Of a stretch of DNA of 55,218 nt, positions 1 to 55,218 are shown one piece after another; positions within the stretch are counted from its first letter, which is position 1; every line of letters begins with the position of its first letter. Source of the stretch: a virus. The DNA lies in IMG/VR virus record IMGVR_UViG_3300031841_002219, positions 1 to 55,218 of that record; one strand, written 5' to 3'. The position numbers and the translations under genes were made by a program. Under the pieces are notes generated by a model, which did not search any database, was not told where the DNA came from, and saw only the letters and a program-made list of their open reading frames with translations.

Positions 1-2
1 AA

Positions 3-1301
3 TGGCAATCATACTTTGAAAAAGCACCTAGCACATCTGCACTAGCAGAAGCTAATGGTTCATCTAATGATGAAATCCATATAGTGGTAGTGGACGAAGA
101 CGGAAGCATTTCAGGAACAAAGAATACAGTTCTTGAGAGTTACGGTTTTGTCTCTCTAGCTTCAGACGCAAAAAATTTAAACGGAGATTCAAACTTTTAC
201 AGAGATGTAATAGAAAGAGAATCAGAATGGGTATATGTTACTTCACACTTGGCAGCAATTTTGGCAAGTAGTAGTACACTATACACATCTTCATCACTAG
301 GTTCGTTAAACCTAACACCCGACTTACCTCAGAAAACATCATTAAGTGGTGGTTCTGATGGAAGAATTCCTACAGCAGGACAAAAGTATGGTGCATGGCA
401 AGACCATTTCGAAGATGGAGAAACATCAAACATTTCATTCCTTATCGTAGGTTCCACAAGAACTGATAACGGAAGTGGAGTAGAACAAGATACCCTTGCA
501 GATTGGACAACAATCGTAAATCAGGGTATACTGGTATGTGAAAAACGTAAAGATTGTTTATTATTAGCATCACCAAGAAGAGCATCAGTTGTTAACGTTT
601 CATCAGAAGCGACCCAATTGTCAAACGTACTAGCGGACGTTAATACTGCATCAAGTTCTTCATTCTGTGTCTTTGACTCAGGTTGGTTATATGTCTATGA
701 TAAGTATAATGATAGATACGTTTATGTTCCTGCTAACGGACACACAGGTGGAATTATGGCAAGGTCAGACTTATTGAATGACCCATGGTTCTCACCAGCA
801 GGTTTCAACAGAGGACAATATCTTGGAGTAACTAAACTTGCATTTAATCCTAAGAAGGCATCAAGAGATGACTTGTATAGAGCAAGAGTTAACCCAGTGG
901 TAACATTCCCTGGCCAAGGAACTGTGTTGTTTGGAGATAAAACAGGACTTACACAACCATCAGCATTCGATAGAATTAACGTAAGAAGACTATTCATCGT
1001 CTTAGAGAAAGCAATTTCAGCAGCAGCTAAAGGAAGACTCTTTGAATTCAATGACGGATTCACAAGAGCACAATTTAGAAGTGCAATTGAACCTTTCTTG
1101 AGAGATGTTAAAAATAGAAAAGGTATTTACGACTTCTCAGTAGTATGTGATGAGTCAAACAATACTGATTCGGTGATAGATAGAAATGAATTTGTCGCAT
1201 CTATCTTCATTAAACCAGCTAAATCTATTAATTTCATCACACTTAACTTCGTTGCCGCAAGGACTGGTGTTGAGTTTGAAGAACTTTATGGTGCAATCTA
1301 A
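3..1301 (+). CDS. 18: Tail sheath protein (gp18-like), 5' truncated
   Basis: This is the C-terminal part (432 residues) of the contractile tail sheath; T4 gp18 has 659 residues. The reading frame is open from base 3, so the start lies before the window, and the internal GTG at 84 is not a real start. Visible family features are the opening segment W-Q-S-Y-F-E-K-A-P-S-T-S followed by N-D-E-I-H-I-V-V-V-D-E-D-G, and a C-terminal 'RFEFND..TRAQFR..IEPFL' type segment common to phage sheath proteins. The sheath surrounds the tail tube and contracts on infection. The tube gene follows 10 nt downstream with a Shine-Dalgarno AAGGAG, as in T4. Identity is from recognised family pattern and from synteny. 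Confidence 0.93.
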   Translation, partial: WQSYFEKAPSTSALAEANGSSNDEIHIVVVDEDGSISGTKNTVLESYGFVSLASDAKNLNGDSNFYRDVIERESEWVYVTSHLAAILASSSTLYTSSSLGSLNLTPDLPQKTSLSGGSDGRIPTAGQKYGAWQDHFEDGETSNISFLIVGSTRTDNGSGVEQDTLADWTTIVNQGILVCEKRKDCLLLASPRRASVVNVSSEATQLSNVLADVNTASSSSFCVFDSGWLYVYDKYNDRYVYVPANGHTGGIMARSDLLNDPWFSPAGFNRGQYLGVTKLAFNPKKASRDDLYRARVNPVVTFPGQGTVLFGDKTGLTQPSAFDRINVRRLFIVLEKAISAAAKGRLFEFNDGFTRAQFRSAIEPFLRDVKNRKGIYDFSVVCDESNNTDSVIDRNEFVASIFIKPAKSINFITLNFVAARTGVEFEELYGAI

Positions 1302-1311
1302 GGAGTAAACA

Positions 1312-1809
1312 ATGGCAAGTATAGACAGTTTTAAAGCACAATTACTCGGTGGAGGCCCAAGAGCAAATAGATTTAAGGTTTTCCTACCTAGGTCAGGTGG
1401 AAAGATTGAGTTCCTTTGTAAGGCAGCTCAGATTCCAGCATCAACTATCCCAGCATTTGAAGTGAACTTTCGAGGTTCAAAACTTAAAATCGCAGGTGAT
1501 AGAACATTTGAAGATTGGACTGTTTCAATCATCAATGATGTAGAATTCTCTGCAAGAACAGCTCTTGAAGCATGGCAGAGAGATATCCAAGAACTAGATT
1601 CAGGAGAAGGTTTAACATCACTAGACTATCTATTGGATAGGGCTTTCGTTGAACAATTAAACAAAGACGATACTGTGTTGGCAAGATATGAGTTCTTCAA
1701 CATGTTCCCTAACAATATTGGTGAAATCGCATTAGATTACGATACAACCGACCAGTTGGAGACATTTGATGTCACATTCTCATATTCACACTGGCAGAGA
1801 GTCGTTTAA
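1312..1809 (+). CDS. 19: Tail tube protein (gp19-like)
   Basis: This 165-residue protein matches the length of T4 gp19 (163). It forms stacked hexameric rings of the inner tail tube through which DNA passes. It has the family pattern 'RANRFKVFLP' near the N-terminus, then 'KAAQIPASTIP', and the C-terminal 'YDTTDQLETFDVTFSYSHW'. ATG 1312 is preceded by AAGGAGTAAAC. It sits directly after the sheath gene and before the portal gene, the canonical T4 order. A second gene with the same fold pattern is at 7867. Confidence 0.95.
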   Translation: MASIDSFKAQLLGGGPRANRFKVFLPRSGGKIEFLCKAAQIPASTIPAFEVNFRGSKLKIAGDRTFEDWTVSIINDVEFSARTALEAWQRDIQELDSGEGLTSLDYLLDRAFVEQLNKDDTVLARYEFFNMFPNNIGEIALDYDTTDQLETFDVTFSYSHWQRVV

Positions 1810-1822
1810 ATTAGAAGGATTA

Positions 1823-1852
1823 TACTCTCCTAGACACATGTTTAGGGGAGTA
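1823..1852 (+). other. Hairpin after the tail tube gene
   Basis: A 10-bp inverted repeat (TACTCTCCTA / TAGGGGAGTA, one G-U pair) with a 10-nt loop lies between the tail tube and portal genes. The 3' arm runs into the late promoter at 1851. No U-tract follows, so it is not a textbook terminator; it may stabilise the upstream mRNA 3' end. Confidence 0.55.
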
Positions 1853-1858
1853 TAAATA
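1851..1858 (+). promoter_or_regulatory. T4-type late promoter for the portal operon
   Basis: Exact TATAAATA, the T4 late promoter box read by gp55-bound RNA polymerase. It lies 8 nt before the portal ATG, so the predicted leader is only about 3 nt. Confidence 0.75.
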
Positions 1859-1866
1859 CATATATT

Positions 1867-3390
1867 ATGGAACTATTTGGATTCGAGATAACTCGTAAAA
1901 CAGAAACACAACAAGGGAAAGAGAAAGTCTCGGCCCCTTCATTCGTACCACCAGTTGAGGATGACGGAACCCCCGTTATTCAACAACAAGCAGGGTATGT
2001 CTCAGGTGCAGCTTATGGTGCATATGTTGACATGGAAGGTGGTATCAAAAATGAGGTTGAACTCATTAGAAGGTATCGTGAAATATCATTGATACCCGAA
2101 TGTGACTCTGCTATTGAAGACATTGTCAACGAGTGTATCACTTCTGATGTCAAGGATAATATAGTATCTCTCGACTTGAGTAGAGTAAAGTTGACTGCAA
2201 ACATAAAGTCAAAGATTCAAGAAGAGTTTGATTATCTTCTCCACCTAATGAAGTTCCCTCAGAACTCTCATGAATTATTCAGAAAATGGTACGTTGATGG
2301 AAGGATTTACTTCCATAAAGTCGTGGACAAAAAAAATGTAAAGAAAGGTATTGTGGACTTGAGAAACATTGACCCTCTCAAGATTAAGAAAGTCAGAAAC
2401 GTTGAAAAAGAAAAAGACGCAACTACCAAGATAGAAAAGATTAAGAAAGTTGAAGAGTTCTTTATGTTCAACGATAAAGGATTCAACAAGACAGGTACCA
2501 GTGATGGTACAACTATGAGGATTGCACCCGAAGCTGTAACATATACAACATCGGGACTATTAGACTATAGTAAGAATGTAGTAATAGGATATCTTCATAA
2601 GGCATTGAAGACTGCAAATCAGTTATCAATGATGGAGGATGCACTTGTTATATACAGAATCACAAGAGCTCCTGAGAGAAGAATTTATTACATTGATGTA
2701 GGTAACCTTCCAAAAGCAAAGGCAGAACAGTACCTTGCAGATGTGATGAACAAGTATAGAAATAAACTTGTTTATAATGCAGCTACAGGGGAAATCAAAG
2801 ACGACAGAAAACATATGTCGATGATGGAAGATTACTGGTTACCACGTAGAGAAGGTGGTAGAGGTACAGAGATAACAACTCTGCCTGGCGGACAAAATCT
2901 GTCAGAGATTGAAGATGTCGAATACTTCAAGAAGAAGTTATACAAGTCTTTAAGTGTACCTATCTCTAGATTAGAATCCGATGCTGGATTCTCTTTAGGA
3001 AGAGCATCAGAGATTAATAGGGATGAACTTAAATTTAATAAGTTCACCAACAGACTTCAAATGAAGTTTTCAAGAGTGTTTACTGATATCTTAAGAACTC
3101 AGTTAATACTCAAGAACGTTGTAAAACCCGAAGAGTTTGACGGTTTTGCAGATTTTATTAAGTATGATTTTGCATCAGACAATCACTTTACAGAGTTGAA
3201 GGATGCAGAAATCATGAGAGAGAGAATGGATACAATGTCAAACGTATCAGAATACGTAGGTAAGTATTTCTCAATCGAATATGTAAGAAAAAACATTCTT
3301 ATGCAATCTGAAGATGATGTCGAAAAGATGGACATACAGATTAAAAAAGAAAAAGAAGAAGGTCTCTATGGAGATGACGAGGAGTTTTAA
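1867..3390 (+). CDS. 20: Portal vertex protein (gp20-like)
   Basis: A 507-residue portal protein, close to T4 gp20 (524). The dodecameric portal sits at one head vertex, nucleates prohead assembly and forms the DNA entry and exit channel. Recognisable segments are 'RRYREISLIPECDSAIEDIVNE', 'YRITRAPERRIYYIDVGNLPK', 'KYRNKLVYNA.TGEIKDD', the 'MMEDYWLPRREGGRGTEI' block and 'LSEIEDVEYFKKKLYKSL'. It begins the head operon and its stop codon overlaps the next start (TAATG). The late promoter and hairpin lie immediately upstream. Confidence 0.96.
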   Translation: MELFGFEITRKTETQQGKEKVSAPSFVPPVEDDGTPVIQQQAGYVSGAAYGAYVDMEGGIKNEVELIRRYREISLIPECDSAIEDIVNECITSDVKDNIVSLDLSRVKLTANIKSKIQEEFDYLLHLMKFPQNSHELFRKWYVDGRIYFHKVVDKKNVKKGIVDLRNIDPLKIKKVRNVEKEKDATTKIEKIKKVEEFFMFNDKGFNKTGTSDGTTMRIAPEAVTYTTSGLLDYSKNVVIGYLHKALKTANQLSMMEDALVIYRITRAPERRIYYIDVGNLPKAKAEQYLADVMNKYRNKLVYNAATGEIKDDRKHMSMMEDYWLPRREGGRGTEITTLPGGQNLSEIEDVEYFKKKLYKSLSVPISRLESDAGFSLGRASEINRDELKFNKFTNRLQMKFSRVFTDILRTQLILKNVVKPEEFDGFADFIKYDFASDNHFTELKDAEIMRERMDTMSNVSEYVGKYFSIEYVRKNILMQSEDDVEKMDIQIKKEKEEGLYGDDEEF

Positions 3391-3569
3391 TGAGTAAAGA
3401 AATTGTAAATAGTATTGAACGTGGTGAATTAAATGATGCAAAAGACCAAATCATGCAAACACTCAATCAGAAAGCTGCAGAAGTAGTTGACATGAAGAGA
3501 GTTGAACAGTCTATGGACTGGATGAATGCATCAGAGGTAGAAGAAACTCCACTGGAAAAAGAAGAATAA
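3390..3569 (+). CDS. Small prohead core protein (gp67-like position)
   Basis: A 59-residue ORF begins in the TAATG overlap with the portal stop and ends in a TAATG overlap with the next gene. The product is polar and predicted helical (KEIVNSIERGELNDAKDQIM) with an acidic tail rich in Glu. T4 has gp67, a small prohead core protein, at this exact place between genes 20 and 68. The assignment rests on position, size and coupled start; I cannot show sequence homology to gp67. Confidence 0.65.
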   Translation: MSKEIVNSIERGELNDAKDQIMQTLNQKAAEVVDMKRVEQSMDWMNASEVEETPLEKEE

Positions 3570-3865
3570 TGAAAACATTTTCTCAATTAACTAGAGATTT
3601 ACATGAGGCAAAAATGAAGTTGCCTACTGGACACTCAGAAATTAAAGTTGAGAGAATGAGAGTAGGTGGTAAAAACTATGATGTCACTTACTCACAAAAA
3701 GGTCGTGAAGTATATGCATACATCAACGATAACGAAACAGGCCCTTATAGGAACATGAAGGAAGCAGAGAAGTCAGTAAAAGATATGTCTAAACTGTTCA
3801 AACAAATGAACTTTGAGGGAGTAGAAATAGAGGAGATTTTCAATGAAATTAATTTCAGAGTTTAA
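3569..3865 (+). CDS. Prohead core protein (gp68-like)
   Basis: A 98-residue protein in the T4 gene 68 position, translationally coupled on both sides: TAATG upstream, and a 23-nt overlap with the protease gene. The N-terminus MKTFSQLTRDLHEAK resembles T4 capsid-targeting leaders and holds L-H-E|A at residues 11-14, which fits the T4 prohead protease rule (L/I)-x-E|(A/G/S). The middle, 'KVERMRVGGKNYDVTYSQKG', looks like a small beta domain. It is probably part of the scaffold core and processed during head maturation. Function is inferred from context. Confidence 0.65.
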   Translation: MKTFSQLTRDLHEAKMKLPTGHSEIKVERMRVGGKNYDVTYSQKGREVYAYINDNETGPYRNMKEAEKSVKDMSKLFKQMNFEGVEIEEIFNEINFRV

Positions 3866-4490
3866 CGATATAATTACACCTATCACTGAATCGAAAGAAG
3901 ATGGGAGTAAAGATTACTTCATTGAAGGGATTTTTATTCAATCAGAGATAAAGAACAGAAATGGGAGAGTATATCCCAAAAAAATAATACAAGAAGAAGT
4001 AGCACGTTACAATAGAGAGTTCGTACAGAAATCACGTGCATTCGGAGAGTTAGGTCATCCCGATGGCCCAACAATCAATTTGGACAAGGTGTCCCACTTA
4101 ATTCAATCATTGGAAGAAGATGGTAACAATTACGTAGGACGTGCAAAAGTTTTATCTACACCAAACGGTCAAATCGTCAGAAACCTCATTGATGACGGTG
4201 CGAAACTTGGTGTTTCATCTAGAGGTCTAGGTTCACTAGAACAAAGGAATGGAGCTCAATACGTTAAAGATGATTTTCAATTAGCAACGGCAGGAGATAT
4301 TGTTGCCGACCCATCCGCTCCCGAGGCATTTGTCGAAGGAATCATGGAAGGTGTTGAATGGATTTTCGAAAACGGTGTACTAAAAGCAGTGGAAGCAGAG
4401 AAGATGAGAGACCAACTTTTATCTGCCAAACTGAATAAATTAGAGGAAACAAAGTTAAATTTATGGAAAAAGTTTGTTGAAAGTTTATAA
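3843..4490 (+). CDS. 21: Prohead core protease (gp21-like)
   Basis: A 215-residue serine protease that degrades the scaffold and trims head proteins during maturation (T4 gp21, 212 residues). Catalytic candidates are H72 in 'AFGELGHPDG' and S125/S126 in 'KLGVSSRGLG', both typical of the herpes/T4 prohead protease group. The N-terminus contains I-T-E|S (residues 14-17), a plausible self-processing site. The neighbouring scaffold and capsid genes carry the matching cleavage motifs. The start overlaps the previous gene by 23 nt. Confidence 0.95.
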   Translation: MKLISEFNDIITPITESKEDGSKDYFIEGIFIQSEIKNRNGRVYPKKIIQEEVARYNREFVQKSRAFGELGHPDGPTINLDKVSHLIQSLEEDGNNYVGRAKVLSTPNGQIVRNLIDDGAKLGVSSRGLGSLEQRNGAQYVKDDFQLATAGDIVADPSAPEAFVEGIMEGVEWIFENGVLKAVEAEKMRDQLLSAKLNKLEETKLNLWKKFVESL

Positions 4491-4492
4491 GA

Positions 4493-4500
4493 TATAAATA
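4493..4500 (+). promoter_or_regulatory. T4-type late promoter for scaffold/capsid
   Basis: Exact TATAAATA 29 nt before the scaffold ATG. The scaffold gene has its own Shine-Dalgarno (AGGAG), so this promoter gives a conventional leader of about 24 nt and could drive scaffold and major capsid at high level. Confidence 0.75.
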
Positions 4501-4529
4501 CAACTAAACAGACCATAACAGGAGAAATT

Positions 4530-5906
4530 ATGTCTAACTTAGAAAAAATGATAGCAGAAGAGATGAAAAAAGACAGTTCTGCACCTGTGGCGAAAGCCGA
4601 GAAGGGTGATGCAAAACCTGTCAAACAAGGTTCATCAGACGCTGCTGAAATTGGTTCAGGTAAGGGCGAAATTGTGAAGCCTGAAGAAAATCCTGTTGAC
4701 AAAGCTGTTAAATCCGTTAAAGGTGCAGAAGCTGGGTCAAAGGAAATCTCAGGAGACCCACAACAAAAAGGTGAAGCACCTGCCGAAAAACAACCAAACT
4801 TAAAGAAAGTAAAAGAAGAAGAAGATTCTGAAGAGTCAAAACCTTCAAAAATGGAAATGATTAAGTCTATGGTTTCAGCAATGAAAGACATGGACAAAGA
4901 AAAACTCATGGCAATGTATATGAAGTCATCTAAAGATATGGAAGAAGAAGTTGAAATATCTGAAGATTCTACTAAAGCAGAAATTGCTAGAGCATTCGTT
5001 GAAATGATGAAGAAGAAAGACGAAGACGATGTAGAAGAGTCATTCAATACTCTATTCGTTGAAGATTCACACGAAGAAGAGGAAGAAGACGAAGACGAAG
5101 ATGAAAACAAAAAAGAGTCAACTAAGAAAGAAGAAGTCGAAGTTGAATCATCTCTTGTTGACATCGAAGTTGACGAAGACTTAGCTGCAATATCTGAATC
5201 ACTTGACCTTTCTGAAGAGAATACAGAAAAAGCTAAAACAATTTTCAAAGCTGCAATTAATTCAAAAGCAGCAGAAATCAATGAACAACTCAAATCTCAA
5301 TACGAGAACGAGTTGAAAACCACAGTTGATTCCGTCAAATCTGATTTGACAGAAGCAGTTGATAAGTACCTTTCATATGTCGCTGAAGAGTGGGCAAAAG
5401 AAAACGAACTTGCAATTGAACGTGGTTTAAGGTCTGAAATGACTGAGAACTTTATAGACGGTCTGAAAACATTGTTCACTGAACATTATGTTGACGTACC
5501 TGAAGATAAGTACAACGTTATTGACGAACTTGCAAACAAACTCGATGACATGGAACTAAAACTCGATGCAGAAGTTTCCAAGAATATGGAAATGACTGAA
5601 GAGATGGATTCATTAAAACGAGCAAACGTAATCAGAGAAGCTAGTGATAGTCTATCTGATTCACAATCAGAAAAACTTTCTTCATTATGTGAAGGAGTAG
5701 ACTTCAAAGATATCGAAGACTTTAGTGATAAAGTTAACGAACTCAAAGAAGCATACTTCCCAGCATCTGAAAAAGAAAGTATTTCAGAAGAAACCCTAGA
5801 AATAGAAGGGATTGGTACTCTTGAAGAGGAATCTTCAGAACCAGTACTTGACCCATCCATGTCTAGGTATGCTAGCGCATTAAGTAAACTAAAACCACTA
5901 GGTTAA
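4530..5906 (+). CDS. 22: Prohead scaffold protein (gp22-like)
   Basis: A 458-residue, very acidic, Glu/Lys-rich, mostly helical protein, longer than T4 gp22 (269). It forms the inner scaffolding core on which the capsid shell assembles and is later digested. A run of about 15 acidic residues lies near residues 183-198. The middle third, with 'LSEENTEKAKTIFKAAINSKAAEINEQL' type heptads, is the conserved scaffold core. I-S-E|S ('AAISESLDL') fits the prohead protease rule. It lies between the protease and major capsid genes. The extra length comes from the low-complexity N-terminal half. Confidence 0.92.
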   Translation: MSNLEKMIAEEMKKDSSAPVAKAEKGDAKPVKQGSSDAAEIGSGKGEIVKPEENPVDKAVKSVKGAEAGSKEISGDPQQKGEAPAEKQPNLKKVKEEEDSEESKPSKMEMIKSMVSAMKDMDKEKLMAMYMKSSKDMEEEVEISEDSTKAEIARAFVEMMKKKDEDDVEESFNTLFVEDSHEEEEEDEDEDENKKESTKKEEVEVESSLVDIEVDEDLAAISESLDLSEENTEKAKTIFKAAINSKAAEINEQLKSQYENELKTTVDSVKSDLTEAVDKYLSYVAEEWAKENELAIERGLRSEMTENFIDGLKTLFTEHYVDVPEDKYNVIDELANKLDDMELKLDAEVSKNMEMTEEMDSLKRANVIREASDSLSDSQSEKLSSLCEGVDFKDIEDFSDKVNELKEAYFPASEKESISEETLEIEGIGTLEEESSEPVLDPSMSRYASALSKLKPLG

Positions 5907-5923
5907 TTTCAAGGAGAAAAAAA

Positions 5924-7234
5924 ATGTTCTTATCAGAAGATTTACAAAAGAAATGGGAACCTATCTTAGAGCATTCCGATTTACCAAAAATCGAGGACAA
6001 CTACAAGAGAGCAGTCACAGCTGTTATCTTGGAGAACCAAGAGAATGCATTAAACGAAGATAGAGCAACCCTATCGGAAGCAGCTCCATTGAATGCAACT
6101 GGTTCAAGTGCAATTAGCAACTGGGAACCAATCCTTATTTCATTGGTTAGAAGAGCAATGCCAAATCTCGTAGCTTACGACATTTGCGGTGTTCAACCAA
6201 TGACTGGCCCTACAGGTCTTATCTTCGCTATGAAAGCAAGATATAACGACTATCCGTCAGCGGGTAGAGAGGGTAAATCAGAAGCATTAGGAATCAACGA
6301 ACCCGTTTCATCATATTCAAGTGCAGCACAATCGACAGCAGCAGGCGCACAGCAAGCAGCTATCGGTGACCCATTTGATACATCATCACCATCATACGAA
6401 TCAACAACTGGTTCAGGTATGTCTACAGCAACTGCTGAAGCATTGGGTGACGCATCAAATAATAGTTTTGCAGAAATGTCTTTCACAATTGAGAAAGCAA
6501 CTGTAACTGCTAAGTCAAGAGCACTTAAAGCTGAATACACATTAGAATTAGCACAAGACCTTAAAGCAATTCATGGTCTTGACGCTGAGTCAGAACTTGC
6601 TAACATTCTTTCATCAGAAATTTTAGCAGAAATAAATAGAGAAGTTGTAAGAAGTGTTAACCTTCAAGCAAAAACTGGAGCAGCAGACACTGCATCACCC
6701 GGCACATTCAACCTAGACGTTGATGCTAACGGTAGATGGTCAGTTGAGAAGTTCAAAGGTCTATTATTCCAAATCGAAAGAGAATCAAACAGTATAGCTA
6801 AAGAATCAAGAAGAGGTAAAGGTAACTTTATCCTATGTTCTTCAGACGTAGCATCTGCTCTTTCAATGGCAGGAGTATTAGATTATGCACCAGCTTTAGC
6901 AACTAACTTAAACGTAGACGACACAGGTAATACATTTGCTGGTGTTCTTAACGGAAGAGTAAAGGTCTATATTGACCCTTATGCATCTGTTAACTACCTA
7001 ACAGTTGGTTACAGAGGTTCAAACCCATACGACGCAGGTATGTTCTATTGCCCATACGTTCCATTGCAAATGGTACGTGCAGTTGGTGAGAACACATTCC
7101 AACCAAAAATCGGTTTCAAAACTAGATATGGAATGATTTCAAACCCATTCGTTGGTAATGCACCAGCAAGTGGACTTGCATCAAATGGTTCTAACTTCTA
7201 CTATAGAAAAATGGCTGTAAGCAATATTCTATAA
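5924..7234 (+). CDS. 23: Major capsid protein (gp23-like)
   Basis: A 436-residue HK97-fold shell protein (T4 gp23 has 521). The N-terminal propeptide ends at L-S-E|A (residues 50-53, 'RATLSEAAPL'), the expected prohead protease site, leaving a mature protein of about 384 residues. The family block 'ISNWEPILISLVRRAMPNL' followed by 'YDICGVQPMTGPTGLIFAM' is plain, as is the C-terminal 'KTRYGMISNPF'. AAGGAG precedes the ATG. A strong intrinsic terminator follows the gene. Confidence 0.97.
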   Translation: MFLSEDLQKKWEPILEHSDLPKIEDNYKRAVTAVILENQENALNEDRATLSEAAPLNATGSSAISNWEPILISLVRRAMPNLVAYDICGVQPMTGPTGLIFAMKARYNDYPSAGREGKSEALGINEPVSSYSSAAQSTAAGAQQAAIGDPFDTSSPSYESTTGSGMSTATAEALGDASNNSFAEMSFTIEKATVTAKSRALKAEYTLELAQDLKAIHGLDAESELANILSSEILAEINREVVRSVNLQAKTGAADTASPGTFNLDVDANGRWSVEKFKGLLFQIERESNSIAKESRRGKGNFILCSSDVASALSMAGVLDYAPALATNLNVDDTGNTFAGVLNGRVKVYIDPYASVNYLTVGYRGSNPYDAGMFYCPYVPLQMVRAVGENTFQPKIGFKTRYGMISNPFVGNAPASGLASNGSNFYYRKMAVSNIL

Positions 7235-7253
7235 TTAAAAGTTTTAACTTTTA

Positions 7254-7281
7254 AAAAGGACTCTTCGGAGTCCTTTTTTTT
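7254..7281 (+). terminator. Rho-independent terminator after major capsid
   Basis: A 10-bp stem (AAAAGGACTC / GAGTCCTTTT) with a UUCG tetraloop is followed by an unbroken T run. It is a strong intrinsic terminator closing the head operon. Confidence 0.93.
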
Positions 7282-7284
7282 GCA

Positions 7285-7423
7285 CTAAATATAAGTAGTC
7301 ATTGAAGATATATCTCTAGGAGACGAATGTGATTCGATGGCGAGGCAGGTCAGGTATACATGGCACTGTCAAAGGTGACCCCCTTCGGGGGGTCTTATTA
7401 CACATACACACACAGGAGAAAAA
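7285..7423 (+). promoter_or_regulatory. CTAAATA box and structured leader
   Basis: Between the capsid terminator and the next gene are a CTAAATA box (7285-7291), a possible late promoter variant, and about 130 nt of leader. The leader contains a perfect 7-bp GACCCCC/GGGGGTC hairpin with a UUCG loop (7377-7394) but no U-run, then AGGAG before ATG 7424. The leader may fold further; no known element was recognised. Confidence 0.45.
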
Positions 7424-7642
7424 ATGAGTAATTCAGGAAAATCAGGGTTCGAAATCAGAGCCGACTTATTATCACAAGCAGAAGGTCTTTTGACCTCTAA
7501 TTATCAGAGGGAAGTTGACGCTATCTATGCACACAACGATTCATTCCCAAATGATAAGAAACCTTTACCACTAAGAGAAATCACTGGTGAAGAGGTTATT
7601 AGAGTTGCAAGACAACTGAATGAATTTGTGACTGAGAAATAA
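7424..7642 (+). CDS. Conserved small protein, unknown function
   Basis: A 72-residue acidic, predicted all-helical protein with a good Shine-Dalgarno (AGGAG). The segment 'GFEIRADLLSQAEGLL' resembles small proteins often found beside the capsid genes of marine T4-like phages, but I do not know a function. It ends just before a late promoter. It may be a head or decoration-related protein because of its place. Confidence 0.7.
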   Translation: MSNSGKSGFEIRADLLSQAEGLLTSNYQREVDAIYAHNDSFPNDKKPLPLREITGEEVIRVARQLNEFVTEK

Positions 7643-7650
7643 CATAAATA
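7643..7650 (+). promoter_or_regulatory. Late promoter variant, leaderless spacing
   Basis: CATAAATA ends exactly 5 nt before ATG 7656. In T4 the late box spans about -13 to -6, so the predicted transcription start is the A of the ATG. Confidence 0.65.
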
Positions 7651-7655
7651 CTACT

Positions 7656-7892
7656 ATGGACAAATACGAAAAACAAGTAACTATTAGTGAGGGGCCATTC
7701 GAAAGATATGCATTCCCTAATGGTGTAGAAACTAAAGACGTTCTATCTAGACAGATGAAAACACTTTATGTCCAAGACGGGTATTTGTGTGAGTCCATAG
7801 TAGACCGTACATACAGAGACAACGACTACCATGACACTGTAAAAAACAATAGGGTAATTAAATTAGATGACAATAAACACATCAGTTCTTAA
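7656..7892 (+). CDS. Unknown late protein
   Basis: A 78-residue protein read from a late promoter with leaderless spacing; there is no Shine-Dalgarno. It is rich in charged and aromatic residues with 'GPFERYAFPNGVETKDVL' in the first half. It overlaps the next, tail-tube-like gene by 26 nt, which suggests a structural or assembly role in the tail. No family recognised. Confidence 0.65.
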   Translation: MDKYEKQVTISEGPFERYAFPNGVETKDVLSRQMKTLYVQDGYLCESIVDRTYRDNDYHDTVKNNRVIKLDDNKHISS

Positions 7893-8394
7893 TCGAAATA
7901 ACTTTCGATTTCTAATCGACAGAATTCCAAACGTGGAATACTTCTGTAGGACTGTACAATTACCTGGCTTGTCATTCACTGAAACAATACAGGCAGCTGG
8001 TGTAGGTTTGGATGCTTTTTTTCCTGGCGATAAACTAGAATTTGAAACACTTCAAGTTCAGTTTTTAGTTGATGAGGATATGGCTAACTTTACTGAGATG
8101 TACAATTGGATGACATCAATCGTCCCACTAGACCCAGCAAATTATGACCCTGCTAAATCAGCAGAAACTGATAAACTAAATCGTTACACTTCAAACGACT
8201 TCTTATCTGAAATATCAGATGCAACACTAGTTGTAAATACAAACAAGAATATCGCAAATAAGTTTATCAGATTTCATGACATATTTCCCACATCTCTAAG
8301 TGGTGTAGAATTTCAATCGGGTGCAGATGGTGAAGCTGTAATATGTGATGTAACCTTTAGGATAGGTAGATATACTATAGAAACAAAGTCCTAA
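7867..8394 (+). CDS. Tail tube-fold protein (gp19/gp54-like)
   Basis: A 175-residue protein with the same pattern as the tail tube protein at 1312: 'NNFRFLIDRIPNVEYFCRTVQLPGL' near the start, then 'GDKLEFETLQVQFLVDEDM' and a C-terminal 'ICDVTFRIGRY'. T4-like tails have gp19-fold proteins at the tube-baseplate junction (gp54, gp48), so this may be a tube initiator or another tube-fold baseplate protein. Which one cannot be decided by eye. It overlaps the preceding late gene by 26 nt. Confidence 0.75.
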   Translation: MTINTSVLNRNNFRFLIDRIPNVEYFCRTVQLPGLSFTETIQAAGVGLDAFFPGDKLEFETLQVQFLVDEDMANFTEMYNWMTSIVPLDPANYDPAKSAETDKLNRYTSNDFLSEISDATLVVNTNKNIANKFIRFHDIFPTSLSGVEFQSGADGEAVICDVTFRIGRYTIETKS

Positions 8395-8399
8395 ATACC

Positions 8400-8428
8400 T
8401 TTACAAAACACACCTTTTAAGGTATAAT
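8400..8428 (+). promoter_or_regulatory. Sigma70-like promoter, leaderless spacing (uvsY)
   Basis: -35 TTTACA, 17-bp spacer, -10 TATAAT, then exactly 6 nt to ATG 8435. The predicted start of transcription is the start codon itself. A CTAAATA box (8391-8397) just upstream could give late expression. Confidence 0.7.
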
Positions 8429-8434
8429 TATATT

Positions 8435-8878
8435 ATGAATTTAGAACAACTAAAAGAAGAATGGAGTAAAGATACTCAAATTGATGACATCGAATTAGAT
8501 AAATCATCTCTTGAAGTTCCCAAACTCCATGCAAAATACTCAAGTCTTCTATCAGACAAATTAGTTACACTCAAAAAACTTCAATTAGAATTATCCAAGA
8601 TTACCAAACTAAAATGGTTATGGTATAGTGGTAAACTTTCACAAGAAGAAATTAACAAGTTAGGATGGGAAGATGACCCATTCGATGGTCTTAAAGTAAT
8701 GAAGTCAGATTACAACTACTACTTCAATGCAGATGACGATATTCAAAACTTAAATGGTAAGATTGAATATCTAAATGTCTGTATACAGTTCTTACAGAAG
8801 TGTATGGAAAACATAACTTGGAGACACCAAACAATCAAGAACACGATTGATTGGAGAAAATTTATGGCAGGACAATAA
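8435..8878 (+). CDS. uvsY: UvsY-like recombination mediator
   Basis: A 147-residue protein (T4 UvsY, 137). UvsY loads the UvsX recombinase onto single-stranded DNA coated with gp32. Family features are the N-terminal 'MNLEQLKEEWSKDTQID', the 'KLKWLWYSGKLS' block around residues 60-75 and the C-terminal 'TIDWRKFMAGQ', comparable with the end of T4 UvsY. It lies upstream of UvsW, with an oxygenase gene inserted between them. The mRNA is predicted to be leaderless. Confidence 0.88.
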   Translation: MNLEQLKEEWSKDTQIDDIELDKSSLEVPKLHAKYSSLLSDKLVTLKKLQLELSKITKLKWLWYSGKLSQEEINKLGWEDDPFDGLKVMKSDYNYYFNADDDIQNLNGKIEYLNVCIQFLQKCMENITWRHQTIKNTIDWRKFMAGQ

Positions 8879-9552
8879 TGATTTTAGAAAACAATTGTAT
8901 TATCTTAAATGAATACTTGACACCCGATGAGGTTGCAAGAATACATAAAGCTGCAGAAGTTATTCCATGGGATGAAGGAAGAACTGGTGGTAATATGGAT
9001 GACCCCGATGCACCAATGGAAGTGGAAGATAGTCATGGTCTTAATGAAGATTTAAGAGTATCACAAGTTAAATGGTTTGAAAGAGATAACTTTATACCAA
9101 AAGACATTAATGATAAAATTATTAATGGGTTACAGATTGCAAATCAAAATGCAGATTGGAATGTCAGTATAGACTATTTCGAAAACTATCAATACACACA
9201 ATACACTGCAGACAGACATAAGCCAGGATTCTATACATGGCATACAGACCATGGTGGTGTTAAAAACAAAGATGGTACTATAAGAAAACTCTCTATCACT
9301 ATACAACTATCAGACCCCGATGAGTATAACGGTGGTCATTTTCAATGGTTGGAACCTGTAAATGAATTTAATCAGTTAACAAAAGAAAAGGTAGTTGACG
9401 TACATAAGATGGTATGTTCTGCACCCTTCAGTGCAAAAGCAATTGGAACTATGATTGTATTCCCGTCATTCGTTTATCATCAAGTAACACCAGTAACCAT
9501 GGGGACAAGAAAGTCTTTAGTAGGGTGGGCATGTGGTCAACCATATGTGTAA
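8878..9552 (+). CDS. 2-oxoglutarate/Fe(II) dioxygenase (prolyl 4-hydroxylase-like)
   Basis: A 224-residue double-stranded beta-helix oxygenase. The iron ligands are H122 and D124 ('WHTDHGG') and H201 ('FVYHQV'); R211 ('GTRKSLVGW') is the expected 2-oxoglutarate-binding Arg. The 'GGHFQW' segment is typical of the P4Hc/PKHD class. Start at 8878 gives a TAATG overlap with uvsY, preferred over the in-frame ATG 27 nt upstream inside uvsY. Such oxygenases are common in marine T4-like phages and could hydroxylate a protein or nucleotide; the substrate is unknown. Confidence 0.88.
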   Translation: MILENNCIILNEYLTPDEVARIHKAAEVIPWDEGRTGGNMDDPDAPMEVEDSHGLNEDLRVSQVKWFERDNFIPKDINDKIINGLQIANQNADWNVSIDYFENYQYTQYTADRHKPGFYTWHTDHGGVKNKDGTIRKLSITIQLSDPDEYNGGHFQWLEPVNEFNQLTKEKVVDVHKMVCSAPFSAKAIGTMIVFPSFVYHQVTPVTMGTRKSLVGWACGQPYV

Positions 9553-9555
9553 TTC

Positions 9556-10953
9556 ATGGTTATATCAGCAAAACTAGACGAAGTATATCTCCAAGTCTCT
9601 TGCGAACCACACATTGCAAAAGAACTACATCAATTCTTTTCATTTAGTGTTCCCAATGCAAAGTTCATGCCCTCATATAAAAATAAATGGTGGGATGGGA
9701 AGGTATACTTATTTTCAATTAAGACAGGTAAACTCTATCTAGGACTTCATAAATACTTAGAACTATTCTGTGAGGAAAGAGGATATGCTTATAAAACTGA
9801 TATTCGAAAGTCTGAGGAGACGACAAAGGAGGTTCTTGATAAACACATCAGTTCTCTTAACCTTCCTTTTAATCCTCGTGATTATCAATTCGATTCTGTT
9901 CTAGACTGTATAAATTCAGAACGTAAACTACTTGTATCTCCAACTGCAAGTGGTAAGTCATTCATCATCTATCTCTTACATAGATGGTATCAAAAGAAAA
10001 CACTAATCATAGTACCAACAACATCTCTAGTAGAACAGATGACTAAAGATTTTGCAGACTATGGATTCAAAGAAAAAATCTGTAAGGTCTATAGTGGACA
10101 AGATGTTTTTGAATCGAATGTAACCATTACTACATGGCAGTCATTGAGTAGATTACCAAAAGAATATTACAATACATTTGATGTAGTGTTTGGTGATGAA
10201 GCTCACTTGTTTAAAGCAAATGTTCTGAAGGGTATCCTTGAGAAGATGAAAAACGTAAGGTACAGGTTCGGGACTACAGGTACACTTGATGGTTCAGAGG
10301 TTCACAAGTTACAACTAGAAGGGTTGTTCGGTGAAGCTAAGAAGGTTATCAGTACCGAAGAACTAATGCAGAAAGGTACCGTTGCAAATCTAGAGATAGA
10401 TTGTCTGATACTAAAACATCCAAAACAAAAGAAGATGAAGTATCAAGACGAAATGGATTACATTGTTTCTAGTAAGAAGAGAAATGAGTTCTTATGTAAT
10501 CTAGTGTTCAGTTTAAAGGGGAACACACTAGTGTTATTTCAGTATGTAGAAAAACACGGACAAGTTTTATTTCCTATGTTAGAGAAACGAGTGAAGAACT
10601 TACACTATGTTTATGGTGGTACAGATGCACTAGACCGTGAACTAGTTAGAGAGAAAGTAGAGAAGAGTAATGACAGTGTTATACTTGCATCTTATGGTGT
10701 TTTCTCTACAGGGGTCAATATTAAAAAGATAAATAATATTGTATTTGCAAGTCCTACCAAATCTAGAATTAGAAATTTACAATCCATAGGACGTGGTCTG
10801 AGAGTATCAGATGATAAGAAAAACTTGAAACTCTTTGATATTGCAGATGACTTACAATGTGAGAATTATACTCTCAATCACTTAAAAGAAAGAATAAATA
10901 TCTATAACGAGGAGAAATTTGTATACAACATGCATACAATAAATCTAAAATAA
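9556..10953 (+). CDS. uvsW: UvsW-like DNA/RNA helicase
   Basis: A 465-residue superfamily 2 helicase (T4 UvsW, 503). Walker A 'SPTASGKS' is near residues 128-135, the DEAH box 'GDEAH' near 214, motif III-like 'FGTTGTLDG' and the C-terminal helicase motifs 'GVFSTGVNIK' and 'QSIGRGLR' are all present. UvsW remodels branched recombination intermediates and R-loops and helps switch from origin to recombination-dependent replication. It starts 3 nt after the oxygenase stop and its stop codon shares a base with the next gene's ATG. Confidence 0.95.
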   Translation: MVISAKLDEVYLQVSCEPHIAKELHQFFSFSVPNAKFMPSYKNKWWDGKVYLFSIKTGKLYLGLHKYLELFCEERGYAYKTDIRKSEETTKEVLDKHISSLNLPFNPRDYQFDSVLDCINSERKLLVSPTASGKSFIIYLLHRWYQKKTLIIVPTTSLVEQMTKDFADYGFKEKICKVYSGQDVFESNVTITTWQSLSRLPKEYYNTFDVVFGDEAHLFKANVLKGILEKMKNVRYRFGTTGTLDGSEVHKLQLEGLFGEAKKVISTEELMQKGTVANLEIDCLILKHPKQKKMKYQDEMDYIVSSKKRNEFLCNLVFSLKGNTLVLFQYVEKHGQVLFPMLEKRVKNLHYVYGGTDALDRELVREKVEKSNDSVILASYGVFSTGVNIKKINNIVFASPTKSRIRNLQSIGRGLRVSDDKKNLKLFDIADDLQCENYTLNHLKERINIYNEEKFVYNMHTINLK

Positions 10954-11441
10954 TGACAACACCTAAAGACCTAATAAAAAAAACACCCGAGAGATATCAA
11001 GTTGTAAAACTTAAGAACGGGTTAGAAATAGTGGGTATGACCGTAGATAGGGGAGACAGTGTAGACGTGACCTTACCGATGCATTGTTCTTTAATACCTT
11101 CAAAGTTTCAAGCTGGTCACACGGTATGTCAATTTTATCCTTATATCCCTATGACTGATGAACCAGTCGTATCAATTGAAAAAGACACCATCATGGCAAC
11201 AGTATCACTTGCAAAACAATACATCCCTATGTATGACCAAGCATGTGTGAGATGGAGTAATTGGGTAGAGACCGAAACCATTCCTATCATCGATAAGGAA
11301 CCTATTGACAGAGGAAGTCTACAAGAACGTATGTCATCACTCATAGAAGAGATGCAAGCTAATGGTGAATACGATGACTTAATGGATGAAGAGTTCGATG
11401 ATTTCGGTGTCGAAGATTTGTCCAAAAAAACTATACATTAA
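10953..11441 (+). CDS. Sm-like-fold protein, unknown function
   Basis: A 162-residue acidic protein coupled to uvsW by a TAATG overlap. Residues 15-50 ('QVVKLKNGLEIVGMTVDRGD' then 'VDVTLPMHCSLIP') read like an Sm/LSm beta barrel: strand with a conserved L-K-N-G, a Gly turn, then a hydrophobic strand. The C-terminal 40 residues are an acidic tail. A second protein with a similar N-terminal pattern is at 42714. This could be an RNA-binding or scaffold protein; the fold call is by pattern only. Confidence 0.6.
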   Translation: MTTPKDLIKKTPERYQVVKLKNGLEIVGMTVDRGDSVDVTLPMHCSLIPSKFQAGHTVCQFYPYIPMTDEPVVSIEKDTIMATVSLAKQYIPMYDQACVRWSNWVETETIPIIDKEPIDRGSLQERMSSLIEEMQANGEYDDLMDEEFDDFGVEDLSKKTIH

Positions 11442-11536
11442 TTTCATTTAAATCAACACCTTAGACTTTTCATTTGTCTAAATATGGGTATAATAACCCT
11501 TACCTATATTTAATTATCACTGGAACATATATTATA

Positions 11537-11662
11537 ATGACCGAATTTGTTAAGAAAAAAATCCGTAATATCGACACGCATGACGTAAATAACTTTTTTG
11601 AGATGTGCTTACTCTCATTAATTTTTGTTGTATGTGTGTTAGCTATTGCACCTATCGTATAA
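11537..11662 (+). CDS. Small membrane protein (41 residues)
   Basis: The product is a basic N-terminus (MTEFVKKKIRN) followed by a single transmembrane segment (about residues 22-40, 'CLLSLIFVVCVLAIAPIV'). An in-frame TTG at 11474 exists, but ATG 11537 is the natural start. It opens a run of four or five very small envelope-directed genes, ending 10 nt before the next gene's start. Topology is predicted N-in. No family recognised. Confidence 0.6.
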   Translation: MTEFVKKKIRNIDTHDVNNFFEMCLLSLIFVVCVLAIAPIV

Positions 11663-11672
11663 GGAGAAAACG

Positions 11673-11927
11673 ATGAAAATGAAAATGTTTGCCGTTTTAG
11701 TTGCGGGAATGTTCGTGTCCAATGCATTTGCTGATGATTGGAGACTTAGAAAGTATGACCTTAATTATGACATGGTCATAGAACTCTCAGAATTGAGAGA
11801 GAGTGGATGTAGAGTATCTAACCACATTTTTAAACATGCAGATAAAAATGGTGATGGTGTCCTCAACAGAAGAGAAGCAAAAAAAGCTTCAACACTCATC
11901 TTTAGAAACAAGTGTCCAAGAGACTAA
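11673..11927 (+). CDS. Secreted EF-hand protein
   Basis: An 84-residue protein with a clear signal peptide (MKMKMFAVLVAGMFVSNAFA, cut before DDW) and two EF-hand-like loops. The second, D-K-N-G-D-G-V-L-N-R-R-E, is canonical; the first (D-L-N-Y-D-M-V-I-E-L-S-E) is degenerate. It is predicted to be exported to the periplasm and to bind calcium. ATG 11673 is chosen because AAGGAG precedes it. The ORF could be read from an upstream ATG, but that would spoil the signal peptide. Its stop overlaps the next start (TAATG). Calcium-loop motifs also occur in CsgG and in the lipoprotein at 49473. Confidence 0.75.
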   Translation: MKMKMFAVLVAGMFVSNAFADDWRLRKYDLNYDMVIELSELRESGCRVSNHIFKHADKNGDGVLNRREAKKASTLIFRNKCPRD

Positions 11928-11983
11928 TGAAAACAATCTTTAAGTATTGGGTCTTGCCTTGGGCTCCGATTCCTTACAAATAA
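11927..11983 (+). CDS. Possible 18-codon leader ORF
   Basis: A short ORF (MKTIFKYWVLPWAPIPYK) starts in a TAATG overlap with the EF-hand gene and stops in a TAATG overlap with the next gene. The chain of overlaps suggests translational coupling, so it may be a genuine micropeptide or only a ribosome-reinitiation bridge. Confidence 0.35.
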   Translation: MKTIFKYWVLPWAPIPYK

Positions 11984-12177
11984 TGCAGTTAGAATTACCC
12001 CTAAATAAATGTAGAGATGCTACTCCTAAAGAAGTTGAGGAGTGGAGGGAAAAAGATTTCTTCTCAAAAGGAGATTTCGATGTGATGAAACTTTTTGTAT
12101 TATACCCTTCACTTATTCAAATCTTCATGTTAGGATTAATGTTAGGAATCTTCTACATAAATGACAAAACATTTTAA
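11983..12177 (+). CDS. Small membrane protein (64 residues)
   Basis: A 64-residue protein with a polar N-terminal half (MQLELPLNKCRDATPKEVEE) and one C-terminal transmembrane helix ('LFVLYPSLIQIFMLGLMLGIF'). The start at 11983 is set by a TAATG overlap; an in-frame ATG 36 nt upstream is less likely. It belongs to the small envelope-gene cluster. No family recognised. Confidence 0.55.
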   Translation: MQLELPLNKCRDATPKEVEEWREKDFFSKGDFDVMKLFVLYPSLIQIFMLGLMLGIFYINDKTF

Positions 12178-12328
12178 AACAACATTACGATTATTGATGG
12201 GTCTTGGAAAAGAGACCGAATATGAATTCACTCCTAATGAGATATTACTGTTCGGTTTACTTTTGGGGACATCATTTATGATGATAATTGTTTGTCTAAT
12301 TTTGATTGCAAACTATCTCTTTATATAA
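12161..12328 (+). CDS. Small membrane protein (55 residues)
   Basis: A 55-residue ORF overlapping the previous gene by 17 nt. The second half is a long transmembrane stretch ('ILLFGLLLGTSFMMIIVC' and on), and the N-terminus is basic. It ends the cluster of small membrane or exported proteins. The protein resembles its upstream neighbour in layout (polar head, C-terminal membrane anchor). Function unknown; candidates are membrane modulation, superinfection exclusion or lysis timing. Confidence 0.5.
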   Translation: MTKHFKTTLRLLMGLGKETEYEFTPNEILLFGLLLGTSFMMIIVCLILIANYLFI

Positions 12329-12442
12329 TATATAGAGTTCCCCTTGTGGGACATAATCATCTTAGCATGAGTTTTGAAATCTGTCAATAGACTTTTGAAA
12401 ATAATTTAAAATAAATTAAATTAAAAAAATATCAAAAACCTC

Positions 12443-12471
12443 TAGACATATGCACAGATATACAGTATTAT
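12443..12471 (+). promoter_or_regulatory. Sigma70-like promoter, leaderless spacing (gene 55)
   Basis: -35 TAGACA, 17-bp spacer, -10 TATTAT, exactly 6 nt to ATG 12478. The 150-nt gap before it is very AT-rich with no ORF. Confidence 0.65.
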
Positions 12472-12477
12472 AGAACC

Positions 12478-13044
12478 ATGACTACTAAAACCAAAGCACA
12501 ACAAGCAGAACATTACGTCAATAACAAAGAGTTCACAGCTGCAGTTATTGAGTACAATCAACAAGTCAAAGAAGCTCTAGACAGAGACGAAGATAAACCA
12601 ATGATGTCAGAATACATCGGTGAATGTATCTACAAGATTGCAACTCGTCTATCAACAAGACCAAACTTCATCAACTATACCTATAGAGATGAAATGATTT
12701 GTGATGCAATTGAGAACTGTCTACAGTACATCAACAATTTCAATCCCGAAAAGTCTAATAATGCATTTGCATATATTACACAAATTTGTTACTATGCATT
12801 CTTAAGACGTATACAGAAAGAGAAGAAACAAGTATACATCAAACAGAAGTCAATCGAAAAAGCAGGTATCGATGGAAGTGGATTCACAACAATCGATGGA
12901 CAACATGACCCGTCATTCGTCAATACTAATATTGAATGGATGCAAGATAACATGAACCCAGTGGATTACAAACCTAGAAAAGACAAAAAACCAACAACTA
13001 CCAAAAAGAAAACAAAGAACAACCTAGATAAATTTACGAAATGA
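12478..13044 (+). CDS. 55: Late-transcription sigma factor (gp55-like)
   Basis: A 188-residue protein, like T4 gp55 (185). With the sliding clamp gp45 as activator, gp55 directs host RNA polymerase to the TATAAATA late promoters seen in this window. The sigma-2-like core is 'NFINYTYRDEMICDAIENCL' followed by 'YITQICYYAFLRRIQKEKK'. The C-terminus is a Lys/Thr-rich tail. It has its own leaderless-type promoter and overlaps gene 47 by 4 nt (ATGA). Confidence 0.93.
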   Translation: MTTKTKAQQAEHYVNNKEFTAAVIEYNQQVKEALDRDEDKPMMSEYIGECIYKIATRLSTRPNFINYTYRDEMICDAIENCLQYINNFNPEKSNNAFAYITQICYYAFLRRIQKEKKQVYIKQKSIEKAGIDGSGFTTIDGQHDPSFVNTNIEWMQDNMNPVDYKPRKDKKPTTTKKKTKNNLDKFTK

Positions 13045-14108
13045 AAATAGCTCTATTGAATGACACCCATGCTGGTGTTCGTGGAGATATGGTTGCAATG
13101 TCCGATTATCAAGGACGTTTCTATGAAGAAATATTCTTCCCATATCTAGAAGAAAACAACATCAATCACATTATTCACTTGGGTGATTACTTTGATAGAC
13201 GTAAGTATGTAAACTTTGCAAGTCTAAAAGCAAACAAAGAACACTTCCTTGAACCTATGATAGAACGTGGTATTACTATGGACTTGATTCTAGGTAATCA
13301 TGACACGTATTATAAGAACACTAATGATGTCAATGCACCCGAGTTGTTATTGTTTCAAGAGAACAACGTAAACATTATCAGTGAACCCACTACTAAAGAG
13401 TACGATGGGTTTGAGATTTCATTAGTTCCGTGGATTAACCCTGAAAATTTTGCAGACACAATTGATTACTTACAGAATTGTACTGCAACATGGTGTATGG
13501 GTCACTTCGAAATTGAAGGTGCATTGATGATGCCTGGCGTTGCATGTACTCATGGGTTTGACCATGTACACTTAAAAAGATTTGAGAAAGTATTGAGTGG
13601 TCACTTCCATCAAAAATCAGAAGTGCAAAACATCAAATACTTAGGGTCACAAATGCAGTTCACTTGGTCAGACTATGGTGATAACAAATACTTCCATGTG
13701 TTTGATACAGAGACCCAAGAGTTGACACCTGTATTGAATCCACTTACAATGTTTGAAAAAGTTTTCTATGATGACACAAATGAAACATTTGATACCATCA
13801 AAGATAAAGACTATTCACAACTAAAAGAAAAGTTTGTGAAAATTATTGTTGTCAATAAAGACAACCCGTATTGGTTCGATGTATTCTTAGATGAGGTACA
13901 CAAACAAGACCCATTACATTTATCAGTAGTCGATGACCACAAGAATATCGATTTACTGGATGATGATGAAATCGAGAACGTAGAGGACACTCTTACAATA
14001 CTAAACAAGTATGTTGATAGTATGGACATTCAAGGCAAGAAGAGACCTCTAAACGATTTAATGAAAACCTTATATAATGAAGCTTTGGATGAACACAACT
14101 ATCTATGA
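13041..14108 (+). CDS. 47: Recombination endonuclease subunit gp47 (SbcD/Mre11-like)
   Basis: A 355-residue metallophosphoesterase (T4 gp47, 339). Motifs in order are D-T-H-A-G (residues 8-12), 'GDYFDRR', 'GNHD', 'GHFE' and 'SGHFHQK', the Mre11/SbcD manganese site. With gp46 it resects double-strand ends for recombination-dependent replication and degrades host DNA. It overlaps gp55 upstream and gp46 downstream by ATGA, so the three genes form one unit. Confidence 0.96.
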   Translation: MKIALLNDTHAGVRGDMVAMSDYQGRFYEEIFFPYLEENNINHIIHLGDYFDRRKYVNFASLKANKEHFLEPMIERGITMDLILGNHDTYYKNTNDVNAPELLLFQENNVNIISEPTTKEYDGFEISLVPWINPENFADTIDYLQNCTATWCMGHFEIEGALMMPGVACTHGFDHVHLKRFEKVLSGHFHQKSEVQNIKYLGSQMQFTWSDYGDNKYFHVFDTETQELTPVLNPLTMFEKVFYDDTNETFDTIKDKDYSQLKEKFVKIIVVNKDNPYWFDVFLDEVHKQDPLHLSVVDDHKNIDLLDDDEIENVEDTLTILNKYVDSMDIQGKKRPLNDLMKTLYNEALDEHNYL

Positions 14109-15820
14109 TAAAATTTGAACAGGTAAGATATAAGAATCTACTATCCTCAGGTAACAAGTTTACTGAAATTAATTTAGACACATACCAAACCACATTGGTT
14201 ATTGGTGAGAATGGTGCTGGTAAATCCACCCTATTAGATGCTTTATGTTTTGGACTCTATGGTAAAGGGTTCAGAAATCTAAAGAAAGATTTACTTATAA
14301 ACTCTATCAATCAGAGAGAACTACTTGTAGAGGTAGAATTCTCAGTTGGTAGAAAGAAGTACAAGGTAGTGAGGGGTGCAAAACCAAATCGATTTGAATT
14401 GTATCTGAATGGGACACTCATCAACCAAGAGGCAAACCAAAGAGACTATCAAGAGATGTTAGAGAAGAACATCTTAAAGATGAGTTACAGGTCTTTTACA
14501 CAGGTTGCAATTCTAGGTTCTGCAAACTTCACACCTTTCATGCAACTTAAAGCTAGGGACAGACGTAAACTGGTTGAGGACTTACTTGACATTTCAATCT
14601 TTAGTACGATGAGAGACATCCTTAGAAAGAAAGTATCAAACCATGTAGTAGAACTAAGAGACACAGACTATGAGGTAAAGATTCTAGAAGAAAGAATACA
14701 CGGGTTGAACGAACAACTTGAAGCACTCAGAGTAAATCGAGAATCTAAAATCACTAGATATGAGAGTACAGTAAAAGAAACTCAAGATAATATCGAAGAC
14801 TTAATGGAGAAGATTGGGTCTAAGAACGATGAGGTTTCTGATTTAAGAAAAACAATCAGTGACCTAGACCCTCAGAAAGACAGACTTAAACAAGCAGAAG
14901 AAGTTACAAGACAACTAGAATCTGCAAGAAAGAAAGCACTTCAAGAAGTAAAATTCTATGAAGACCATGATAATTGTCCAACATGTAAACAGGGGTTAGA
15001 TGAAGAACACAAGAAGAAACATATTGAAGAAAAATCAGCAAAAGCTTCAGAGGTCAAGGACGCAGTGGTATCACTCGAAAAGACTATCCGAGAAACGAGA
15101 GAACGACTCGAAGAGATTAGGACAGTCCAAGATGACATAGAACAAATCCAAAAAGAGATTGGAGTCACTCAAACAGAAGTGGTATCTAATCAAAAATACA
15201 TCACGAAGATACAGAAAGAAATTGAATTACTGAAAGGTGAAGTCAGTGCATCATCTGATACAGAAACAAAGATATCAGATAGTGAAGACAAACTAGAAAT
15301 CCTAAATGGTAAAAAGAAAACACTTGTCGAACAAGGACACTACTTCGACATAGCTGGTCTACTTCTAAAAGACCAAGGTGTCAAAGAAAAGATTATCAAA
15401 CAGTATATTCCTATCATGAATAAACTGATTAACAAGTACCTTGCACAGATGGAATTCTATGTCGGTTTTGAAATAGACGAAAGTTTCGAAGAGACTATCA
15501 AGTCAAGACATAGAGATGAATTCAAATACGATAACTTCTCACAAGGGGAGAAAATGAGAATCGACCTTGCACTCCTATTCACTTGGAGAGGTATTGCAAG
15601 AATGAAGAACAGTGTAAACACTAACCTTCTTGTACTTGACGAAGTGTTCGATAGTTCACTTGATGTCAACGGTACAGATGAATTCTTAAAACTTCTTACT
15701 ACACTTACAGAGAAAACAAATGCATTTATCATATCACATAAAGGTGATGCACTCTATGATAAGTTTGAGAATGTATTAAGATTTGAGAAACATAAAAACT
15801 TCAGTCGTATCGCAGAATAG
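14105..15820 (+). CDS. 46: Recombination endonuclease subunit gp46 (SbcC/Rad50-like)
   Basis: A 571-residue SMC-type ATPase (T4 gp46, 560). Walker A 'GENGAGKST' is at about residues 34-42, two coiled-coil arms flank a zinc-hook CPTC near residues 291-294, and the C-terminal part carries 'SQGEKMRIDLALLF' (signature) and 'LLVLDEVFDSSLD' (Walker B and D-loop). It is the partner of gp47. The length is normal and no key residue is missing. Confidence 0.96.
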   Translation: MIKFEQVRYKNLLSSGNKFTEINLDTYQTTLVIGENGAGKSTLLDALCFGLYGKGFRNLKKDLLINSINQRELLVEVEFSVGRKKYKVVRGAKPNRFELYLNGTLINQEANQRDYQEMLEKNILKMSYRSFTQVAILGSANFTPFMQLKARDRRKLVEDLLDISIFSTMRDILRKKVSNHVVELRDTDYEVKILEERIHGLNEQLEALRVNRESKITRYESTVKETQDNIEDLMEKIGSKNDEVSDLRKTISDLDPQKDRLKQAEEVTRQLESARKKALQEVKFYEDHDNCPTCKQGLDEEHKKKHIEEKSAKASEVKDAVVSLEKTIRETRERLEEIRTVQDDIEQIQKEIGVTQTEVVSNQKYITKIQKEIELLKGEVSASSDTETKISDSEDKLEILNGKKKTLVEQGHYFDIAGLLLKDQGVKEKIIKQYIPIMNKLINKYLAQMEFYVGFEIDESFEETIKSRHRDEFKYDNFSQGEKMRIDLALLFTWRGIARMKNSVNTNLLVLDEVFDSSLDVNGTDEFLKLLTTLTEKTNAFIISHKGDALYDKFENVLRFEKHKNFSRIAE

Positions 15821-15828
15821 TATAAATA
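15821..15828 (+). promoter_or_regulatory. Late promoter, leaderless spacing
   Basis: Exact TATAAATA immediately after the gp46 stop, ending 5 nt before ATG 15834, so the transcript is predicted to start on the ATG. Confidence 0.8.
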
Positions 15829-15833
15829 GTACT

Positions 15834-17309
15834 ATGAAGAGTTTTAACCAATACATCACAGAAACCCCTTTGAAGGCAGACTTCTCAGATGTCTATAAAA
15901 GGAAAAACAAAAACAGTTTCAAACAGAAAGCACTTGCTGGTGACTTAGAACTTGAGAATGGTGGTAAAATGTTACCACTAGGTAAAGACGATTATGCACT
16001 CAATTCTATAATGTCAGTTGATGATGCAAAAGACATCGAAGATATTGGTGCAGTTAGAAAACACATCAAATCAAATTGGGGTGTAGATAAAATTGGTGAC
16101 ATCAGTAAAGACTTAAACGGGTTCTCTACATCAAGTGGTAATCCAAGTGGTGAAGACTGGGAAGCTCTAATTGCAGTTGCAGTTAAGAAAGAAAGTGGAA
16201 GGTCATTCGTAGAGACAGATGAGTGGAATAGAATTTCAAAGTACTGGGGAGACTGGGGTGATACTGCAGTTAAAATTGGTAAAGAGTTCATCAAGAGATT
16301 TAAAATTAATGACTTAAGTCAGTTAGGTTCTTCTACACTTCCAACATCTACACACTGGACTAAGTATGGTGCAACAAATAAGACACCAAAGACAGACCTA
16401 CTACAAGACAAATATAAAATCTCATTAAAGAAAGCTGGTGGTTCACAGTTAATGTCTGCTGGTAAAGAAGAAGCAATTGCAACAGTCAATGCATCTATGA
16501 TGACATTTGGTCAGACCAAAGCAGGTAAGGTTAAAATTGCATCAGTCATCGACACTCTAGAAGAGAAGATGGTTAAACTTTCTGAGAAAGGAACCGTAGG
16601 AAGTATCGAAGATTTAAAAGGTAAAAAGAATCTAACACAGAGAGAACTAGATAGGATTGCAGAACTAGAAGATGGTCATCTGAAAGCAAACGATATCAAT
16701 AATAAGTTAGATGAAATCTTCACTGATTTAAAATTCAAAGCACATTTCTGTTTCGAAGCTGCAACAGGTAACATTAAGTTTATGGACGCACCAGCAGGTG
16801 CATCAAACACTATGGTAGTGTTTAAAGATACTGGTAAGGTGTCGGATACACTTACACTTGACACTCCTGAAAAAGCAGGGATGGTTCTTGCAAAAGGAAA
16901 CAAGTTTTATGTTTCATTTAAATCAACAAGTGGTTCTAGACCATATCTTGCATTGAGGACTTCTAAGATGACTAAGAAAGACCTTGCAAGATTGAATGAA
17001 GAAACTAAGTCATTCAAACAGATTATAAATGAAGAGATAAATAATAGTGGTATCTTCCTAACAGAAGAACTACAACAACTAGACGAGTTTGCAATCTTTT
17101 CAAAACTTGCAAACAAAGTCAAAAATGTATCAACCCAAATTGTAAATAAGGTGATGAAAGTATGGGAAGCAATCATGAAGAGAGTCAAGATGGCATTCAA
17201 CTACATCAAGAAACTTGGGAAGATGGCAATTCGAGGATTAATGAATTTCTTCGGATTGGATATTAAAACAGTGAAAATAAATGGAGGTGGAAAATACCCA
17301 CTCCTATAA
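15834..17309 (+). CDS. Late protein with capsid-targeting-like N-terminus
   Basis: A 491-residue late protein of unknown function. The N-terminus MKSFNQYITE matches the T4 internal-protein capsid-targeting pattern (T4 MKTYQEFIAE), with Glu at position 10 where the prohead protease would cut. The middle has 'GEDWEALIAVAVKKESGRSF' and 'FKAHFCFEAATGNIKFMD', which looks like an enzyme-type fold, and the C-terminal 80 residues are hydrophobic or basic amphipathic helices ('KLANKVKNVSTQIVNKVM'). ATG 15834 is chosen by the late promoter and by the motif; an in-frame upstream extension would run inside gene 46. It is likely packaged in the head and perhaps injected. Confidence 0.75.
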   Translation: MKSFNQYITETPLKADFSDVYKRKNKNSFKQKALAGDLELENGGKMLPLGKDDYALNSIMSVDDAKDIEDIGAVRKHIKSNWGVDKIGDISKDLNGFSTSSGNPSGEDWEALIAVAVKKESGRSFVETDEWNRISKYWGDWGDTAVKIGKEFIKRFKINDLSQLGSSTLPTSTHWTKYGATNKTPKTDLLQDKYKISLKKAGGSQLMSAGKEEAIATVNASMMTFGQTKAGKVKIASVIDTLEEKMVKLSEKGTVGSIEDLKGKKNLTQRELDRIAELEDGHLKANDINNKLDEIFTDLKFKAHFCFEAATGNIKFMDAPAGASNTMVVFKDTGKVSDTLTLDTPEKAGMVLAKGNKFYVSFKSTSGSRPYLALRTSKMTKKDLARLNEETKSFKQIINEEINNSGIFLTEELQQLDEFAIFSKLANKVKNVSTQIVNKVMKVWEAIMKRVKMAFNYIKKLGKMAIRGLMNFFGLDIKTVKINGGGKYPLL

Positions 17310-17315
17310 TATATT

Positions 17316-17957
17316 ATGTATGAATTAGTAGAAGAAGCTAGTAAAGTTTTACGAACCCCACCACCACAATTTGATTTTGACAATCCGTCTCATGACCCAA
17401 AAGAAATATCAGATAAACTGATTGAGTTATGTGAACAGTATAACGGTATAGGATTGTCTGCAAATCAAGTGGGATTACCCGTGAAGTGTTGTGTCATGAT
17501 GACAACAGAAGGAGCAAAGGTATTCTTTAATCCTGAGTTGAAAGCAGTGTCACAAGAAACAGAGTTAGAGAAAGAGGGATGTTTATCTTTTCCCGACATC
17601 TTTGTCTCTATCAAAAGACCAAAAATAGTCGAAGTAGAATATCAAGATGTGAATGGTGAAACACAAAGTGAACAACTACAGGGACTTGCATCGAGATGTA
17701 TACAACATGAGATAGACCACTTAAATGGAATCGTATTTCTCCAACGTGCATCAAGATTGAAATTAGAACGTGCATTGAAAGCTCGTCCTAAAGAAAGAAA
17801 AAAGAGATTAGAATATGAAGCCAGACTTAAAATTGTTGAAGAAATCAGAAGGAGAGCAGAGGAAGCTAAGGTTCATCAAGAAGAAGAACGTGTTGACGTA
17901 CACGCAGATGAAGAACATAATACACTTCCACAAGACTCATCCGAATCTACTAAGTAA
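17316..17957 (+). CDS. def: Peptide deformylase
   Basis: A 213-residue metalloenzyme that removes the N-formyl group from nascent proteins. All three family motifs are present: 'GIGLSANQVG' (motif 1), 'EGCLSFP' (Cys metal ligand) and 'QHEIDHLNGIVF' (two His ligands and catalytic Glu). The last 60 residues are a charged Glu/Lys-rich extension not needed for catalysis. Deformylases are known in cyanophages and other marine T4-like phages and may favour turnover or processing of particular proteins. The 3' end overlaps the next gene. Confidence 0.95.
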   Translation: MYELVEEASKVLRTPPPQFDFDNPSHDPKEISDKLIELCEQYNGIGLSANQVGLPVKCCVMMTTEGAKVFFNPELKAVSQETELEKEGCLSFPDIFVSIKRPKIVEVEYQDVNGETQSEQLQGLASRCIQHEIDHLNGIVFLQRASRLKLERALKARPKERKKRLEYEARLKIVEEIRRRAEEAKVHQEEERVDVHADEEHNTLPQDSSESTK

Positions 17958-18498
17958 TTACGACACTGCAGAACATTACAATAATCGTAAGATAGATTTA
18001 TGTAATATCAGAACACACATGGTTCGTGATGCTCTAAGGTATGTAGAAACACTTGCACTCAATGAGATTGCAAAACATACAACTACAGTAATGTATCCTG
18101 AACAAACAGAGATTATGAGATTCCCATTAGGGAGTGACCAACCAACCCACATCGATACCTATTCAGATTTAAGTTCAGACGACCCTAATGCACCACCAAT
18201 ATTTCCACAAACAGAATGGGCTGCAATATGTTATCTAAATGATAACTATGGTGGGGGTGAATTGTGGTTTCCAAAACAAGAAGGTATCGAAGAAGAATTT
18301 GTATACACACCTGTAGCAGGAGAGATGGTAATCTTCGAAGGATTAAAATTCGAACATGGTGTAAAGAAAGTTTATAAAGCAGATAGGTACACAATACCTA
18401 TGTGGTTTACGTCCAACCCTATGGACATGAGACCCGACCAACCAATGGATGTAGTCCAAAATGATATTGAGTACGGGTCATTTAATAGAATAAGATAG
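17908..18498 (+). CDS. 2-oxoglutarate/Fe(II) dioxygenase, second copy
   Basis: A 196-residue oxygenase (from ATG 17908). Iron ligands are H81 and D83 ('HIDTYSD') and H150 ('FEHGVKKV'), with R160 ('ADRYTIPMWF') for 2-oxoglutarate; 'GGGELWFP' is the usual strand. ATG 17815 would extend it by 31 residues and overlap deformylase by 143 nt, so 17908 (50-nt overlap) is preferred; neither has a clear Shine-Dalgarno. It is not obviously close to the oxygenase at 8878. The TAG stop shares its last base with the first base of tRNA-Ala. Substrate unknown. Confidence 0.85.
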   Translation: MKNIIHFHKTHPNLLSNYDTAEHYNNRKIDLCNIRTHMVRDALRYVETLALNEIAKHTTTVMYPEQTEIMRFPLGSDQPTHIDTYSDLSSDDPNAPPIFPQTEWAAICYLNDNYGGGELWFPKQEGIEEEFVYTPVAGEMVIFEGLKFEHGVKKVYKADRYTIPMWFTSNPMDMRPDQPMDVVQNDIEYGSFNRIR

Positions 18499-18573
18499 GG
18501 GCTGTAGCTCAGTTGGGAGAGCACCTGCTTTGCAAGCAGGGGGTCGGAGGTTCGAACCCTCTCAGCTCCACCA
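18498..18573 (+). tRNA. tRNA-Ala (anticodon TGC)
   Basis: A full cloverleaf with a 7-bp acceptor stem GGGGCTG/CAGCTCC including the alanine identity pair G3-U70, anticodon loop TTTGCAA (TGC), T arm GGAGG-TTCGAAC-CCTCT, and an encoded CCA. It decodes GCA, the favoured Ala codon here. The first base lies in the stop codon of the preceding gene. Confidence 0.97.
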
Positions 18574-18576
18574 CGT

Positions 18577-18666
18577 GGAAGATTGGCAGAGTGGTTGAAT
18601 GCACCAGTCTTGAAAACTGGCATACCTTTACGGGTATCGAAGGTTCGAATCCTTCATCTTCCGCCA
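18577..18666 (+). tRNA. tRNA-Ser (anticodon TGA)
   Basis: A class II tRNA with a long variable arm. Acceptor GGAAGAT/ATCTTCC, anticodon stem CCAGT/ACTGG with loop CTTGAAA (TGA), discriminator G and encoded CCA. It decodes TCA, the commonest Ser codon in these genes. It lies 3 nt after tRNA-Ala. Confidence 0.97.
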
Positions 18667-18674
18667 TTTTTGTG

Positions 18675-18704
18675 TTGACAATAGGTCTCACTTTTTGTTA
18701 TTAT
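18675..18704 (+). promoter_or_regulatory. Sigma70-like promoter with conserved spacer (SprT-like)
   Basis: TTGACA, 18-bp spacer containing AGGTCTCACTTTTTG, -10 TATTAT, 7 nt to ATG 18712. It is one of a family of near-identical promoters in 18.7-22.9 kb. Confidence 0.8.
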
Positions 18705-18711
18705 ACACCTT

Positions 18712-19149
18712 ATGCATGACTTTAAGAAGAACATATTGATTGATTTTCACGGCAGAATTGCACAAAAATCTCGTATTGAGAAATACATTAAGAATGTAAT
18801 ACATCATTATTGTCCTCGAATGAGAAGGGTAGTCAATGTGGATATCTACATTCACAACAGATTAGACAATGAGTGTTATGGTTTCTGTAGTGGAAATAAA
18901 AATCATATTGATATAGAACTTGCAAGAGGGTCAGGTGATGAGACATTTGACCTAGACTATATTATGTTAAATCTTGCACATGAGTTGATACATGCAAAAC
19001 AATTCCTGTTAGGACAACTCAGTCCTACAAACTTTAAATGGAAGACCAAAGATTATAACGGTGTTCCATACTCTAGAACCCCATGGGAACGAGAAGCATA
19101 CCGAAAAGAAGATTGGGTGTATGAAACTTTTTGGGTCTCAGGTACTTGA
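18712..19149 (+). CDS. SprT-like zinc metalloprotein
   Basis: A 145-residue protein with H90-E91-L92-I93-H94 in 'NLAHELIHAKQF', the HExxH zinc site of the SprT/Spartan group, followed by 'REAYRKEDWVY' that may give the third ligand region. SprT-domain proteins cleave proteins or DNA-protein crosslinks; here the role is unknown. The start lies 7 nt after a -10 box, giving a nearly leaderless transcript. The stop is followed by the promoter for the ncRNA block. Confidence 0.8.
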   Translation: MHDFKKNILIDFHGRIAQKSRIEKYIKNVIHHYCPRMRRVVNVDIYIHNRLDNECYGFCSGNKNHIDIELARGSGDETFDLDYIMLNLAHELIHAKQFLLGQLSPTNFKWKTKDYNGVPYSRTPWEREAYRKEDWVYETFWVSGT

Positions 19150-19175
19150 CAATAACCCCACTTTTTATATATAAT
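19146..19175 (+). promoter_or_regulatory. Sigma70-like promoter upstream of the gene-free block
   Basis: TTGACA, 18-bp spacer (CCCCACTTTTTA core related to its neighbours), -10 TATAAT. The predicted start is about 19182, where no ORF begins, so it probably makes the structured RNA downstream. Confidence 0.75.
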
Positions 19176-19181
19176 TAATAA

Positions 19182-19480
19182 ATCGGAAGAACGAGACGCA
19201 CATTAGTTGGTTGTGAGAGGTTGGTGCGTATAGAGAAGTTCCCCATACTGTTTTAAAATCAATTAAGACGTGATATATGACTGTGAGGTATGGACTAGGA
19301 ACGAACAGAGAAGTGGATGAAAGAACAGTGTCGGTTCGGGGATTTCACGGTAAACGACTCTTCTTATGGTGGTTACCTACCCACCTTGATAAAATTCAGG
19401 TAAGGCCTGACTAGAAGGACACGGTGTAAAGAATAGGGTGCAATACCCTAGACATTGAACAGTCTCAGACACAACTAAAA
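19182..19480 (+). ncRNA. Putative structured non-coding RNA, about 300 nt
   Basis: This block has no convincing gene and is more GC-rich than its surroundings. It is flanked by two TTGACA promoters. Paired segments include ACGCAC (19196) with GTGCGT (19224) inside GGAA/TTCC; CCATAC (19243) with GTATGG (19288); CGAAC (19302) with GTTCG (19334); GGTGG (19368) with CCACC (19381); and TAGGGT (19434) with ACCCTA (19445). The regular nesting supports a folded RNA. It did not match tmRNA, RNase P or group I intron signatures I know. A 45-codon ORF (19277-19414) inside lacks a Shine-Dalgarno and uses atypical codons. Confidence 0.6.
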
Positions 19481-19481
19481 C

Positions 19482-19511
19482 TTGACAATGGGTCTCACTT
19501 TTTTGTATACT
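19482..19511 (+). promoter_or_regulatory. Sigma70-like promoter with conserved spacer
   Basis: TTGACA, 18-bp spacer ATGGGTCTCACTTTTTTG, -10 TATACT, then TATAA. The predicted start is about 19518, giving a 20-nt leader with AAGGAG before ATG 19540. Its 30 bp from -35 to -10 are identical to the promoter at 20230. Confidence 0.88.
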
Positions 19512-19539
19512 ATAAGAGTAATAAAGAAAAGGAGAAAAT

Positions 19540-19740
19540 ATGAGTTGTGAAGTGAATGAAGTAATCAAAGAAAACATCCTTGAGGATGTTCTTGAGTTAG
19601 TCAATAAGGGTGACGTTTGGGATGTCATCTTCGCTATAGAAAAAGAATTTGGAATTGCCAAAGTACCTAGTCCTAATGGTGGAGTCAAGGGGTTTGTCAA
19701 TGCATTAGTCGAGTTAAGATTCGAGGAGGCATGTCAATAA
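19540..19740 (+). CDS. Small unknown protein
   Basis: A 66-residue acidic, helical protein with a good Shine-Dalgarno (AAGGAG). Segments include 'EDVLELVNKGDVWDVIFAIE' and a Gly-rich turn 'PSPNGGVKGF'. It is expressed from a strong early-type promoter and coupled to the next gene by TAATG. Family unknown; small early acidic proteins of this kind often act on host enzymes, but nothing here shows a target. Confidence 0.65.
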   Translation: MSCEVNEVIKENILEDVLELVNKGDVWDVIFAIEKEFGIAKVPSPNGGVKGFVNALVELRFEEACQ

Positions 19741-20051
19741 TGTTATTTGATAATTATATAGAGGTTGGTCTTGACACCTGTAAGTTCAAAATTCACGGTG
19801 TCGAGTATACTGCAATTGTTTACGAGGTTAACAATGACCACTTAGTAGTTAAACCTATTAGTAGGACTAACTATAAAGATATCTATGAGACTAATATGGA
19901 TACTACTTTTGACAAAATATTCCTTCCAGTTAATTCATTTGCAAACATTGAGTTGGAGATATGGATGGACGGAAGAGGTTGTGATAACTCTGCAATTGGT
20001 GTCAGTGGGTGTTACGAACCATACACTATGTTAATGTCAGAGGTAGCTTAA
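19740..20051 (+). CDS. Unknown early protein
   Basis: A 103-residue beta-rich protein. ATG 19740 (TAATG overlap, 10 nt after GAGGAGG) is preferred to ATG 19731, which is too close to that Shine-Dalgarno. The segment 'GVEYTAIVYEVNNDHLVVKP' looks like a small barrel. Both ends are coupled to neighbours by TAATG. No family recognised. Confidence 0.65.
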   Translation: MLFDNYIEVGLDTCKFKIHGVEYTAIVYEVNNDHLVVKPISRTNYKDIYETNMDTTFDKIFLPVNSFANIELEIWMDGRGCDNSAIGVSGCYEPYTMLMSEVA

Positions 20052-20233
20052 TGAAGTATCTTAAAGAGATTACAGAATGGGATACTGATATCCCTAATCA
20101 CACTTACATAGTAAATGAGAAGACTGAACTTGTAGGTTACATTAAGACTGGAACTAAAGAAGAAATCATCTTCAAGTCCCCAATGAAACAGTTCTCTAAA
20201 TCAAGGAGGAAATTTATACAAATCAAAAGTTGA
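20051..20233 (+). CDS. Small unknown protein
   Basis: A 60-residue protein starting in a TAATG overlap. It has an N-terminal 'MKYLKEITEWDTDIPNHTYI' and a basic C-terminus ('KSRRKFIQIKS'), suggesting nucleic-acid contact. Its stop lies inside the -35 box of the promoter for the VWA gene. The in-frame ATG at 20009 is inside the previous gene and less likely. Confidence 0.6.
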   Translation: MKYLKEITEWDTDIPNHTYIVNEKTELVGYIKTGTKEEIIFKSPMKQFSKSRRKFIQIKS

Positions 20234-20259
20234 CAATGGGTCTCACTTTTTTGTATACT
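20230..20259 (+). promoter_or_regulatory. Sigma70-like promoter, conserved spacer, leaderless spacing
   Basis: TTGACA, spacer ATGGGTCTCACTTTTTTG, -10 TATACT, then exactly 6 nt (ATAAAC) to ATG 20266. It has the same core as the promoter at 19482, but here the ATG replaces the leader. Confidence 0.88.
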
Positions 20260-20265
20260 ATAAAC

Positions 20266-22608
20266 ATGACAAATTTACTAAGAAACCAAAAAGACTCTCT
20301 TGCAAAACTAATGGCATCAGAGAATCTATCAATCCAACATAAGAAAGTATCTACTGCATCATTCGATGTTAAGAACAGGGTACTTACTTGTCCAATATTC
20401 AAAGAGGATATGTCTGCAGAGTTGTATGACTTGTTCATGGGTCACGAAGTGTCTCATGCACTACACACTCCATATGAGGGTTTACACTCTACACTTATTG
20501 ACAACAGAGTTCTTAAGGACTATCTCAATGTGATTGAGGATATCAGAATTGAGAAGATGATTAAGAACAAATTCCCTGGCTTAAGAAAGTCATTCTTCAA
20601 AGCATACGATGAGTTGATGAAGAGAGATTTCTTTGGTATTTCAGGTAAGAATTTAGAAGACCTATCTGCAATCGATAGAATCAATCTCTACTCTAAAGTA
20701 GGTGTCACTTCAGGTGTTACACTTAATGAGATAGAACAGGATTTTTATGACAGGTCTTTCAATGCAAAAACCTTTGAAGAGGTTGTAGAGATTGCACAAG
20801 AATTATACGACTGGTCAGCAGAAAATGAGAAGGGTGATGAAGAAGAAGTCGTTTCTGTTACAGACTTAACTGATTTTGATTTCGAAGAAGATGAAGATGG
20901 AGAATACGAAAACACTGGGTCAAGTACTGGTGGAGACGGTGATGAAGTAGAAGAAGAGAGTGAGTCAGATAACCCCTCTACAGGGAACGGAGAGTCCACT
21001 GAAGAGACTTCAGAAGATACCCTACCCGATGTATCAGACATGGGTAACGAACAACAGACACCTCTATTTGAGGATGCAGACGGTGGTACTGAGGGTGGTA
21101 AAGCAAAACCTCAAGCAAGGAAGTCTATCACTGAAAGAAATGCACACAACAACGAACAAAACTTCCAAGTTGATAACGATGATTGGAGAGTTAAGGAAAG
21201 AATCTATGCAAACATGGATGTCAAGACTGATGAAAAATTACAGTACTTCCTAAAGAATGCAGTCGTCACTGTTGATGAAATGGAAGAGATTATTGAGTAT
21301 TCATTAAAAGAAAATCTAAAGAACAAAGAAGACAAAACAGAAGCTGACTCTTACTGGAATTTTGCAAATCATTCTTTCAAAAAGTTAGAAGCAAAGAACA
21401 AAAAGATTGTCAATCACATGGCAAAAGAATTTGAGATGAAGAAGTCTGCATATCTTTCTAAGAGAGCAATGTCTTCTAAGACTGGAAGGATTGACCTAAC
21501 AAAACTTTCCAAGTATCAAATTTCAGAAGACATCTTCAAGAGAATGACTTACTTACCACAAGGTAAGAATCACGGTCTTGTTGTCTTCATTGACCACAGT
21601 GGTTCAATTGCAGATACACTATGTGACTTACTAGAACAAGCATTCATTCTAATGATGTTCTGTAAAAAAGTTAACATCCCATTCAAGATTTTATCATTCT
21701 CTGATGTTTACGGTGATGATAATGTAGAACCAAATGAGTATGCATATAGAACTGATGCAATCAGACTTCTAGAATGGTTCTCAAGTGACATGTCCAAATC
21801 ACAATTCCTCAAAGCAGGTAAAGTTTTCGGAGCAATTTTCAATGCAAAGAAAGCTGGTGATGCATATGGATGGTTGACTCAGAAAAAATATAATGAACTT
21901 GTTGATTGGTTTGAGATTGACCACGATGGTTTCGAAAACTATGACCAATACGGAAGTGACTTGGGTCTAAAAAACTTAGACTGGTGGACTCCAAGAAGAC
22001 TTGGACTAGGTGGAACACCTCTTGATGCAAGTATTGTATGGGCAAGGTATACACTTCCTAAGTTACAAAAAGCATGGGGTGTCGACCTGATGAATGCAAC
22101 ATTCATTACAGACGGTTACTCTCACCAGTATGACCACTTCGACTGGGGTGAAGGTGGAAGATATGGAAATGACAGATACATCACTGATAAAGTTTCAAAG
22201 AAAACCTACAAGTATGATTGTAGTGACAATGGTTTCATGAGAACTTGTAACCTAATCGAGTGGATGAAATCAGAGACAAGTGTCAACGTCAACGGTTACT
22301 TCATACTAGGTAAGAAACAAGAATACAACAACCTTAAAGGTTGCATTAATGATGGTTACTTCTCATACTCACAAAGTGATAGAGAGTGGAAAGAAATCAA
22401 GAAGCAAGGTTCGGTTATCCCATGTCACGGATATGGTAAACTGTTCGTTGCACAATCAAAAGTTTTAGAAGTTGCTGGGGATGATGAACTCTCAGATGAA
22501 TTAGTCGGTGAGTCAAGAGCAAAATTGACAACTGCATTCAAGAGAAATCAAATGAACAAGTCGACTTCTAGATACTTAATGAATCAATTTATACAGGAGA
22601 TAGCATGA
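20266..22608 (+). CDS. VWA-domain protein, CobT-like, with N-terminal HExxH
   Basis: A 780-residue protein. The N-terminal domain contains H60-E-V-S-H64 ('MGHEVSHALHTPYEGL'), a zinc-peptidase-like site. A very acidic, Ser-rich linker covers about residues 205-285. The C-terminal half is a von Willebrand A domain with the MIDAS D-H-S-G-S at residue 443. Marine T4-like phages often pair such a gene with a CobS-like AAA+ ATPase, as here (22903). CobT is the cobaltochelatase partner of CobS, but MoxR/VWA chaperone pairs have the same layout. ATG 20266 is chosen from the promoter; the upstream in-frame extension would start in the -35 box. Confidence 0.85.
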   Translation: MTNLLRNQKDSLAKLMASENLSIQHKKVSTASFDVKNRVLTCPIFKEDMSAELYDLFMGHEVSHALHTPYEGLHSTLIDNRVLKDYLNVIEDIRIEKMIKNKFPGLRKSFFKAYDELMKRDFFGISGKNLEDLSAIDRINLYSKVGVTSGVTLNEIEQDFYDRSFNAKTFEEVVEIAQELYDWSAENEKGDEEEVVSVTDLTDFDFEEDEDGEYENTGSSTGGDGDEVEEESESDNPSTGNGESTEETSEDTLPDVSDMGNEQQTPLFEDADGGTEGGKAKPQARKSITERNAHNNEQNFQVDNDDWRVKERIYANMDVKTDEKLQYFLKNAVVTVDEMEEIIEYSLKENLKNKEDKTEADSYWNFANHSFKKLEAKNKKIVNHMAKEFEMKKSAYLSKRAMSSKTGRIDLTKLSKYQISEDIFKRMTYLPQGKNHGLVVFIDHSGSIADTLCDLLEQAFILMMFCKKVNIPFKILSFSDVYGDDNVEPNEYAYRTDAIRLLEWFSSDMSKSQFLKAGKVFGAIFNAKKAGDAYGWLTQKKYNELVDWFEIDHDGFENYDQYGSDLGLKNLDWWTPRRLGLGGTPLDASIVWARYTLPKLQKAWGVDLMNATFITDGYSHQYDHFDWGEGGRYGNDRYITDKVSKKTYKYDCSDNGFMRTCNLIEWMKSETSVNVNGYFILGKKQEYNNLKGCINDGYFSYSQSDREWKEIKKQGSVIPCHGYGKLFVAQSKVLEVAGDDELSDELVGESRAKLTTAFKRNQMNKSTSRYLMNQFIQEIA

Positions 22609-22835
22609 GAATTAACACAATAGATTTAACACCAGTGTATTACACTTCAACACCCACGAGTAGTTTTGCAGATGCAATTCAAAACGTGGGGCCATCTCCC
22701 TGTGAGAAATTCAAGTGTAAAAAAGTAAATGACTGTGCAACCAAAGCTATCGAATGTTTTGCATTCAGGATTTGGGTGAACACTGGAAAGTTCAAAGAAG
22801 ATAAACTAGAAAGATTGATGAAACCTGTAAAATAG
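22605..22835 (+). CDS. Small Cys-rich protein
   Basis: A 76-residue protein coupled to the VWA gene (ATGA overlap). Four cysteines lie in 'CEKFKCKKVNDCATKAIEC', spaced C-x4-C-x5-C-x6-C, followed by 'FAFRIWVNTGKF'. This could bind zinc or an Fe-S cluster. Short phage proteins with this layout are common next to cobS/cobT-like genes in marine T4-like phages, as far as I recall. Function unknown. Confidence 0.65.
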   Translation: MRINTIDLTPVYYTSTPTSSFADAIQNVGPSPCEKFKCKKVNDCATKAIECFAFRIWVNTGKFKEDKLERLMKPVK

Positions 22836-22837
22836 GG

Positions 22838-22867
22838 TTGACAATGGGTCACACTTTTTTGTATACT
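22838..22867 (+). promoter_or_regulatory. Sigma70-like promoter with conserved spacer (CobS-like gene)
   Basis: TTGACA, spacer ATGGGTCACACTTTTTTG (one base different from its relatives), -10 TATACT. The predicted start is about 22874 and the gene's Shine-Dalgarno (GGAG) follows before ATG 22903. Confidence 0.87.
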
Positions 22868-22902
22868 AATAACTGATGAGAAAAACCAAAGGAGACTATA
22901 TT

Positions 22903-24138
22903 ATGGATAAAAGAAGTTACGATAGAAATGAGTCGATTGACATCAATGGGAAGATGTTTCATTTCACCCCCGATAGGAAGGAGTTCTTAGCAACCCTTAC
23001 TGGGACATATCCCAACCAAACCTCTTTCACTGCAGAGGATTTGAAGAATCTTGGACATGTACCTTACTGGGTCAAGTCTGCAAGATACAATTTCAAAGAC
23101 AATGGTGTCTTTAATTTACAAGCAGTTGTTGGTGGTTACACAGGAACTTCTATTCCAGTGTCCACAGTCAAAATGACTAAACCTAGTCAGACCAATGTGG
23201 GTTTCAATTCCCCAGTTGCAGTCGCAACTGAAGCAGCTTCAATGAATATCATTGAAGACAGTGTAAAAGTTATCCCCGAGAAGATGAGCAACTATGTTCC
23301 TTTTGGACATTTCAAAGATGTCAAGAACATCATCAAGTCTAAAATCTTCTTCCCTGTCTTTGTCACTGGTCTTAGTGGTAACGGGAAGACTTTGATGATT
23401 GAACAAGTTTGTGCTCAACTGAAGAGAGAGTGTTACAGAGTCAACGTCACCATCGAGACTGATGAGGATGATTTGATGGGTGGACACACTCTCAAAGGTG
23501 GGGACTTAATGTTTAGAGAAGGCCCTGTCCTCAAAGCAATGAGAAAAGGAGCAGTCCTTCTTCTTGATGAAGTTGACTTGGGTTCTAACAAGTTGATGTG
23601 TCTACAGTCTGTTCTAGAAGGTAAAGGATACCTTGTCAAGAAGACTGGTGAGTATGTCCAACCTAAAGAAGGTTTCACAATACTTGCAACTGCAAACACT
23701 AAAGGTCAAGGGTCAGACGATGGTAAATTCATCGGGACACAGTTGATGAATGAAGCAATGTTGGAAAGGTTTGCAATTACTATGCAACAAGAATATCCAC
23801 CATTGGTTACTGAAAGAAAAATCGTTGAGAAAGAAATGGAACTCGGTGGTCACGAAGTTGATAAAGAGTTCGTTGAGAAACTTGTTGACTGGGCATCAGT
23901 TATCAGAAAGACTTTCTATGAAGGTGCAATCGATGATGTCATTACTACAAGAAGGTTGGTTCACATTGTCAATGCATGGAAAATGTTTGGTGACAGAATG
24001 AAGTCAATCGAACTATGTATCTCAAGGTTTGATGAAGAAACTAGAAGTAGTTTCCTCGACCTCTACACTAAGGTTGACGAAGGTGTCAGTTTAAATGATG
24101 GGGATTATGAAAACCCTATTGACTCAGAGGAGCTTTAA
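22903..24138 (+). CDS. cobS: CobS/MoxR-like AAA+ ATPase
   Basis: A 411-residue AAA+ protein. Walker A 'GLSGNGKT' begins near residue 156, Walker B 'AVLLLDEVD' near 220, and sensor 1 'TILATANTKG' follows. The first 110 residues are a unique domain. ATG 22903 (GGAG at 8 nt spacing) is preferred to ATG 22876, which would lie at the predicted transcription start. Annotated cobS in cyanophages, and proposed there to aid cobalamin synthesis; as a MoxR-type ATPase it may instead remodel proteins together with the VWA partner at 20266. Confidence 0.88.
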   Translation: MDKRSYDRNESIDINGKMFHFTPDRKEFLATLTGTYPNQTSFTAEDLKNLGHVPYWVKSARYNFKDNGVFNLQAVVGGYTGTSIPVSTVKMTKPSQTNVGFNSPVAVATEAASMNIIEDSVKVIPEKMSNYVPFGHFKDVKNIIKSKIFFPVFVTGLSGNGKTLMIEQVCAQLKRECYRVNVTIETDEDDLMGGHTLKGGDLMFREGPVLKAMRKGAVLLLDEVDLGSNKLMCLQSVLEGKGYLVKKTGEYVQPKEGFTILATANTKGQGSDDGKFIGTQLMNEAMLERFAITMQQEYPPLVTERKIVEKEMELGGHEVDKEFVEKLVDWASVIRKTFYEGAIDDVITTRRLVHIVNAWKMFGDRMKSIELCISRFDEETRSSFLDLYTKVDEGVSLNDGDYENPIDSEEL

Positions 24139-24145
24139 TAGTACA

Positions 24146-24466
24146 ATGTCAGTACCTATGAAAATAACAGACATAGAATACAAGTATAATGAGGGAGAAC
24201 TCTTGAAGGAGTTCTCTCATTATATTGACAAGACATACGACCAACACTACAGTCTAAACAAATATCAGTCTACTGAGTTTATAATTGACAGTGGTCATGG
24301 TGAAGGTTTTTGTATCGGGAACATACTTAAGTATGCACAAAGATACGGTAAGAAAAACGGAAAAAACAGAGCAGATATCTTAAAGGTTATGCACTATGCT
24401 TTGTTTATGTTGCATGTGCATGACCGTGAAAATAATATGGAGAAAGTGAAAAATGAAGTTATCTAA
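24146..24466 (+). CDS. DUF3310-like protein
   Basis: A 106-residue protein whose second half, 'GEGFCIGNILKYAQRYGKKNG' then 'DILKVMHYALFML', matches the DUF3310 pattern (GN-IKY-RY-KNG-DL-KA), a family common in phages and sometimes annotated nucleotide kinase without proof. ATG 24146 is chosen; an earlier in-frame ATG lies within the CobS-like gene. It overlaps the sliding clamp gene by 14 nt. Confidence 0.75.
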   Translation: MSVPMKITDIEYKYNEGELLKEFSHYIDKTYDQHYSLNKYQSTEFIIDSGHGEGFCIGNILKYAQRYGKKNGKNRADILKVMHYALFMLHVHDRENNMEKVKNEVI

Positions 24467-25118
24467 TCAAACCAAAGATATACTCAAAAACTTTGCCACC
24501 ATTAATAGTGGTATCAAAGTAACAGAAGGTAATGAGATTAAAACAATCTCTGCAATGAAGAATGTTCTTGCAAGAGCATCGGTAAGTGAAGAGTTCCCAC
24601 AAGGGTTTTCTATCTATAACCTACAAGAATTCTTGGGTGCAACTTCCTTGTTGGAAGACCCCGACTATGAATTCAATGAGACAAATTTGAGTGTGTCTGA
24701 TTCAGACTCATCCATGTCTTATTTCTATGCAAGTGACGGGATGGTTATTACACCCGACAAGATGGTGACCATGCCTGAGACTGAAATTAATTTCAGTATC
24801 ACTGCAGACTTATTATCAGACTTACAGAAAGCTGCAAGTGTATTAGGTGTAACAGATTTGATTCTAGAATCTGATGGAACTAATCTTACACTTACAGTGA
24901 GAGACAAGAAGAATACAACATCGAATGCATTCTCTAGAATCGTGGGTCAAGGCAATGGTAAGAAATTTGAAATGTATTTCAAAATTGAAAACCTAAAAGT
25001 TTTACAAGGTAACTATGATGTAGCAGTATCATCTAAAGGTGTATCACACTTTAGTAACAAAGATATTGACCTTGAATACTTTATTGCATTAGAACCTGAT
25101 TCAAAATATGACATTTAA
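24453..25118 (+). CDS. 45: Sliding clamp (gp45-like)
   Basis: A 221-residue clamp (T4 gp45, 228). The trimeric ring tethers gp43 polymerase to DNA and also activates late transcription with gp55. N-terminal 'MKLSNQTKDILKNFATINSG' and 'SIYNLQEFLGATSLLEDPD' are family blocks, and the C-terminal 'FSNKDIDLEYFIALEPDSKY' closes the fold. It lies upstream of the clamp loader, separated by a late-type promoter and a structured leader. Confidence 0.95.
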   Translation: MKLSNQTKDILKNFATINSGIKVTEGNEIKTISAMKNVLARASVSEEFPQGFSIYNLQEFLGATSLLEDPDYEFNETNLSVSDSDSSMSYFYASDGMVITPDKMVTMPETEINFSITADLLSDLQKAASVLGVTDLILESDGTNLTLTVRDKKNTTSNAFSRIVGQGNGKKFEMYFKIENLKVLQGNYDVAVSSKGVSHFSNKDIDLEYFIALEPDSKYDI

Positions 25119-25126
25119 TATAAATA
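25119..25126 (+). promoter_or_regulatory. Late-type promoter before the clamp loader
   Basis: Exact TATAAATA straddling the gp45 stop codon. It is 124 nt from the gp44 ATG, so it would yield a long leader. A late box before a replication gene is unexpected. Confidence 0.6.
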
Positions 25127-25250
25127 GTTTAAGGAAGAGAATAAGTGTGAGTGTTATGCCAGTCTCTGTAATACACACGGGAGTCGCTCTATCTCATCAA
25201 ACCTCTAGGGTGAGTGACACAGTAAATTCGGAGGGGAGTTTACATCTATT
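25127..25250 (+). promoter_or_regulatory. Structured leader before the clamp loader
   Basis: A 124-nt leader without an ORF. GTGTG (25145) can pair with CACAC (25174), and GTCGCTC (25183) with GAGTGAC (25212), enclosing a possible CTCATC/GGTGAG alternative. GGAGGGGAG lies before the ATG but 13 nt away. In T4, gp44 and gp45 are translationally repressed by RegA, encoded here downstream, so a regulatory leader is plausible. Confidence 0.45.
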
Positions 25251-26195
25251 ATGAAACAAGAATTTTTATGGGTTGAAAAATACAGACCTCAGACAATTGA
25301 AGATTGTATTTTACCCGAACCAATCAAGAAAAGTTTCCAAGAGTTCGTTGGACAGAATGAGATACCTAATCTCTTATTGAGTGGAACAGCAGGAGTTGGT
25401 AAGACAACAGTTGCAAAAGCTTTATGTAATGAACTAGGTGCAGATTTTATCGTTATAAATGGTTCAGATGAGGGAAGACTTATCGAAACATTACGAGTTA
25501 AAATCAAGAACTTTGCATCAACAGTATCTTTATCTAATTCCCCAAAGGTAGTAATACTGGACGAAGCAGACTACATCAATGCAGATTCTGTTCAACCCGC
25601 TCTTCGAAACTTTATCGAAGAATTTTCTAACAACTGTAGATTCATCTTCACTTGTAATTACAAAAACCGAATCATTGCACCTCTACACTCTAGATGTGTC
25701 AACATCGATTTCAAGATTACAAACGATGATAAACCAAACCTTGCATCACAGTTCATGAAACGTGTGGAGAATATACTAGGTGACGAACAAATTAAATTCG
25801 AACCACCAGTAATTGCAGAATTGATATTCAAGTTCTTCCCCGATTTCCGAAGAGTGTTGAATGAACTACAAAGATATAGTGTCGCAGGTGTAATTGACAG
25901 TGGAGTATTGTCTACACTTGCAGATGAAAAATTAACACCACTAGTATCATGTCTCAAAGAAAAGAGATGGGGTGATATGAGAAAGTGGGTAGGACAGAAT
26001 TCAAATCAAGACTTCTCAGTGTTATTCCGTAAAGTGTTTGATGCACTTGAGAAACGATTAGTACCCGAATCAATACCATCAGCAGTGTTAGTAATTGCAG
26101 ACTATCAATACAAGAATGCTTTCTCAGCAGATGCAGAGATTAACTTTGTTGCATGTATGACAGAACTCATGACTGAGTGTAAATTTAAGGAGTAA
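25251..26195 (+). CDS. 44: Clamp loader large subunit (gp44-like)
   Basis: A 314-residue AAA+ ATPase (T4 gp44, 319). Walker A 'GTAGVGKTT' near residues 45-53, Walker B 'VVILDEADY', arginine-finger region 'PLHSRC' and N-terminal 'WVEKYRPQTIEDCILP' are canonical. It loads gp45 onto primer-template junctions with gp62. The usual neighbour gp62 follows after one small gene. Confidence 0.97.
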   Translation: MKQEFLWVEKYRPQTIEDCILPEPIKKSFQEFVGQNEIPNLLLSGTAGVGKTTVAKALCNELGADFIVINGSDEGRLIETLRVKIKNFASTVSLSNSPKVVILDEADYINADSVQPALRNFIEEFSNNCRFIFTCNYKNRIIAPLHSRCVNIDFKITNDDKPNLASQFMKRVENILGDEQIKFEPPVIAELIFKFFPDFRRVLNELQRYSVAGVIDSGVLSTLADEKLTPLVSCLKEKRWGDMRKWVGQNSNQDFSVLFRKVFDALEKRLVPESIPSAVLVIADYQYKNAFSADAEINFVACMTELMTECKFKE

Positions 26196-26197
26196 CT

Positions 26198-26500
26198 ATG
26201 GGAGAGTTTGACTATAAAGTAAGAAGGCAAAGACAATTACTTGCAGCTGAAGAATTAAAAAATACAGTTGAATATATTCATGCACACAGTTTGAACTCCA
26301 TGTGGTATGACGATAGACCCGAAGACACCGAAGGTGGTAAGAGTGTTATCGACATCCAATACATGGACGGTAGAATTGTTAGACATGTAAAGGGTAAAAA
26401 AATTACTATGGTCAAGGGAAGAGTCGGAGATGATTTGATTTACCATGTAGAAAGATTACTACATGATAGAGGAGAATCCCTTGAAGACCAATCCATTTGA
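26198..26500 (+). CDS. Small protein between clamp loader subunits
   Basis: A 100-residue protein starting 2 nt after the gp44 stop and overlapping gp62 by 38 nt. It has a helical Arg/Gln-rich N-terminus ('YKVRRQRQLLAAEELKN') and a beta-rich middle ('SVIDIQYMDGRIVRHVKGKK'). Family unknown; its position suggests expression with the clamp loader. Confidence 0.7.
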   Translation: MGEFDYKVRRQRQLLAAEELKNTVEYIHAHSLNSMWYDDRPEDTEGGKSVIDIQYMDGRIVRHVKGKKITMVKGRVGDDLIYHVERLLHDRGESLEDQSI

Positions 26501-26870
26501 TTTTGTAAAAGCAGTATCATCTACCAAACAAGATTTGATAGTAGATGATGTATCCGAAAAACAGTACCAACCGTTTCTTGCAAACAAGTCCCTGTCGTAT
26601 CACAGGGATGCAATCTATTTTGCACAGGAGATGAACACTGCACACCACCTAGACAACCGTCTACAGTTCTCTTTTTTCCTAAATACCTTACGTAGAAAAC
26701 AGAGGTTCTCCAAATGGAGTAAACCCTACATAAGTAAAAAGATAGAGGTAGTCAAAGAATACTATAAGTGTAATGACCAAAAAGCACAAGAATACGTAAA
26801 CCTTTTGACTGACTCACAACTAAAAGAATTGAAGAAAAGAATGAACAAAGGTGGTACAAATAATGGATAG
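26463..26870 (+). CDS. 62: Clamp loader small subunit (gp62-like)
   Basis: A 135-residue protein in the gp62 position between gp44 and RegA; T4 gp62 has 187 residues, so this is a short form as in other marine T4-like phages. 'NPFDFVKAVSSTKQDLI' near the N-terminus and 'FSFFLNTLRRKQRFSKWSKP' are family blocks. ATG 26463 has no Shine-Dalgarno; TTG 26481 in frame lies 6 nt after GAGGAG and would give a protein beginning at K-T-N-P-F-D-F. The true start may be the TTG. Confidence 0.85.
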   Translation: MIEENPLKTNPFDFVKAVSSTKQDLIVDDVSEKQYQPFLANKSLSYHRDAIYFAQEMNTAHHLDNRLQFSFFLNTLRRKQRFSKWSKPYISKKIEVVKEYYKCNDQKAQEYVNLLTDSQLKELKKRMNKGGTNNG

Positions 26871-27267
26871 TTTTGAAGACATTCAGAATCTAGTCGAGAT
26901 TACTTTCCCCGAAAAAGATGATTTTTTAAAGATACGGGAAACACTTACCCGTATAGGTGTAGCGTCACGGCGAGAGAAAGAACTCTTTCAGAGCTGTCAT
27001 ATATTACACAAAAGAGGTAAGTATTATATCGTACACTTCAAAGAGTTGTTTAAACTAGATGGAAAACCTAGTACAATCGATGAAACAGATATCGGTAGAA
27101 GAAACAGTATTGTAACTCTTCTTGAGCAGTGGAAACTTTTAACAATATTGGATAAGGACAAGGTTAAAGAACCTATCACTCCAATATCTCAGATAAAGAT
27201 TATCCCGTTCAAACAAAAGAGTGAGTGGAAACTTACATCTAAATATAGTATTGGCACTAAAGAATAG
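26863..27267 (+). CDS. regA: RegA translational repressor
   Basis: A 134-residue protein (T4 RegA, 122). It binds ribosome-binding sites of early mRNAs, including those of gp44 and gp45 in T4. Strong blocks are 'KIRETLTRIGVASRREKELF', 'QSCHILHKRGKYYIVHFKEL' and the C-terminal 'SEWKLTSKYSIG'. ATG 26863 is chosen over an upstream ATG since the protein then begins as in other family members. It overlaps gp62 by 8 nt, the T4 order. Confidence 0.95.
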   Translation: MDSFEDIQNLVEITFPEKDDFLKIRETLTRIGVASRREKELFQSCHILHKRGKYYIVHFKELFKLDGKPSTIDETDIGRRNSIVTLLEQWKLLTILDKDKVKEPITPISQIKIIPFKQKSEWKLTSKYSIGTKE

Positions 27268-27275
27268 GAGAAAAT

Positions 27276-27482
27276 ATGTTTCAAGGTATAATAGATTTTG
27301 TTATGGGTATATGGAATTTGTTGATGATAGTCCCAGTGGTTATCTCAATATGTTCAGTAATCGTAGCATTAACACCAACCCCACACGATGATAAGGTATG
27401 GGCAAAGGTGTATAAATACTTAGAGATTTTAGCACTTGCCGTAGGTAAAGCTAAAGATAAGAATCCATTATTGGATAAGTAA
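27276..27482 (+). CDS. Small membrane protein
   Basis: A 68-residue protein with Shine-Dalgarno AGGAG. One transmembrane segment spans about residues 11-32 ('IWNLLMIVPVVISICSVIVA'), followed by 'TPTPHDDKVWAKVYKYLEIL', an amphipathic helix, and a basic tail. A late-type TATAAATA box (27411) lies within its 3' part. Holin-like layout is possible, but no family is recognised. Confidence 0.65.
   Translation: MFQGIIDFVMGIWNLLMIVPVVISICSVIVALTPTPHDDKVWAKVYKYLEILALAVGKAKDKNPLLDK
27411..27418 (+). promoter_or_regulatory. Possible late promoter inside a coding region
   Basis: Exact TATAAATA inside the preceding gene, 89 nt before ATG 27508. It would give a leader of about 84 nt; the site could also be chance in AT-rich DNA. 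Confidence 0.4.
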
Positions 27483-27507
27483 ATATAACTAACGTTAGGA
27501 GTATATT

Positions 27508-27783
27508 ATGGAATATTTAATCGGAGCAGTAGTATTGGGTGTCTTAGGATACGCAATATACGAATCTTTAAATAAAAGTGATTCCAGTTCTAGTGTAGCA
27601 CCAGTTTCTGCACCTTCACCTGTAAAAAGGAAAGTTGCACCAAAGAAAGTGGTACCACAAGTTGCAGAGTTGAAAACAATGACTAAGCAACAGTTGGTAG
27701 AGTTTGCAGACAAAAACAACATTAAAGTTGTCAAGTCTAAAACTAAAGCTGACATTATCAGAACTATTTCTTCAGCAAAATAA
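27508..27783 (+). CDS. Membrane-anchored SAP/HeH-like protein
   Basis: A 91-residue protein with an N-terminal transmembrane helix ('YLIGAVVLGVLGYAIYESL'), a Ser/Pro/Lys-rich linker, and a C-terminal helix-extension-helix ('MTKQQLVEFADKNNIKVVKS' then 'KTKADIIRTI') of the SAP/Rho-N type that binds nucleic acid. It could tether DNA or RNA to the membrane. AGGAG precedes the ATG. A strong terminator follows. Confidence 0.7.
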   Translation: MEYLIGAVVLGVLGYAIYESLNKSDSSSSVAPVSAPSPVKRKVAPKKVVPQVAELKTMTKQQLVEFADKNNIKVVKSKTKADIIRTISSAK

Positions 27784-27800
27784 GAAGAACACACTTGAAT

Positions 27801-27831
27801 AAAGGGACTCATTATGAGTCCCTTTTTTTTT
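27801..27831 (+). terminator. Rho-independent terminator
   Basis: A 10-bp stem AAAGGGACTC / GAGTCCCTTT with an ATTAT loop and a long T run. It separates the replication block from the curli-type block. Confidence 0.93.
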
Positions 27832-27853
27832 ACTTTGAAGAAACGGATATTAT

Positions 27854-27861
27854 TATAAATA
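27854..27861 (+). promoter_or_regulatory. Late promoter of the curli-type block, leaderless spacing
   Basis: Exact TATAAATA ending 5 nt before ATG 27867. It lies just after a terminator, so the downstream genes are expected to be expressed late. Confidence 0.82.
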
Positions 27862-27866
27862 ACAGT

Positions 27867-28163
27867 ATGGACTTTATGTTTGAATTGATAAGTGAATTGG
27901 GATTTCCTATAGCAGGTGGAATTGTTATGGGAGTGTTCATATTCGTTATCATCAAACAGATTCTACAAGGAATCGTAGACCAAATAAAAACACTAACAAT
28001 GTTTTGTAAATCTCTAGAGAATCGTGCAAGAACGATGTCCAACGAGATGACAAAGATAGACATGTTAGTCTCATCAGCTCTTCAACTGAGACCCGATATT
28101 GAAAGGGTTGCACGTGCAGAGAACTTCATAGAAGATGGGAAACTAGATGTAAGGAGAGACTAG
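27867..28163 (+). CDS. Membrane protein, paralogue A, curli block
   Basis: A 98-residue protein with one N-terminal transmembrane helix ('GFPIAGGIVMGVFIFVIIKQ') and a helical, coiled-coil-like C-terminus. It resembles the next gene product (E-L-I-S, then G-F-P-I, then a membrane helix). ATG 27867 is chosen because the late promoter is placed for it; the longer upstream reading would start inside the terminator. Its topology recalls small holins or membrane anchors. Function unknown. Confidence 0.7.
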   Translation: MDFMFELISELGFPIAGGIVMGVFIFVIIKQILQGIVDQIKTLTMFCKSLENRARTMSNEMTKIDMLVSSALQLRPDIERVARAENFIEDGKLDVRRD

Positions 28164-28450
28164 TGGAAGAATTAAACATAGTCGAACTTATATCACAGTA
28201 TGGTTTTCCGATTGTCATGGCAGTTGGGTTAGGTTACTTTATATATTATGTGTGGTGGTTCATTGGTGAACACATAGAACCCGAAATTGAAGAAATGCAT
28301 ATGGCATTGATTCGTGTAATCGACCAAACAAGGATGTTAGACCAAGACCTTATAAGACTGAAAACAAAAGTTGATGTAGTATTAGAGTATAAAGAAAATG
28401 AAAAGAAAAAGGGAAAAGGTAAAACCAATGAAAAAACTATTTCTAATTAG
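28163..28450 (+). CDS. Membrane protein, paralogue B, curli block
   Basis: A 95-residue protein starting at GTG in a TAGTG overlap, with AAGGAG 7 nt upstream. N-terminal membrane helix 'GFPIVMAVGLGYFIYYVWWF', then a charged coiled coil (about residues 40-75) and a Lys-rich tail. It is similar to paralogue A, suggesting a duplicated pair that may form a hetero-oligomer. It overlaps csgF by 23 nt. Confidence 0.7.
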   Translation: MEELNIVELISQYGFPIVMAVGLGYFIYYVWWFIGEHIEPEIEEMHMALIRVIDQTRMLDQDLIRLKTKVDVVLEYKENEKKKGKGKTNEKTISN

Positions 28451-28907
28451 TGGACTTCTTGCATTCAGTACAGGTGCAAGTTCAGATATAGTACAAAAAT
28501 TCAAGAACCCCAGTTTCAGTGGGGTAGGTACTGGAGCTCATTATCTCACAATTGAGAACCAAGAGCATTCACGGAAGAAAGCAATAGAGGATGCTTTGGA
28601 GTCAGCACGTAAAGCTGCAGAAAGAGAAGCAGAGAACTCAACGCTTGCAAAATTTATCAGAAACTTAGAATCAAGAATCTACTCACAGTTTGCAAAACAA
28701 TTAGTAGAGTCTATGTTTTCTAACGACAACCCAGCAGGATTTGGGTCATTCGTACTTGAAGGAAACACTATCACATGGGAAGTCATTGTAGATGAATCAG
28801 GTACAGAATTTATACAATTAACTATAGTGGCAGAGGACGGTTCAGAAACAGTAGTTACCATTCCAGTAGGAACAGGTAACTTTGGTCAAGACCCTGATGG
28901 TGGTTAA
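28428..28907 (+). CDS. csgF: CsgF-like curli secretion accessory protein
   Basis: A 159-residue protein with signal peptide 'MKKLFLISGLLAFSTGASS'. The mature N-terminus 'DIVQKFKNPSFSGVG' corresponds to the CsgF segment F-x-N-P-x-F-G that plugs into the CsgG pore in E. coli. The C-terminal part ('FVLEGNTITWEVIVDESGTE') ends in 'VVTIPVGTG', like the CsgF tail. In bacteria CsgF links the CsgG pore to nucleation of curli fibres. ATG 28428 is used because the upstream extension has no leader character. It directly precedes csgG. Confidence 0.88.
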   Translation: MKKLFLISGLLAFSTGASSDIVQKFKNPSFSGVGTGAHYLTIENQEHSRKKAIEDALESARKAAEREAENSTLAKFIRNLESRIYSQFAKQLVESMFSNDNPAGFGSFVLEGNTITWEVIVDESGTEFIQLTIVAEDGSETVVTIPVGTGNFGQDPDGG

Positions 28908-28908
28908 A

Positions 28909-29925
28909 ATGGTACGATATTTGCATCTATTACTAGGTGTCAGTATAATGACGGGGTGCGCATCATTTCCTCAATGGAGTGATAACCCCCAAGATTGTAA
29001 TGACATAGCTGGTAAGTATGCACAAGGTTGGGATGAAGATTTTGATAATGATGGTGATGTCAATGACGATTTGTTGACTGTAGTCAAACAAGGTCATAAT
29101 GAGTATAAAAAAAGGATTGCACGAAAATATATTTGTGTCGATAATCCCGAAGTAGTAAGACTACCATCGTACATAGAACTTTTAGAACTTCCACCAGCAA
29201 AAGAACAACCAGTCATTGCAGTATATAATTTTTTAGACAAGACTGGTCAAAGAAAAGCAAGAGAAGGTATTGCCGACTTCTCAACTGCAGTCACACAGGG
29301 TGCAACTGAAATGGTTATAGATGCATTCAAGACAGCAGGTGGTGGAACATGGTTTCGTGTTGTAGAAAGAAATGGTATAGACAATCTCGTAAGAGAGAGA
29401 CAAATCATTCGTTCTGCAAGACAAGATTATGCAAAGGCAACAGACACTACAGCAAAGGGTGTACAACCCTTATTATTCGCAGGAATAATAATTGAAGGTG
29501 GTGTCATTGGTTATGATACAAATCTTTTGACAGGTGGTCGTGGCGCAAGAACACTTGGCATAGGATATGCAAAACAGTATCGTAAAGATGTTGTAACAGT
29601 AAGTATGAGAGCAGTATCTGTTCTTACAGGTGAAGTATTATTAAACGTCCAAACACGTAAGAGTGTTTTATCTTACGGTTCTTCAGGTGACATCTTTCGA
29701 TTCATCGAACAGGGAACACAACTTGTTGAATATGAGGACGGCGTGGGAAATAATGAATCAGTGACATACGCGACACGAACAGCTATTGAAGCTGCAGTGT
29801 TGGAATTAATATACCAAGGACACGATAGAGGTTTTTGGGTAATAGAGGATGGTCATCGTCACCCCCATCAAAATGATGGAACAAACGATAAACATCCTAC
29901 AAAAGAGGTAAACGAAAATGAATAA
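28909..29925 (+). CDS. csgG: CsgG-like outer-membrane secretion channel lipoprotein
   Basis: A 338-residue protein. The lipobox M-T-G-C puts the lipid on C17, then a 25-residue insertion holds an EF-hand/dockerin-like loop D-F-D-N-D-G-D-V-N-D-D. The rest matches CsgG: 'AVYNFLDKTGQ', 'FSTAVTQGAT', 'RNGIDNLVRERQIIRSARQD', 'GGVIGYDTNLLTGGRGAR' and 'TGEVLLNVQTRKSVLSY'. E. coli CsgG forms a nonameric pore secreting curli subunits. At the constriction, Phe56 is kept (ADFSTAV) but Tyr51 and Asn55 appear replaced by Glu and Asp. The start is set just after the csgF stop. Confidence 0.93.
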   Translation: MVRYLHLLLGVSIMTGCASFPQWSDNPQDCNDIAGKYAQGWDEDFDNDGDVNDDLLTVVKQGHNEYKKRIARKYICVDNPEVVRLPSYIELLELPPAKEQPVIAVYNFLDKTGQRKAREGIADFSTAVTQGATEMVIDAFKTAGGGTWFRVVERNGIDNLVRERQIIRSARQDYAKATDTTAKGVQPLLFAGIIIEGGVIGYDTNLLTGGRGARTLGIGYAKQYRKDVVTVSMRAVSVLTGEVLLNVQTRKSVLSYGSSGDIFRFIEQGTQLVEYEDGVGNNESVTYATRTAIEAAVLELIYQGHDRGFWVIEDGHRHPHQNDGTNDKHPTKEVNENE

Positions 29926-30658
29926 ACTAATTAGTTTAATATTATTAATGTCGACAGCATTTGTTTTCGCACAAGCCACTGATGATAACGAAATTAAAAT
30001 CACACAAACTGGTGATACATTGAAACTTTATATTGACCAAATCGGTTTTGGTAACAAAATCGGTGGAGACAATGGTTCTTCAGGTAGTGTATCTGCTGCA
30101 ATGGCAATTACTGGTGCAACTTTAGAGTTTGATTTAGATTTTAACGGTAACAATAACGTCCTATTCGGGCCTGTTACTGCAGACAGTTCATATTACAAGT
30201 TAGACTTTACAGGTGACTCTAACGTAGTAGACTGGAAAATCGGTGACATAGGTAGTGCAGATTCTTCGAACATAAACTTTGATGTAACAGGTGGTAGTAA
30301 TACTTTTGATTTAGACCAAGGTAGTGTATCGAGTGCAGAATCATTAAATGCAGACTTAATATTAATAGGTAGTTCAAACGTATTTGATATTGATTGGGAA
30401 GCAGATAACTTAACATGGAATTGGGAAATTACTGGTGACAGTAACAACATTAACACTTTGCAAAATGATGCTAGTGACTCTTCATTAACAGTCGATTTGA
30501 CTGGTGACAGTGCAGACATAGACATAAACCAGTTAACTGGAACATGTCCGAGTGGTGCAACTGGGTGTGTATCACCTACTAGTATTATAACACTAGATGT
30601 TACAAGTGAAAATGCAATCATTCAAATCAATCAAAAAGATTCAGCTAACGATTCTTAA
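29918..30658 (+). CDS. Curlin-like repeat protein 1
   Basis: A 246-residue secreted protein with signal peptide 'MNKLISLILLMSTAFVFA'. The mature start 'IKITQTGDTLKLYIDQIGFG' has the curlin pattern I-x-Q-x-G-x2-N. Repeats of about 24-30 residues follow ('LDFTGDSNVVDWKIGD', 'FDVTGGSNTFDLDQGS', 'LILIGSSNVFDIDW', 'WEITGDSNNINTLQND', 'VDLTGDSADIDINQ'). They predict a beta-solenoid amyloid-like fold. It overlaps csgG by 8 nt, so it is the likely substrate of the channel. Asp content is much higher than in CsgA. Confidence 0.8.
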   Translation: MNKLISLILLMSTAFVFAQATDDNEIKITQTGDTLKLYIDQIGFGNKIGGDNGSSGSVSAAMAITGATLEFDLDFNGNNNVLFGPVTADSSYYKLDFTGDSNVVDWKIGDIGSADSSNINFDVTGGSNTFDLDQGSVSSAESLNADLILIGSSNVFDIDWEADNLTWNWEITGDSNNINTLQNDASDSSLTVDLTGDSADIDINQLTGTCPSGATGCVSPTSIITLDVTSENAIIQINQKDSANDS

Positions 30659-31763
30659 TTTATTGTTATTCAGTGGGATTGCTCTTAGCAATCCCATTGG
30701 TGACGTAAAAGAATTGACGGGTGTTGCAACACTCCTACGCGAAGACAATCCACAAGAAATAGAAGAAGGATACGATGTAGTCCTGTACGATGAAGCACGT
30801 ACTGGAAATGGTAGGATGTTGATAGAGTTCTTAGACGAAGAAGAACTTGCACTTACTGAACACTCCATAGTGTATATCGATGAAGCATACTATGACCCCG
30901 ACCCATCGTTATCAAAAATGTCAATCAGTATGGTTCAGGGTACAGCTCGATTTGCATCAGGAACTGGAAGTAGAATACGTAAATCAAATATAAATGTATC
31001 TACACCTACAGCACAGATTGCGATTCGAGGCACAAATTTTTCAACAACAATCGATGAATTGGGTAGAACACTTGTTATACTTTTACCCGATGAAGATGGT
31101 ATAACACCTTCAGGAGAGATAGATGTATCTAACGAAGGTGGGACAATAACACTCAATAAAGCTTTCGAAGCAACAATGGTTGCAACAGTTGAGACACCTC
31201 CAACTAGAAGTGTGGTTATAAATAATATTACCACTGCATTAATCGACAATATGTTCATTGTAAATCCCCCTGAGGAAGTGCAACAAGTTGTCGAAGAAGA
31301 AGCATTGGCAGACTTGGAACAAGACCAAGGTTTATTAGATATAGATTTTTTAGAGTTTAATGAATTAGAAGGTGACGCAGGGTTATCGGTTAATGAATTA
31401 GATGAGTTCAGTGAACTAGATATCGACATGTTAGATGTTGATTTCTTAACAGACTTACTAGATGTAGTCGAAGAATTAGAAAGGACTACAATCAAACTTG
31501 GAGACACACAAACACAAGGTAGCACTGGTGGTGATTTTAAAATACAAGGTGCTACACTAGGATTTAATAAAGATTCACAATATAATGTTTTTGTTCAAGA
31601 CGGAGATTTATATCTCTATAGAAACGTAAACGGAGTGATTGAAATAATCATTGCACAAGGTGGAAACGGTTACGTTGAGACTTACGTTGAAGGATATCAA
31701 GGTACTATCGGGTTCGGTGACGGTAGTCAGGGTATCCAAATTATAATCAACCAGTCTAACTAA
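30612..31763 (+). CDS. Secreted FecR-domain protein
   Basis: A 383-residue protein. A signal peptide (about residues 1-28, ending 'LLLFSGIALS') is followed by a FecR-type domain ('GDVKELTGVATLLRED', 'DEARTGNGRMLIEFLDEEEL', 'VQGTARFASG', 'TPTAQIAIRGTNFST'). A long acidic linker and a C-terminal Gln/Gly-rich region ('GDTQTQGSTGG', 'GYQGTIGFGDGSQGIQIIIN') with curlin-like spacing follow. FecR domains in secreted proteins can act as surface or polymer-binding modules. It overlaps the curlin-like gene by 47 nt, so it is in the same operon. Confidence 0.75.
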   Translation: MQSFKSIKKIQLTILNLLLFSGIALSNPIGDVKELTGVATLLREDNPQEIEEGYDVVLYDEARTGNGRMLIEFLDEEELALTEHSIVYIDEAYYDPDPSLSKMSISMVQGTARFASGTGSRIRKSNINVSTPTAQIAIRGTNFSTTIDELGRTLVILLPDEDGITPSGEIDVSNEGGTITLNKAFEATMVATVETPPTRSVVINNITTALIDNMFIVNPPEEVQQVVEEEALADLEQDQGLLDIDFLEFNELEGDAGLSVNELDEFSELDIDMLDVDFLTDLLDVVEELERTTIKLGDTQTQGSTGGDFKIQGATLGFNKDSQYNVFVQDGDLYLYRNVNGVIEIIIAQGGNGYVETYVEGYQGTIGFGDGSQGIQIIINQSN

Positions 31764-31777
31764 ATATAGGAGAATAT

Positions 31778-31918
31778 ATGTTAAATAAGGCAAAAGAATG
31801 GCACGAAAAATCTTTGATGAATTTTCAAAAAGGATTAAGATTAGATGACTATCACATGTTGTGGTTAGCATTTGGTAAAGGTGTCGTCTTGGTATTATTA
31901 TTACAATGGATATTTTAA
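31778..31918 (+). CDS. Small protein with C-terminal membrane helix
   Basis: A 46-residue ORF with AGGAG before the ATG. The N-terminal half is polar and basic ('MLNKAKEWHEKSLMNFQKGL'), the end hydrophobic ('LWLAFGKGVVLVLLLQWIF'). A CTAAATA box (31760-31766) lies upstream, so it may be a late gene. It overlaps the second curlin-like gene by 13 nt. Function unknown; too short for most gene finders. Confidence 0.6.
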   Translation: MLNKAKEWHEKSLMNFQKGLRLDDYHMLWLAFGKGVVLVLLLQWIF

Positions 31919-32622
31919 CTAAAATGAAAACGGTATTTGTGGGGATGTTAATCATCCCCATGATTACTATAGCCGAAGATAACGAGATAGTCATTCCAAG
32001 TATTACAGGAAATGATATCGAAATTAATATTACTCAAATAGGATATGCAAACACTATACAGTGTTATAACACTACATCCTGTTATACCAATTTACCAAGT
32101 GGTGAACTTACACTCATTCAAGAAAACCATTCAGGTACAGAAAACAAAATAGAACTTTGGCACTTAGATGGTCAAGACAACATCATACGTTGGGGCCAGG
32201 GTGTTGCATGGGCAGGTGCAACATCTGAATCATATTCATATGACGGTGTCGAAGGTGGTGGACACTATACAAGATTAGACGTACACGGAGACTATAATCA
32301 TTTACAAGGACATCAAACAAATCAAGGAAGCACCAGTGGTCACACATTCACAAGTCTTATTATGAGTGATAGTAATGACATTTGGGTAAGACAACAACAC
32401 GATGGTGCAAAGACAATTAATCTAACAACAAATAGTGATGGTAATGATATCACACTACGACAGAAAGGAGCTTGGGCAACACACACAGCAAACATTACAT
32501 TATCAGGAAGTGACCCAACTACACTTAATCTTTTACAACAAGGTACTACAACACAAACTTATACGTTATCTCAAACTTGTGTTACAGTCGGAGGGTGTAG
32601 TGTATCAGTTACACAGGAATAG
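31906..32622 (+). CDS. Curlin-like repeat protein 2
   Basis: A 238-residue secreted protein. The signal peptide 'MKTVFVGMLIIPMITIA' may begin at ATG 31924; ATG 31906 overlaps the previous ORF. The mature part has curlin-type units ('INITQIGYANTIQ', 'LTLIQENHSGTENKIEL', 'ITLRQKGAWATHTANITLSG', 'TLNLLQQGTTTQTYTLSQ') with Gln and Asn at regular positions, closer to classical CsgA/CsgB repeats than protein 1. Two Cys pairs (CYNTTSC and CVTVGGC) could form disulfides outside the cell. Probably a second CsgG substrate or the nucleator. Confidence 0.78.
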   Translation: MDILTKMKTVFVGMLIIPMITIAEDNEIVIPSITGNDIEINITQIGYANTIQCYNTTSCYTNLPSGELTLIQENHSGTENKIELWHLDGQDNIIRWGQGVAWAGATSESYSYDGVEGGGHYTRLDVHGDYNHLQGHQTNQGSTSGHTFTSLIMSDSNDIWVRQQHDGAKTINLTTNSDGNDITLRQKGAWATHTANITLSGSDPTTLNLLQQGTTTQTYTLSQTCVTVGGCSVSVTQE

Positions 32623-32679
32623 ATATAGAAGATACGGTTATCCTCTTATGTACATTGGAAACTATGTTGATGTGTATGT

Positions 32680-32686
32680 CTAAATA
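32680..32686 (+). promoter_or_regulatory. CTAAATA late promoter variant, leaderless spacing
   Basis: CTAAATA ends 5 nt before ATG 32692, the same spacing as exact late boxes elsewhere in the window. Confidence 0.55.
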
Positions 32687-32691
32687 GATGT

Positions 32692-33141
32692 ATGGCATAT
32701 TCAGAAGAAGTAGTAAAAAGATTCGAAGCGGTTCTAGCAAATCCCAAGAAACATTCAGTTGGTAGACTAGACCAAAACGACCCCAAAGTTGCAACAGGAC
32801 TCGCAGGAGCTCCAGCATGTGGTGATGTTATGCAACTTCAACTATTACTAGATGACGATGAAAGAATCATCGATGTAAAATTCAAAACATATGGTTGTGG
32901 AAGTGCAATTGCAAGTTCATCTATGTTCGTAGATATGATGATGGGTAAGACTGTTGAAGAAGCAAAACTTATCAAAGATAAAGATATTGCAGATGCACTA
33001 GACTTACCACCAATCAAATTACACTGTAGTGTCTTAGCTGAAGATGCAATAAGAAAAGCAATGATTAATTACGAAGACAAGAAGAGTTCTAAGATAGGAC
33101 ACAATAACCCACCTCTCTCAAGAGAAGACTTTATAGAATGA
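32692..33141 (+). CDS. iscU: IscU-like Fe-S cluster scaffold
   Basis: A 149-residue scaffold protein. All three cluster cysteines are present: C43 ('GAPACGD'), C69 ('TYGCGSAIASSS') and C112 ('KLHCSVLAEDAI'), with D45 and the 'LHCS' in place of the IscU LPPVK-HC region ('LPPIKLHC'). It would assemble 2Fe-2S clusters. A C-terminal extension ends in 'IGHNNPP', a motif common in phage proteins. CTAAATA ends 5 nt before the ATG, so it may be a leaderless late gene. Overlaps the next gene by ATGA. Confidence 0.92.
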   Translation: MAYSEEVVKRFEAVLANPKKHSVGRLDQNDPKVATGLAGAPACGDVMQLQLLLDDDERIIDVKFKTYGCGSAIASSSMFVDMMMGKTVEEAKLIKDKDIADALDLPPIKLHCSVLAEDAIRKAMINYEDKKSSKIGHNNPPLSREDFIE

Positions 33142-33386
33142 GTGGTTCACATATGCAAGAGATACAGAATTGTCCACAACCTCTACATGGAGAAGATGGA
33201 GAGTGGGACGATGAACTTGCATCGATGGAAATGGGTGATGTAGAAGCTGCATCTGATTTTGTATGGCAGGTTCTCTTCCTTACACCAATAGAACTAGTTT
33301 ACATAGGTTTTACTATGACTGTTCTTGCACTCTATGGTCTCTCTATTTACTACATGTTTAAAAAGATTCAGAAAAAATTCTCATAA
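33138..33386 (+). CDS. Small membrane protein
   Basis: An 82-residue protein coupled to iscU (ATGA) and to the cyclase gene (shared base of TAATG). An acidic N-terminal region ('EDGEWDDELASMEMGDVEAA') precedes one long transmembrane helix ('PIELVYIGFTMTVLALYGLS') and a basic end. It may partner with the cyclase or anchor Fe-S assembly near the membrane. No family recognised. Confidence 0.65.
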   Translation: MSGSHMQEIQNCPQPLHGEDGEWDDELASMEMGDVEAASDFVWQVLFLTPIELVYIGFTMTVLALYGLSIYYMFKKIQKKFS

Positions 33387-35248
33387 TGTATAGTTGGAAA
33401 ACCGTCTTAATAACGATAGGATTATTAGTCGGTGTTAAAATATGGAATCCCTATATCGTAGAGAATATACAGTGGTCATGGTTTGATTTTCTACATCAAC
33501 AACACGAAGAAATACACGTAGACGATATTGTTCTAGTCAATATAGATGAGAAATCTATAGACAAGTACGGACAGTATCCATTCCCTAGAGATGTTTATGG
33601 TGATACACTATGGGACACTCATCACACTAACACTCATGTTTTTTCAATTATTTTTTCAGAACCCGACAGGTTTGGTGGTGATGAAGTATTTGCAGATGGA
33701 TTAGTAAATCGTTTATCAATTTTAGGAGCTGCACCCACGACACAAAAGGATACAGGTTCTGCACCATATGTTAGAACAAGTGTATTTGGTGGTGGAGATA
33801 TTACACTTCATGCATGGAATTACGATGGAATTTTAAATCCTGTCGATACGCTGATGAATAACACATATGGGGTCGGGGTTACGGTTGCAACTCCATCAGT
33901 CTCAGGGACGCCCAATTTTGACGGTACGGTACGTTCTGCACCACTCTTAGTTACTGCAAATGACGTAGTGTATCCGAGTGTAGTTTTAGAGACTCTCAGA
34001 GCATTTTATGACCAACCCAACTACCAAACTAGGGTTACACCCGAGACAGGTATAGAGTGGATTAGAATGGGTAGAGAGAAACCTATTGAGACAACATCCA
34101 CTGCAGATGTAATGATATCATATTGGAATCATTTCCCTTCAATCTCTTTTGCAGATTTACCTAATTCAGATATTCAGAATAAGATTCTAATCTATGGTCT
34201 GACTGCAGAGGGTTTGAATAATCCAGTTTCAACCCCAGTGGGTGTAATGTATCCCCACGAAGTTCAAGCCTCTCTCCTTCAAACCGTTTTGACAGGAGTT
34301 CAAATACAACAATCCTACTATCTTGAATTCTTAGAAATTGTTCTTTTGGTGTCAGTCCTTCTAGTGACTCTTCTAGTGGTCTACAATGTTCCCACAACTC
34401 TTGCGGCTCTAGTCTCTTTAGGAATAGTAGGTCTTCAGGGGTATGGGGGATATTGGTTATGGACTTCAAGTTACGTTCTTTTCGATACCTTTTTTTCATC
34501 GGTAGCCTCCTTGATAGTTTTTGGACATGCATCTTTCAACAAATACTATACAACTTATCAACTCAAAGAACAAATTAAGAAGCAGTTCCAAAAGTATTTA
34601 TCACCCGATATGGTTGACCAACTTGCAGAAGACCCATCGAAATTGAAGTTAGGTGGAGAGAGAAAAGAGATGACATTCATGTTCATGGACATCTGTGGAT
34701 TCACTCCAATCAGTGAACACTACAAGAACAATGATGACCCCGAAGGATTAGTTGAATTAGTCAATAAGTTTCTTGATATGCAGACGAAGATAATCCTAAA
34801 TAATAAGGGTACTATAGACAAATACATGGGTGATTGTATTATGAGTTTTTGGAATGCACCACTGGATTGTCCCGACCATGCTGAATTAGCAGTTAAGTCA
34901 TCACTAGAAATATTAGAAGCAACCAAAAAACTCAATGAAGAATTATCTCCTCTCAATCTTCCTCCTATTAATGTCGGCATCGGCATTTCCACAGGAACCT
35001 GTATTGTCGGAAACATGGGGTCAGAACTTAGATTTGACTATTCCGTCATTGGAGATGCCGTCAACCTTGGAGCTAGACTCGAGGGACAAACAAGAAATTA
35101 TGATGGGGTGGACGTGTTGTTATCGGAAGACACTTATAGACAGTGTTCATCAAGAGCATTTTCTGAAGTCGACAGAATTCTCGTTAAGGGAAAATCAGAG
35201 AAAGTACGTATCTTCACTCCAATGGAATCTAAGGGAACCACCATCTAA
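33386..35248 (+). CDS. CHASE2-domain transmembrane adenylate cyclase
   Basis: A 620-residue class III cyclase. A short N-terminal membrane helix is followed by an extracytoplasmic CHASE2 sensor ('DIVLVNIDEKSIDKYGQYPF' at about residue 47, then 'LIYGLTAEGLNNPVSTPVG'). Helices span residues 310-400, and the catalytic domain begins near residue 425. D435 (MDICGF) and the second Asp (MGDCIMSF) bind metals, K479 (DKYMGD) and D547 region (FDYSVIGDAVN) select adenine, and N-L-G-A-R carries the transition-state Asn/Arg. All key residues are present, so cAMP synthesis is predicted. It follows the curli block and iscU. Confidence 0.93.
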   Translation: MYSWKTVLITIGLLVGVKIWNPYIVENIQWSWFDFLHQQHEEIHVDDIVLVNIDEKSIDKYGQYPFPRDVYGDTLWDTHHTNTHVFSIIFSEPDRFGGDEVFADGLVNRLSILGAAPTTQKDTGSAPYVRTSVFGGGDITLHAWNYDGILNPVDTLMNNTYGVGVTVATPSVSGTPNFDGTVRSAPLLVTANDVVYPSVVLETLRAFYDQPNYQTRVTPETGIEWIRMGREKPIETTSTADVMISYWNHFPSISFADLPNSDIQNKILIYGLTAEGLNNPVSTPVGVMYPHEVQASLLQTVLTGVQIQQSYYLEFLEIVLLVSVLLVTLLVVYNVPTTLAALVSLGIVGLQGYGGYWLWTSSYVLFDTFFSSVASLIVFGHASFNKYYTTYQLKEQIKKQFQKYLSPDMVDQLAEDPSKLKLGGERKEMTFMFMDICGFTPISEHYKNNDDPEGLVELVNKFLDMQTKIILNNKGTIDKYMGDCIMSFWNAPLDCPDHAELAVKSSLEILEATKKLNEELSPLNLPPINVGIGISTGTCIVGNMGSELRFDYSVIGDAVNLGARLEGQTRNYDGVDVLLSEDTYRQCSSRAFSEVDRILVKGKSEKVRIFTPMESKGTTI

Positions 35249-35255
35249 AACAACG

Positions 35256-35537
35256 ATGGCAATGTTTTATACATTGCACCTTGCAGACATTTGGACAACA
35301 CAAAGAGGATTGGATTACGATTGTGTGTATGAGGCAAATCCATTACTTCCTAAGATACCACGTATAGATAGATTACTAATACACAAGACAATATTCTTAT
35401 CACCCGTATGGTTCTTAGAAAAAGAAGATGTTCTTAGAAACGTAGACCTTGTGTTCCCAATGATGGCAACTGCATACGTAGTGTATCATAATCTAGAAGT
35501 TATTGATAGTGCATCTAAAAGGTGTGACAAAAGGTAA
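35256..35537 (+). CDS. Small DUF5658-like membrane protein
   Basis: A 93-residue protein. 'TLHLADIWTTQRGLDYDCVY' followed by 'EANPLLPKIP' fits the family pattern (LHxAD-x-TT-x-GL ... EANP) of small membrane proteins of unknown function. ATG 35256 is chosen; the frame stays open upstream to 34935, but that part lies inside the catalytic domain of the cyclase and is treated as chance. Two hydrophobic segments are likely membrane helices. Confidence 0.65.
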   Translation: MAMFYTLHLADIWTTQRGLDYDCVYEANPLLPKIPRIDRLLIHKTIFLSPVWFLEKEDVLRNVDLVFPMMATAYVVYHNLEVIDSASKRCDKR

Positions 35538-35575
35538 CACTAAATAATACAATAATAAAAATTATGGAGTAAATT

Positions 35576-35797
35576 ATGCCACCAGTGAAATTCGGTAAAA
35601 CAACGGTACAGATTGACCGTCAAACCAAAAAGAAATCAATTGTTCATGAGTACATGAAAACTAAAAGTAATAAAGAACTCATGGATGCATATAACAAACC
35701 TGTAGTTCCTAAACTTCGTCAGAAGGTAAAGAATGAGATAGTGAGAAGAAACAAAATTGGAAAATCAAAAATTGTCTTTGCAGATGCAGAATCCTAA
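35576..35797 (+). CDS. Small basic unknown protein
   Basis: A 73-residue Lys/Arg-rich protein with Shine-Dalgarno GGAG. It contains 'VQIDRQTKKKSIVHEYMKTK' and 'ELMDAYNKPVVPKLRQKVKN'. A similar arrangement (basic, helix-rich, short) is seen in small conserved proteins of marine T4-like phages; nucleic-acid binding is likely. It overlaps the next gene by 14 nt. Confidence 0.7.
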   Translation: MPPVKFGKTTVQIDRQTKKKSIVHEYMKTKSNKELMDAYNKPVVPKLRQKVKNEIVRRNKIGKSKIVFADAES

Positions 35798-35972
35798 TCA
35801 CGAAAATACATTTGAAGAACAACTGAGAAGAAAACTCATTGACCAAGAGAAAACAATACGAGAACTAAACAACGTTGTTGAATTGTTGAAACGAGAAGTC
35901 AGAGAGTTAGAATCACAGAAGTATAAAGCTTATAGAAAAATCAGTGAACTTCAAAGTATTCAGAATGTCTAA
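35784..35972 (+). CDS. Small coiled-coil protein
   Basis: A 62-residue protein almost entirely a heptad coiled coil ('LIDQEKTIRELNNVVELLKR' and on). ATG 35784 is chosen, overlapping the previous gene. Its stop is within the CTAAATA box that starts the next short transcript. Function unknown. Confidence 0.65.
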   Translation: MQNPNHENTFEEQLRRKLIDQEKTIRELNNVVELLKREVRELESQKYKAYRKISELQSIQNV

Positions 35973-35979
35973 ATACTAT

Positions 35980-35999
35980 TGTGACACACAACTGTCACA
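35980..35999 (+). other. Hairpin in the leader of a 36-codon gene
   Basis: TGTGAC and GTCACA pair with an 8-nt loop, just after a CTAAATA box (35969-35975). It is the first element of a leader of about 105 nt that precedes the small ORF at 36086. Confidence 0.45.
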
Positions 36000-36085
36000 T
36001 AACGGAAACAATTACGACACGAAGAGTAAGTAGAGAAATCGAAGTCCAGTTGTCAGATAGTTTCAGACATCAATAGGAGATAACA

Positions 36086-36196
36086 ATGCGTAAATTTGCA
36101 TCATTGTCTGCCTCATACATAAAGAGACAGGCCAACAAACTACACGAACTTATGAAATGTGGTAGATTACAGAATGTAATCAGAGAAATTTATTAG
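36086..36196 (+). CDS. 36-residue basic protein
   Basis: A short ORF with a clear Shine-Dalgarno (AGGAG) and its own terminator, so probably real. The product (MRKFASLSASYIKRQANKLH and on) is basic and helical with one Cys. It lies between a structured leader and a terminator, forming a compact one-gene unit. Function unknown. Confidence 0.55.
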   Translation: MRKFASLSASYIKRQANKLHELMKCGRLQNVIREIY

Positions 36197-36227
36197 GTTT
36201 TTTTCAAAAAACCTCTTGATTTTTTTA
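36195..36227 (+). terminator. Rho-independent terminator
   Basis: A stem AGGTTTTTT / AAAAAACCT with a 2-nt TC turn, followed by CTTGA and seven T. It overlaps the stop codon of the 36-residue gene. The stem is A-U rich. Confidence 0.75.
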
Positions 36228-36245
36228 TAAAAGACCATATATAAT
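36216..36245 (+). promoter_or_regulatory. Sigma70-like promoter of the hsp20 leader RNA
   Basis: TTGATT, 18-bp spacer, -10 TATAAT. The predicted start is about 36252, exactly where the structured leader begins. Confidence 0.7.
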
Positions 36246-36251
36246 ATAGTA

Positions 36252-36385
36252 CGAGAACTTCAAAAGAGCTCGGATTTGGAACTTGGATTGGGCAACGCCG
36301 ACATCAAGTGACCCCAAGTCTTCAAAAGAGCTCGGTTCTCTACACCTAATGCCCAGTAGGGGTTAGGAATATAAATTAACTTGCT
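36252..36385 (+). ncRNA. Structured leader RNA with duplicated 16-nt motif
   Basis: The segment CTTCAAAAGAGCTCGG occurs twice (36258-36273 and 36320-36335) in the leader of hsp20. GAGAAC (36253) pairs with GTTCTC (36335), and ACTTGG (36281) with CCAAGT (36314), placing one motif copy on each side of a closed domain. GAGCTC in the two copies is self-complementary, so the copies could also pair with one another. A hairpin CCTAA/TTAGG with CCC/GGG (36345-36367) follows. It may be a riboswitch, a thermosensor or an sRNA. No known class recognised. Confidence 0.6.
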
Positions 36386-36403
36386 TTTAAAAAGGAGAAA
36401 ATT

Positions 36404-36817
36404 ATGACAAGTATAGACGCATTCGGTCGCTTCAGACCACTAACCATCGGATTTGATAGACTCTTCGAAGACCTCGATAGAGTTTCAACTCAATCAGATA
36501 ATTACCCACCTTATAACTTAATCAAAGTAGATGAAGATTCATTCTTTATCGAACTTGCTGTTGCTGGTTTTTCTAAAGACGAGATAACAATTGAGTTCAA
36601 AGATAGAGTTTTAACTATCACGGGTGATTCATCTCCTAGAGTAGATGGTGTCGACTTTATCCATAAGGGAATCTCAGAAAGAAACTTCATTAGAAAATTC
36701 ACTCTTGCAGAACACATTGTTATCAAGACTGCAAAAGTAAATAATGGTTTACTAGTGATTACACTTGATAGAGAAATTCCTGAAGAAGATAAACCTCAAA
36801 TCATTAAAATTAAATAG
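36404..36817 (+). CDS. hsp20: Small heat-shock protein (Hsp20/IbpA-like)
   Basis: A 137-residue alpha-crystallin-domain chaperone. 'GFDRLFEDLDRV' at the N-terminus, 'PPYNLIKVDEDSFFIELAVA' and 'GISERNFIRKFTLAEHI' are typical of bacterial IbpA-like proteins. The C-terminal I-x-I anchor is seen as I-I-K-I-K. It is common in cyanophages and other marine T4-like phages, perhaps helping virion protein folding. AAGGAG precedes the ATG. The leader upstream is strongly structured. Confidence 0.95.
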   Translation: MTSIDAFGRFRPLTIGFDRLFEDLDRVSTQSDNYPPYNLIKVDEDSFFIELAVAGFSKDEITIEFKDRVLTITGDSSPRVDGVDFIHKGISERNFIRKFTLAEHIVIKTAKVNNGLLVITLDREIPEEDKPQIIKIK

Positions 36818-36826
36818 AAAAACCTA

Positions 36827-36855
36827 TTGACTAAATATCCACATGGTAGTATACT
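36827..36855 (+). promoter_or_regulatory. Sigma70-like promoter (peroxiredoxin)
   Basis: TTGACT, 17-bp spacer, -10 TATACT. The predicted start is about 36862, leaving a leader of about 28 nt with GGAG before ATG 36890. Confidence 0.78.
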
Positions 36856-36889
36856 ATGTGTATATTAATCTATATTATGGAGACTTATT

Positions 36890-37399
36890 ATGAGTTTTGT
36901 TACAGCAGGAGAAACTAGAATACCTAAGACTCATCTCACACAGAGAGTGGATGATAACTTTGATGTTATCAATACACAGAAAATGTTTGAGACAGGTAAA
37001 AACGTATTCTTTACTTTGCCAGGCGCATTTACACCAACGTGTTCAACTAGACAACTTCCTCGTTATGAGGAGTTATTTGAAGAATTCCAAGGTAAGGGTG
37101 TTGACAACATTTATTGTTTTTCAGTAAATGATGGATTTGTTATGAACGCATGGGCAAACGACCTAAATATAACAAAGGTCAAGATGATTGCAGATGGTAA
37201 TGGTGCCTTTGCAAACAAACTTGGTATTTTGGTTGATAAATTAAACTTAGGATTTGGTAAACGTGCATGGAGATGTGCAGCTGTCGTTGAAGACGGTCTA
37301 ATCACTCAATGGTATGAAGAGCCAGGTATCTCACAAGATGCTGGTGATGACCCATACAAGGTTACTAACCCTGAAAACATCCTTTCAAACTTGGAGTAG
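36890..37399 (+). CDS. Peroxiredoxin (Prx5-type)
   Basis: A 169-residue thiol peroxidase. The peroxidatic Cys is C51 in 'PGAFTPTCST', the Prx5/redoxin signature; 'NDGFVMNAWAND' and 'RCAAVVEDGLITQWYEEPG' are further family segments. It would reduce peroxides in the infected cell. Peroxiredoxins of this type are known in some marine phages. It lies between two stress-type genes and is followed by a small unknown gene before a terminator. Confidence 0.93.
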   Translation: MSFVTAGETRIPKTHLTQRVDDNFDVINTQKMFETGKNVFFTLPGAFTPTCSTRQLPRYEELFEEFQGKGVDNIYCFSVNDGFVMNAWANDLNITKVKMIADGNGAFANKLGILVDKLNLGFGKRAWRCAAVVEDGLITQWYEEPGISQDAGDDPYKVTNPENILSNLE

Positions 37400-37404
37400 A
37401 AAAA

Positions 37405-37638
37405 ATGGCATTTAGAGCAACAATTGAGAGAGCAGCAAATGGTTATGCAGTTGTTATTGAACATGATGATAAAGAGGCAACTCCTAATCATCTATCAGTA
37501 CACGGTATGTTGGACGACGCAGTAAACTTTGTTTCAGAATTCTTTACAGATGTAGAGAGTAATGAAGGTAAAGAAGATGCACCAGCAGACAGTGAAGCTG
37601 AAGTTCTAACAGAAGCAGAAGCACCTGTTCAATCTTAA
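37405..37638 (+). CDS. Small acidic unknown protein
   Basis: A 77-residue protein beginning 5 nt after the peroxiredoxin stop. The first half ('RATIERAANGYAVVIEHDD') is beta-rich and the C-terminal third is a Glu/Ala-rich acidic tail. Expression together with peroxiredoxin is likely. No family recognised. Confidence 0.65.
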   Translation: MAFRATIERAANGYAVVIEHDDKEATPNHLSVHGMLDDAVNFVSEFFTDVESNEGKEDAPADSEAEVLTEAEAPVQS

Positions 37639-37653
37639 TCTAAAAGAGTTTTC

Positions 37654-37683
37654 GGGGGTTCTCTTACCAACCCCCAATTTTTA
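37654..37683 (+). terminator. Rho-independent terminator
   Basis: A 7-bp GGGGGTT/AACCCCC stem with an 8-nt loop followed by AATTTTTATT. It ends the peroxiredoxin unit. Confidence 0.85.
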
Positions 37684-37695
37684 TTGAAAAACATC

Positions 37696-37725
37696 TAGAC
37701 AGCAAGGTCTAGTATATTATATAAT
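37696..37725 (+). promoter_or_regulatory. Sigma70-like promoter, leaderless spacing (queD operon)
   Basis: TAGACA, 18-bp spacer, -10 TATAAT, exactly 6 nt to ATG 37732. Confidence 0.72.
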
Positions 37726-37731
37726 GAATCT

Positions 37732-38166
37732 ATGTATCGAGTAATCAAAACTTACGGAAACGACAGAGGACTATCCTGTGCATTCAGACAATGGAAAGCA
37801 GACAGTCACTGTAATTTAATTCACGGGTATTCTCTTGGATTTAAAATCACTTTCGAAGCAGACACACTAGACTCTAGAAACTGGGTTATTGATTTTGGAG
37901 ATTTCTCTAAACTCAAAAACTTTCTAGAGGATACATTTGACCACACAACTGCAGTCGCAGAAGACGACCCTCATATCTATACCTTTAGAAAGTTATCCCA
38001 TGATGGTTTAATCAGATTGGTGATGATGGAAAGTGTCGGATGTGAAATGTTTGCTAAATATGTTTACGATTACTGTGTACGTGAGTACAATGATGATAGA
38101 GTAAGAGTACACTCGGTAGAGTGTTTTGAACATGGAGCAAACAGTGCTATATTCGGAAATTTTTAA
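37732..38166 (+). CDS. queD: QueD-like 6-carboxytetrahydropterin synthase
   Basis: A 144-residue protein of the PTPS/QueD family: second step to preQ0, from dihydroneopterin triphosphate. 'WKADSHCNLIHGYSLGFKIT' holds C27 and H31, the C-x3-H-G positions of QueD, but the usual H-G-H is H-G-Y here and the upstream zinc His is not evident. 'WVIDFGDFSKLKNFLEDTFD' and the acidic 'VECFEHGANSA' end match the family. It belongs to the variant group with 'CAFRQW' also seen in alphaproteobacteria. First gene of the deazaguanine operon. Confidence 0.87.
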   Translation: MYRVIKTYGNDRGLSCAFRQWKADSHCNLIHGYSLGFKITFEADTLDSRNWVIDFGDFSKLKNFLEDTFDHTTAVAEDDPHIYTFRKLSHDGLIRLVMMESVGCEMFAKYVYDYCVREYNDDRVRVHSVECFEHGANSAIFGNF

Positions 38167-38965
38167 AAGTATTCAAGGTGAAGGACATTACACTGGAGTT
38201 CCAACTGCATGGTTGAGATTCTTTGGATGTAATCTTGAGTGCAACGGTTTCGGACAAAAAGACCCAACAGACCCATCCACATACGAACTACCTTTCGAGA
38301 AGATAGACCTAACAGATATTACTCAAGTAGAAGAGTTACCTGTATTTAAATACGGTTGTGACTCATCATATTCTTGGTCAAAGAAGTTTGCACATCTACA
38401 ACACAACGAGACACCCGAAGAAGTTGCAGACAAACTAGATGACATGTTGAAGGACAACTGGCATCTTGCATTCACTGGTGGAGAACCATTACTTAGAGCT
38501 GCACAAAAGAACGTAGTAAAAATACTCAACAGAATTCCAAAACAGAACTACATCACATTCGAAACAAACGGAACACAAATTATCCGTGAAGAACTAGAAA
38601 CATACATCAATCATTATCCTCGTAAAGAATTTTTCTTTTCCATCAGTCCTAAAATCTTCAACACTAGTGGAGAGAAGGATGCAGTCAAACCCGAAATCGT
38701 AAAACAATACTGGGAGTTATCACAACAAGGACAACTCAAGTTTGTATGTAATGGAACAGATGAATCATGGGAAGAGATTGAAAATGCAATCCAATCCTTC
38801 CGTGATGTTGGTGTTGGATATCCTATATGGATTATGCCTGTAGGTGCATTAGAAGAAACACAACAAGAGAATGCAGCTATGATTGCAGAACAAACAATGG
38901 ACAGAGGATACAATGTATCTGCAAGAGTTCATTGTTATATATGGGGTAACCAAATCGGAACATGA
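38132..38965 (+). CDS. queE: QueE-like 7-carboxy-7-deazaguanine synthase
   Basis: A 277-residue radical SAM enzyme that makes 7-carboxy-7-deazaguanine. 'SEIFKSIQGEGHYTGVPTAW' and 'FTGGEPLLR' are strong family marks. The cluster cysteines are two in 'GCNLEC' and apparently a third in 'KYGCDSSYSW', about 38 residues later, instead of the usual close C-x3-C-x2-C. This spacing is unusual. ATG 38132 is used; a TTG lies 6 nt upstream. It overlaps queD by 35 nt and queC by ATGA. Confidence 0.92.
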   Translation: MEQTVLYSEIFKSIQGEGHYTGVPTAWLRFFGCNLECNGFGQKDPTDPSTYELPFEKIDLTDITQVEELPVFKYGCDSSYSWSKKFAHLQHNETPEEVADKLDDMLKDNWHLAFTGGEPLLRAAQKNVVKILNRIPKQNYITFETNGTQIIREELETYINHYPRKEFFFSISPKIFNTSGEKDAVKPEIVKQYWELSQQGQLKFVCNGTDESWEEIENAIQSFRDVGVGYPIWIMPVGALEETQQENAAMIAEQTMDRGYNVSARVHCYIWGNQIGT

Positions 38966-39720
38966 GTGTAAATATGATAACAAACAATAGAGAGAAAGTC
39001 AGAGGTAAGAGTGTTCTTCTCTACAGTGGTGGACAAGATTCAATAATCATTGACCATCTCTTACAACCCGATGTCCTATTGAACATCAGTATGAAATCTA
39101 ATTACGACCATAGAGAAAGAATGACTATGAGTGGTTTAGATGAGAGAATGATATTCCTTGATGATGTATTAAACTTAGGACAATTCGAAAGAGATGATGC
39201 AATAGTTCCAAATAGAAATGCACACTTAGTGTTGATTGCATCATACTATGGTGAACATATCATGATGGGTTCAGTCAGTGGAGACAGGTCATATGATAAA
39301 GATGATGTGTTCTATCTAAGAATGATGGACTTACTTAATCACATGTGGCAAGAACAACACTGGACTGAGGAAAGAAAATTTATAATCGAATCACCATACA
39401 AGAACAAAACAAAAACAGAATTAGTCAGAGAGTTTATTCAGGTTAAGGGTAGAGATTTTGCAGAGAGACAACTGTTTCAATCCTATTCATGTTACGAAGG
39501 TAAACTTAAACACTGTGGACAGTGTAAAGCATGTTTTAGGAAATGGGTATCATTGGTAAACAACGATATCTTTTTTGAAGATGACTATTGGGAAAATGAC
39601 CCAACTAAAGCAAAATGGCTTGACGAAATTAAAGAGTCAGTATATAATGGTACATATCGTGGTAAAGAAGACAGTGACATTCAGAAAGCACTAGTCTGTT
39701 ACGGAGATTGGAAGATATAA
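38962..39720 (+). CDS. queC: QueC-like preQ0 synthase
   Basis: A 252-residue PP-loop ATPase that converts CDG to preQ0. PP-loop 'LYSGGQDS' is near residue 20, 'NRNAHLVLIASYY' is typical, and zinc Cys residues are in 'SCYEGKLKHCGQCKACFRKW'. It starts in the ATGA overlap with queE. It is shorter than fused Gat-QueC forms, so preQ0 is the expected product. A late promoter follows the stop. Confidence 0.93.
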   Translation: MSVNMITNNREKVRGKSVLLYSGGQDSIIIDHLLQPDVLLNISMKSNYDHRERMTMSGLDERMIFLDDVLNLGQFERDDAIVPNRNAHLVLIASYYGEHIMMGSVSGDRSYDKDDVFYLRMMDLLNHMWQEQHWTEERKFIIESPYKNKTKTELVREFIQVKGRDFAERQLFQSYSCYEGKLKHCGQCKACFRKWVSLVNNDIFFEDDYWENDPTKAKWLDEIKESVYNGTYRGKEDSDIQKALVCYGDWKI

Positions 39721-39723
39721 ATA
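39716..39723 (+). promoter_or_regulatory. Late-type promoter before folE
   Basis: Exact TATAAATA overlapping the queC stop; 61 nt before ATG 39785, which has its own Shine-Dalgarno (AAGGAAGG). Confidence 0.6.
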
Positions 39724-39784
39724 TATGTGTTACACAAAGGTAACAACATATCAAAAAACATAACCGAGTAAGGAAGGTAATCAA

Positions 39785-40468
39785 ATGGCATATAATAAAA
39801 CCAAAACAGACCCAGCATTGGGTTTAGAAATTCACAACCATCTACAGAAAGTAGGTGTAGAAACACCAGTAGTTCATACTGGTCTAAGTCGTACCGACAA
39901 AATAGAAAACATAGAAAGATGCATGAAACAAATCATGGAGACTCTTGGTCTAGACTTATCCGATGATAGTCTAATGGACACACCAAAAAGAGTTGCAAAG
40001 ATGTATGTTAATGAAGTCTTTTGGGGATTAGACTACGAAGCTTTCCCTAAGTGTACTGCAGTTGACAACAAGATGAAGTATGAGAACATGATTGTGGAAA
40101 CAAACATAAGTGTTCAGTCAAACTGTGAACATCACTTCGTAGTAATCGATGGTGTTGCAACAGTAGCTTACATACCAAAACAAAAAGTCTTAGGTCTTAG
40201 TAAGATGAATCGTATCGTAGAATACTTTTCTAAGAGACCACAAATACAAGAGAGACTAACAGAACAAATTTATCATGCATTATCATACATTCTTGATACA
40301 GAAGATGTTGCAGTCGTAGTTGATGCACAACACTACTGTGTAAAGAGTAGAGGTGTAGAAGATACAGGGTCATCAACAATCACATCTAGATTAGGTGGTG
40401 CATTCTTTGATGATGACAAAACAAGAACAGAGTTCATGCAAATCGTTTGGGGTAAAAGATGTCAATAA
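39785..40468 (+). CDS. folE: GTP cyclohydrolase I
   Basis: A 227-residue enzyme, first step of preQ0 and folate synthesis (GTP to dihydroneopterin triphosphate). 'DTPKRVAKMYVNEVFWGLDY', the zinc motif 'NCEHHFVVIDGVATVAYIP', 'LGLSKMNRIVEYFSKRPQIQ' and 'AQHYCVKSRGV' (Cys zinc ligand) are all present. It supplies QueD. The length (227) is like bacterial FolE. It overlaps the next small gene by 10 nt. Confidence 0.97.
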   Translation: MAYNKTKTDPALGLEIHNHLQKVGVETPVVHTGLSRTDKIENIERCMKQIMETLGLDLSDDSLMDTPKRVAKMYVNEVFWGLDYEAFPKCTAVDNKMKYENMIVETNISVQSNCEHHFVVIDGVATVAYIPKQKVLGLSKMNRIVEYFSKRPQIQERLTEQIYHALSYILDTEDVAVVVDAQHYCVKSRGVEDTGSSTITSRLGGAFFDDDKTRTEFMQIVWGKRCQ

Positions 40469-40701
40469 CATTACCCGACATGATTGGATTCGTAGGAGTG
40501 GGATTACTGATAGTAACCTATGCACTTCTACAGTTAGACCGTATCGACCCTAAGGGTTTTTGGTACAGTTTTAATAACATGATGGTTGCAATACTTGTGA
40601 CTGTGAGTTTAGTTTACACACCTAACCTTGCAAGTCTAGTGATTGAATTCTTTTGGTTTATTATTAGTGTGTATGGATTATGGAAGTTTTATACTAGATG
40701 A
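40459..40701 (+). CDS. Small membrane protein (CBU_0592-like)
   Basis: An 80-residue protein with three hydrophobic segments ('IGFVGVGLLIVTYALLQ', 'MMVAILVTVSLVYTP', 'SLVIEFFWFIISVYGLW'). The order and the 'IEFFW..IS.YGL' end fit the CBU_0592 membrane family. It lies between folE and dpdA and overlaps both, so it is expressed with the modification genes, but no link in function is evident. Confidence 0.7.
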   Translation: MSITLPDMIGFVGVGLLIVTYALLQLDRIDPKGFWYSFNNMMVAILVTVSLVYTPNLASLVIEFFWFIISVYGLWKFYTR

Positions 40702-41984
40702 ATTTTGAATATGTGATATCAGGAATGACTATGGGTACAGGTGACTTGTATTATAAACCAAGTTCACTTCAACCTTACGTTTCTGTATTCAACGATAAGA
40801 TATCATACATGGATGATAAGTACAAAAATCAGAATATATCCATGTTGTTCAACTCACACTGTGAACCAAAACACGGAGAATGTATTCATGACTTGATGCC
40901 TTCATGGTTTAATCTTTTTGCAGACAGTGGTGGTCTACAATTGTCAAGGACAAAGAAAGGACTTACTGATGAAATCAAAGATAAGATATACAGACACCAA
41001 GCTCAGTATTCCGATGTTGCAATGATTTTTGATGACATCCCTACAGAGTTTGATGGTTCCAATACAGGTTGGTCAATGAAGACTTCTACAGCAGGTAGAA
41101 GATTTGCAAAAGAACTGATACAAGATAAAGCAAACTCTACACTTGCAAATGTCAAGAGACAGATTCAAGTGTTTGATGCAATGGAGTCACCCACTCAAGT
41201 GTCACTGATTGTGCAAGGACAAGATGTAGATTCATATAGACAGTACATCGAAACTATCGTCAATGGTTTAACAGATGAAGAACTAAAAAGATGTGCATCG
41301 ATATCATTATCATCTGCATGTTCAGGTACTGGATTCGTAAACAGGATGGAGATGTGTTATGCAGTGTCAGAGTTTCAGATACCTATTGAACTTAAAAAGA
41401 ATATACACTTGTTAGGTGTAGGGTCACATGAGATGATGACTGCATTCTTTGTATCACCCGAATACTTTTCATTCGTAGAGAATCTATCATATGATTCATC
41501 TACACAAGCAAACTCTTGGTTCTTCTCTAGATACAGAACACAAGACTGGGTGAACATTGATATTGATTCACCATCAAGAAACTACAACAGAGAACAGATT
41601 TATAACGAACAGTTGATTCCGTCTATTGGAGATATCTACAATAAGAATAAGGATGCATTCCTAACATTCGGAATCAACTCCTTTGATACACTTATCGAGG
41701 AGTCAACAAAGTGGTCTAGTAAGAACACTGAAAGAGAAAGACTGTATAACAGTCCCGAAGGAGAAGATGGTGCAAAACTGTTACCCTTCTTCAATCAGAT
41801 GCAAGTGGTTGAACACTTCATGGATAGAGTTGATACACTTTCAAACAATCCATCAGGTGTAGATGACAGAGGTCTAAAACAAATTAAAGATTGGAATATG
41901 TTTACAGATTGGTTGGGGTATCAAGGGACACAAGATAAACTACCAACACAATTTGGAGGAAATTTAAATGAGTTTTTCGGATAG
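40698..41984 (+). CDS. dpdA: DpdA-like DNA 7-deazaguanine transglycosylase
   Basis: A 428-residue TGT-fold enzyme. D76 in 'LFADSGGLQLSR' corresponds to the D-S-G-G-F-Q motif of tRNA-guanine transglycosylase; D112-D113 ('IFDDIPTEF') and 'HLLGVGSHEMM' are further active-site parts. In phages, DpdA homologues exchange guanine in DNA for 7-deazaguanine, blocking host restriction. The tRNA-specific zinc site is not evident. Together with QueD/E/C and FolE the predicted base is preQ0 or a derivative. Confidence 0.85.
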   Translation: MNFEYVISGMTMGTGDLYYKPSSLQPYVSVFNDKISYMDDKYKNQNISMLFNSHCEPKHGECIHDLMPSWFNLFADSGGLQLSRTKKGLTDEIKDKIYRHQAQYSDVAMIFDDIPTEFDGSNTGWSMKTSTAGRRFAKELIQDKANSTLANVKRQIQVFDAMESPTQVSLIVQGQDVDSYRQYIETIVNGLTDEELKRCASISLSSACSGTGFVNRMEMCYAVSEFQIPIELKKNIHLLGVGSHEMMTAFFVSPEYFSFVENLSYDSSTQANSWFFSRYRTQDWVNIDIDSPSRNYNREQIYNEQLIPSIGDIYNKNKDAFLTFGINSFDTLIEESTKWSSKNTERERLYNSPEGEDGAKLLPFFNQMQVVEHFMDRVDTLSNNPSGVDDRGLKQIKDWNMFTDWLGYQGTQDKLPTQFGGNLNEFFG

Positions 41985-42306
41985 TCCACTATTTGATGGA
42001 GGTTTCTACAGAGTAGTAGAGAATCCACACGAGAAAGAAGCTGGTATAGAAATCATGCAAGGTGAGTTTGAAGGTATCATATATCAATATGGAAAGGTTG
42101 AGTTTGTAGACGGTAAACCCGAACTAAACTTCCAAAGAACCATTAGAAAGTGGGACGATGAAAAGTGGGAATTAGAGACACTTGAACAAAACGAAGACCT
42201 AAATAATATCATGGGTGATATCCTAGTAGAACTCATCCAAACACAAATTAAAAAGGACACAGAGAATGAACAAAGAAGTATTGAAGGAACAGATAAAGAG
42301 ACATGA
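41968..42306 (+). CDS. Conserved unknown protein
   Basis: A 112-residue acidic protein overlapping dpdA by 17 nt. The pattern 'GGFYRVVENPHEKEAGIEIM' followed by 'GEFEGIIYQYGKVEFVD' resembles conserved hypothetical proteins of marine T4-like phages. It is beta-rich at the start and helical or acidic at the end. It overlaps the lysozyme gene by 41 nt. Function unknown. Confidence 0.7.
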   Translation: MSFSDSPLFDGGFYRVVENPHEKEAGIEIMQGEFEGIIYQYGKVEFVDGKPELNFQRTIRKWDDEKWELETLEQNEDLNNIMGDILVELIQTQIKKDTENEQRSIEGTDKET

Positions 42307-42721
42307 GGGTGAAGTCCTCGAAATTTATGAAGACTCTTTAGGATATCTAACATATGGAGTAGGTCATCTCGTCAAGGATGACGACCCCGAATTCGGACAA
42401 CCAGTTGGTACACCTGTATCACAAGAAAGAGTAGACGAAGTATACGAACTCGATTTTGAAAAACACGTAGAAGAAACAATTCATGTGTTTGAGTCAAAAG
42501 GTGGAGAAGACTTCTACAGTCTACCCGAAGATATTCAACACGTTCTTGTCAATATGACTTTCAATCTAGGTGGAACTAGATTTGGTAAGTTCAATAACAT
42601 GTGGAAAGGTGTCATTGCAAACGACTGGGAAAAAGTTGCAGTCGAAATGGAAGACAGTCGATGGTTCAAACAAGTAGGAAGACGCTCAGTCGAACTACAA
42701 GAAATGGTAAGAAATGTTTAA
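42266..42721 (+). CDS. T4-type lysozyme (endolysin)
   Basis: A 151-residue muramidase of the T4 lysozyme family (T4 gene e, 164). 'KRHEGEVLEIYEDSLGYLTY' holds the catalytic Glu (RHEG) and the Asp and Thr positions equivalent to E11, D20 and T26 of T4 lysozyme; 'GVGHLV' follows. The C-terminal helices are shortened. It may act as endolysin; no signal or tail-fusion sequence is present. No obvious holin adjoins it. Confidence 0.92.
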   Translation: MNKEVLKEQIKRHEGEVLEIYEDSLGYLTYGVGHLVKDDDPEFGQPVGTPVSQERVDEVYELDFEKHVEETIHVFESKGGEDFYSLPEDIQHVLVNMTFNLGGTRFGKFNNMWKGVIANDWEKVAVEMEDSRWFKQVGRRSVELQEMVRNV

Positions 42722-42995
42722 GACTGATGTTAAGTGTCTGAGACTAGACACAGGTGAAACACTTATATCACACGTCAAAGAAGGATGGGGTGTATACCAT
42801 CTATACGAACCTAAAGTCTTGATACAAGAATACGATGAAGAGAAGTCAAGACTTGATGTCAATCTAGGTGTATGGTGTCCATATGCAGAGAAGTACGAAT
42901 TTAAATTGAAGAAGAAAACAGTGGTTGCAATATTCAAACCACGTTATAACCTAGAGAGAAACTATCTTAACTCTCTAGCACGGATACAGTCATGA
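42714..42995 (+). CDS. Sm-like-fold small protein
   Basis: A 93-residue protein overlapping lysozyme by 8 nt. The N-terminal 'VKCLRLDTGETLISHVKEGW' and 'VYHLYEPKVLIQEYDEE' have the strand pattern of Sm/LSm or Hfq-like folds, comparable with 'VVKLKNGLEIVGMTV' in the gene at 10953. The C-terminus is basic. The similarity is by eye; function unknown. It precedes polymerase with one gene between. Confidence 0.55.
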   Translation: MFKTDVKCLRLDTGETLISHVKEGWGVYHLYEPKVLIQEYDEEKSRLDVNLGVWCPYAEKYEFKLKKKTVVAIFKPRYNLERNYLNSLARIQS

Positions 42996-43207
42996 GAGAT
43001 AAACTATTAGAAGCACAAAAACTATGGGCATTGGGTAACATGAGAAGACATGAAGCCAACGTTGAGAATCTACTTAACAACCCTATGGGTCTTGGTGAGC
43101 ATGCCGACCTATCAGAAACAATATCAGAAGAGATTAAAAAAGTTGCAGAGTATGTTGACATACTAGAAGTGATTGAAGATTTAATAGAAAGAACTGAAAA
43201 CAACTAG
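42992..43207 (+). CDS. Conserved small protein upstream of gp43
   Basis: A 71-residue helical protein coupled by ATGA. 'MRDKLLEAQKLWALGNMRRH' and 'ANVENLLNNPMGLGEHADLS' are well-known features of a small conserved protein of T4-like cyanophages and related marine phages, usually hypothetical. It ends within the promoter of gene 43. Function unknown. Confidence 0.78.
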   Translation: MRDKLLEAQKLWALGNMRRHEANVENLLNNPMGLGEHADLSETISEEIKKVAEYVDILEVIEDLIERTENN

Positions 43208-43233
43208 ACTCGAACCACTCACTGTGGTATAAT
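43205..43233 (+). promoter_or_regulatory. Sigma70-like promoter, leaderless spacing (gene 43)
   Basis: TAGACT, 17-bp spacer, -10 TATAAT, exactly 6 nt to ATG 43240. Confidence 0.68.
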
Positions 43234-43239
43234 TACATT

Positions 43240-45750
43240 ATGGATTTCTACACTAACGTCACCCGTTTCGGGAACAAACTCCTTGTCAGAGGATATCAAA
43301 AAGGTAAACCTAAGAAGATGTCTATTAACTATAGACCTAATCTTTATGTGTTATCTAAAACACCCACATCCCACAGAACGATTGACGGGAGATATCTTGA
43401 ACCCGTAAACCTAGACTCAATGTCAGGTGCAAGAAAGTTCAAAGAGAAATATCATGGTATCTCAGGATTCGAAGTACATGGTTACGACAAGTGGATGTAC
43501 AACTGGATATCAGATAGGTTTCAAGGTGAAATCAAATACGAACCAAGTCAAATCAAAATTGCAACACTTGATATCGAGTGTGAGTGTGAGAACGGATTCC
43601 CCGACCCACTCATTGCAATGGAAAAGGTCAATGCAATATCAATCAAACCATTTGGTAAGGACACTATTGTTCTAGGATATGGTGAATGGAACCACGACCA
43701 AGATAATGTAATTTACATTCCATGTGGTTCAGAGGCAGACCTCTTGATGAAGTTCATCAAAGTGTGGAGAGAACTAAACCTAGACATCGTCACAGGTTGG
43801 AACGTAGATAGTTTTGATATCACTTACCTTTGTAATCGTATCGATAGAATACTAGGTGAGAACGAACACAAGAAACTATCACCTTGGGGTTCATCAGAAA
43901 CACGTGAGTTCACAACCTATGGATATCAGAAGAATGTAAACTACACACTTCATGGTATTAATATCATTGACTATCTAGAACTGTACAAGAAGAATACTTT
44001 CGTCAATCAAGAGTCATACAAACTTGACCACATTGCAAAGGTAGAACTTGGTAAACAGAAACTAGATTACTCAGAGTATGGTTCACTTCACATGTTGTAT
44101 CAAAAGAACTATGAGAAGTTTCTAGAATACAATATTCGTGACGTTGTTCTTGTTGAAGAACTGGAAGACAAACTAGGTCTCATGGAACTCATCATGTCAC
44201 AAGCTTACACTGCAAAGTGTAACTTCAATGATACCTTTGGTATGGTGAAGTATTGGGAGACAATCATCTACAACTTCCTTAAGGAACGTGGTATTCAGAT
44301 GCCTCCTAAGAAGATACAAGGTGAAGATAAATCAAAACAGATTATCGGTGCATACGTAAAAGAACCACACGTGGGTAAACACGATTGGGTAGTGTCATTT
44401 GACTTGAACAGTCTATATCCACATTTGATTATGCAATACAACATATCACCCGAGACTATGCAAAAAGGTTCATTCGGTGATGCAAGTGTAAAGAAACTAT
44501 TAAACAAAGAATGTGACTTGTCTTATCTCAAGAAACAGAATCTATCGATGGCAGCAAATGGTGCAATGTTCAGTAGAGAGAAACAAGGATTCCTTCCCGA
44601 ACTCATGGAAACATTTTACGATGAACGTAAGATGTGGAAGAAGAAAATGATTGAGTATCAGAAGGAGAAAGAGAAGACTAAAGATGTCAGACGACTGAAG
44701 GAACTTGATACACTTATCAAACGTGCATACAATAATCAACAAGTCAGAAAGATTGCACTTAACTCAGCTTATGGTGCATTAGCAAACAGATGGTTTGCAT
44801 TCTTCAGTGTACCGATGGCAGAAGGTATTACGACCAGTGGACAGTTATCTATTCAGTGGGCAGAAAAACAAATCAACAATTACTTACAAGGGATTCTTGG
44901 TGATGACAAAGACAGAGTTATTGCAATCGACACAGACTCTGTTTACATCACCCTTGACGACCTAGTGCAAACAGTGTTTCCCGAAGAAACAGACAAGCAA
45001 AAAATTATATCGTTTATCGATACAGTTGCAAACACAAAGATTAAACCAATCATTGATGAGGGATACGAAGAACTTGCAGAGTACATGAATTCCTATCAAC
45101 AAAAAATGGAGATGGGTAGAGAGGTAATTGCAGACAGAGGTGTATGGACTGCAAAGAAAAGATACATTCTAAATGTATATGACAACGAAGGTGTCAGACT
45201 TGCAGAACCTAAACTCAAAATGATGGGTATCGAAACTGCAAAGTCTTCAACTCCACAGTGGGTCAGAACAAAACTAGAAGAAGCTTTCAAGGTTGCAATG
45301 ACAGGAACAGAACAAGAACTGTGGGACTTCGTAGAGAATGCAAGGGACGAGTTTAAAACGTTACCACCCGAAGTGGTTGCATTCCCTAGAGGTGTAAGAA
45401 ATCTCAAACAGTACACTGGAGACAATACAGTGTATCGTAAGTCAACACCGATTCATGTCAGAGGTTCACTTCTATTCAATCACTTGTTAGAGGAGAAGAA
45501 TCTCAAAGGTAAGTATGAAACTATCAAAGAAGGTGAGAAGATACACTTCTGTTATCTTACACTTCCAAACCCAATCAATGAGAATGTAATTGGATTCGTA
45601 GGAGAACTACCGAAGGAGTTTGATTTACACAAGTTTACAGATTATGATATGCAATTCAACAAAGCATTTCTTGAACCGTTACGAGTAGTTATTCATTTGA
45701 TGGGATGGAATACAGAACCCGTTGCATCACTGGATAGTTTCTTTACATAA
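43240..45750 (+). CDS. 43: DNA polymerase (gp43-like, family B)
   Basis: An 836-residue replicative polymerase (T4 gp43, 898). Exonuclease motif I 'LDIECE' has D111 and E113; palm motif A 'FDLNSLYPHLI' has D388; 'AYNNQQVRKIALNSAYGALA' is motif B, and motif C 'IDTDSVYI' holds D564/D566. N-terminal and thumb regions are normal. It is one polypeptide, without the split seen in some relatives. The transcript is predicted leaderless. Confidence 0.98.
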   Translation: MDFYTNVTRFGNKLLVRGYQKGKPKKMSINYRPNLYVLSKTPTSHRTIDGRYLEPVNLDSMSGARKFKEKYHGISGFEVHGYDKWMYNWISDRFQGEIKYEPSQIKIATLDIECECENGFPDPLIAMEKVNAISIKPFGKDTIVLGYGEWNHDQDNVIYIPCGSEADLLMKFIKVWRELNLDIVTGWNVDSFDITYLCNRIDRILGENEHKKLSPWGSSETREFTTYGYQKNVNYTLHGINIIDYLELYKKNTFVNQESYKLDHIAKVELGKQKLDYSEYGSLHMLYQKNYEKFLEYNIRDVVLVEELEDKLGLMELIMSQAYTAKCNFNDTFGMVKYWETIIYNFLKERGIQMPPKKIQGEDKSKQIIGAYVKEPHVGKHDWVVSFDLNSLYPHLIMQYNISPETMQKGSFGDASVKKLLNKECDLSYLKKQNLSMAANGAMFSREKQGFLPELMETFYDERKMWKKKMIEYQKEKEKTKDVRRLKELDTLIKRAYNNQQVRKIALNSAYGALANRWFAFFSVPMAEGITTSGQLSIQWAEKQINNYLQGILGDDKDRVIAIDTDSVYITLDDLVQTVFPEETDKQKIISFIDTVANTKIKPIIDEGYEELAEYMNSYQQKMEMGREVIADRGVWTAKKRYILNVYDNEGVRLAEPKLKMMGIETAKSSTPQWVRTKLEEAFKVAMTGTEQELWDFVENARDEFKTLPPEVVAFPRGVRNLKQYTGDNTVYRKSTPIHVRGSLLFNHLLEEKNLKGKYETIKEGEKIHFCYLTLPNPINENVIGFVGELPKEFDLHKFTDYDMQFNKAFLEPLRVVIHLMGWNTEPVASLDSFFT

Positions 45751-45753
45751 ATA
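45746..45753 (+). promoter_or_regulatory. Late promoter variant, leaderless spacing
   Basis: CATAAATA begins within the end of gene 43 and finishes 5 nt before ATG 45759. Confidence 0.7.
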
Positions 45754-45758
45754 AGACT

Positions 45759-46139
45759 ATGAAGTCTTTTTTAGAGTACATTACAGAGGTTGATTCGTAC
45801 GCAACACGTATGAAGAAACGTCAAGCTTTTCGTAAAAACAAAGCAAAGATAATGTTGAAAAGAAAAAAGGCAATGAAGAAAGCAAACTTCGACCCTAAGT
45901 CTCTAGAAAGAAAAGCACGTAAACGTGCAAGAATGATTCTCATCAAGAAGATGATAAAAGACAAAGACTATAATACTTTCTCAATCGGACAGAAGAAAGA
46001 TATAGAACAAAAGTTAGAGAAGAAGAAAGCAGCTATAGCTAAGATTGCAAGGAAATTAATACCTCAAGTTAAGAAGAGTGAAGCTGCAAAGAGAAAACCA
46101 AAAGTTAAGATTGATAAAAGTGGAGTAGCAAAAGGATAA
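45759..46139 (+). CDS. Basic internal-protein candidate with capsid-targeting N-terminus
   Basis: A 126-residue protein, over one-third Lys/Arg. The N-terminus MKSFLEYITE fits the T4 capsid-targeting pattern with Glu at position 10, the prohead protease cut position. The rest ('KKRQAFRKNKAKIMLKRKKA' and on) is strongly basic and helical, suited to DNA binding in the head. It is read from a late promoter, unlike its replication neighbours. I predict a packaged, possibly injected, DNA-binding protein. Homologues are commonly hypothetical. Confidence 0.75.
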   Translation: MKSFLEYITEVDSYATRMKKRQAFRKNKAKIMLKRKKAMKKANFDPKSLERKARKRARMILIKKMIKDKDYNTFSIGQKKDIEQKLEKKKAAIAKIARKLIPQVKKSEAAKRKPKVKIDKSGVAKG

Positions 46140-46582
46140 TGTATCAGTATAATGTAACAGTAGTAAAAGTGGTTGACGGTGATACCATTGACGTAGATAT
46201 CGATTTAGGATTCTCTACAGTATTAAAAAAACAAAGAGTTAGATTTTTGGGCATCGATACACCCGAAAGTAGAACTAGAGATTTAGTAGAAAAGAAGTTT
46301 GGTAAAGCTTCGAAGAAACATTTAAAAGGTTTATTAGAGAGTGCAGATAGGTTATCATTAATCTCTCATGACAAGGGTAAGTTTGGACGAATCCTTGGTG
46401 AGATAATTGCACACTTTGATGAAGGACATCCTGTATACGAAACAGAGATGAATGTCAACGAACAAATGATTGTTGATGGACATGCAGTTAAATATACAGG
46501 TGAGAACAAAGACCTAGTGGAACAACAACACTTGGCAAACAGAGAACGACTCATACAAGAGGGTGTAGTTGTTCTTGATTAA
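46139..46582 (+). CDS. Staphylococcal nuclease-like protein (SNase domain)
   Basis: A 147-residue SNase-fold nuclease. 'VKVVDGDTIDVDIDLGF' is the calcium and active-site strand, 'RVRFLGIDTPES' holds the Arg, Asp and Glu of catalysis (R35, D40, E43 in SNase), and 'HDKGKFGRILGEI' the second Arg. All are intact. It has no signal peptide, so it acts inside the cell, or it may be packaged with the preceding protein because of TAATG coupling to it. Confidence 0.92.
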   Translation: MYQYNVTVVKVVDGDTIDVDIDLGFSTVLKKQRVRFLGIDTPESRTRDLVEKKFGKASKKHLKGLLESADRLSLISHDKGKFGRILGEIIAHFDEGHPVYETEMNVNEQMIVDGHAVKYTGENKDLVEQQHLANRERLIQEGVVVLD

Positions 46583-46596
46583 TTTTAAAAAACCTC

Positions 46597-46626
46597 TTGA
46601 CGGAAGACCAATAGGTATATTATAAT
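46597..46626 (+). promoter_or_regulatory. Sigma70-like promoter before a small membrane gene
   Basis: TTGACG, 18-bp spacer, -10 TATAAT; a TATTAT hexamer at 46618 is exactly 6 nt before ATG 46630 but with a 15-bp spacer. Either way there is almost no leader. Confidence 0.6.
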
Positions 46627-46629
46627 AGT

Positions 46630-46824
46630 ATGGAAATTAGTATTTTAGATTGTGTTTATATAATCTCTATAGGAGTAATCATTGCATGGTTATTCTATAT
46701 GGAAGTACAGATATCACAGATTAAGTCTATGATGGAAGAACATGTGAAATGTACTAATACAATTAAAAATGAAGGAGTGAATGATGGACTTTCTAAAACA
46801 AATAATAAAGAGCAGTGGAAATGA
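46630..46824 (+). CDS. Small membrane protein upstream of uvsX
   Basis: A 64-residue protein with one N-terminal transmembrane helix ('[16 protein letters not shown]') and a polar, helical tail. It overlaps uvsX by 41 nt. No family recognised; co-expression with recombination genes is likely. Confidence 0.6.
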
Positions 46825-47836
46825 ATATGCATCTGTTGTATCAGATGGTGTAGCAGCAGGTGATGTCGATAATTTTATCGACACTGGTTCATATATTTTC
46901 AATGCACTTCTAAGTGGTTCACTAAAAGGTGGACTTCCCTCAAACAAAATTACTGCAATAGCAGGTGAATCTGCAACTGGTAAAACCTATTTCGCATTAG
47001 GAATGGTTAAACAGTTCTTGGATGATAACCCCGACGCTGCAGTAATCTATTTCGAATCCGAATCTGCAATCACTAAAGATATGATTGAAGAAAGAGGAAT
47101 CGATTCAAACAGAATTGTAATTGTTCCAGTTGTAACAGTGCAAGAATTCAGAACACAATCTATCAAGATGTTAGATAACTATCTTGAGACACCCGAAGAC
47201 GATAGACCTAAAATGATGTTTGTTCTCGATTCACTTGGTATGTTATCTACAACCAAAGAAATCGAAGACACTTCAGATGGTAAAGAGACTAGAGATATGA
47301 CTAGAGCTCAGATTGTCAAAGGTGCATTCAGAGTGTTGACACTTAAGTTAGGACGTGCAAAAGTTCCTATGATAGTGACCAACCACACGTATGATGTTAT
47401 TGGTTCTATGTTCCCTCAGAAAGAGATGGGTGGTGGTAGTGGATTGAAGTATGCAGCTTCATCTATCATCTATCTATCTAAGAAGAAAGAAAAAGAAGGA
47501 ACAGAAGTTATCGGTAATATCATTCATTGTAAGAATGCAAAGTCAAGATTGACTGTAGAAAATAGAATGGTTGATGTCAGACTCAATTATGAAACAGGTC
47601 TAGACAGATACTATGGACTCTTAGATATGGCACTATCAAGTGGTGTATTTGAGAAATCATCTACACGAGTCAAATTACCAAATGGTAAAACTGAATTCGG
47701 TAAAACTATTAACAATAACCCCGAGAAGTATTTCACAGAAGATGTGATGAACGAACTCGAACAGGTTGCACAGAGTTACTTTAAATATGGAAACACGCCT
47801 AGAACAGACAATACTGAAGAATCTGATACAGAGTGA
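46784..47836 (+). CDS. uvsX: RecA-like recombinase (UvsX)
   Basis: A 350-residue strand-exchange protein (T4 UvsX, 391). Walker A '[10 protein letters not shown]' starts near residue 61; 'FESESAIT', '[10 protein letters not shown]' (Walker B) and '[10 protein letters not shown]' are family features. ATG 46784 lies 6 nt from AAGGAG and is preferred to ATG 46781 (3 nt). It works with UvsY and the gp46/47 nuclease. Its 3' end overlaps gene 41 by 50 nt. Confidence 0.96.
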
Positions 47837-49163
47837 GACTTTCACACGGAAGGTGATTCCTTTTGTAAAAGAAGAGTATTTCTCAGAAGATGATGAACGT
47901 AATGTGTATAAACATATTCAAAAGTATTTTGACAATTATAATATTCCACCAACACCCGAAGCACTCCTTATCAATCTTGAGAGTGATTCAAAGATAAACG
48001 AGAACATTCTCAAGTTATCAACACAGTTGGTAAAAAACATTCGGGATGATGTAGACCCTACACCTCATGACTGGTTAGTCGATGAGACCGAACAGTGGTG
48101 TAAGGATAGGGCAATCTATATTGCAGTTATGGATTCCATCGAAGTAATTGACAAAAACTCAAAACGTTCAACAGGTGAGATACCCGAGTTACTTAAGGAA
48201 GCACTTTCCGTGTCTTTTGATTCTCATATTGGTCACGACCAGTTGGAAGATGCAGAAGACCGACATGACTTCTACACTAGAGAAGAAGAGAAACTACCAT
48301 TCGATTTGGAATACTTTAACAAGATTACCAAAGGTGGTTTACCAAACAAGACATTGAATATTTGTTTGGCAGGAACTGGTGTTGGTAAGTCATTGTTTAT
48401 GTGTCATTGTGCAAGTGCAAATCTTGTAGCAGGTAAGAATGTTTTGTATCTCACTATGGAAATGAGTGAAGAAAAGATTGCAGAAAGAATCGATGCAAAT
48501 GTTCTTAACATCCCAATCAAAGACCTACCCGACATCTCTAAGAAGATATTTACAAAGAAAGTTGATAGACTAAAAGAGAAGACACATGGTAAATTGATTG
48601 TCAAAGAATACCCAACTGCATCTGCACACGTAGGACACTTTAGACACTTATTACAAGAATTGAATCTGAAGAAAGATTTTCAACCCGATGTAATTTATAT
48701 TGACTATCTAAATATTTGTGCATCGTATAGAATCAAGCCAGGAGCAGGTGCAAACTCTTACACATTGGTTAAGAGTATTGCAGAGGAACTTAGAGGACTT
48801 GCAGTAGAGTTTGATATACCAATCATGAGTGCAACACAAACAACTCGTAGTGGTTATGGTTCAACAGATATTGGTCTCGAAGACACTTCAGAAAGTTTTG
48901 GATTACCAGCAACTGCAGACTTAATGTTTGCACTGATTACATCCGATGAACTGGAAGACTTAGACCAACTCGTAGTTAAACAATTAAAGAACAGATATAA
49001 CGACCCAACTATATTTAAGAGGTTCGTTATTGGTGTAGACAGAAGTAGAATGAAACTCTATGATGTCGAACAGGAAGCACAGGAGGAGTTATATGATTCA
49101 GAAAACAATGATGATACTCCAGTGTTTGATAGAGGTCAGAAGTTTTCTGATTTCAAAATGTAG
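47787..49163 (+). CDS. 41: Replicative DNA helicase (gp41-like)
   Basis: A 458-residue DnaB-type helicase (T4 gp41, 475). N-terminal '[20 protein letters not shown]' then Walker A 'GTGVGKSLF' near residue 195, '[16 protein letters not shown]', and 'YIDYLNI' (Walker B). It unwinds DNA ahead of gp43 on the lagging strand. It lies after UvsX and overlaps it, as in other marine T4-like genomes. ATG 47787 fits the family N-terminus. Confidence 0.96.
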
Positions 49164-49172
49164 GAGAATACA

Positions 49173-49340
49173 ATGGGATTTTGGAAAAAATTCAAAGAGT
49201 CATCTCTCAATTTTTTAGGATTCGAATGGGTTCGAAACAGAGATGAAAAAGGTAGATTTGTCGCAGACGACAAGTCCACACCTAATGTAGACGAAAGTAA
49301 AAAGAGAGTCTACAAAAGCAAGAGAGTGGTAAAAGAGTAA
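49173..49340 (+). CDS. 55-residue unknown protein
   Basis: A short ORF with AGGAG before its ATG. The N-terminus 'MGFWKKFKESSLNFLGFEWV' is amphipathic, the C-terminus charged and Lys-rich. It lies between gene 41 and tRNA-Arg. It is short enough to be missed by many gene finders, but its spacing is good. Confidence 0.6.
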   Translation: MGFWKKFKESSLNFLGFEWVRNRDEKGRFVADDKSTPNVDESKKRVYKSKRVVKE

Positions 49341-49346
49341 TTCTTT

Positions 49347-49423
49347 GCCCCTGTAGCTCAACTGGATAGAGCAACGGCCTTCTAAGCCGTAGGTTAGAGG
49401 TTCAAGTCCTCTCGGGGGTGCCA
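49347..49423 (+). tRNA. tRNA-Arg (anticodon TCT)
   Basis: A 77-nt cloverleaf: acceptor GCCCCTG/CGGGGGT (with G-U pairs at the ends), anticodon stem ACGGC/GCCGT with loop CTTCTAA (TCT), T arm AGAGG-TTCAAGT-CCTCT, discriminator G and encoded CCA. It decodes AGA, by far the favoured Arg codon in this phage. Confidence 0.97.
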
Positions 49424-49436
49424 TTTTAAAAACGGG

Positions 49437-49466
49437 TTGACGGTGGATGTCAATTTGTGGTATACT
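49437..49466 (+). promoter_or_regulatory. Sigma70-like promoter, leaderless spacing (lipoprotein)
   Basis: TTGACG, 18-bp spacer, -10 TATACT, exactly 6 nt to ATG 49473. It lies 13 nt after tRNA-Arg. Confidence 0.8.
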
Positions 49467-49472
49467 TATATT

Positions 49473-50969
49473 ATGAAAAAACTAACAACACTATACCTAA
49501 CATTATTTTTATCTGCATGTGGTGGTGGAGGTGCAGCCTCCTTATCTCTTGATACAAATAGTGTTACTCCTCCAACACCCCCAACTAATACCAGTCTTCC
49601 TCAGGGAGGAATGTCGGGTAAAGTAATCGATGGATACATTGATGGTGCAACCGTCATTTTTGATTTCAATTCGAATGGTGTATTAGACGAAGGAGAACCC
49701 TACACAACAACAGGAAGTGATGGTGATTGGTCTTTCGACCAATATGACCTTGCAGACTTCTATGATTTACCATACAATGCACAACAAGCTAATGACTATT
49801 TCAATTCCAACTTTGGAGTTAACACACGTGCAATGTTGGATTGTATTGAAGAGACAATTAAGGTTGCAAATGTTCCTGTAGGTGCATACGATAGTGATAG
49901 AGGATACGTAACTGAATCCTATACCCTTTATATGATACCTAAAGGTGCAACTGCATACGAAGCTCAATTCATCACACCCTTTACTACCATACTAGGTAAT
50001 CTAATTGCATCCGAAAACTCACAACTTACACCTTATCAAGGATGTACTTCTGAAGGTCAAACTGTCAGAACAAACATTAGGAGAAATGTAGGTGTATTTG
50101 AGACTGAGTTATACACGGGTACAGGATTATCCCTACAAGATTTTTACGTTGACTACATTGCAACAGGTGAGTCAGACAAACAACAAATTGCAGAAAGATT
50201 GACTGATGTGTTAGTAGACATATATAAAGTTAAAGATGCATATGAAGGAAGTGATTATACTAAATTCCAGTTTATCATTGAAACTAATAGTATAGCAACA
50301 CTTCTATCAACCAACCCTATAACAGACATAGGAGTTCAATTAGAAATGACTTCAGAACCAGTAAACGATGGTGACTGGGAATCTAGATATCAGAAAGTAT
50401 GGAATGTCACGATAAACTATGTTAATGACACGATAGATTCTTTACCCATAACATTGACCGAACTTAACAACTTAGCTGTAACGAATGAAGAGAATTATTC
50501 TTATACAGTTATACAAAATACTGATGTTAATCTTATAAATAGTAATACATGGACTTTTAATTTAAAAGACTATGATGGTGACTATGGGACTTGTTCAGAT
50601 TGGATGAGGAATGAAAAGATGCATGATGATTTAGTGCGTCTTGAATTACAAGATTGCACAGGTGAAAATTTAACAACCTACTTCAAATCCCCATACAACA
50701 CAGTCAACTCATACGTCAAAGAAGATGTAGTCGATGTACATGAGGAATTATCCTCATTGAATAGAGGAATGAATAATTTTGAGAGTTTAATACTTCCATC
50801 CCTAGGTACAGGTGATAGTGTTAACATTACAAAAGTAAATGGTGATACCATATACTCTTACAACTTTACTTTTAGTTATGAGGTGTGTGATGTTTGGGTG
50901 AATGGTGAGAATACAGAATCTACTGAAGGATACGATGGATACTTAAACTGTTTGAATTACATGCAGTGA
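49473..50969 (+). CDS. Lipoprotein with Ca-binding-type repeat, unknown function
   Basis: A 498-residue lipoprotein. The lipobox L-S-A-C (cut before C15) is followed by Gly-rich 'CGGGG' and a Thr/Pro-rich tether. Residues about 50-85 ('GKVIDGYIDGATVIFDFNSN' then 'GVLDEGEPYTTTGSDGDWSF') look like a carboxypeptidase-regulatory or SdrD-B-type module with a calcium loop. The rest has no recognised domain. Such architecture is typical of gamma- or alphaproteobacterial surface lipoproteins. ATG 49473 is set by the promoter; an in-frame GTG/ATG upstream lies in the promoter. It may cause superinfection exclusion. Confidence 0.75.
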   Translation: MKKLTTLYLTLFLSACGGGGAASLSLDTNSVTPPTPPTNTSLPQGGMSGKVIDGYIDGATVIFDFNSNGVLDEGEPYTTTGSDGDWSFDQYDLADFYDLPYNAQQANDYFNSNFGVNTRAMLDCIEETIKVANVPVGAYDSDRGYVTESYTLYMIPKGATAYEAQFITPFTTILGNLIASENSQLTPYQGCTSEGQTVRTNIRRNVGVFETELYTGTGLSLQDFYVDYIATGESDKQQIAERLTDVLVDIYKVKDAYEGSDYTKFQFIIETNSIATLLSTNPITDIGVQLEMTSEPVNDGDWESRYQKVWNVTINYVNDTIDSLPITLTELNNLAVTNEENYSYTVIQNTDVNLINSNTWTFNLKDYDGDYGTCSDWMRNEKMHDDLVRLELQDCTGENLTTYFKSPYNTVNSYVKEDVVDVHEELSSLNRGMNNFESLILPSLGTGDSVNITKVNGDTIYSYNFTFSYEVCDVWVNGENTESTEGYDGYLNCLNYMQ

Positions 50970-50970
50970 T

Positions 50971-51147
50971 ATGGATAAGAAGAAACACATTAATGAGGTG
51001 ATAACAACAATCAACAAGAAGATTGGGTTAAAACGAAAATTAAAAGAAGCTAAAGCTATCGGGGATGATGGAATGGTTTCTTTATATCAAAAACAAATTC
51101 AAGAATTAGACGACAAACTGTCGTCTCGACCACTCATAAAAACATAA
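50971..51147 (+). CDS. 58-residue coiled-coil protein
   Basis: A basic, helical ORF one base after the lipoprotein stop. 'LKRKLKEAKAIGDDGMVSLY' and 'QKQIQELDDKLSSR' form a likely coiled coil. A perfect GACGAC/GTCGTC hairpin (51109-51125) lies in its 3' part. Its stop is inside the late promoter for the next gene. Function unknown. Confidence 0.55.
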   Translation: MDKKKHINEVITTINKKIGLKRKLKEAKAIGDDGMVSLYQKQIQELDDKLSSRPLIKT

Positions 51148-51150
51148 ATA
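51143..51150 (+). promoter_or_regulatory. Late promoter variant (ligase-like gene)
   Basis: CATAAATA overlapping the previous stop; 27 nt before ATG 51178, so a leader of about 22 nt is predicted. Confidence 0.65.
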
Positions 51151-51177
51151 GTAGACAAACAGGTAAAGTTTACTATT

Positions 51178-52383
51178 ATGGCAGTTAAGAACCTACATTT
51201 AGAGCATTTAGAAGACGAGATTATCAATCAAGGGATTGATGGAGGAAGAGCAGCTATAAACTTCCTTCGTGGTCTTCGTGACATGATGAAGGGAAACTCC
51301 AAGAAGGGAGTTAACATGACAGTAAAGTGGGATGGAGCTCCTGCAATATTTTGTGGATTACACCCCGAAACAAATCAATTCTTTGTTGCAAAGAAATCAC
51401 TCTTCAACAAGGAACCTAAATACTACACATCCGAACAAGCAATCAAAAATGCAGATGAACTCAGTGGAGATTTAGAAACTAAGTTCATTGAATCATACAA
51501 ACATCTATCTAAACTAACGTGGACTAATGTCATGCAAGGTGACTTGATGTTCACAGAGAGTGACAAGAAAGATAAGAACATTGATGGTACAGACTGTATC
51601 ACATTCCAACCAAACACTATTTTATATGCAGTAGATAAAGCATCTGAATTAGGAAAAACTATTGCAGATGCAAAGTATGGTATTGTGTTTCACACTACTT
51701 ACAGTGGTGACACTATAGAAGACTTATCTGCATCATTCGGTGCATCCACGAATTCATTAGGTTCAAACAGAGATGTATGGATTGATGATGCATCATATAA
51801 AGATGAAAGTGGTAAGTCATCAATGACTGCAAAAGAAACACTTGAACTTTCCAAACACCTCACAGAAACAGGTAAGAACTTCCACAAGATAAAAAGAAAA
51901 GACTTGACCAAGTTCAATAAAGTTCAACAAGAATTTATGAATAAAGGTATGGCAGGTGCATCATATAAGACATACTGCAATGCAATGATTCGTACAGGTA
52001 AGTACAATCCTACTACACTTGGATATCTTAAACACGTAGAAGACAAGTGGAATGCAAAAATCAAAACATACAAACAAGAGAAAACCAAACAAGCAAAGAT
52101 TGAAATCAGAGACCAATTATTGAGAGAACTTAAATCACTTAAGAGAATGATTGATGGTCTTACTGCATTCCAAAAAGGTTTGATGGATGCAAAACAATCG
52201 ATAATTGTTGCACTTAATAGAGTAAAGAGTATCGGTACTTTTGTAAAAACTGATACAGGTTATAAGGTTGTAAACCCCGAAGGATACGTTGCAATCGATA
52301 GAGATGGTAAAGCTGTCAAGTTAGTAGACCGTATGGAATTCTCACTAAATAACTTTACAGTTGCAAAGAACTGGGACAAATAA
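51178..52383 (+). CDS. Putative covalent nucleotidyltransferase (ligase-like), late gene
   Basis: A 401-residue late protein of a family that is usually called hypothetical in marine T4-like phages. Residues 48-60 ('TVKWDGAPAIFCG') contain K50-W-D-G53, which reads as motif I (K-x-D-G) of DNA/RNA ligases. 'VMQGDLMF' near 118-125 is like motif III, 'NPEGYVAI' (366-373) like motif IV (E-G-x-V), and K378/K381 ('GKAVKLVD') like motif V. The order and spacing fit, with a large insert between III and IV. If so, it would form an enzyme-NMP bond. The downstream gene, coupled by TAATG, makes or uses nucleotides. Not proven. Confidence 0.6.
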   Translation: MAVKNLHLEHLEDEIINQGIDGGRAAINFLRGLRDMMKGNSKKGVNMTVKWDGAPAIFCGLHPETNQFFVAKKSLFNKEPKYYTSEQAIKNADELSGDLETKFIESYKHLSKLTWTNVMQGDLMFTESDKKDKNIDGTDCITFQPNTILYAVDKASELGKTIADAKYGIVFHTTYSGDTIEDLSASFGASTNSLGSNRDVWIDDASYKDESGKSSMTAKETLELSKHLTETGKNFHKIKRKDLTKFNKVQQEFMNKGMAGASYKTYCNAMIRTGKYNPTTLGYLKHVEDKWNAKIKTYKQEKTKQAKIEIRDQLLRELKSLKRMIDGLTAFQKGLMDAKQSIIVALNRVKSIGTFVKTDTGYKVVNPEGYVAIDRDGKAVKLVDRMEFSLNNFTVAKNWDK

Positions 52384-53693
52384 TGAAAACGTTTACCAAA
52401 TTTTTATCAGAGGCAAAAAGTAATCCAGCAGTGTTCACTTTTGGTCGTTTCAACCCACCTACAAATGGACACGAAAAACTTGTAGACCGAATGGTCAAAG
52501 TGTCAAAGTCAGTAGGAGGAGACCCCATCCTCTTCTCATCACACTCTAGTGATAAAGTAAAGAATCCATTGACTCATAAAGACAAGGTCAAGTTCTTGAA
52601 AGCATTCTTTGGTAGAAAAGTAAACGTAGTAAACGAAGACGTAAGACAAATATTCCAAATCCTAGTATTCCTTTATGACAAAGGATACAGAAACATCGTC
52701 ATGATTGTGGGGTCAGATAGGATTGCAGAATTTAAAAACATAATCACAAAATACAATAGTGTAAAAGGTAGACACGGTTTCTATAAGTTTGATGATATTG
52801 CAGTTGTATCAGCAGGGGAAAGAGACCCCGATTCAGATGATGTCAGTGGAATGTCTGCAAGTAAGATGAGAATGTTTGCAGAGAAAGGTGACTTTGATTC
52901 ATTTAAAGATGGTGTTCCATCAACAGGTAAAAGAATTGCAAAGAAATTATATGATGCAGTTCGAAAGGGAATGGGTATCAAAGAGGTCACAGATTTTCCT
53001 CATTATATGATTAACGATATGTTAAAAGAGGGAGTGTTAACAGAAGGAGTGTATGACCAAGGTATCTTTAAGGCAGTGTTCTTAATGGGTGGGCCAGGGT
53101 CAGGTAAGTCAACTGTAGTTGATAAACTTGCACTACCATCACTAGGATTAAAACTAGTAAACACTGATAGAGCATTTGAGAATGGTCTGAAGAAAGCAGG
53201 TATGTCATTGGATTTAAGAAAAGCATCTGATGATGACTATGCACCTATCAGAGCAAAAGCAAAGAAGATTACAGGTAAACAAATGGGTGCATATATCAAC
53301 GGAAGATTAGGTATGATATTTGACACTACAGCTGCAAAGAAATCTAAGATTCAAGATTATAAAGATTTACTAGACCAAGCAGGATATGAATACAAAATGG
53401 TCTATGTAAAAACATCACTTAAAAATGCACTCAAAAGAAATCAGATGAGACCAAGAAAACTCAGAGACGAGATAGTCGTAAATGATTGGAATAATGCAGA
53501 GAAGAATGCAAAAGGATTTAAACAGATGTTTGGAAGAGACTTCATTGAAGTAGTCAATGATGATGACCTTGCAACACTAGACACTAAGGCAAACAAACTG
53601 TTCGGTAAGATGATGACATGGACATCTAAGTTCCCTACAAACTCTAAAGCACAAGAGTGGAAACAGTCAGAACTCACAAAGAAAAAACAATAA
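52383..53693 (+). CDS. Nucleotidylyltransferase-kinase fusion with capsid-targeting N-terminus
   Basis: A 436-residue bifunctional enzyme. The N-terminal domain is an NMNAT/cytidylyltransferase-like fold: 'FTFGRFNPPTNGH' has the T-x-G-H site (T27-H30), and 'GMSASKMR' (157-163) is the ISSTxxR-like motif. The C-terminal domain is a P-loop kinase ('GGPGSGKST', 236-244). The first ten residues MKTFTKFLSE followed by Ala match the T4 capsid-targeting sequence, with L-S-E|A as in the major capsid cleavage. Two more possible cleavage sites, L-K-E|G (214-217) and L-T-E|G (219-222), lie in the linker between the domains. It may act in NAD metabolism; substrate uncertain. Confidence 0.85.
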   Translation: MKTFTKFLSEAKSNPAVFTFGRFNPPTNGHEKLVDRMVKVSKSVGGDPILFSSHSSDKVKNPLTHKDKVKFLKAFFGRKVNVVNEDVRQIFQILVFLYDKGYRNIVMIVGSDRIAEFKNIITKYNSVKGRHGFYKFDDIAVVSAGERDPDSDDVSGMSASKMRMFAEKGDFDSFKDGVPSTGKRIAKKLYDAVRKGMGIKEVTDFPHYMINDMLKEGVLTEGVYDQGIFKAVFLMGGPGSGKSTVVDKLALPSLGLKLVNTDRAFENGLKKAGMSLDLRKASDDDYAPIRAKAKKITGKQMGAYINGRLGMIFDTTAAKKSKIQDYKDLLDQAGYEYKMVYVKTSLKNALKRNQMRPRKLRDEIVVNDWNNAEKNAKGFKQMFGRDFIEVVNDDDLATLDTKANKLFGKMMTWTSKFPTNSKAQEWKQSELTKKKQ

Positions 53694-53696
53694 ATA
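53689..53696 (+). promoter_or_regulatory. Late promoter variant, leaderless spacing
   Basis: AATAAATA overlapping the previous stop and ending 5 nt before ATG 53702. Confidence 0.65.
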
Positions 53697-53701
53697 GTAT
53701 T

Positions 53702-54577
53702 ATGTTAAACTTAATCCGAGAAAAAATAAAGACTGTACAAGACAAAGACGTTGAGGACAAGAAAGGAACTCAACCAAAAAGGTATTACGCTGCAGATGCA
53801 GACGGTGATAAGATGTCTAAGAAGACAAAAGAGAAACGTGCAGCTCATTTCGCAAAGGGTGCTAAGAAAGATGACAATGACCCAAGTGCATATAAGAAAG
53901 CACCTGGCGATGCAACTGCAGACACTAAACCGTCACAGTACACTAAACAATATAAGAAAATGTTTGGTGAAGAACAGTACACAGATTTAGAAGAAGGAAA
54001 ACTAGTAGGACAGACTGGTTTCATTATTGATTCACTTACCAAACTTATCAAAACACATATTGGTAAAGAGATGAAATCAAGTAGAGAAAAGGGTGTAGTG
54101 TTAATGAATAAACTTGCAAGAATGATAGGTGCAAGTGTATCAATGTCACACAAAAGACCAAAGAGTGACTTATACCTTAAATCAAGTTATGGGTTTATCA
54201 ATGACGGAGAACCAGTAGAAGAAGAGTGTTGGGACGGATACACTCAAAAAGGTATGAAAAAGAAAGGGGACAAGATGGTTCCTAATTGTGTTCCTGAAGT
54301 CAATGAAATAAATGCAAATCAACTTAAACAGAAACTATCAAAGATTAAAGGTCTAACTAAAAAACAACTGGAAGTGTTATCAACAATGAACGCTACTCAG
54401 ATATCAGTTATAATCAATCAATTATCATCACTTGTTATGGGTGAAGACTTAGGTGAAAGATATGCAGATAAACTCAGAGATAGAACTAAGTCTCAACAGA
54501 AAGCACATCAAAAGGCAATGATGAAAATAGCAAGAAAATCTATCAAAGATTATGATGCAAAGGGGAAAAAGAAATGA
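53702..54577 (+). CDS. Late protein, possible internal or structural component
   Basis: A 291-residue basic late protein. It contains 'RYYAADADGDKMSKKTKEKR' and 'CWDGYTQKGMKKKGDKMVPN', two motifs that recur in hypothetical proteins of marine T4-like phages. L-E-E|G ('YTDLEEGK') fits the prohead protease rule. ATG 53702 is set by the late promoter; the longer ORF would begin in the previous gene. It overlaps the next gene by ATGA. Function unknown. Confidence 0.7.
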   Translation: MLNLIREKIKTVQDKDVEDKKGTQPKRYYAADADGDKMSKKTKEKRAAHFAKGAKKDDNDPSAYKKAPGDATADTKPSQYTKQYKKMFGEEQYTDLEEGKLVGQTGFIIDSLTKLIKTHIGKEMKSSREKGVVLMNKLARMIGASVSMSHKRPKSDLYLKSSYGFINDGEPVEEECWDGYTQKGMKKKGDKMVPNCVPEVNEINANQLKQKLSKIKGLTKKQLEVLSTMNATQISVIINQLSSLVMGEDLGERYADKLRDRTKSQQKAHQKAMMKIARKSIKDYDAKGKKK

Positions 54578-54888
54578 AAAAACTAATAGAAACGTATAGA
54601 AATATGCATCAACTTGATGAGAAATTAGGATTCAATGGTTCATATCAAAGAAAGAGTAAGTATGATGGTAAAGAGTTTGATAGAAATAAAGAACTCAAAC
54701 AAATTGCAAAAATCAAAAAGGTCTTAGAACAAGCAGACAAACTACATGCAGACTTACAGTATCCTATGGTAGTAGATACAGTCTCGAAAGTTTGGGACAA
54801 AATGAACGATGCATACACAGGTCTTATTAACTATGAAGAACAAGTTAAAAAGGGTTCGTATGACGGCACAATAGATATGGATTCATAG
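54574..54888 (+). CDS. Small late protein, unknown
   Basis: A 104-residue basic, helical protein coupled by ATGA. 'SYQRKSKYDGKEFDRNKELK' and 'LEQADKLHADLQYPMVVDTV' show no known domain. It is part of the same late unit. A Shine-Dalgarno for the next gene (AGGAG) overlaps its stop. Confidence 0.65.
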   Translation: MKKLIETYRNMHQLDEKLGFNGSYQRKSKYDGKEFDRNKELKQIAKIKKVLEQADKLHADLQYPMVVDTVSKVWDKMNDAYTGLINYEEQVKKGSYDGTIDMDS

Positions 54889-54897
54889 GAGAAAAAA

Positions 54898-55218
54898 ATG
54901 AGTGGTAACAAACATGATAACGGAGTCCACGAAATCGGGACACCTGAAACACTAAAGGCATATCAAGAAGATACGCCAGGGCAAATGGTAGAGAGATACC
55001 TAGAAGAAGCAAAGAAGAAGAATGATGATGTAAAAGCAAAGTTACACTTCGGTCAAAAGTTTGATAATCCTTTGAAAGGTTTTCCATACAACGAATCAGT
55101 CAATGAAGGTGCAGAAGTCTATACCATGAAGAAGGGTTCATTTACCCGTAAGGTCGATGGTAAAGAAGCTGACAAGATGAAGAAACAAGGTTGGAAACTG
55201 GTTGCAAGAGAAGATATC
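54898..55218 (+). CDS. Late protein, 3' truncated
   Basis: An open reading frame of 107 codons that runs off the window end. AGGAG precedes the ATG. The visible part is charged: 'ETLKAYQEDTPGQMVERYLE' then 'EAKKKNDDVKAKLHFGQKFD'. L-E-E|A ('RYLEEAKK') and V-N-E|G ('ESVNEGAE') resemble prohead protease sites, the first exactly. 'GWKLVAREDI' is the last seen. Possibly another processed head-associated protein. Confidence 0.65.
   Translation, partial: MSGNKHDNGVHEIGTPETLKAYQEDTPGQMVERYLEEAKKKNDDVKAKLHFGQKFDNPLKGFPYNESVNEGAEVYTMKKGSFTRKVDGKEADKMKKQGWKLVAREDI

Follow-up and report, generated by a model that had tools for sequence, protein, structure and literature searches.

A curli-type secretion and fibre gene set behind a late promoter in a T4-like marine myophage

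A phage-borne gene set for curli-type secretion and fibres is real and widespread. The window, which is the whole stretch of 55,218 nucleotides analysed here, covers 55 kb of a T4-like marine myophage whose head protein is nearest to that of cyanophage ACG-2014f. Directly downstream of genes that read as replication genes, a terminator and a late promoter are followed by 11 consecutive genes in the same direction, several of which overlap, in the order sm1, sm2, csgF, csgG, cur1, fecR, cur2, iscU, a gene for an 82-residue membrane protein, the CHASE2 cyclase gene and a DUF5658-like gene. All features of the window described below are on the + strand. The first-pass annotation had placed CsgF and CsgG beside two curlin-type proteins, a secreted FecR protein and a paralogous membrane pair, and the analysis confirmed this neighbourhood. 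That annotation ended the cassette too soon, at 32622. The closing gene, the CHASE2 cyclase, reaches 35248, and the shorter span misses three genes (IscU, the small membrane protein and the cyclase); the curlin-like tail of FecR was also overlooked. With some reserve, we favour reading the cassette as a curli (type VIII) unit for secretion and fibres that lacks CsgE and is expressed late.

The cassette itself is already known from publications of 2020 to 2022 on phages of SAR11 and OM43. These report csgF, csgG and a curli-associated protein in pelagimyophages (PMC7029224), phage Melnitz with a proposed role in lysis (PMC9004378), and the full set with both CsgA/B genes, FecR and cyclase, together with its transfer between phage families (PMC9599517). 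A complete set had been called less familiar, which does not hold, as a 2022 publication describes it in podo- and myo-pelagiphages and the Melnitz record annotates it. HTVC023P-type podoviruses and pelagimyophages, in the cassette section of PMC9599517, have one or two small 'HK' genes, CsgF, CsgG, CsgA/B, FecR, a second CsgA/B and adenylate cyclase, and no CsgE. Compared with that cassette, the window adds IscU and the 82-residue membrane protein gene before the cyclase, and its small pair is non-kinase by sequence. The FecR tail, the non-kinase pair, the promoter at −13 and the probably inherited absence of CsgE were not found in these published descriptions, as far as their cassette sections go.

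The channel genes are the clearest members of the set. CsgG (28882..29925), the outer-membrane secretion channel with a lipoprotein cysteine at residue 26, belongs to its family as claimed earlier (PF03783, E 1.9e-49), and a profile search matched the solved E. coli CsgG structures (E 3e-66). CsgF (28428..28907, longest frame from 28398; PF10614, E 1.3e-11) carries the plug motif F-K-N-P-S-F, and a single-sequence search of CsgF against PDB chains gave no match. The N-terminal F-x-N-P-x-F segment noticed before is indeed retained, and F-x-[NS]-P-x-F was present in 132 of 133 viral CsgF proteins, the sole exception being a sequence that misses its N-terminus. The constriction Phe of CsgG is kept together with the CsgF plug motif, and the residue pattern is that of bacterial CsgG. 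A phage-specific repurposing of the constriction was rejected, as the SF pattern with Phe kept is common to bacterial CsgG.

Two candidate fibre subunits are encoded with the channel. Cur1 (29918..30658) passes the cut-off of Curlin_rpt (PF07012, E 3.4e-5), and its G-x-x-N and h-x-h-x-Q motifs exceed those in shuffles; it contains few canonical curlin repeats. The AlphaFold (AF2) model of cur1 is a beta-solenoid (mean pLDDT 75, pTM 0.74), so the outcome named beforehand as refuting, no such fold in either repeat protein, did not occur. Among the structures aligned, its top match was Pontibacter CsgA (8c50; Z 16.7, 197 residues, rmsd 8.8 Å), with unrelated solenoids reaching Z 15.8, a margin for CsgA of under 1 Z. 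With plain Foldseek the model had no match at E <= 0.001, and only the second aligner put CsgA first. The solenoid fold class of the model is secure; identity with CsgA is suggested. Cur2 (31906..32622) is a second, diverged curlin-type protein. The protein of the window matched no Pfam family by itself, and a profile search of cur2 against PDB chains gave no match. Curlin_rpt was matched by four of the seven members of its alignment, and cur2 has 7 h-x-h-x-Q strands versus 1.0 in shuffles. Its Cys-capped C-terminus is shared with the curlins of alphaproteobacterial csg loci.

The secreted FecR-domain protein (30612..31763; PF04773, E 7.5e-9) has a beta domain at its C-terminus. Its model starts with a signal or membrane helix, which leads into a domain resembling the cell-surface signalling domain of PupR (6ovk; Z 15.0, 137 residues, rmsd 2.5). 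The model is also partly similar to a domain for anchoring at the cell surface (5ix9; Z 9.7, 26% identity), and it finishes with a six-strand beta domain whose last strand is the curlin-like SQGIQIIINQSN (31725..31760). This tail is short. The strict tail motif [IVL]x[IVL]xQxN stood at the C-terminus of 54 of the 67 unique complete FecR proteins versus 0 of 1528 control ORFs, and a loose form was found in 64 of 67 versus 4 of 1528; the FecR set includes one bacterial protein, which is without the motif, and the controls are other ORFs of the viral loci. No N-terminal cytoplasmic anti-sigma domain was found in FecR: ahead of the FecR domain stands only a signal or membrane helix (about 25 residues), and no other Pfam family matched. 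Because the protein ends in a curlin-like strand that is lacking in the nearest bacterial FecR (Hyphomonas TMED17), which ends differently, the phage FecR is suggested to anchor or nucleate the fibre and not to regulate iron.

Of about 170 viral loci, nearly all showed the same order of the cassette, as did the cultured phages HTVC008M and Melnitz. In 94 viral and cultured-phage loci collected through CsgG, a set in which some contigs are counted twice, the order was the same up to the contig ends except for small gene-calling gaps and the variable IscU. In 79 further loci collected through sm2, csgF was next in 76, two of the other three ended at that point and the third was L219. Both samples are best-scoring matches rather than an unbiased census. 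Curlin-type genes stay beside csgGF in the viral loci and in both cultured phages. Pelagibacter phage HTVC008M (KC465899) shares the gene order and has a CsgG 52% identical to that of the window, but its second curlin is longer (441 aa) and its FecR and cur2 are annotated as hypothetical. Methylophilales phage Melnitz (MZ577097) also shares the gene order, and its record carries annotations for FecR, the cyclase and two curlin-associated repeat proteins; in contrast to the window, its CsgG is about 47% identical and no IscU stands between cur2 and the cyclase. On two viral contigs of 217 and 340 kb (L201, L203) the cassette lies in sequences longer than the cultured relatives (141–147 kb), which may be larger phages or assembly artefacts. 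A CsgG match in a 1499-base 'Salmonella phage' record (OR851715.1) looks like host DNA and was disregarded, and no curli genes are annotated within the first 50 kb of podovirus MW574966.

In the proposed mechanism, a nonameric CsgG capped by CsgF would form the outer-membrane channel, and cur1 and cur2 would be its curlin substrates, exported through CsgG and polymerising as beta-solenoid fibres on the infected cell late in infection. FecR would anchor or nucleate the fibre through its curlin-like terminal strand and may report to the CHASE2 cyclase by signalling. Candidate benefits are host aggregation or a coating against superinfection. In a more specific and tentative version, which we think may well be wrong, the FecR domain with its curlin-type strand templates cur1 and cur2, links fibre assembly to the cyclase, and replaces a CsgB-type nucleator together with the missing control by CsgE and CsgD. 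According to PMC9004378, cultures infected with Melnitz showed no visible clumping, which counts against the fibre reading.

Channel, plug and two fibre-type substrates encoded together without CsgE and behind a late promoter, as the first-pass annotation had it, are borne out by the analysis. An intrinsic-terminator-like stem-loop of 11 pairs with a T run (27801..27833) ends the preceding unit, and a T4-type late promoter, TATAAATA, follows at 27854..27861, 13 nt upstream of the ATG that opens the cassette. The promoter claimed there is conserved among relatives: of 122 distinct regions, 97 had NATAAATA in the 90 nt before sm1, versus 2.9% of random windows, and the motif stood exactly at −13 from the first ATG in 52 of 113 upstream regions. 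A T4 late promoter at −13 would presumably start transcription at about the sm1 ATG. Shine-Dalgarno-like words occurred in 10 of the 52 sm1 regions with the −13 motif versus 37 of 37 for cur1. With the promoter placed exactly 13 nt before its ATG, sm1, the first gene of the cassette, is probably translated leaderless.

Sm1 (27867..28163), with one apparent membrane helix and a coiled coil, and its paralogue sm2 (28163..28450) belong to one PHROG family, phrog_18771 (E 2e-24 and 8e-26). They occupy the position of the published 'histidine kinase', yet their sequences rule out such a function. No kinase domain was found in these proteins of about 95–100 aa. The sm1 alignment has no conserved histidine and no column with His above 4%, and the sm2 alignment has one His column at 87% and no ATPase domain, so a histidine kinase reading was rejected. 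From synteny, the published podoviral 'HK' genes would be of the same family. Both proteins weakly resemble the holin family phrog_4898 (best E 1e-4, 4 of 17 members). This similarity and the late promoter would fit a CsgGF pore repurposed as a pinholin- or secretin-like lysis timer or aid, with the small pair as holin partners, and a lysis role is what the Melnitz description proposes (PMC9004378). We consider this unlikely. At the constriction and the plug, the residues match those of CsgG and CsgF that serve secretion, the fibre substrates and the FecR–cyclase pair are conserved with the pore, and an outer-membrane pore alone leaves two curlins unexplained. Lysis through an outer-membrane pore, raised earlier, is disfavoured against fibre secretion because the pore keeps its ordinary secretion-type features and its substrates.

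Behind cur2 lie the genes of the cassette end. The inserted IscU/NifU-like scaffold gene (32692..33141, a family match) stands between cur2 and the cyclase in the window, and it is upstream of the cassette (L011, 7027–7521) or absent in relatives; it therefore moves independently of the cassette. The predicted 82-residue protein (33138..33386) has one apparent membrane helix. It is followed by the CHASE2 class III adenylate/guanylate cyclase (33386..35248; PF05226 4e-30, PF00211 3e-18), whose catalytic motifs are intact, as they are in 43–45 of the 45 cyclases of viral cassettes and relatives. The longest frame of the next gene (34935–35537) overlaps the cyclase end; its DUF5658 match is weak and below the cut-off, and the gene is kept after the cyclase in relatives.

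The nearest bacterial CsgG (51%) was found in Hyphomonas sp. TMED17 (L103), where a 705-kb contig shows the same order of csgF, csgG, curlin, fecR and CHASE2 cyclase. Unlike the phages, this bacterium has no small membrane pair and a single curlin of 504 aa. Among the 21 CsgG-bearing genomes of its order, FecR and cyclase lie beside csgFG only here. In another alphaproteobacterial genome, FecR genes were within 3 kb of two CHASE2 cyclases and away from curli, and a FecR-CHASE2 cluster is reported in the part of PMC9239204 that treats Campylobacterota. Because FecR-CHASE2 occurs away from curli in bacteria, FecR and cyclase look like a pre-existing pair that would have joined a bacterial curli operon before capture by phages; transfer of the set in the opposite direction, from phage to bacterium, is also compatible with these arrangements. 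Phage cassettes also stand on contigs (L096–L102) that public MAGs assign to Sphingobacteriales, Synechococcus, Flavobacteriales and other groups; these contigs are probably misbinned phage DNA and were left out as bacterial evidence.

One viral locus (L219, 3705–8188) has the small pair without csg genes, followed in the csgF place by a methyltransferase named FkbM-type from reading its sequence, and a CHASE2 cyclase is encoded on the opposite strand. The small pair and the cyclase can therefore exist without csgFG. This locus, the FecR-CHASE2 pairs without curli and the intact cyclase motifs would suit a unit that is mainly a sensor, in which FecR, in the periplasm or at the surface, and the cyclase raise cAMP on the surface state while curli are merely sensed or vestigial. 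Such a role is quite improbable in our estimate, since CsgF, CsgG and the curlins are as constant as the cyclase, and the curlin-type tail ties FecR to the fibre.

Compared with the E. coli csgBAC/csgDEFG system, with which it shares CsgG, CsgF and curlin-type subunits, the phage cassette is without CsgE and adds FecR and the cyclase; no CsgD or CsgC was seen in it. The absence of CsgE reported before was confirmed in the window and in the complete genomes of HTVC008M and Melnitz. CsgE, the gate in E. coli, is not universal and was not counted as required for membership in curli/type VIII systems. None was found in the 21 alphaproteobacterial genomes bearing CsgG, the nearest relative included, and the absence in phages is probably inherited because these related bacteria are also without it. 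An open CsgG pore that raises nutrient or cofactor uptake during infection, as suggested where PMC7029224 and PMC9599517 discuss the cassette, would agree with the lack of CsgE and is very unlikely, as bacteria of the order of Hyphomonas TMED17 lack CsgE beside intact-looking curli operons and the CsgF plug and curlins would stay unexplained.

The cassette is found widely among viruses that infect the ocean's most abundant bacteria. Curli are lacking in the known hosts, and infection would therefore equip the cell with a function new to its surface. Two published interpretations are put in doubt by the details added here: that FecR regulates iron, and that the small genes encode histidine kinases. 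The same details make the fibre hypothesis testable, as both the tail of FecR and a late promoter joined directly to the first start codon can be targeted precisely. Beyond the cassette, nine TATAAATA sites were counted in the window, all on the + strand, versus a mean of 3.7 on both strands of shuffles, so other late units could be mapped.
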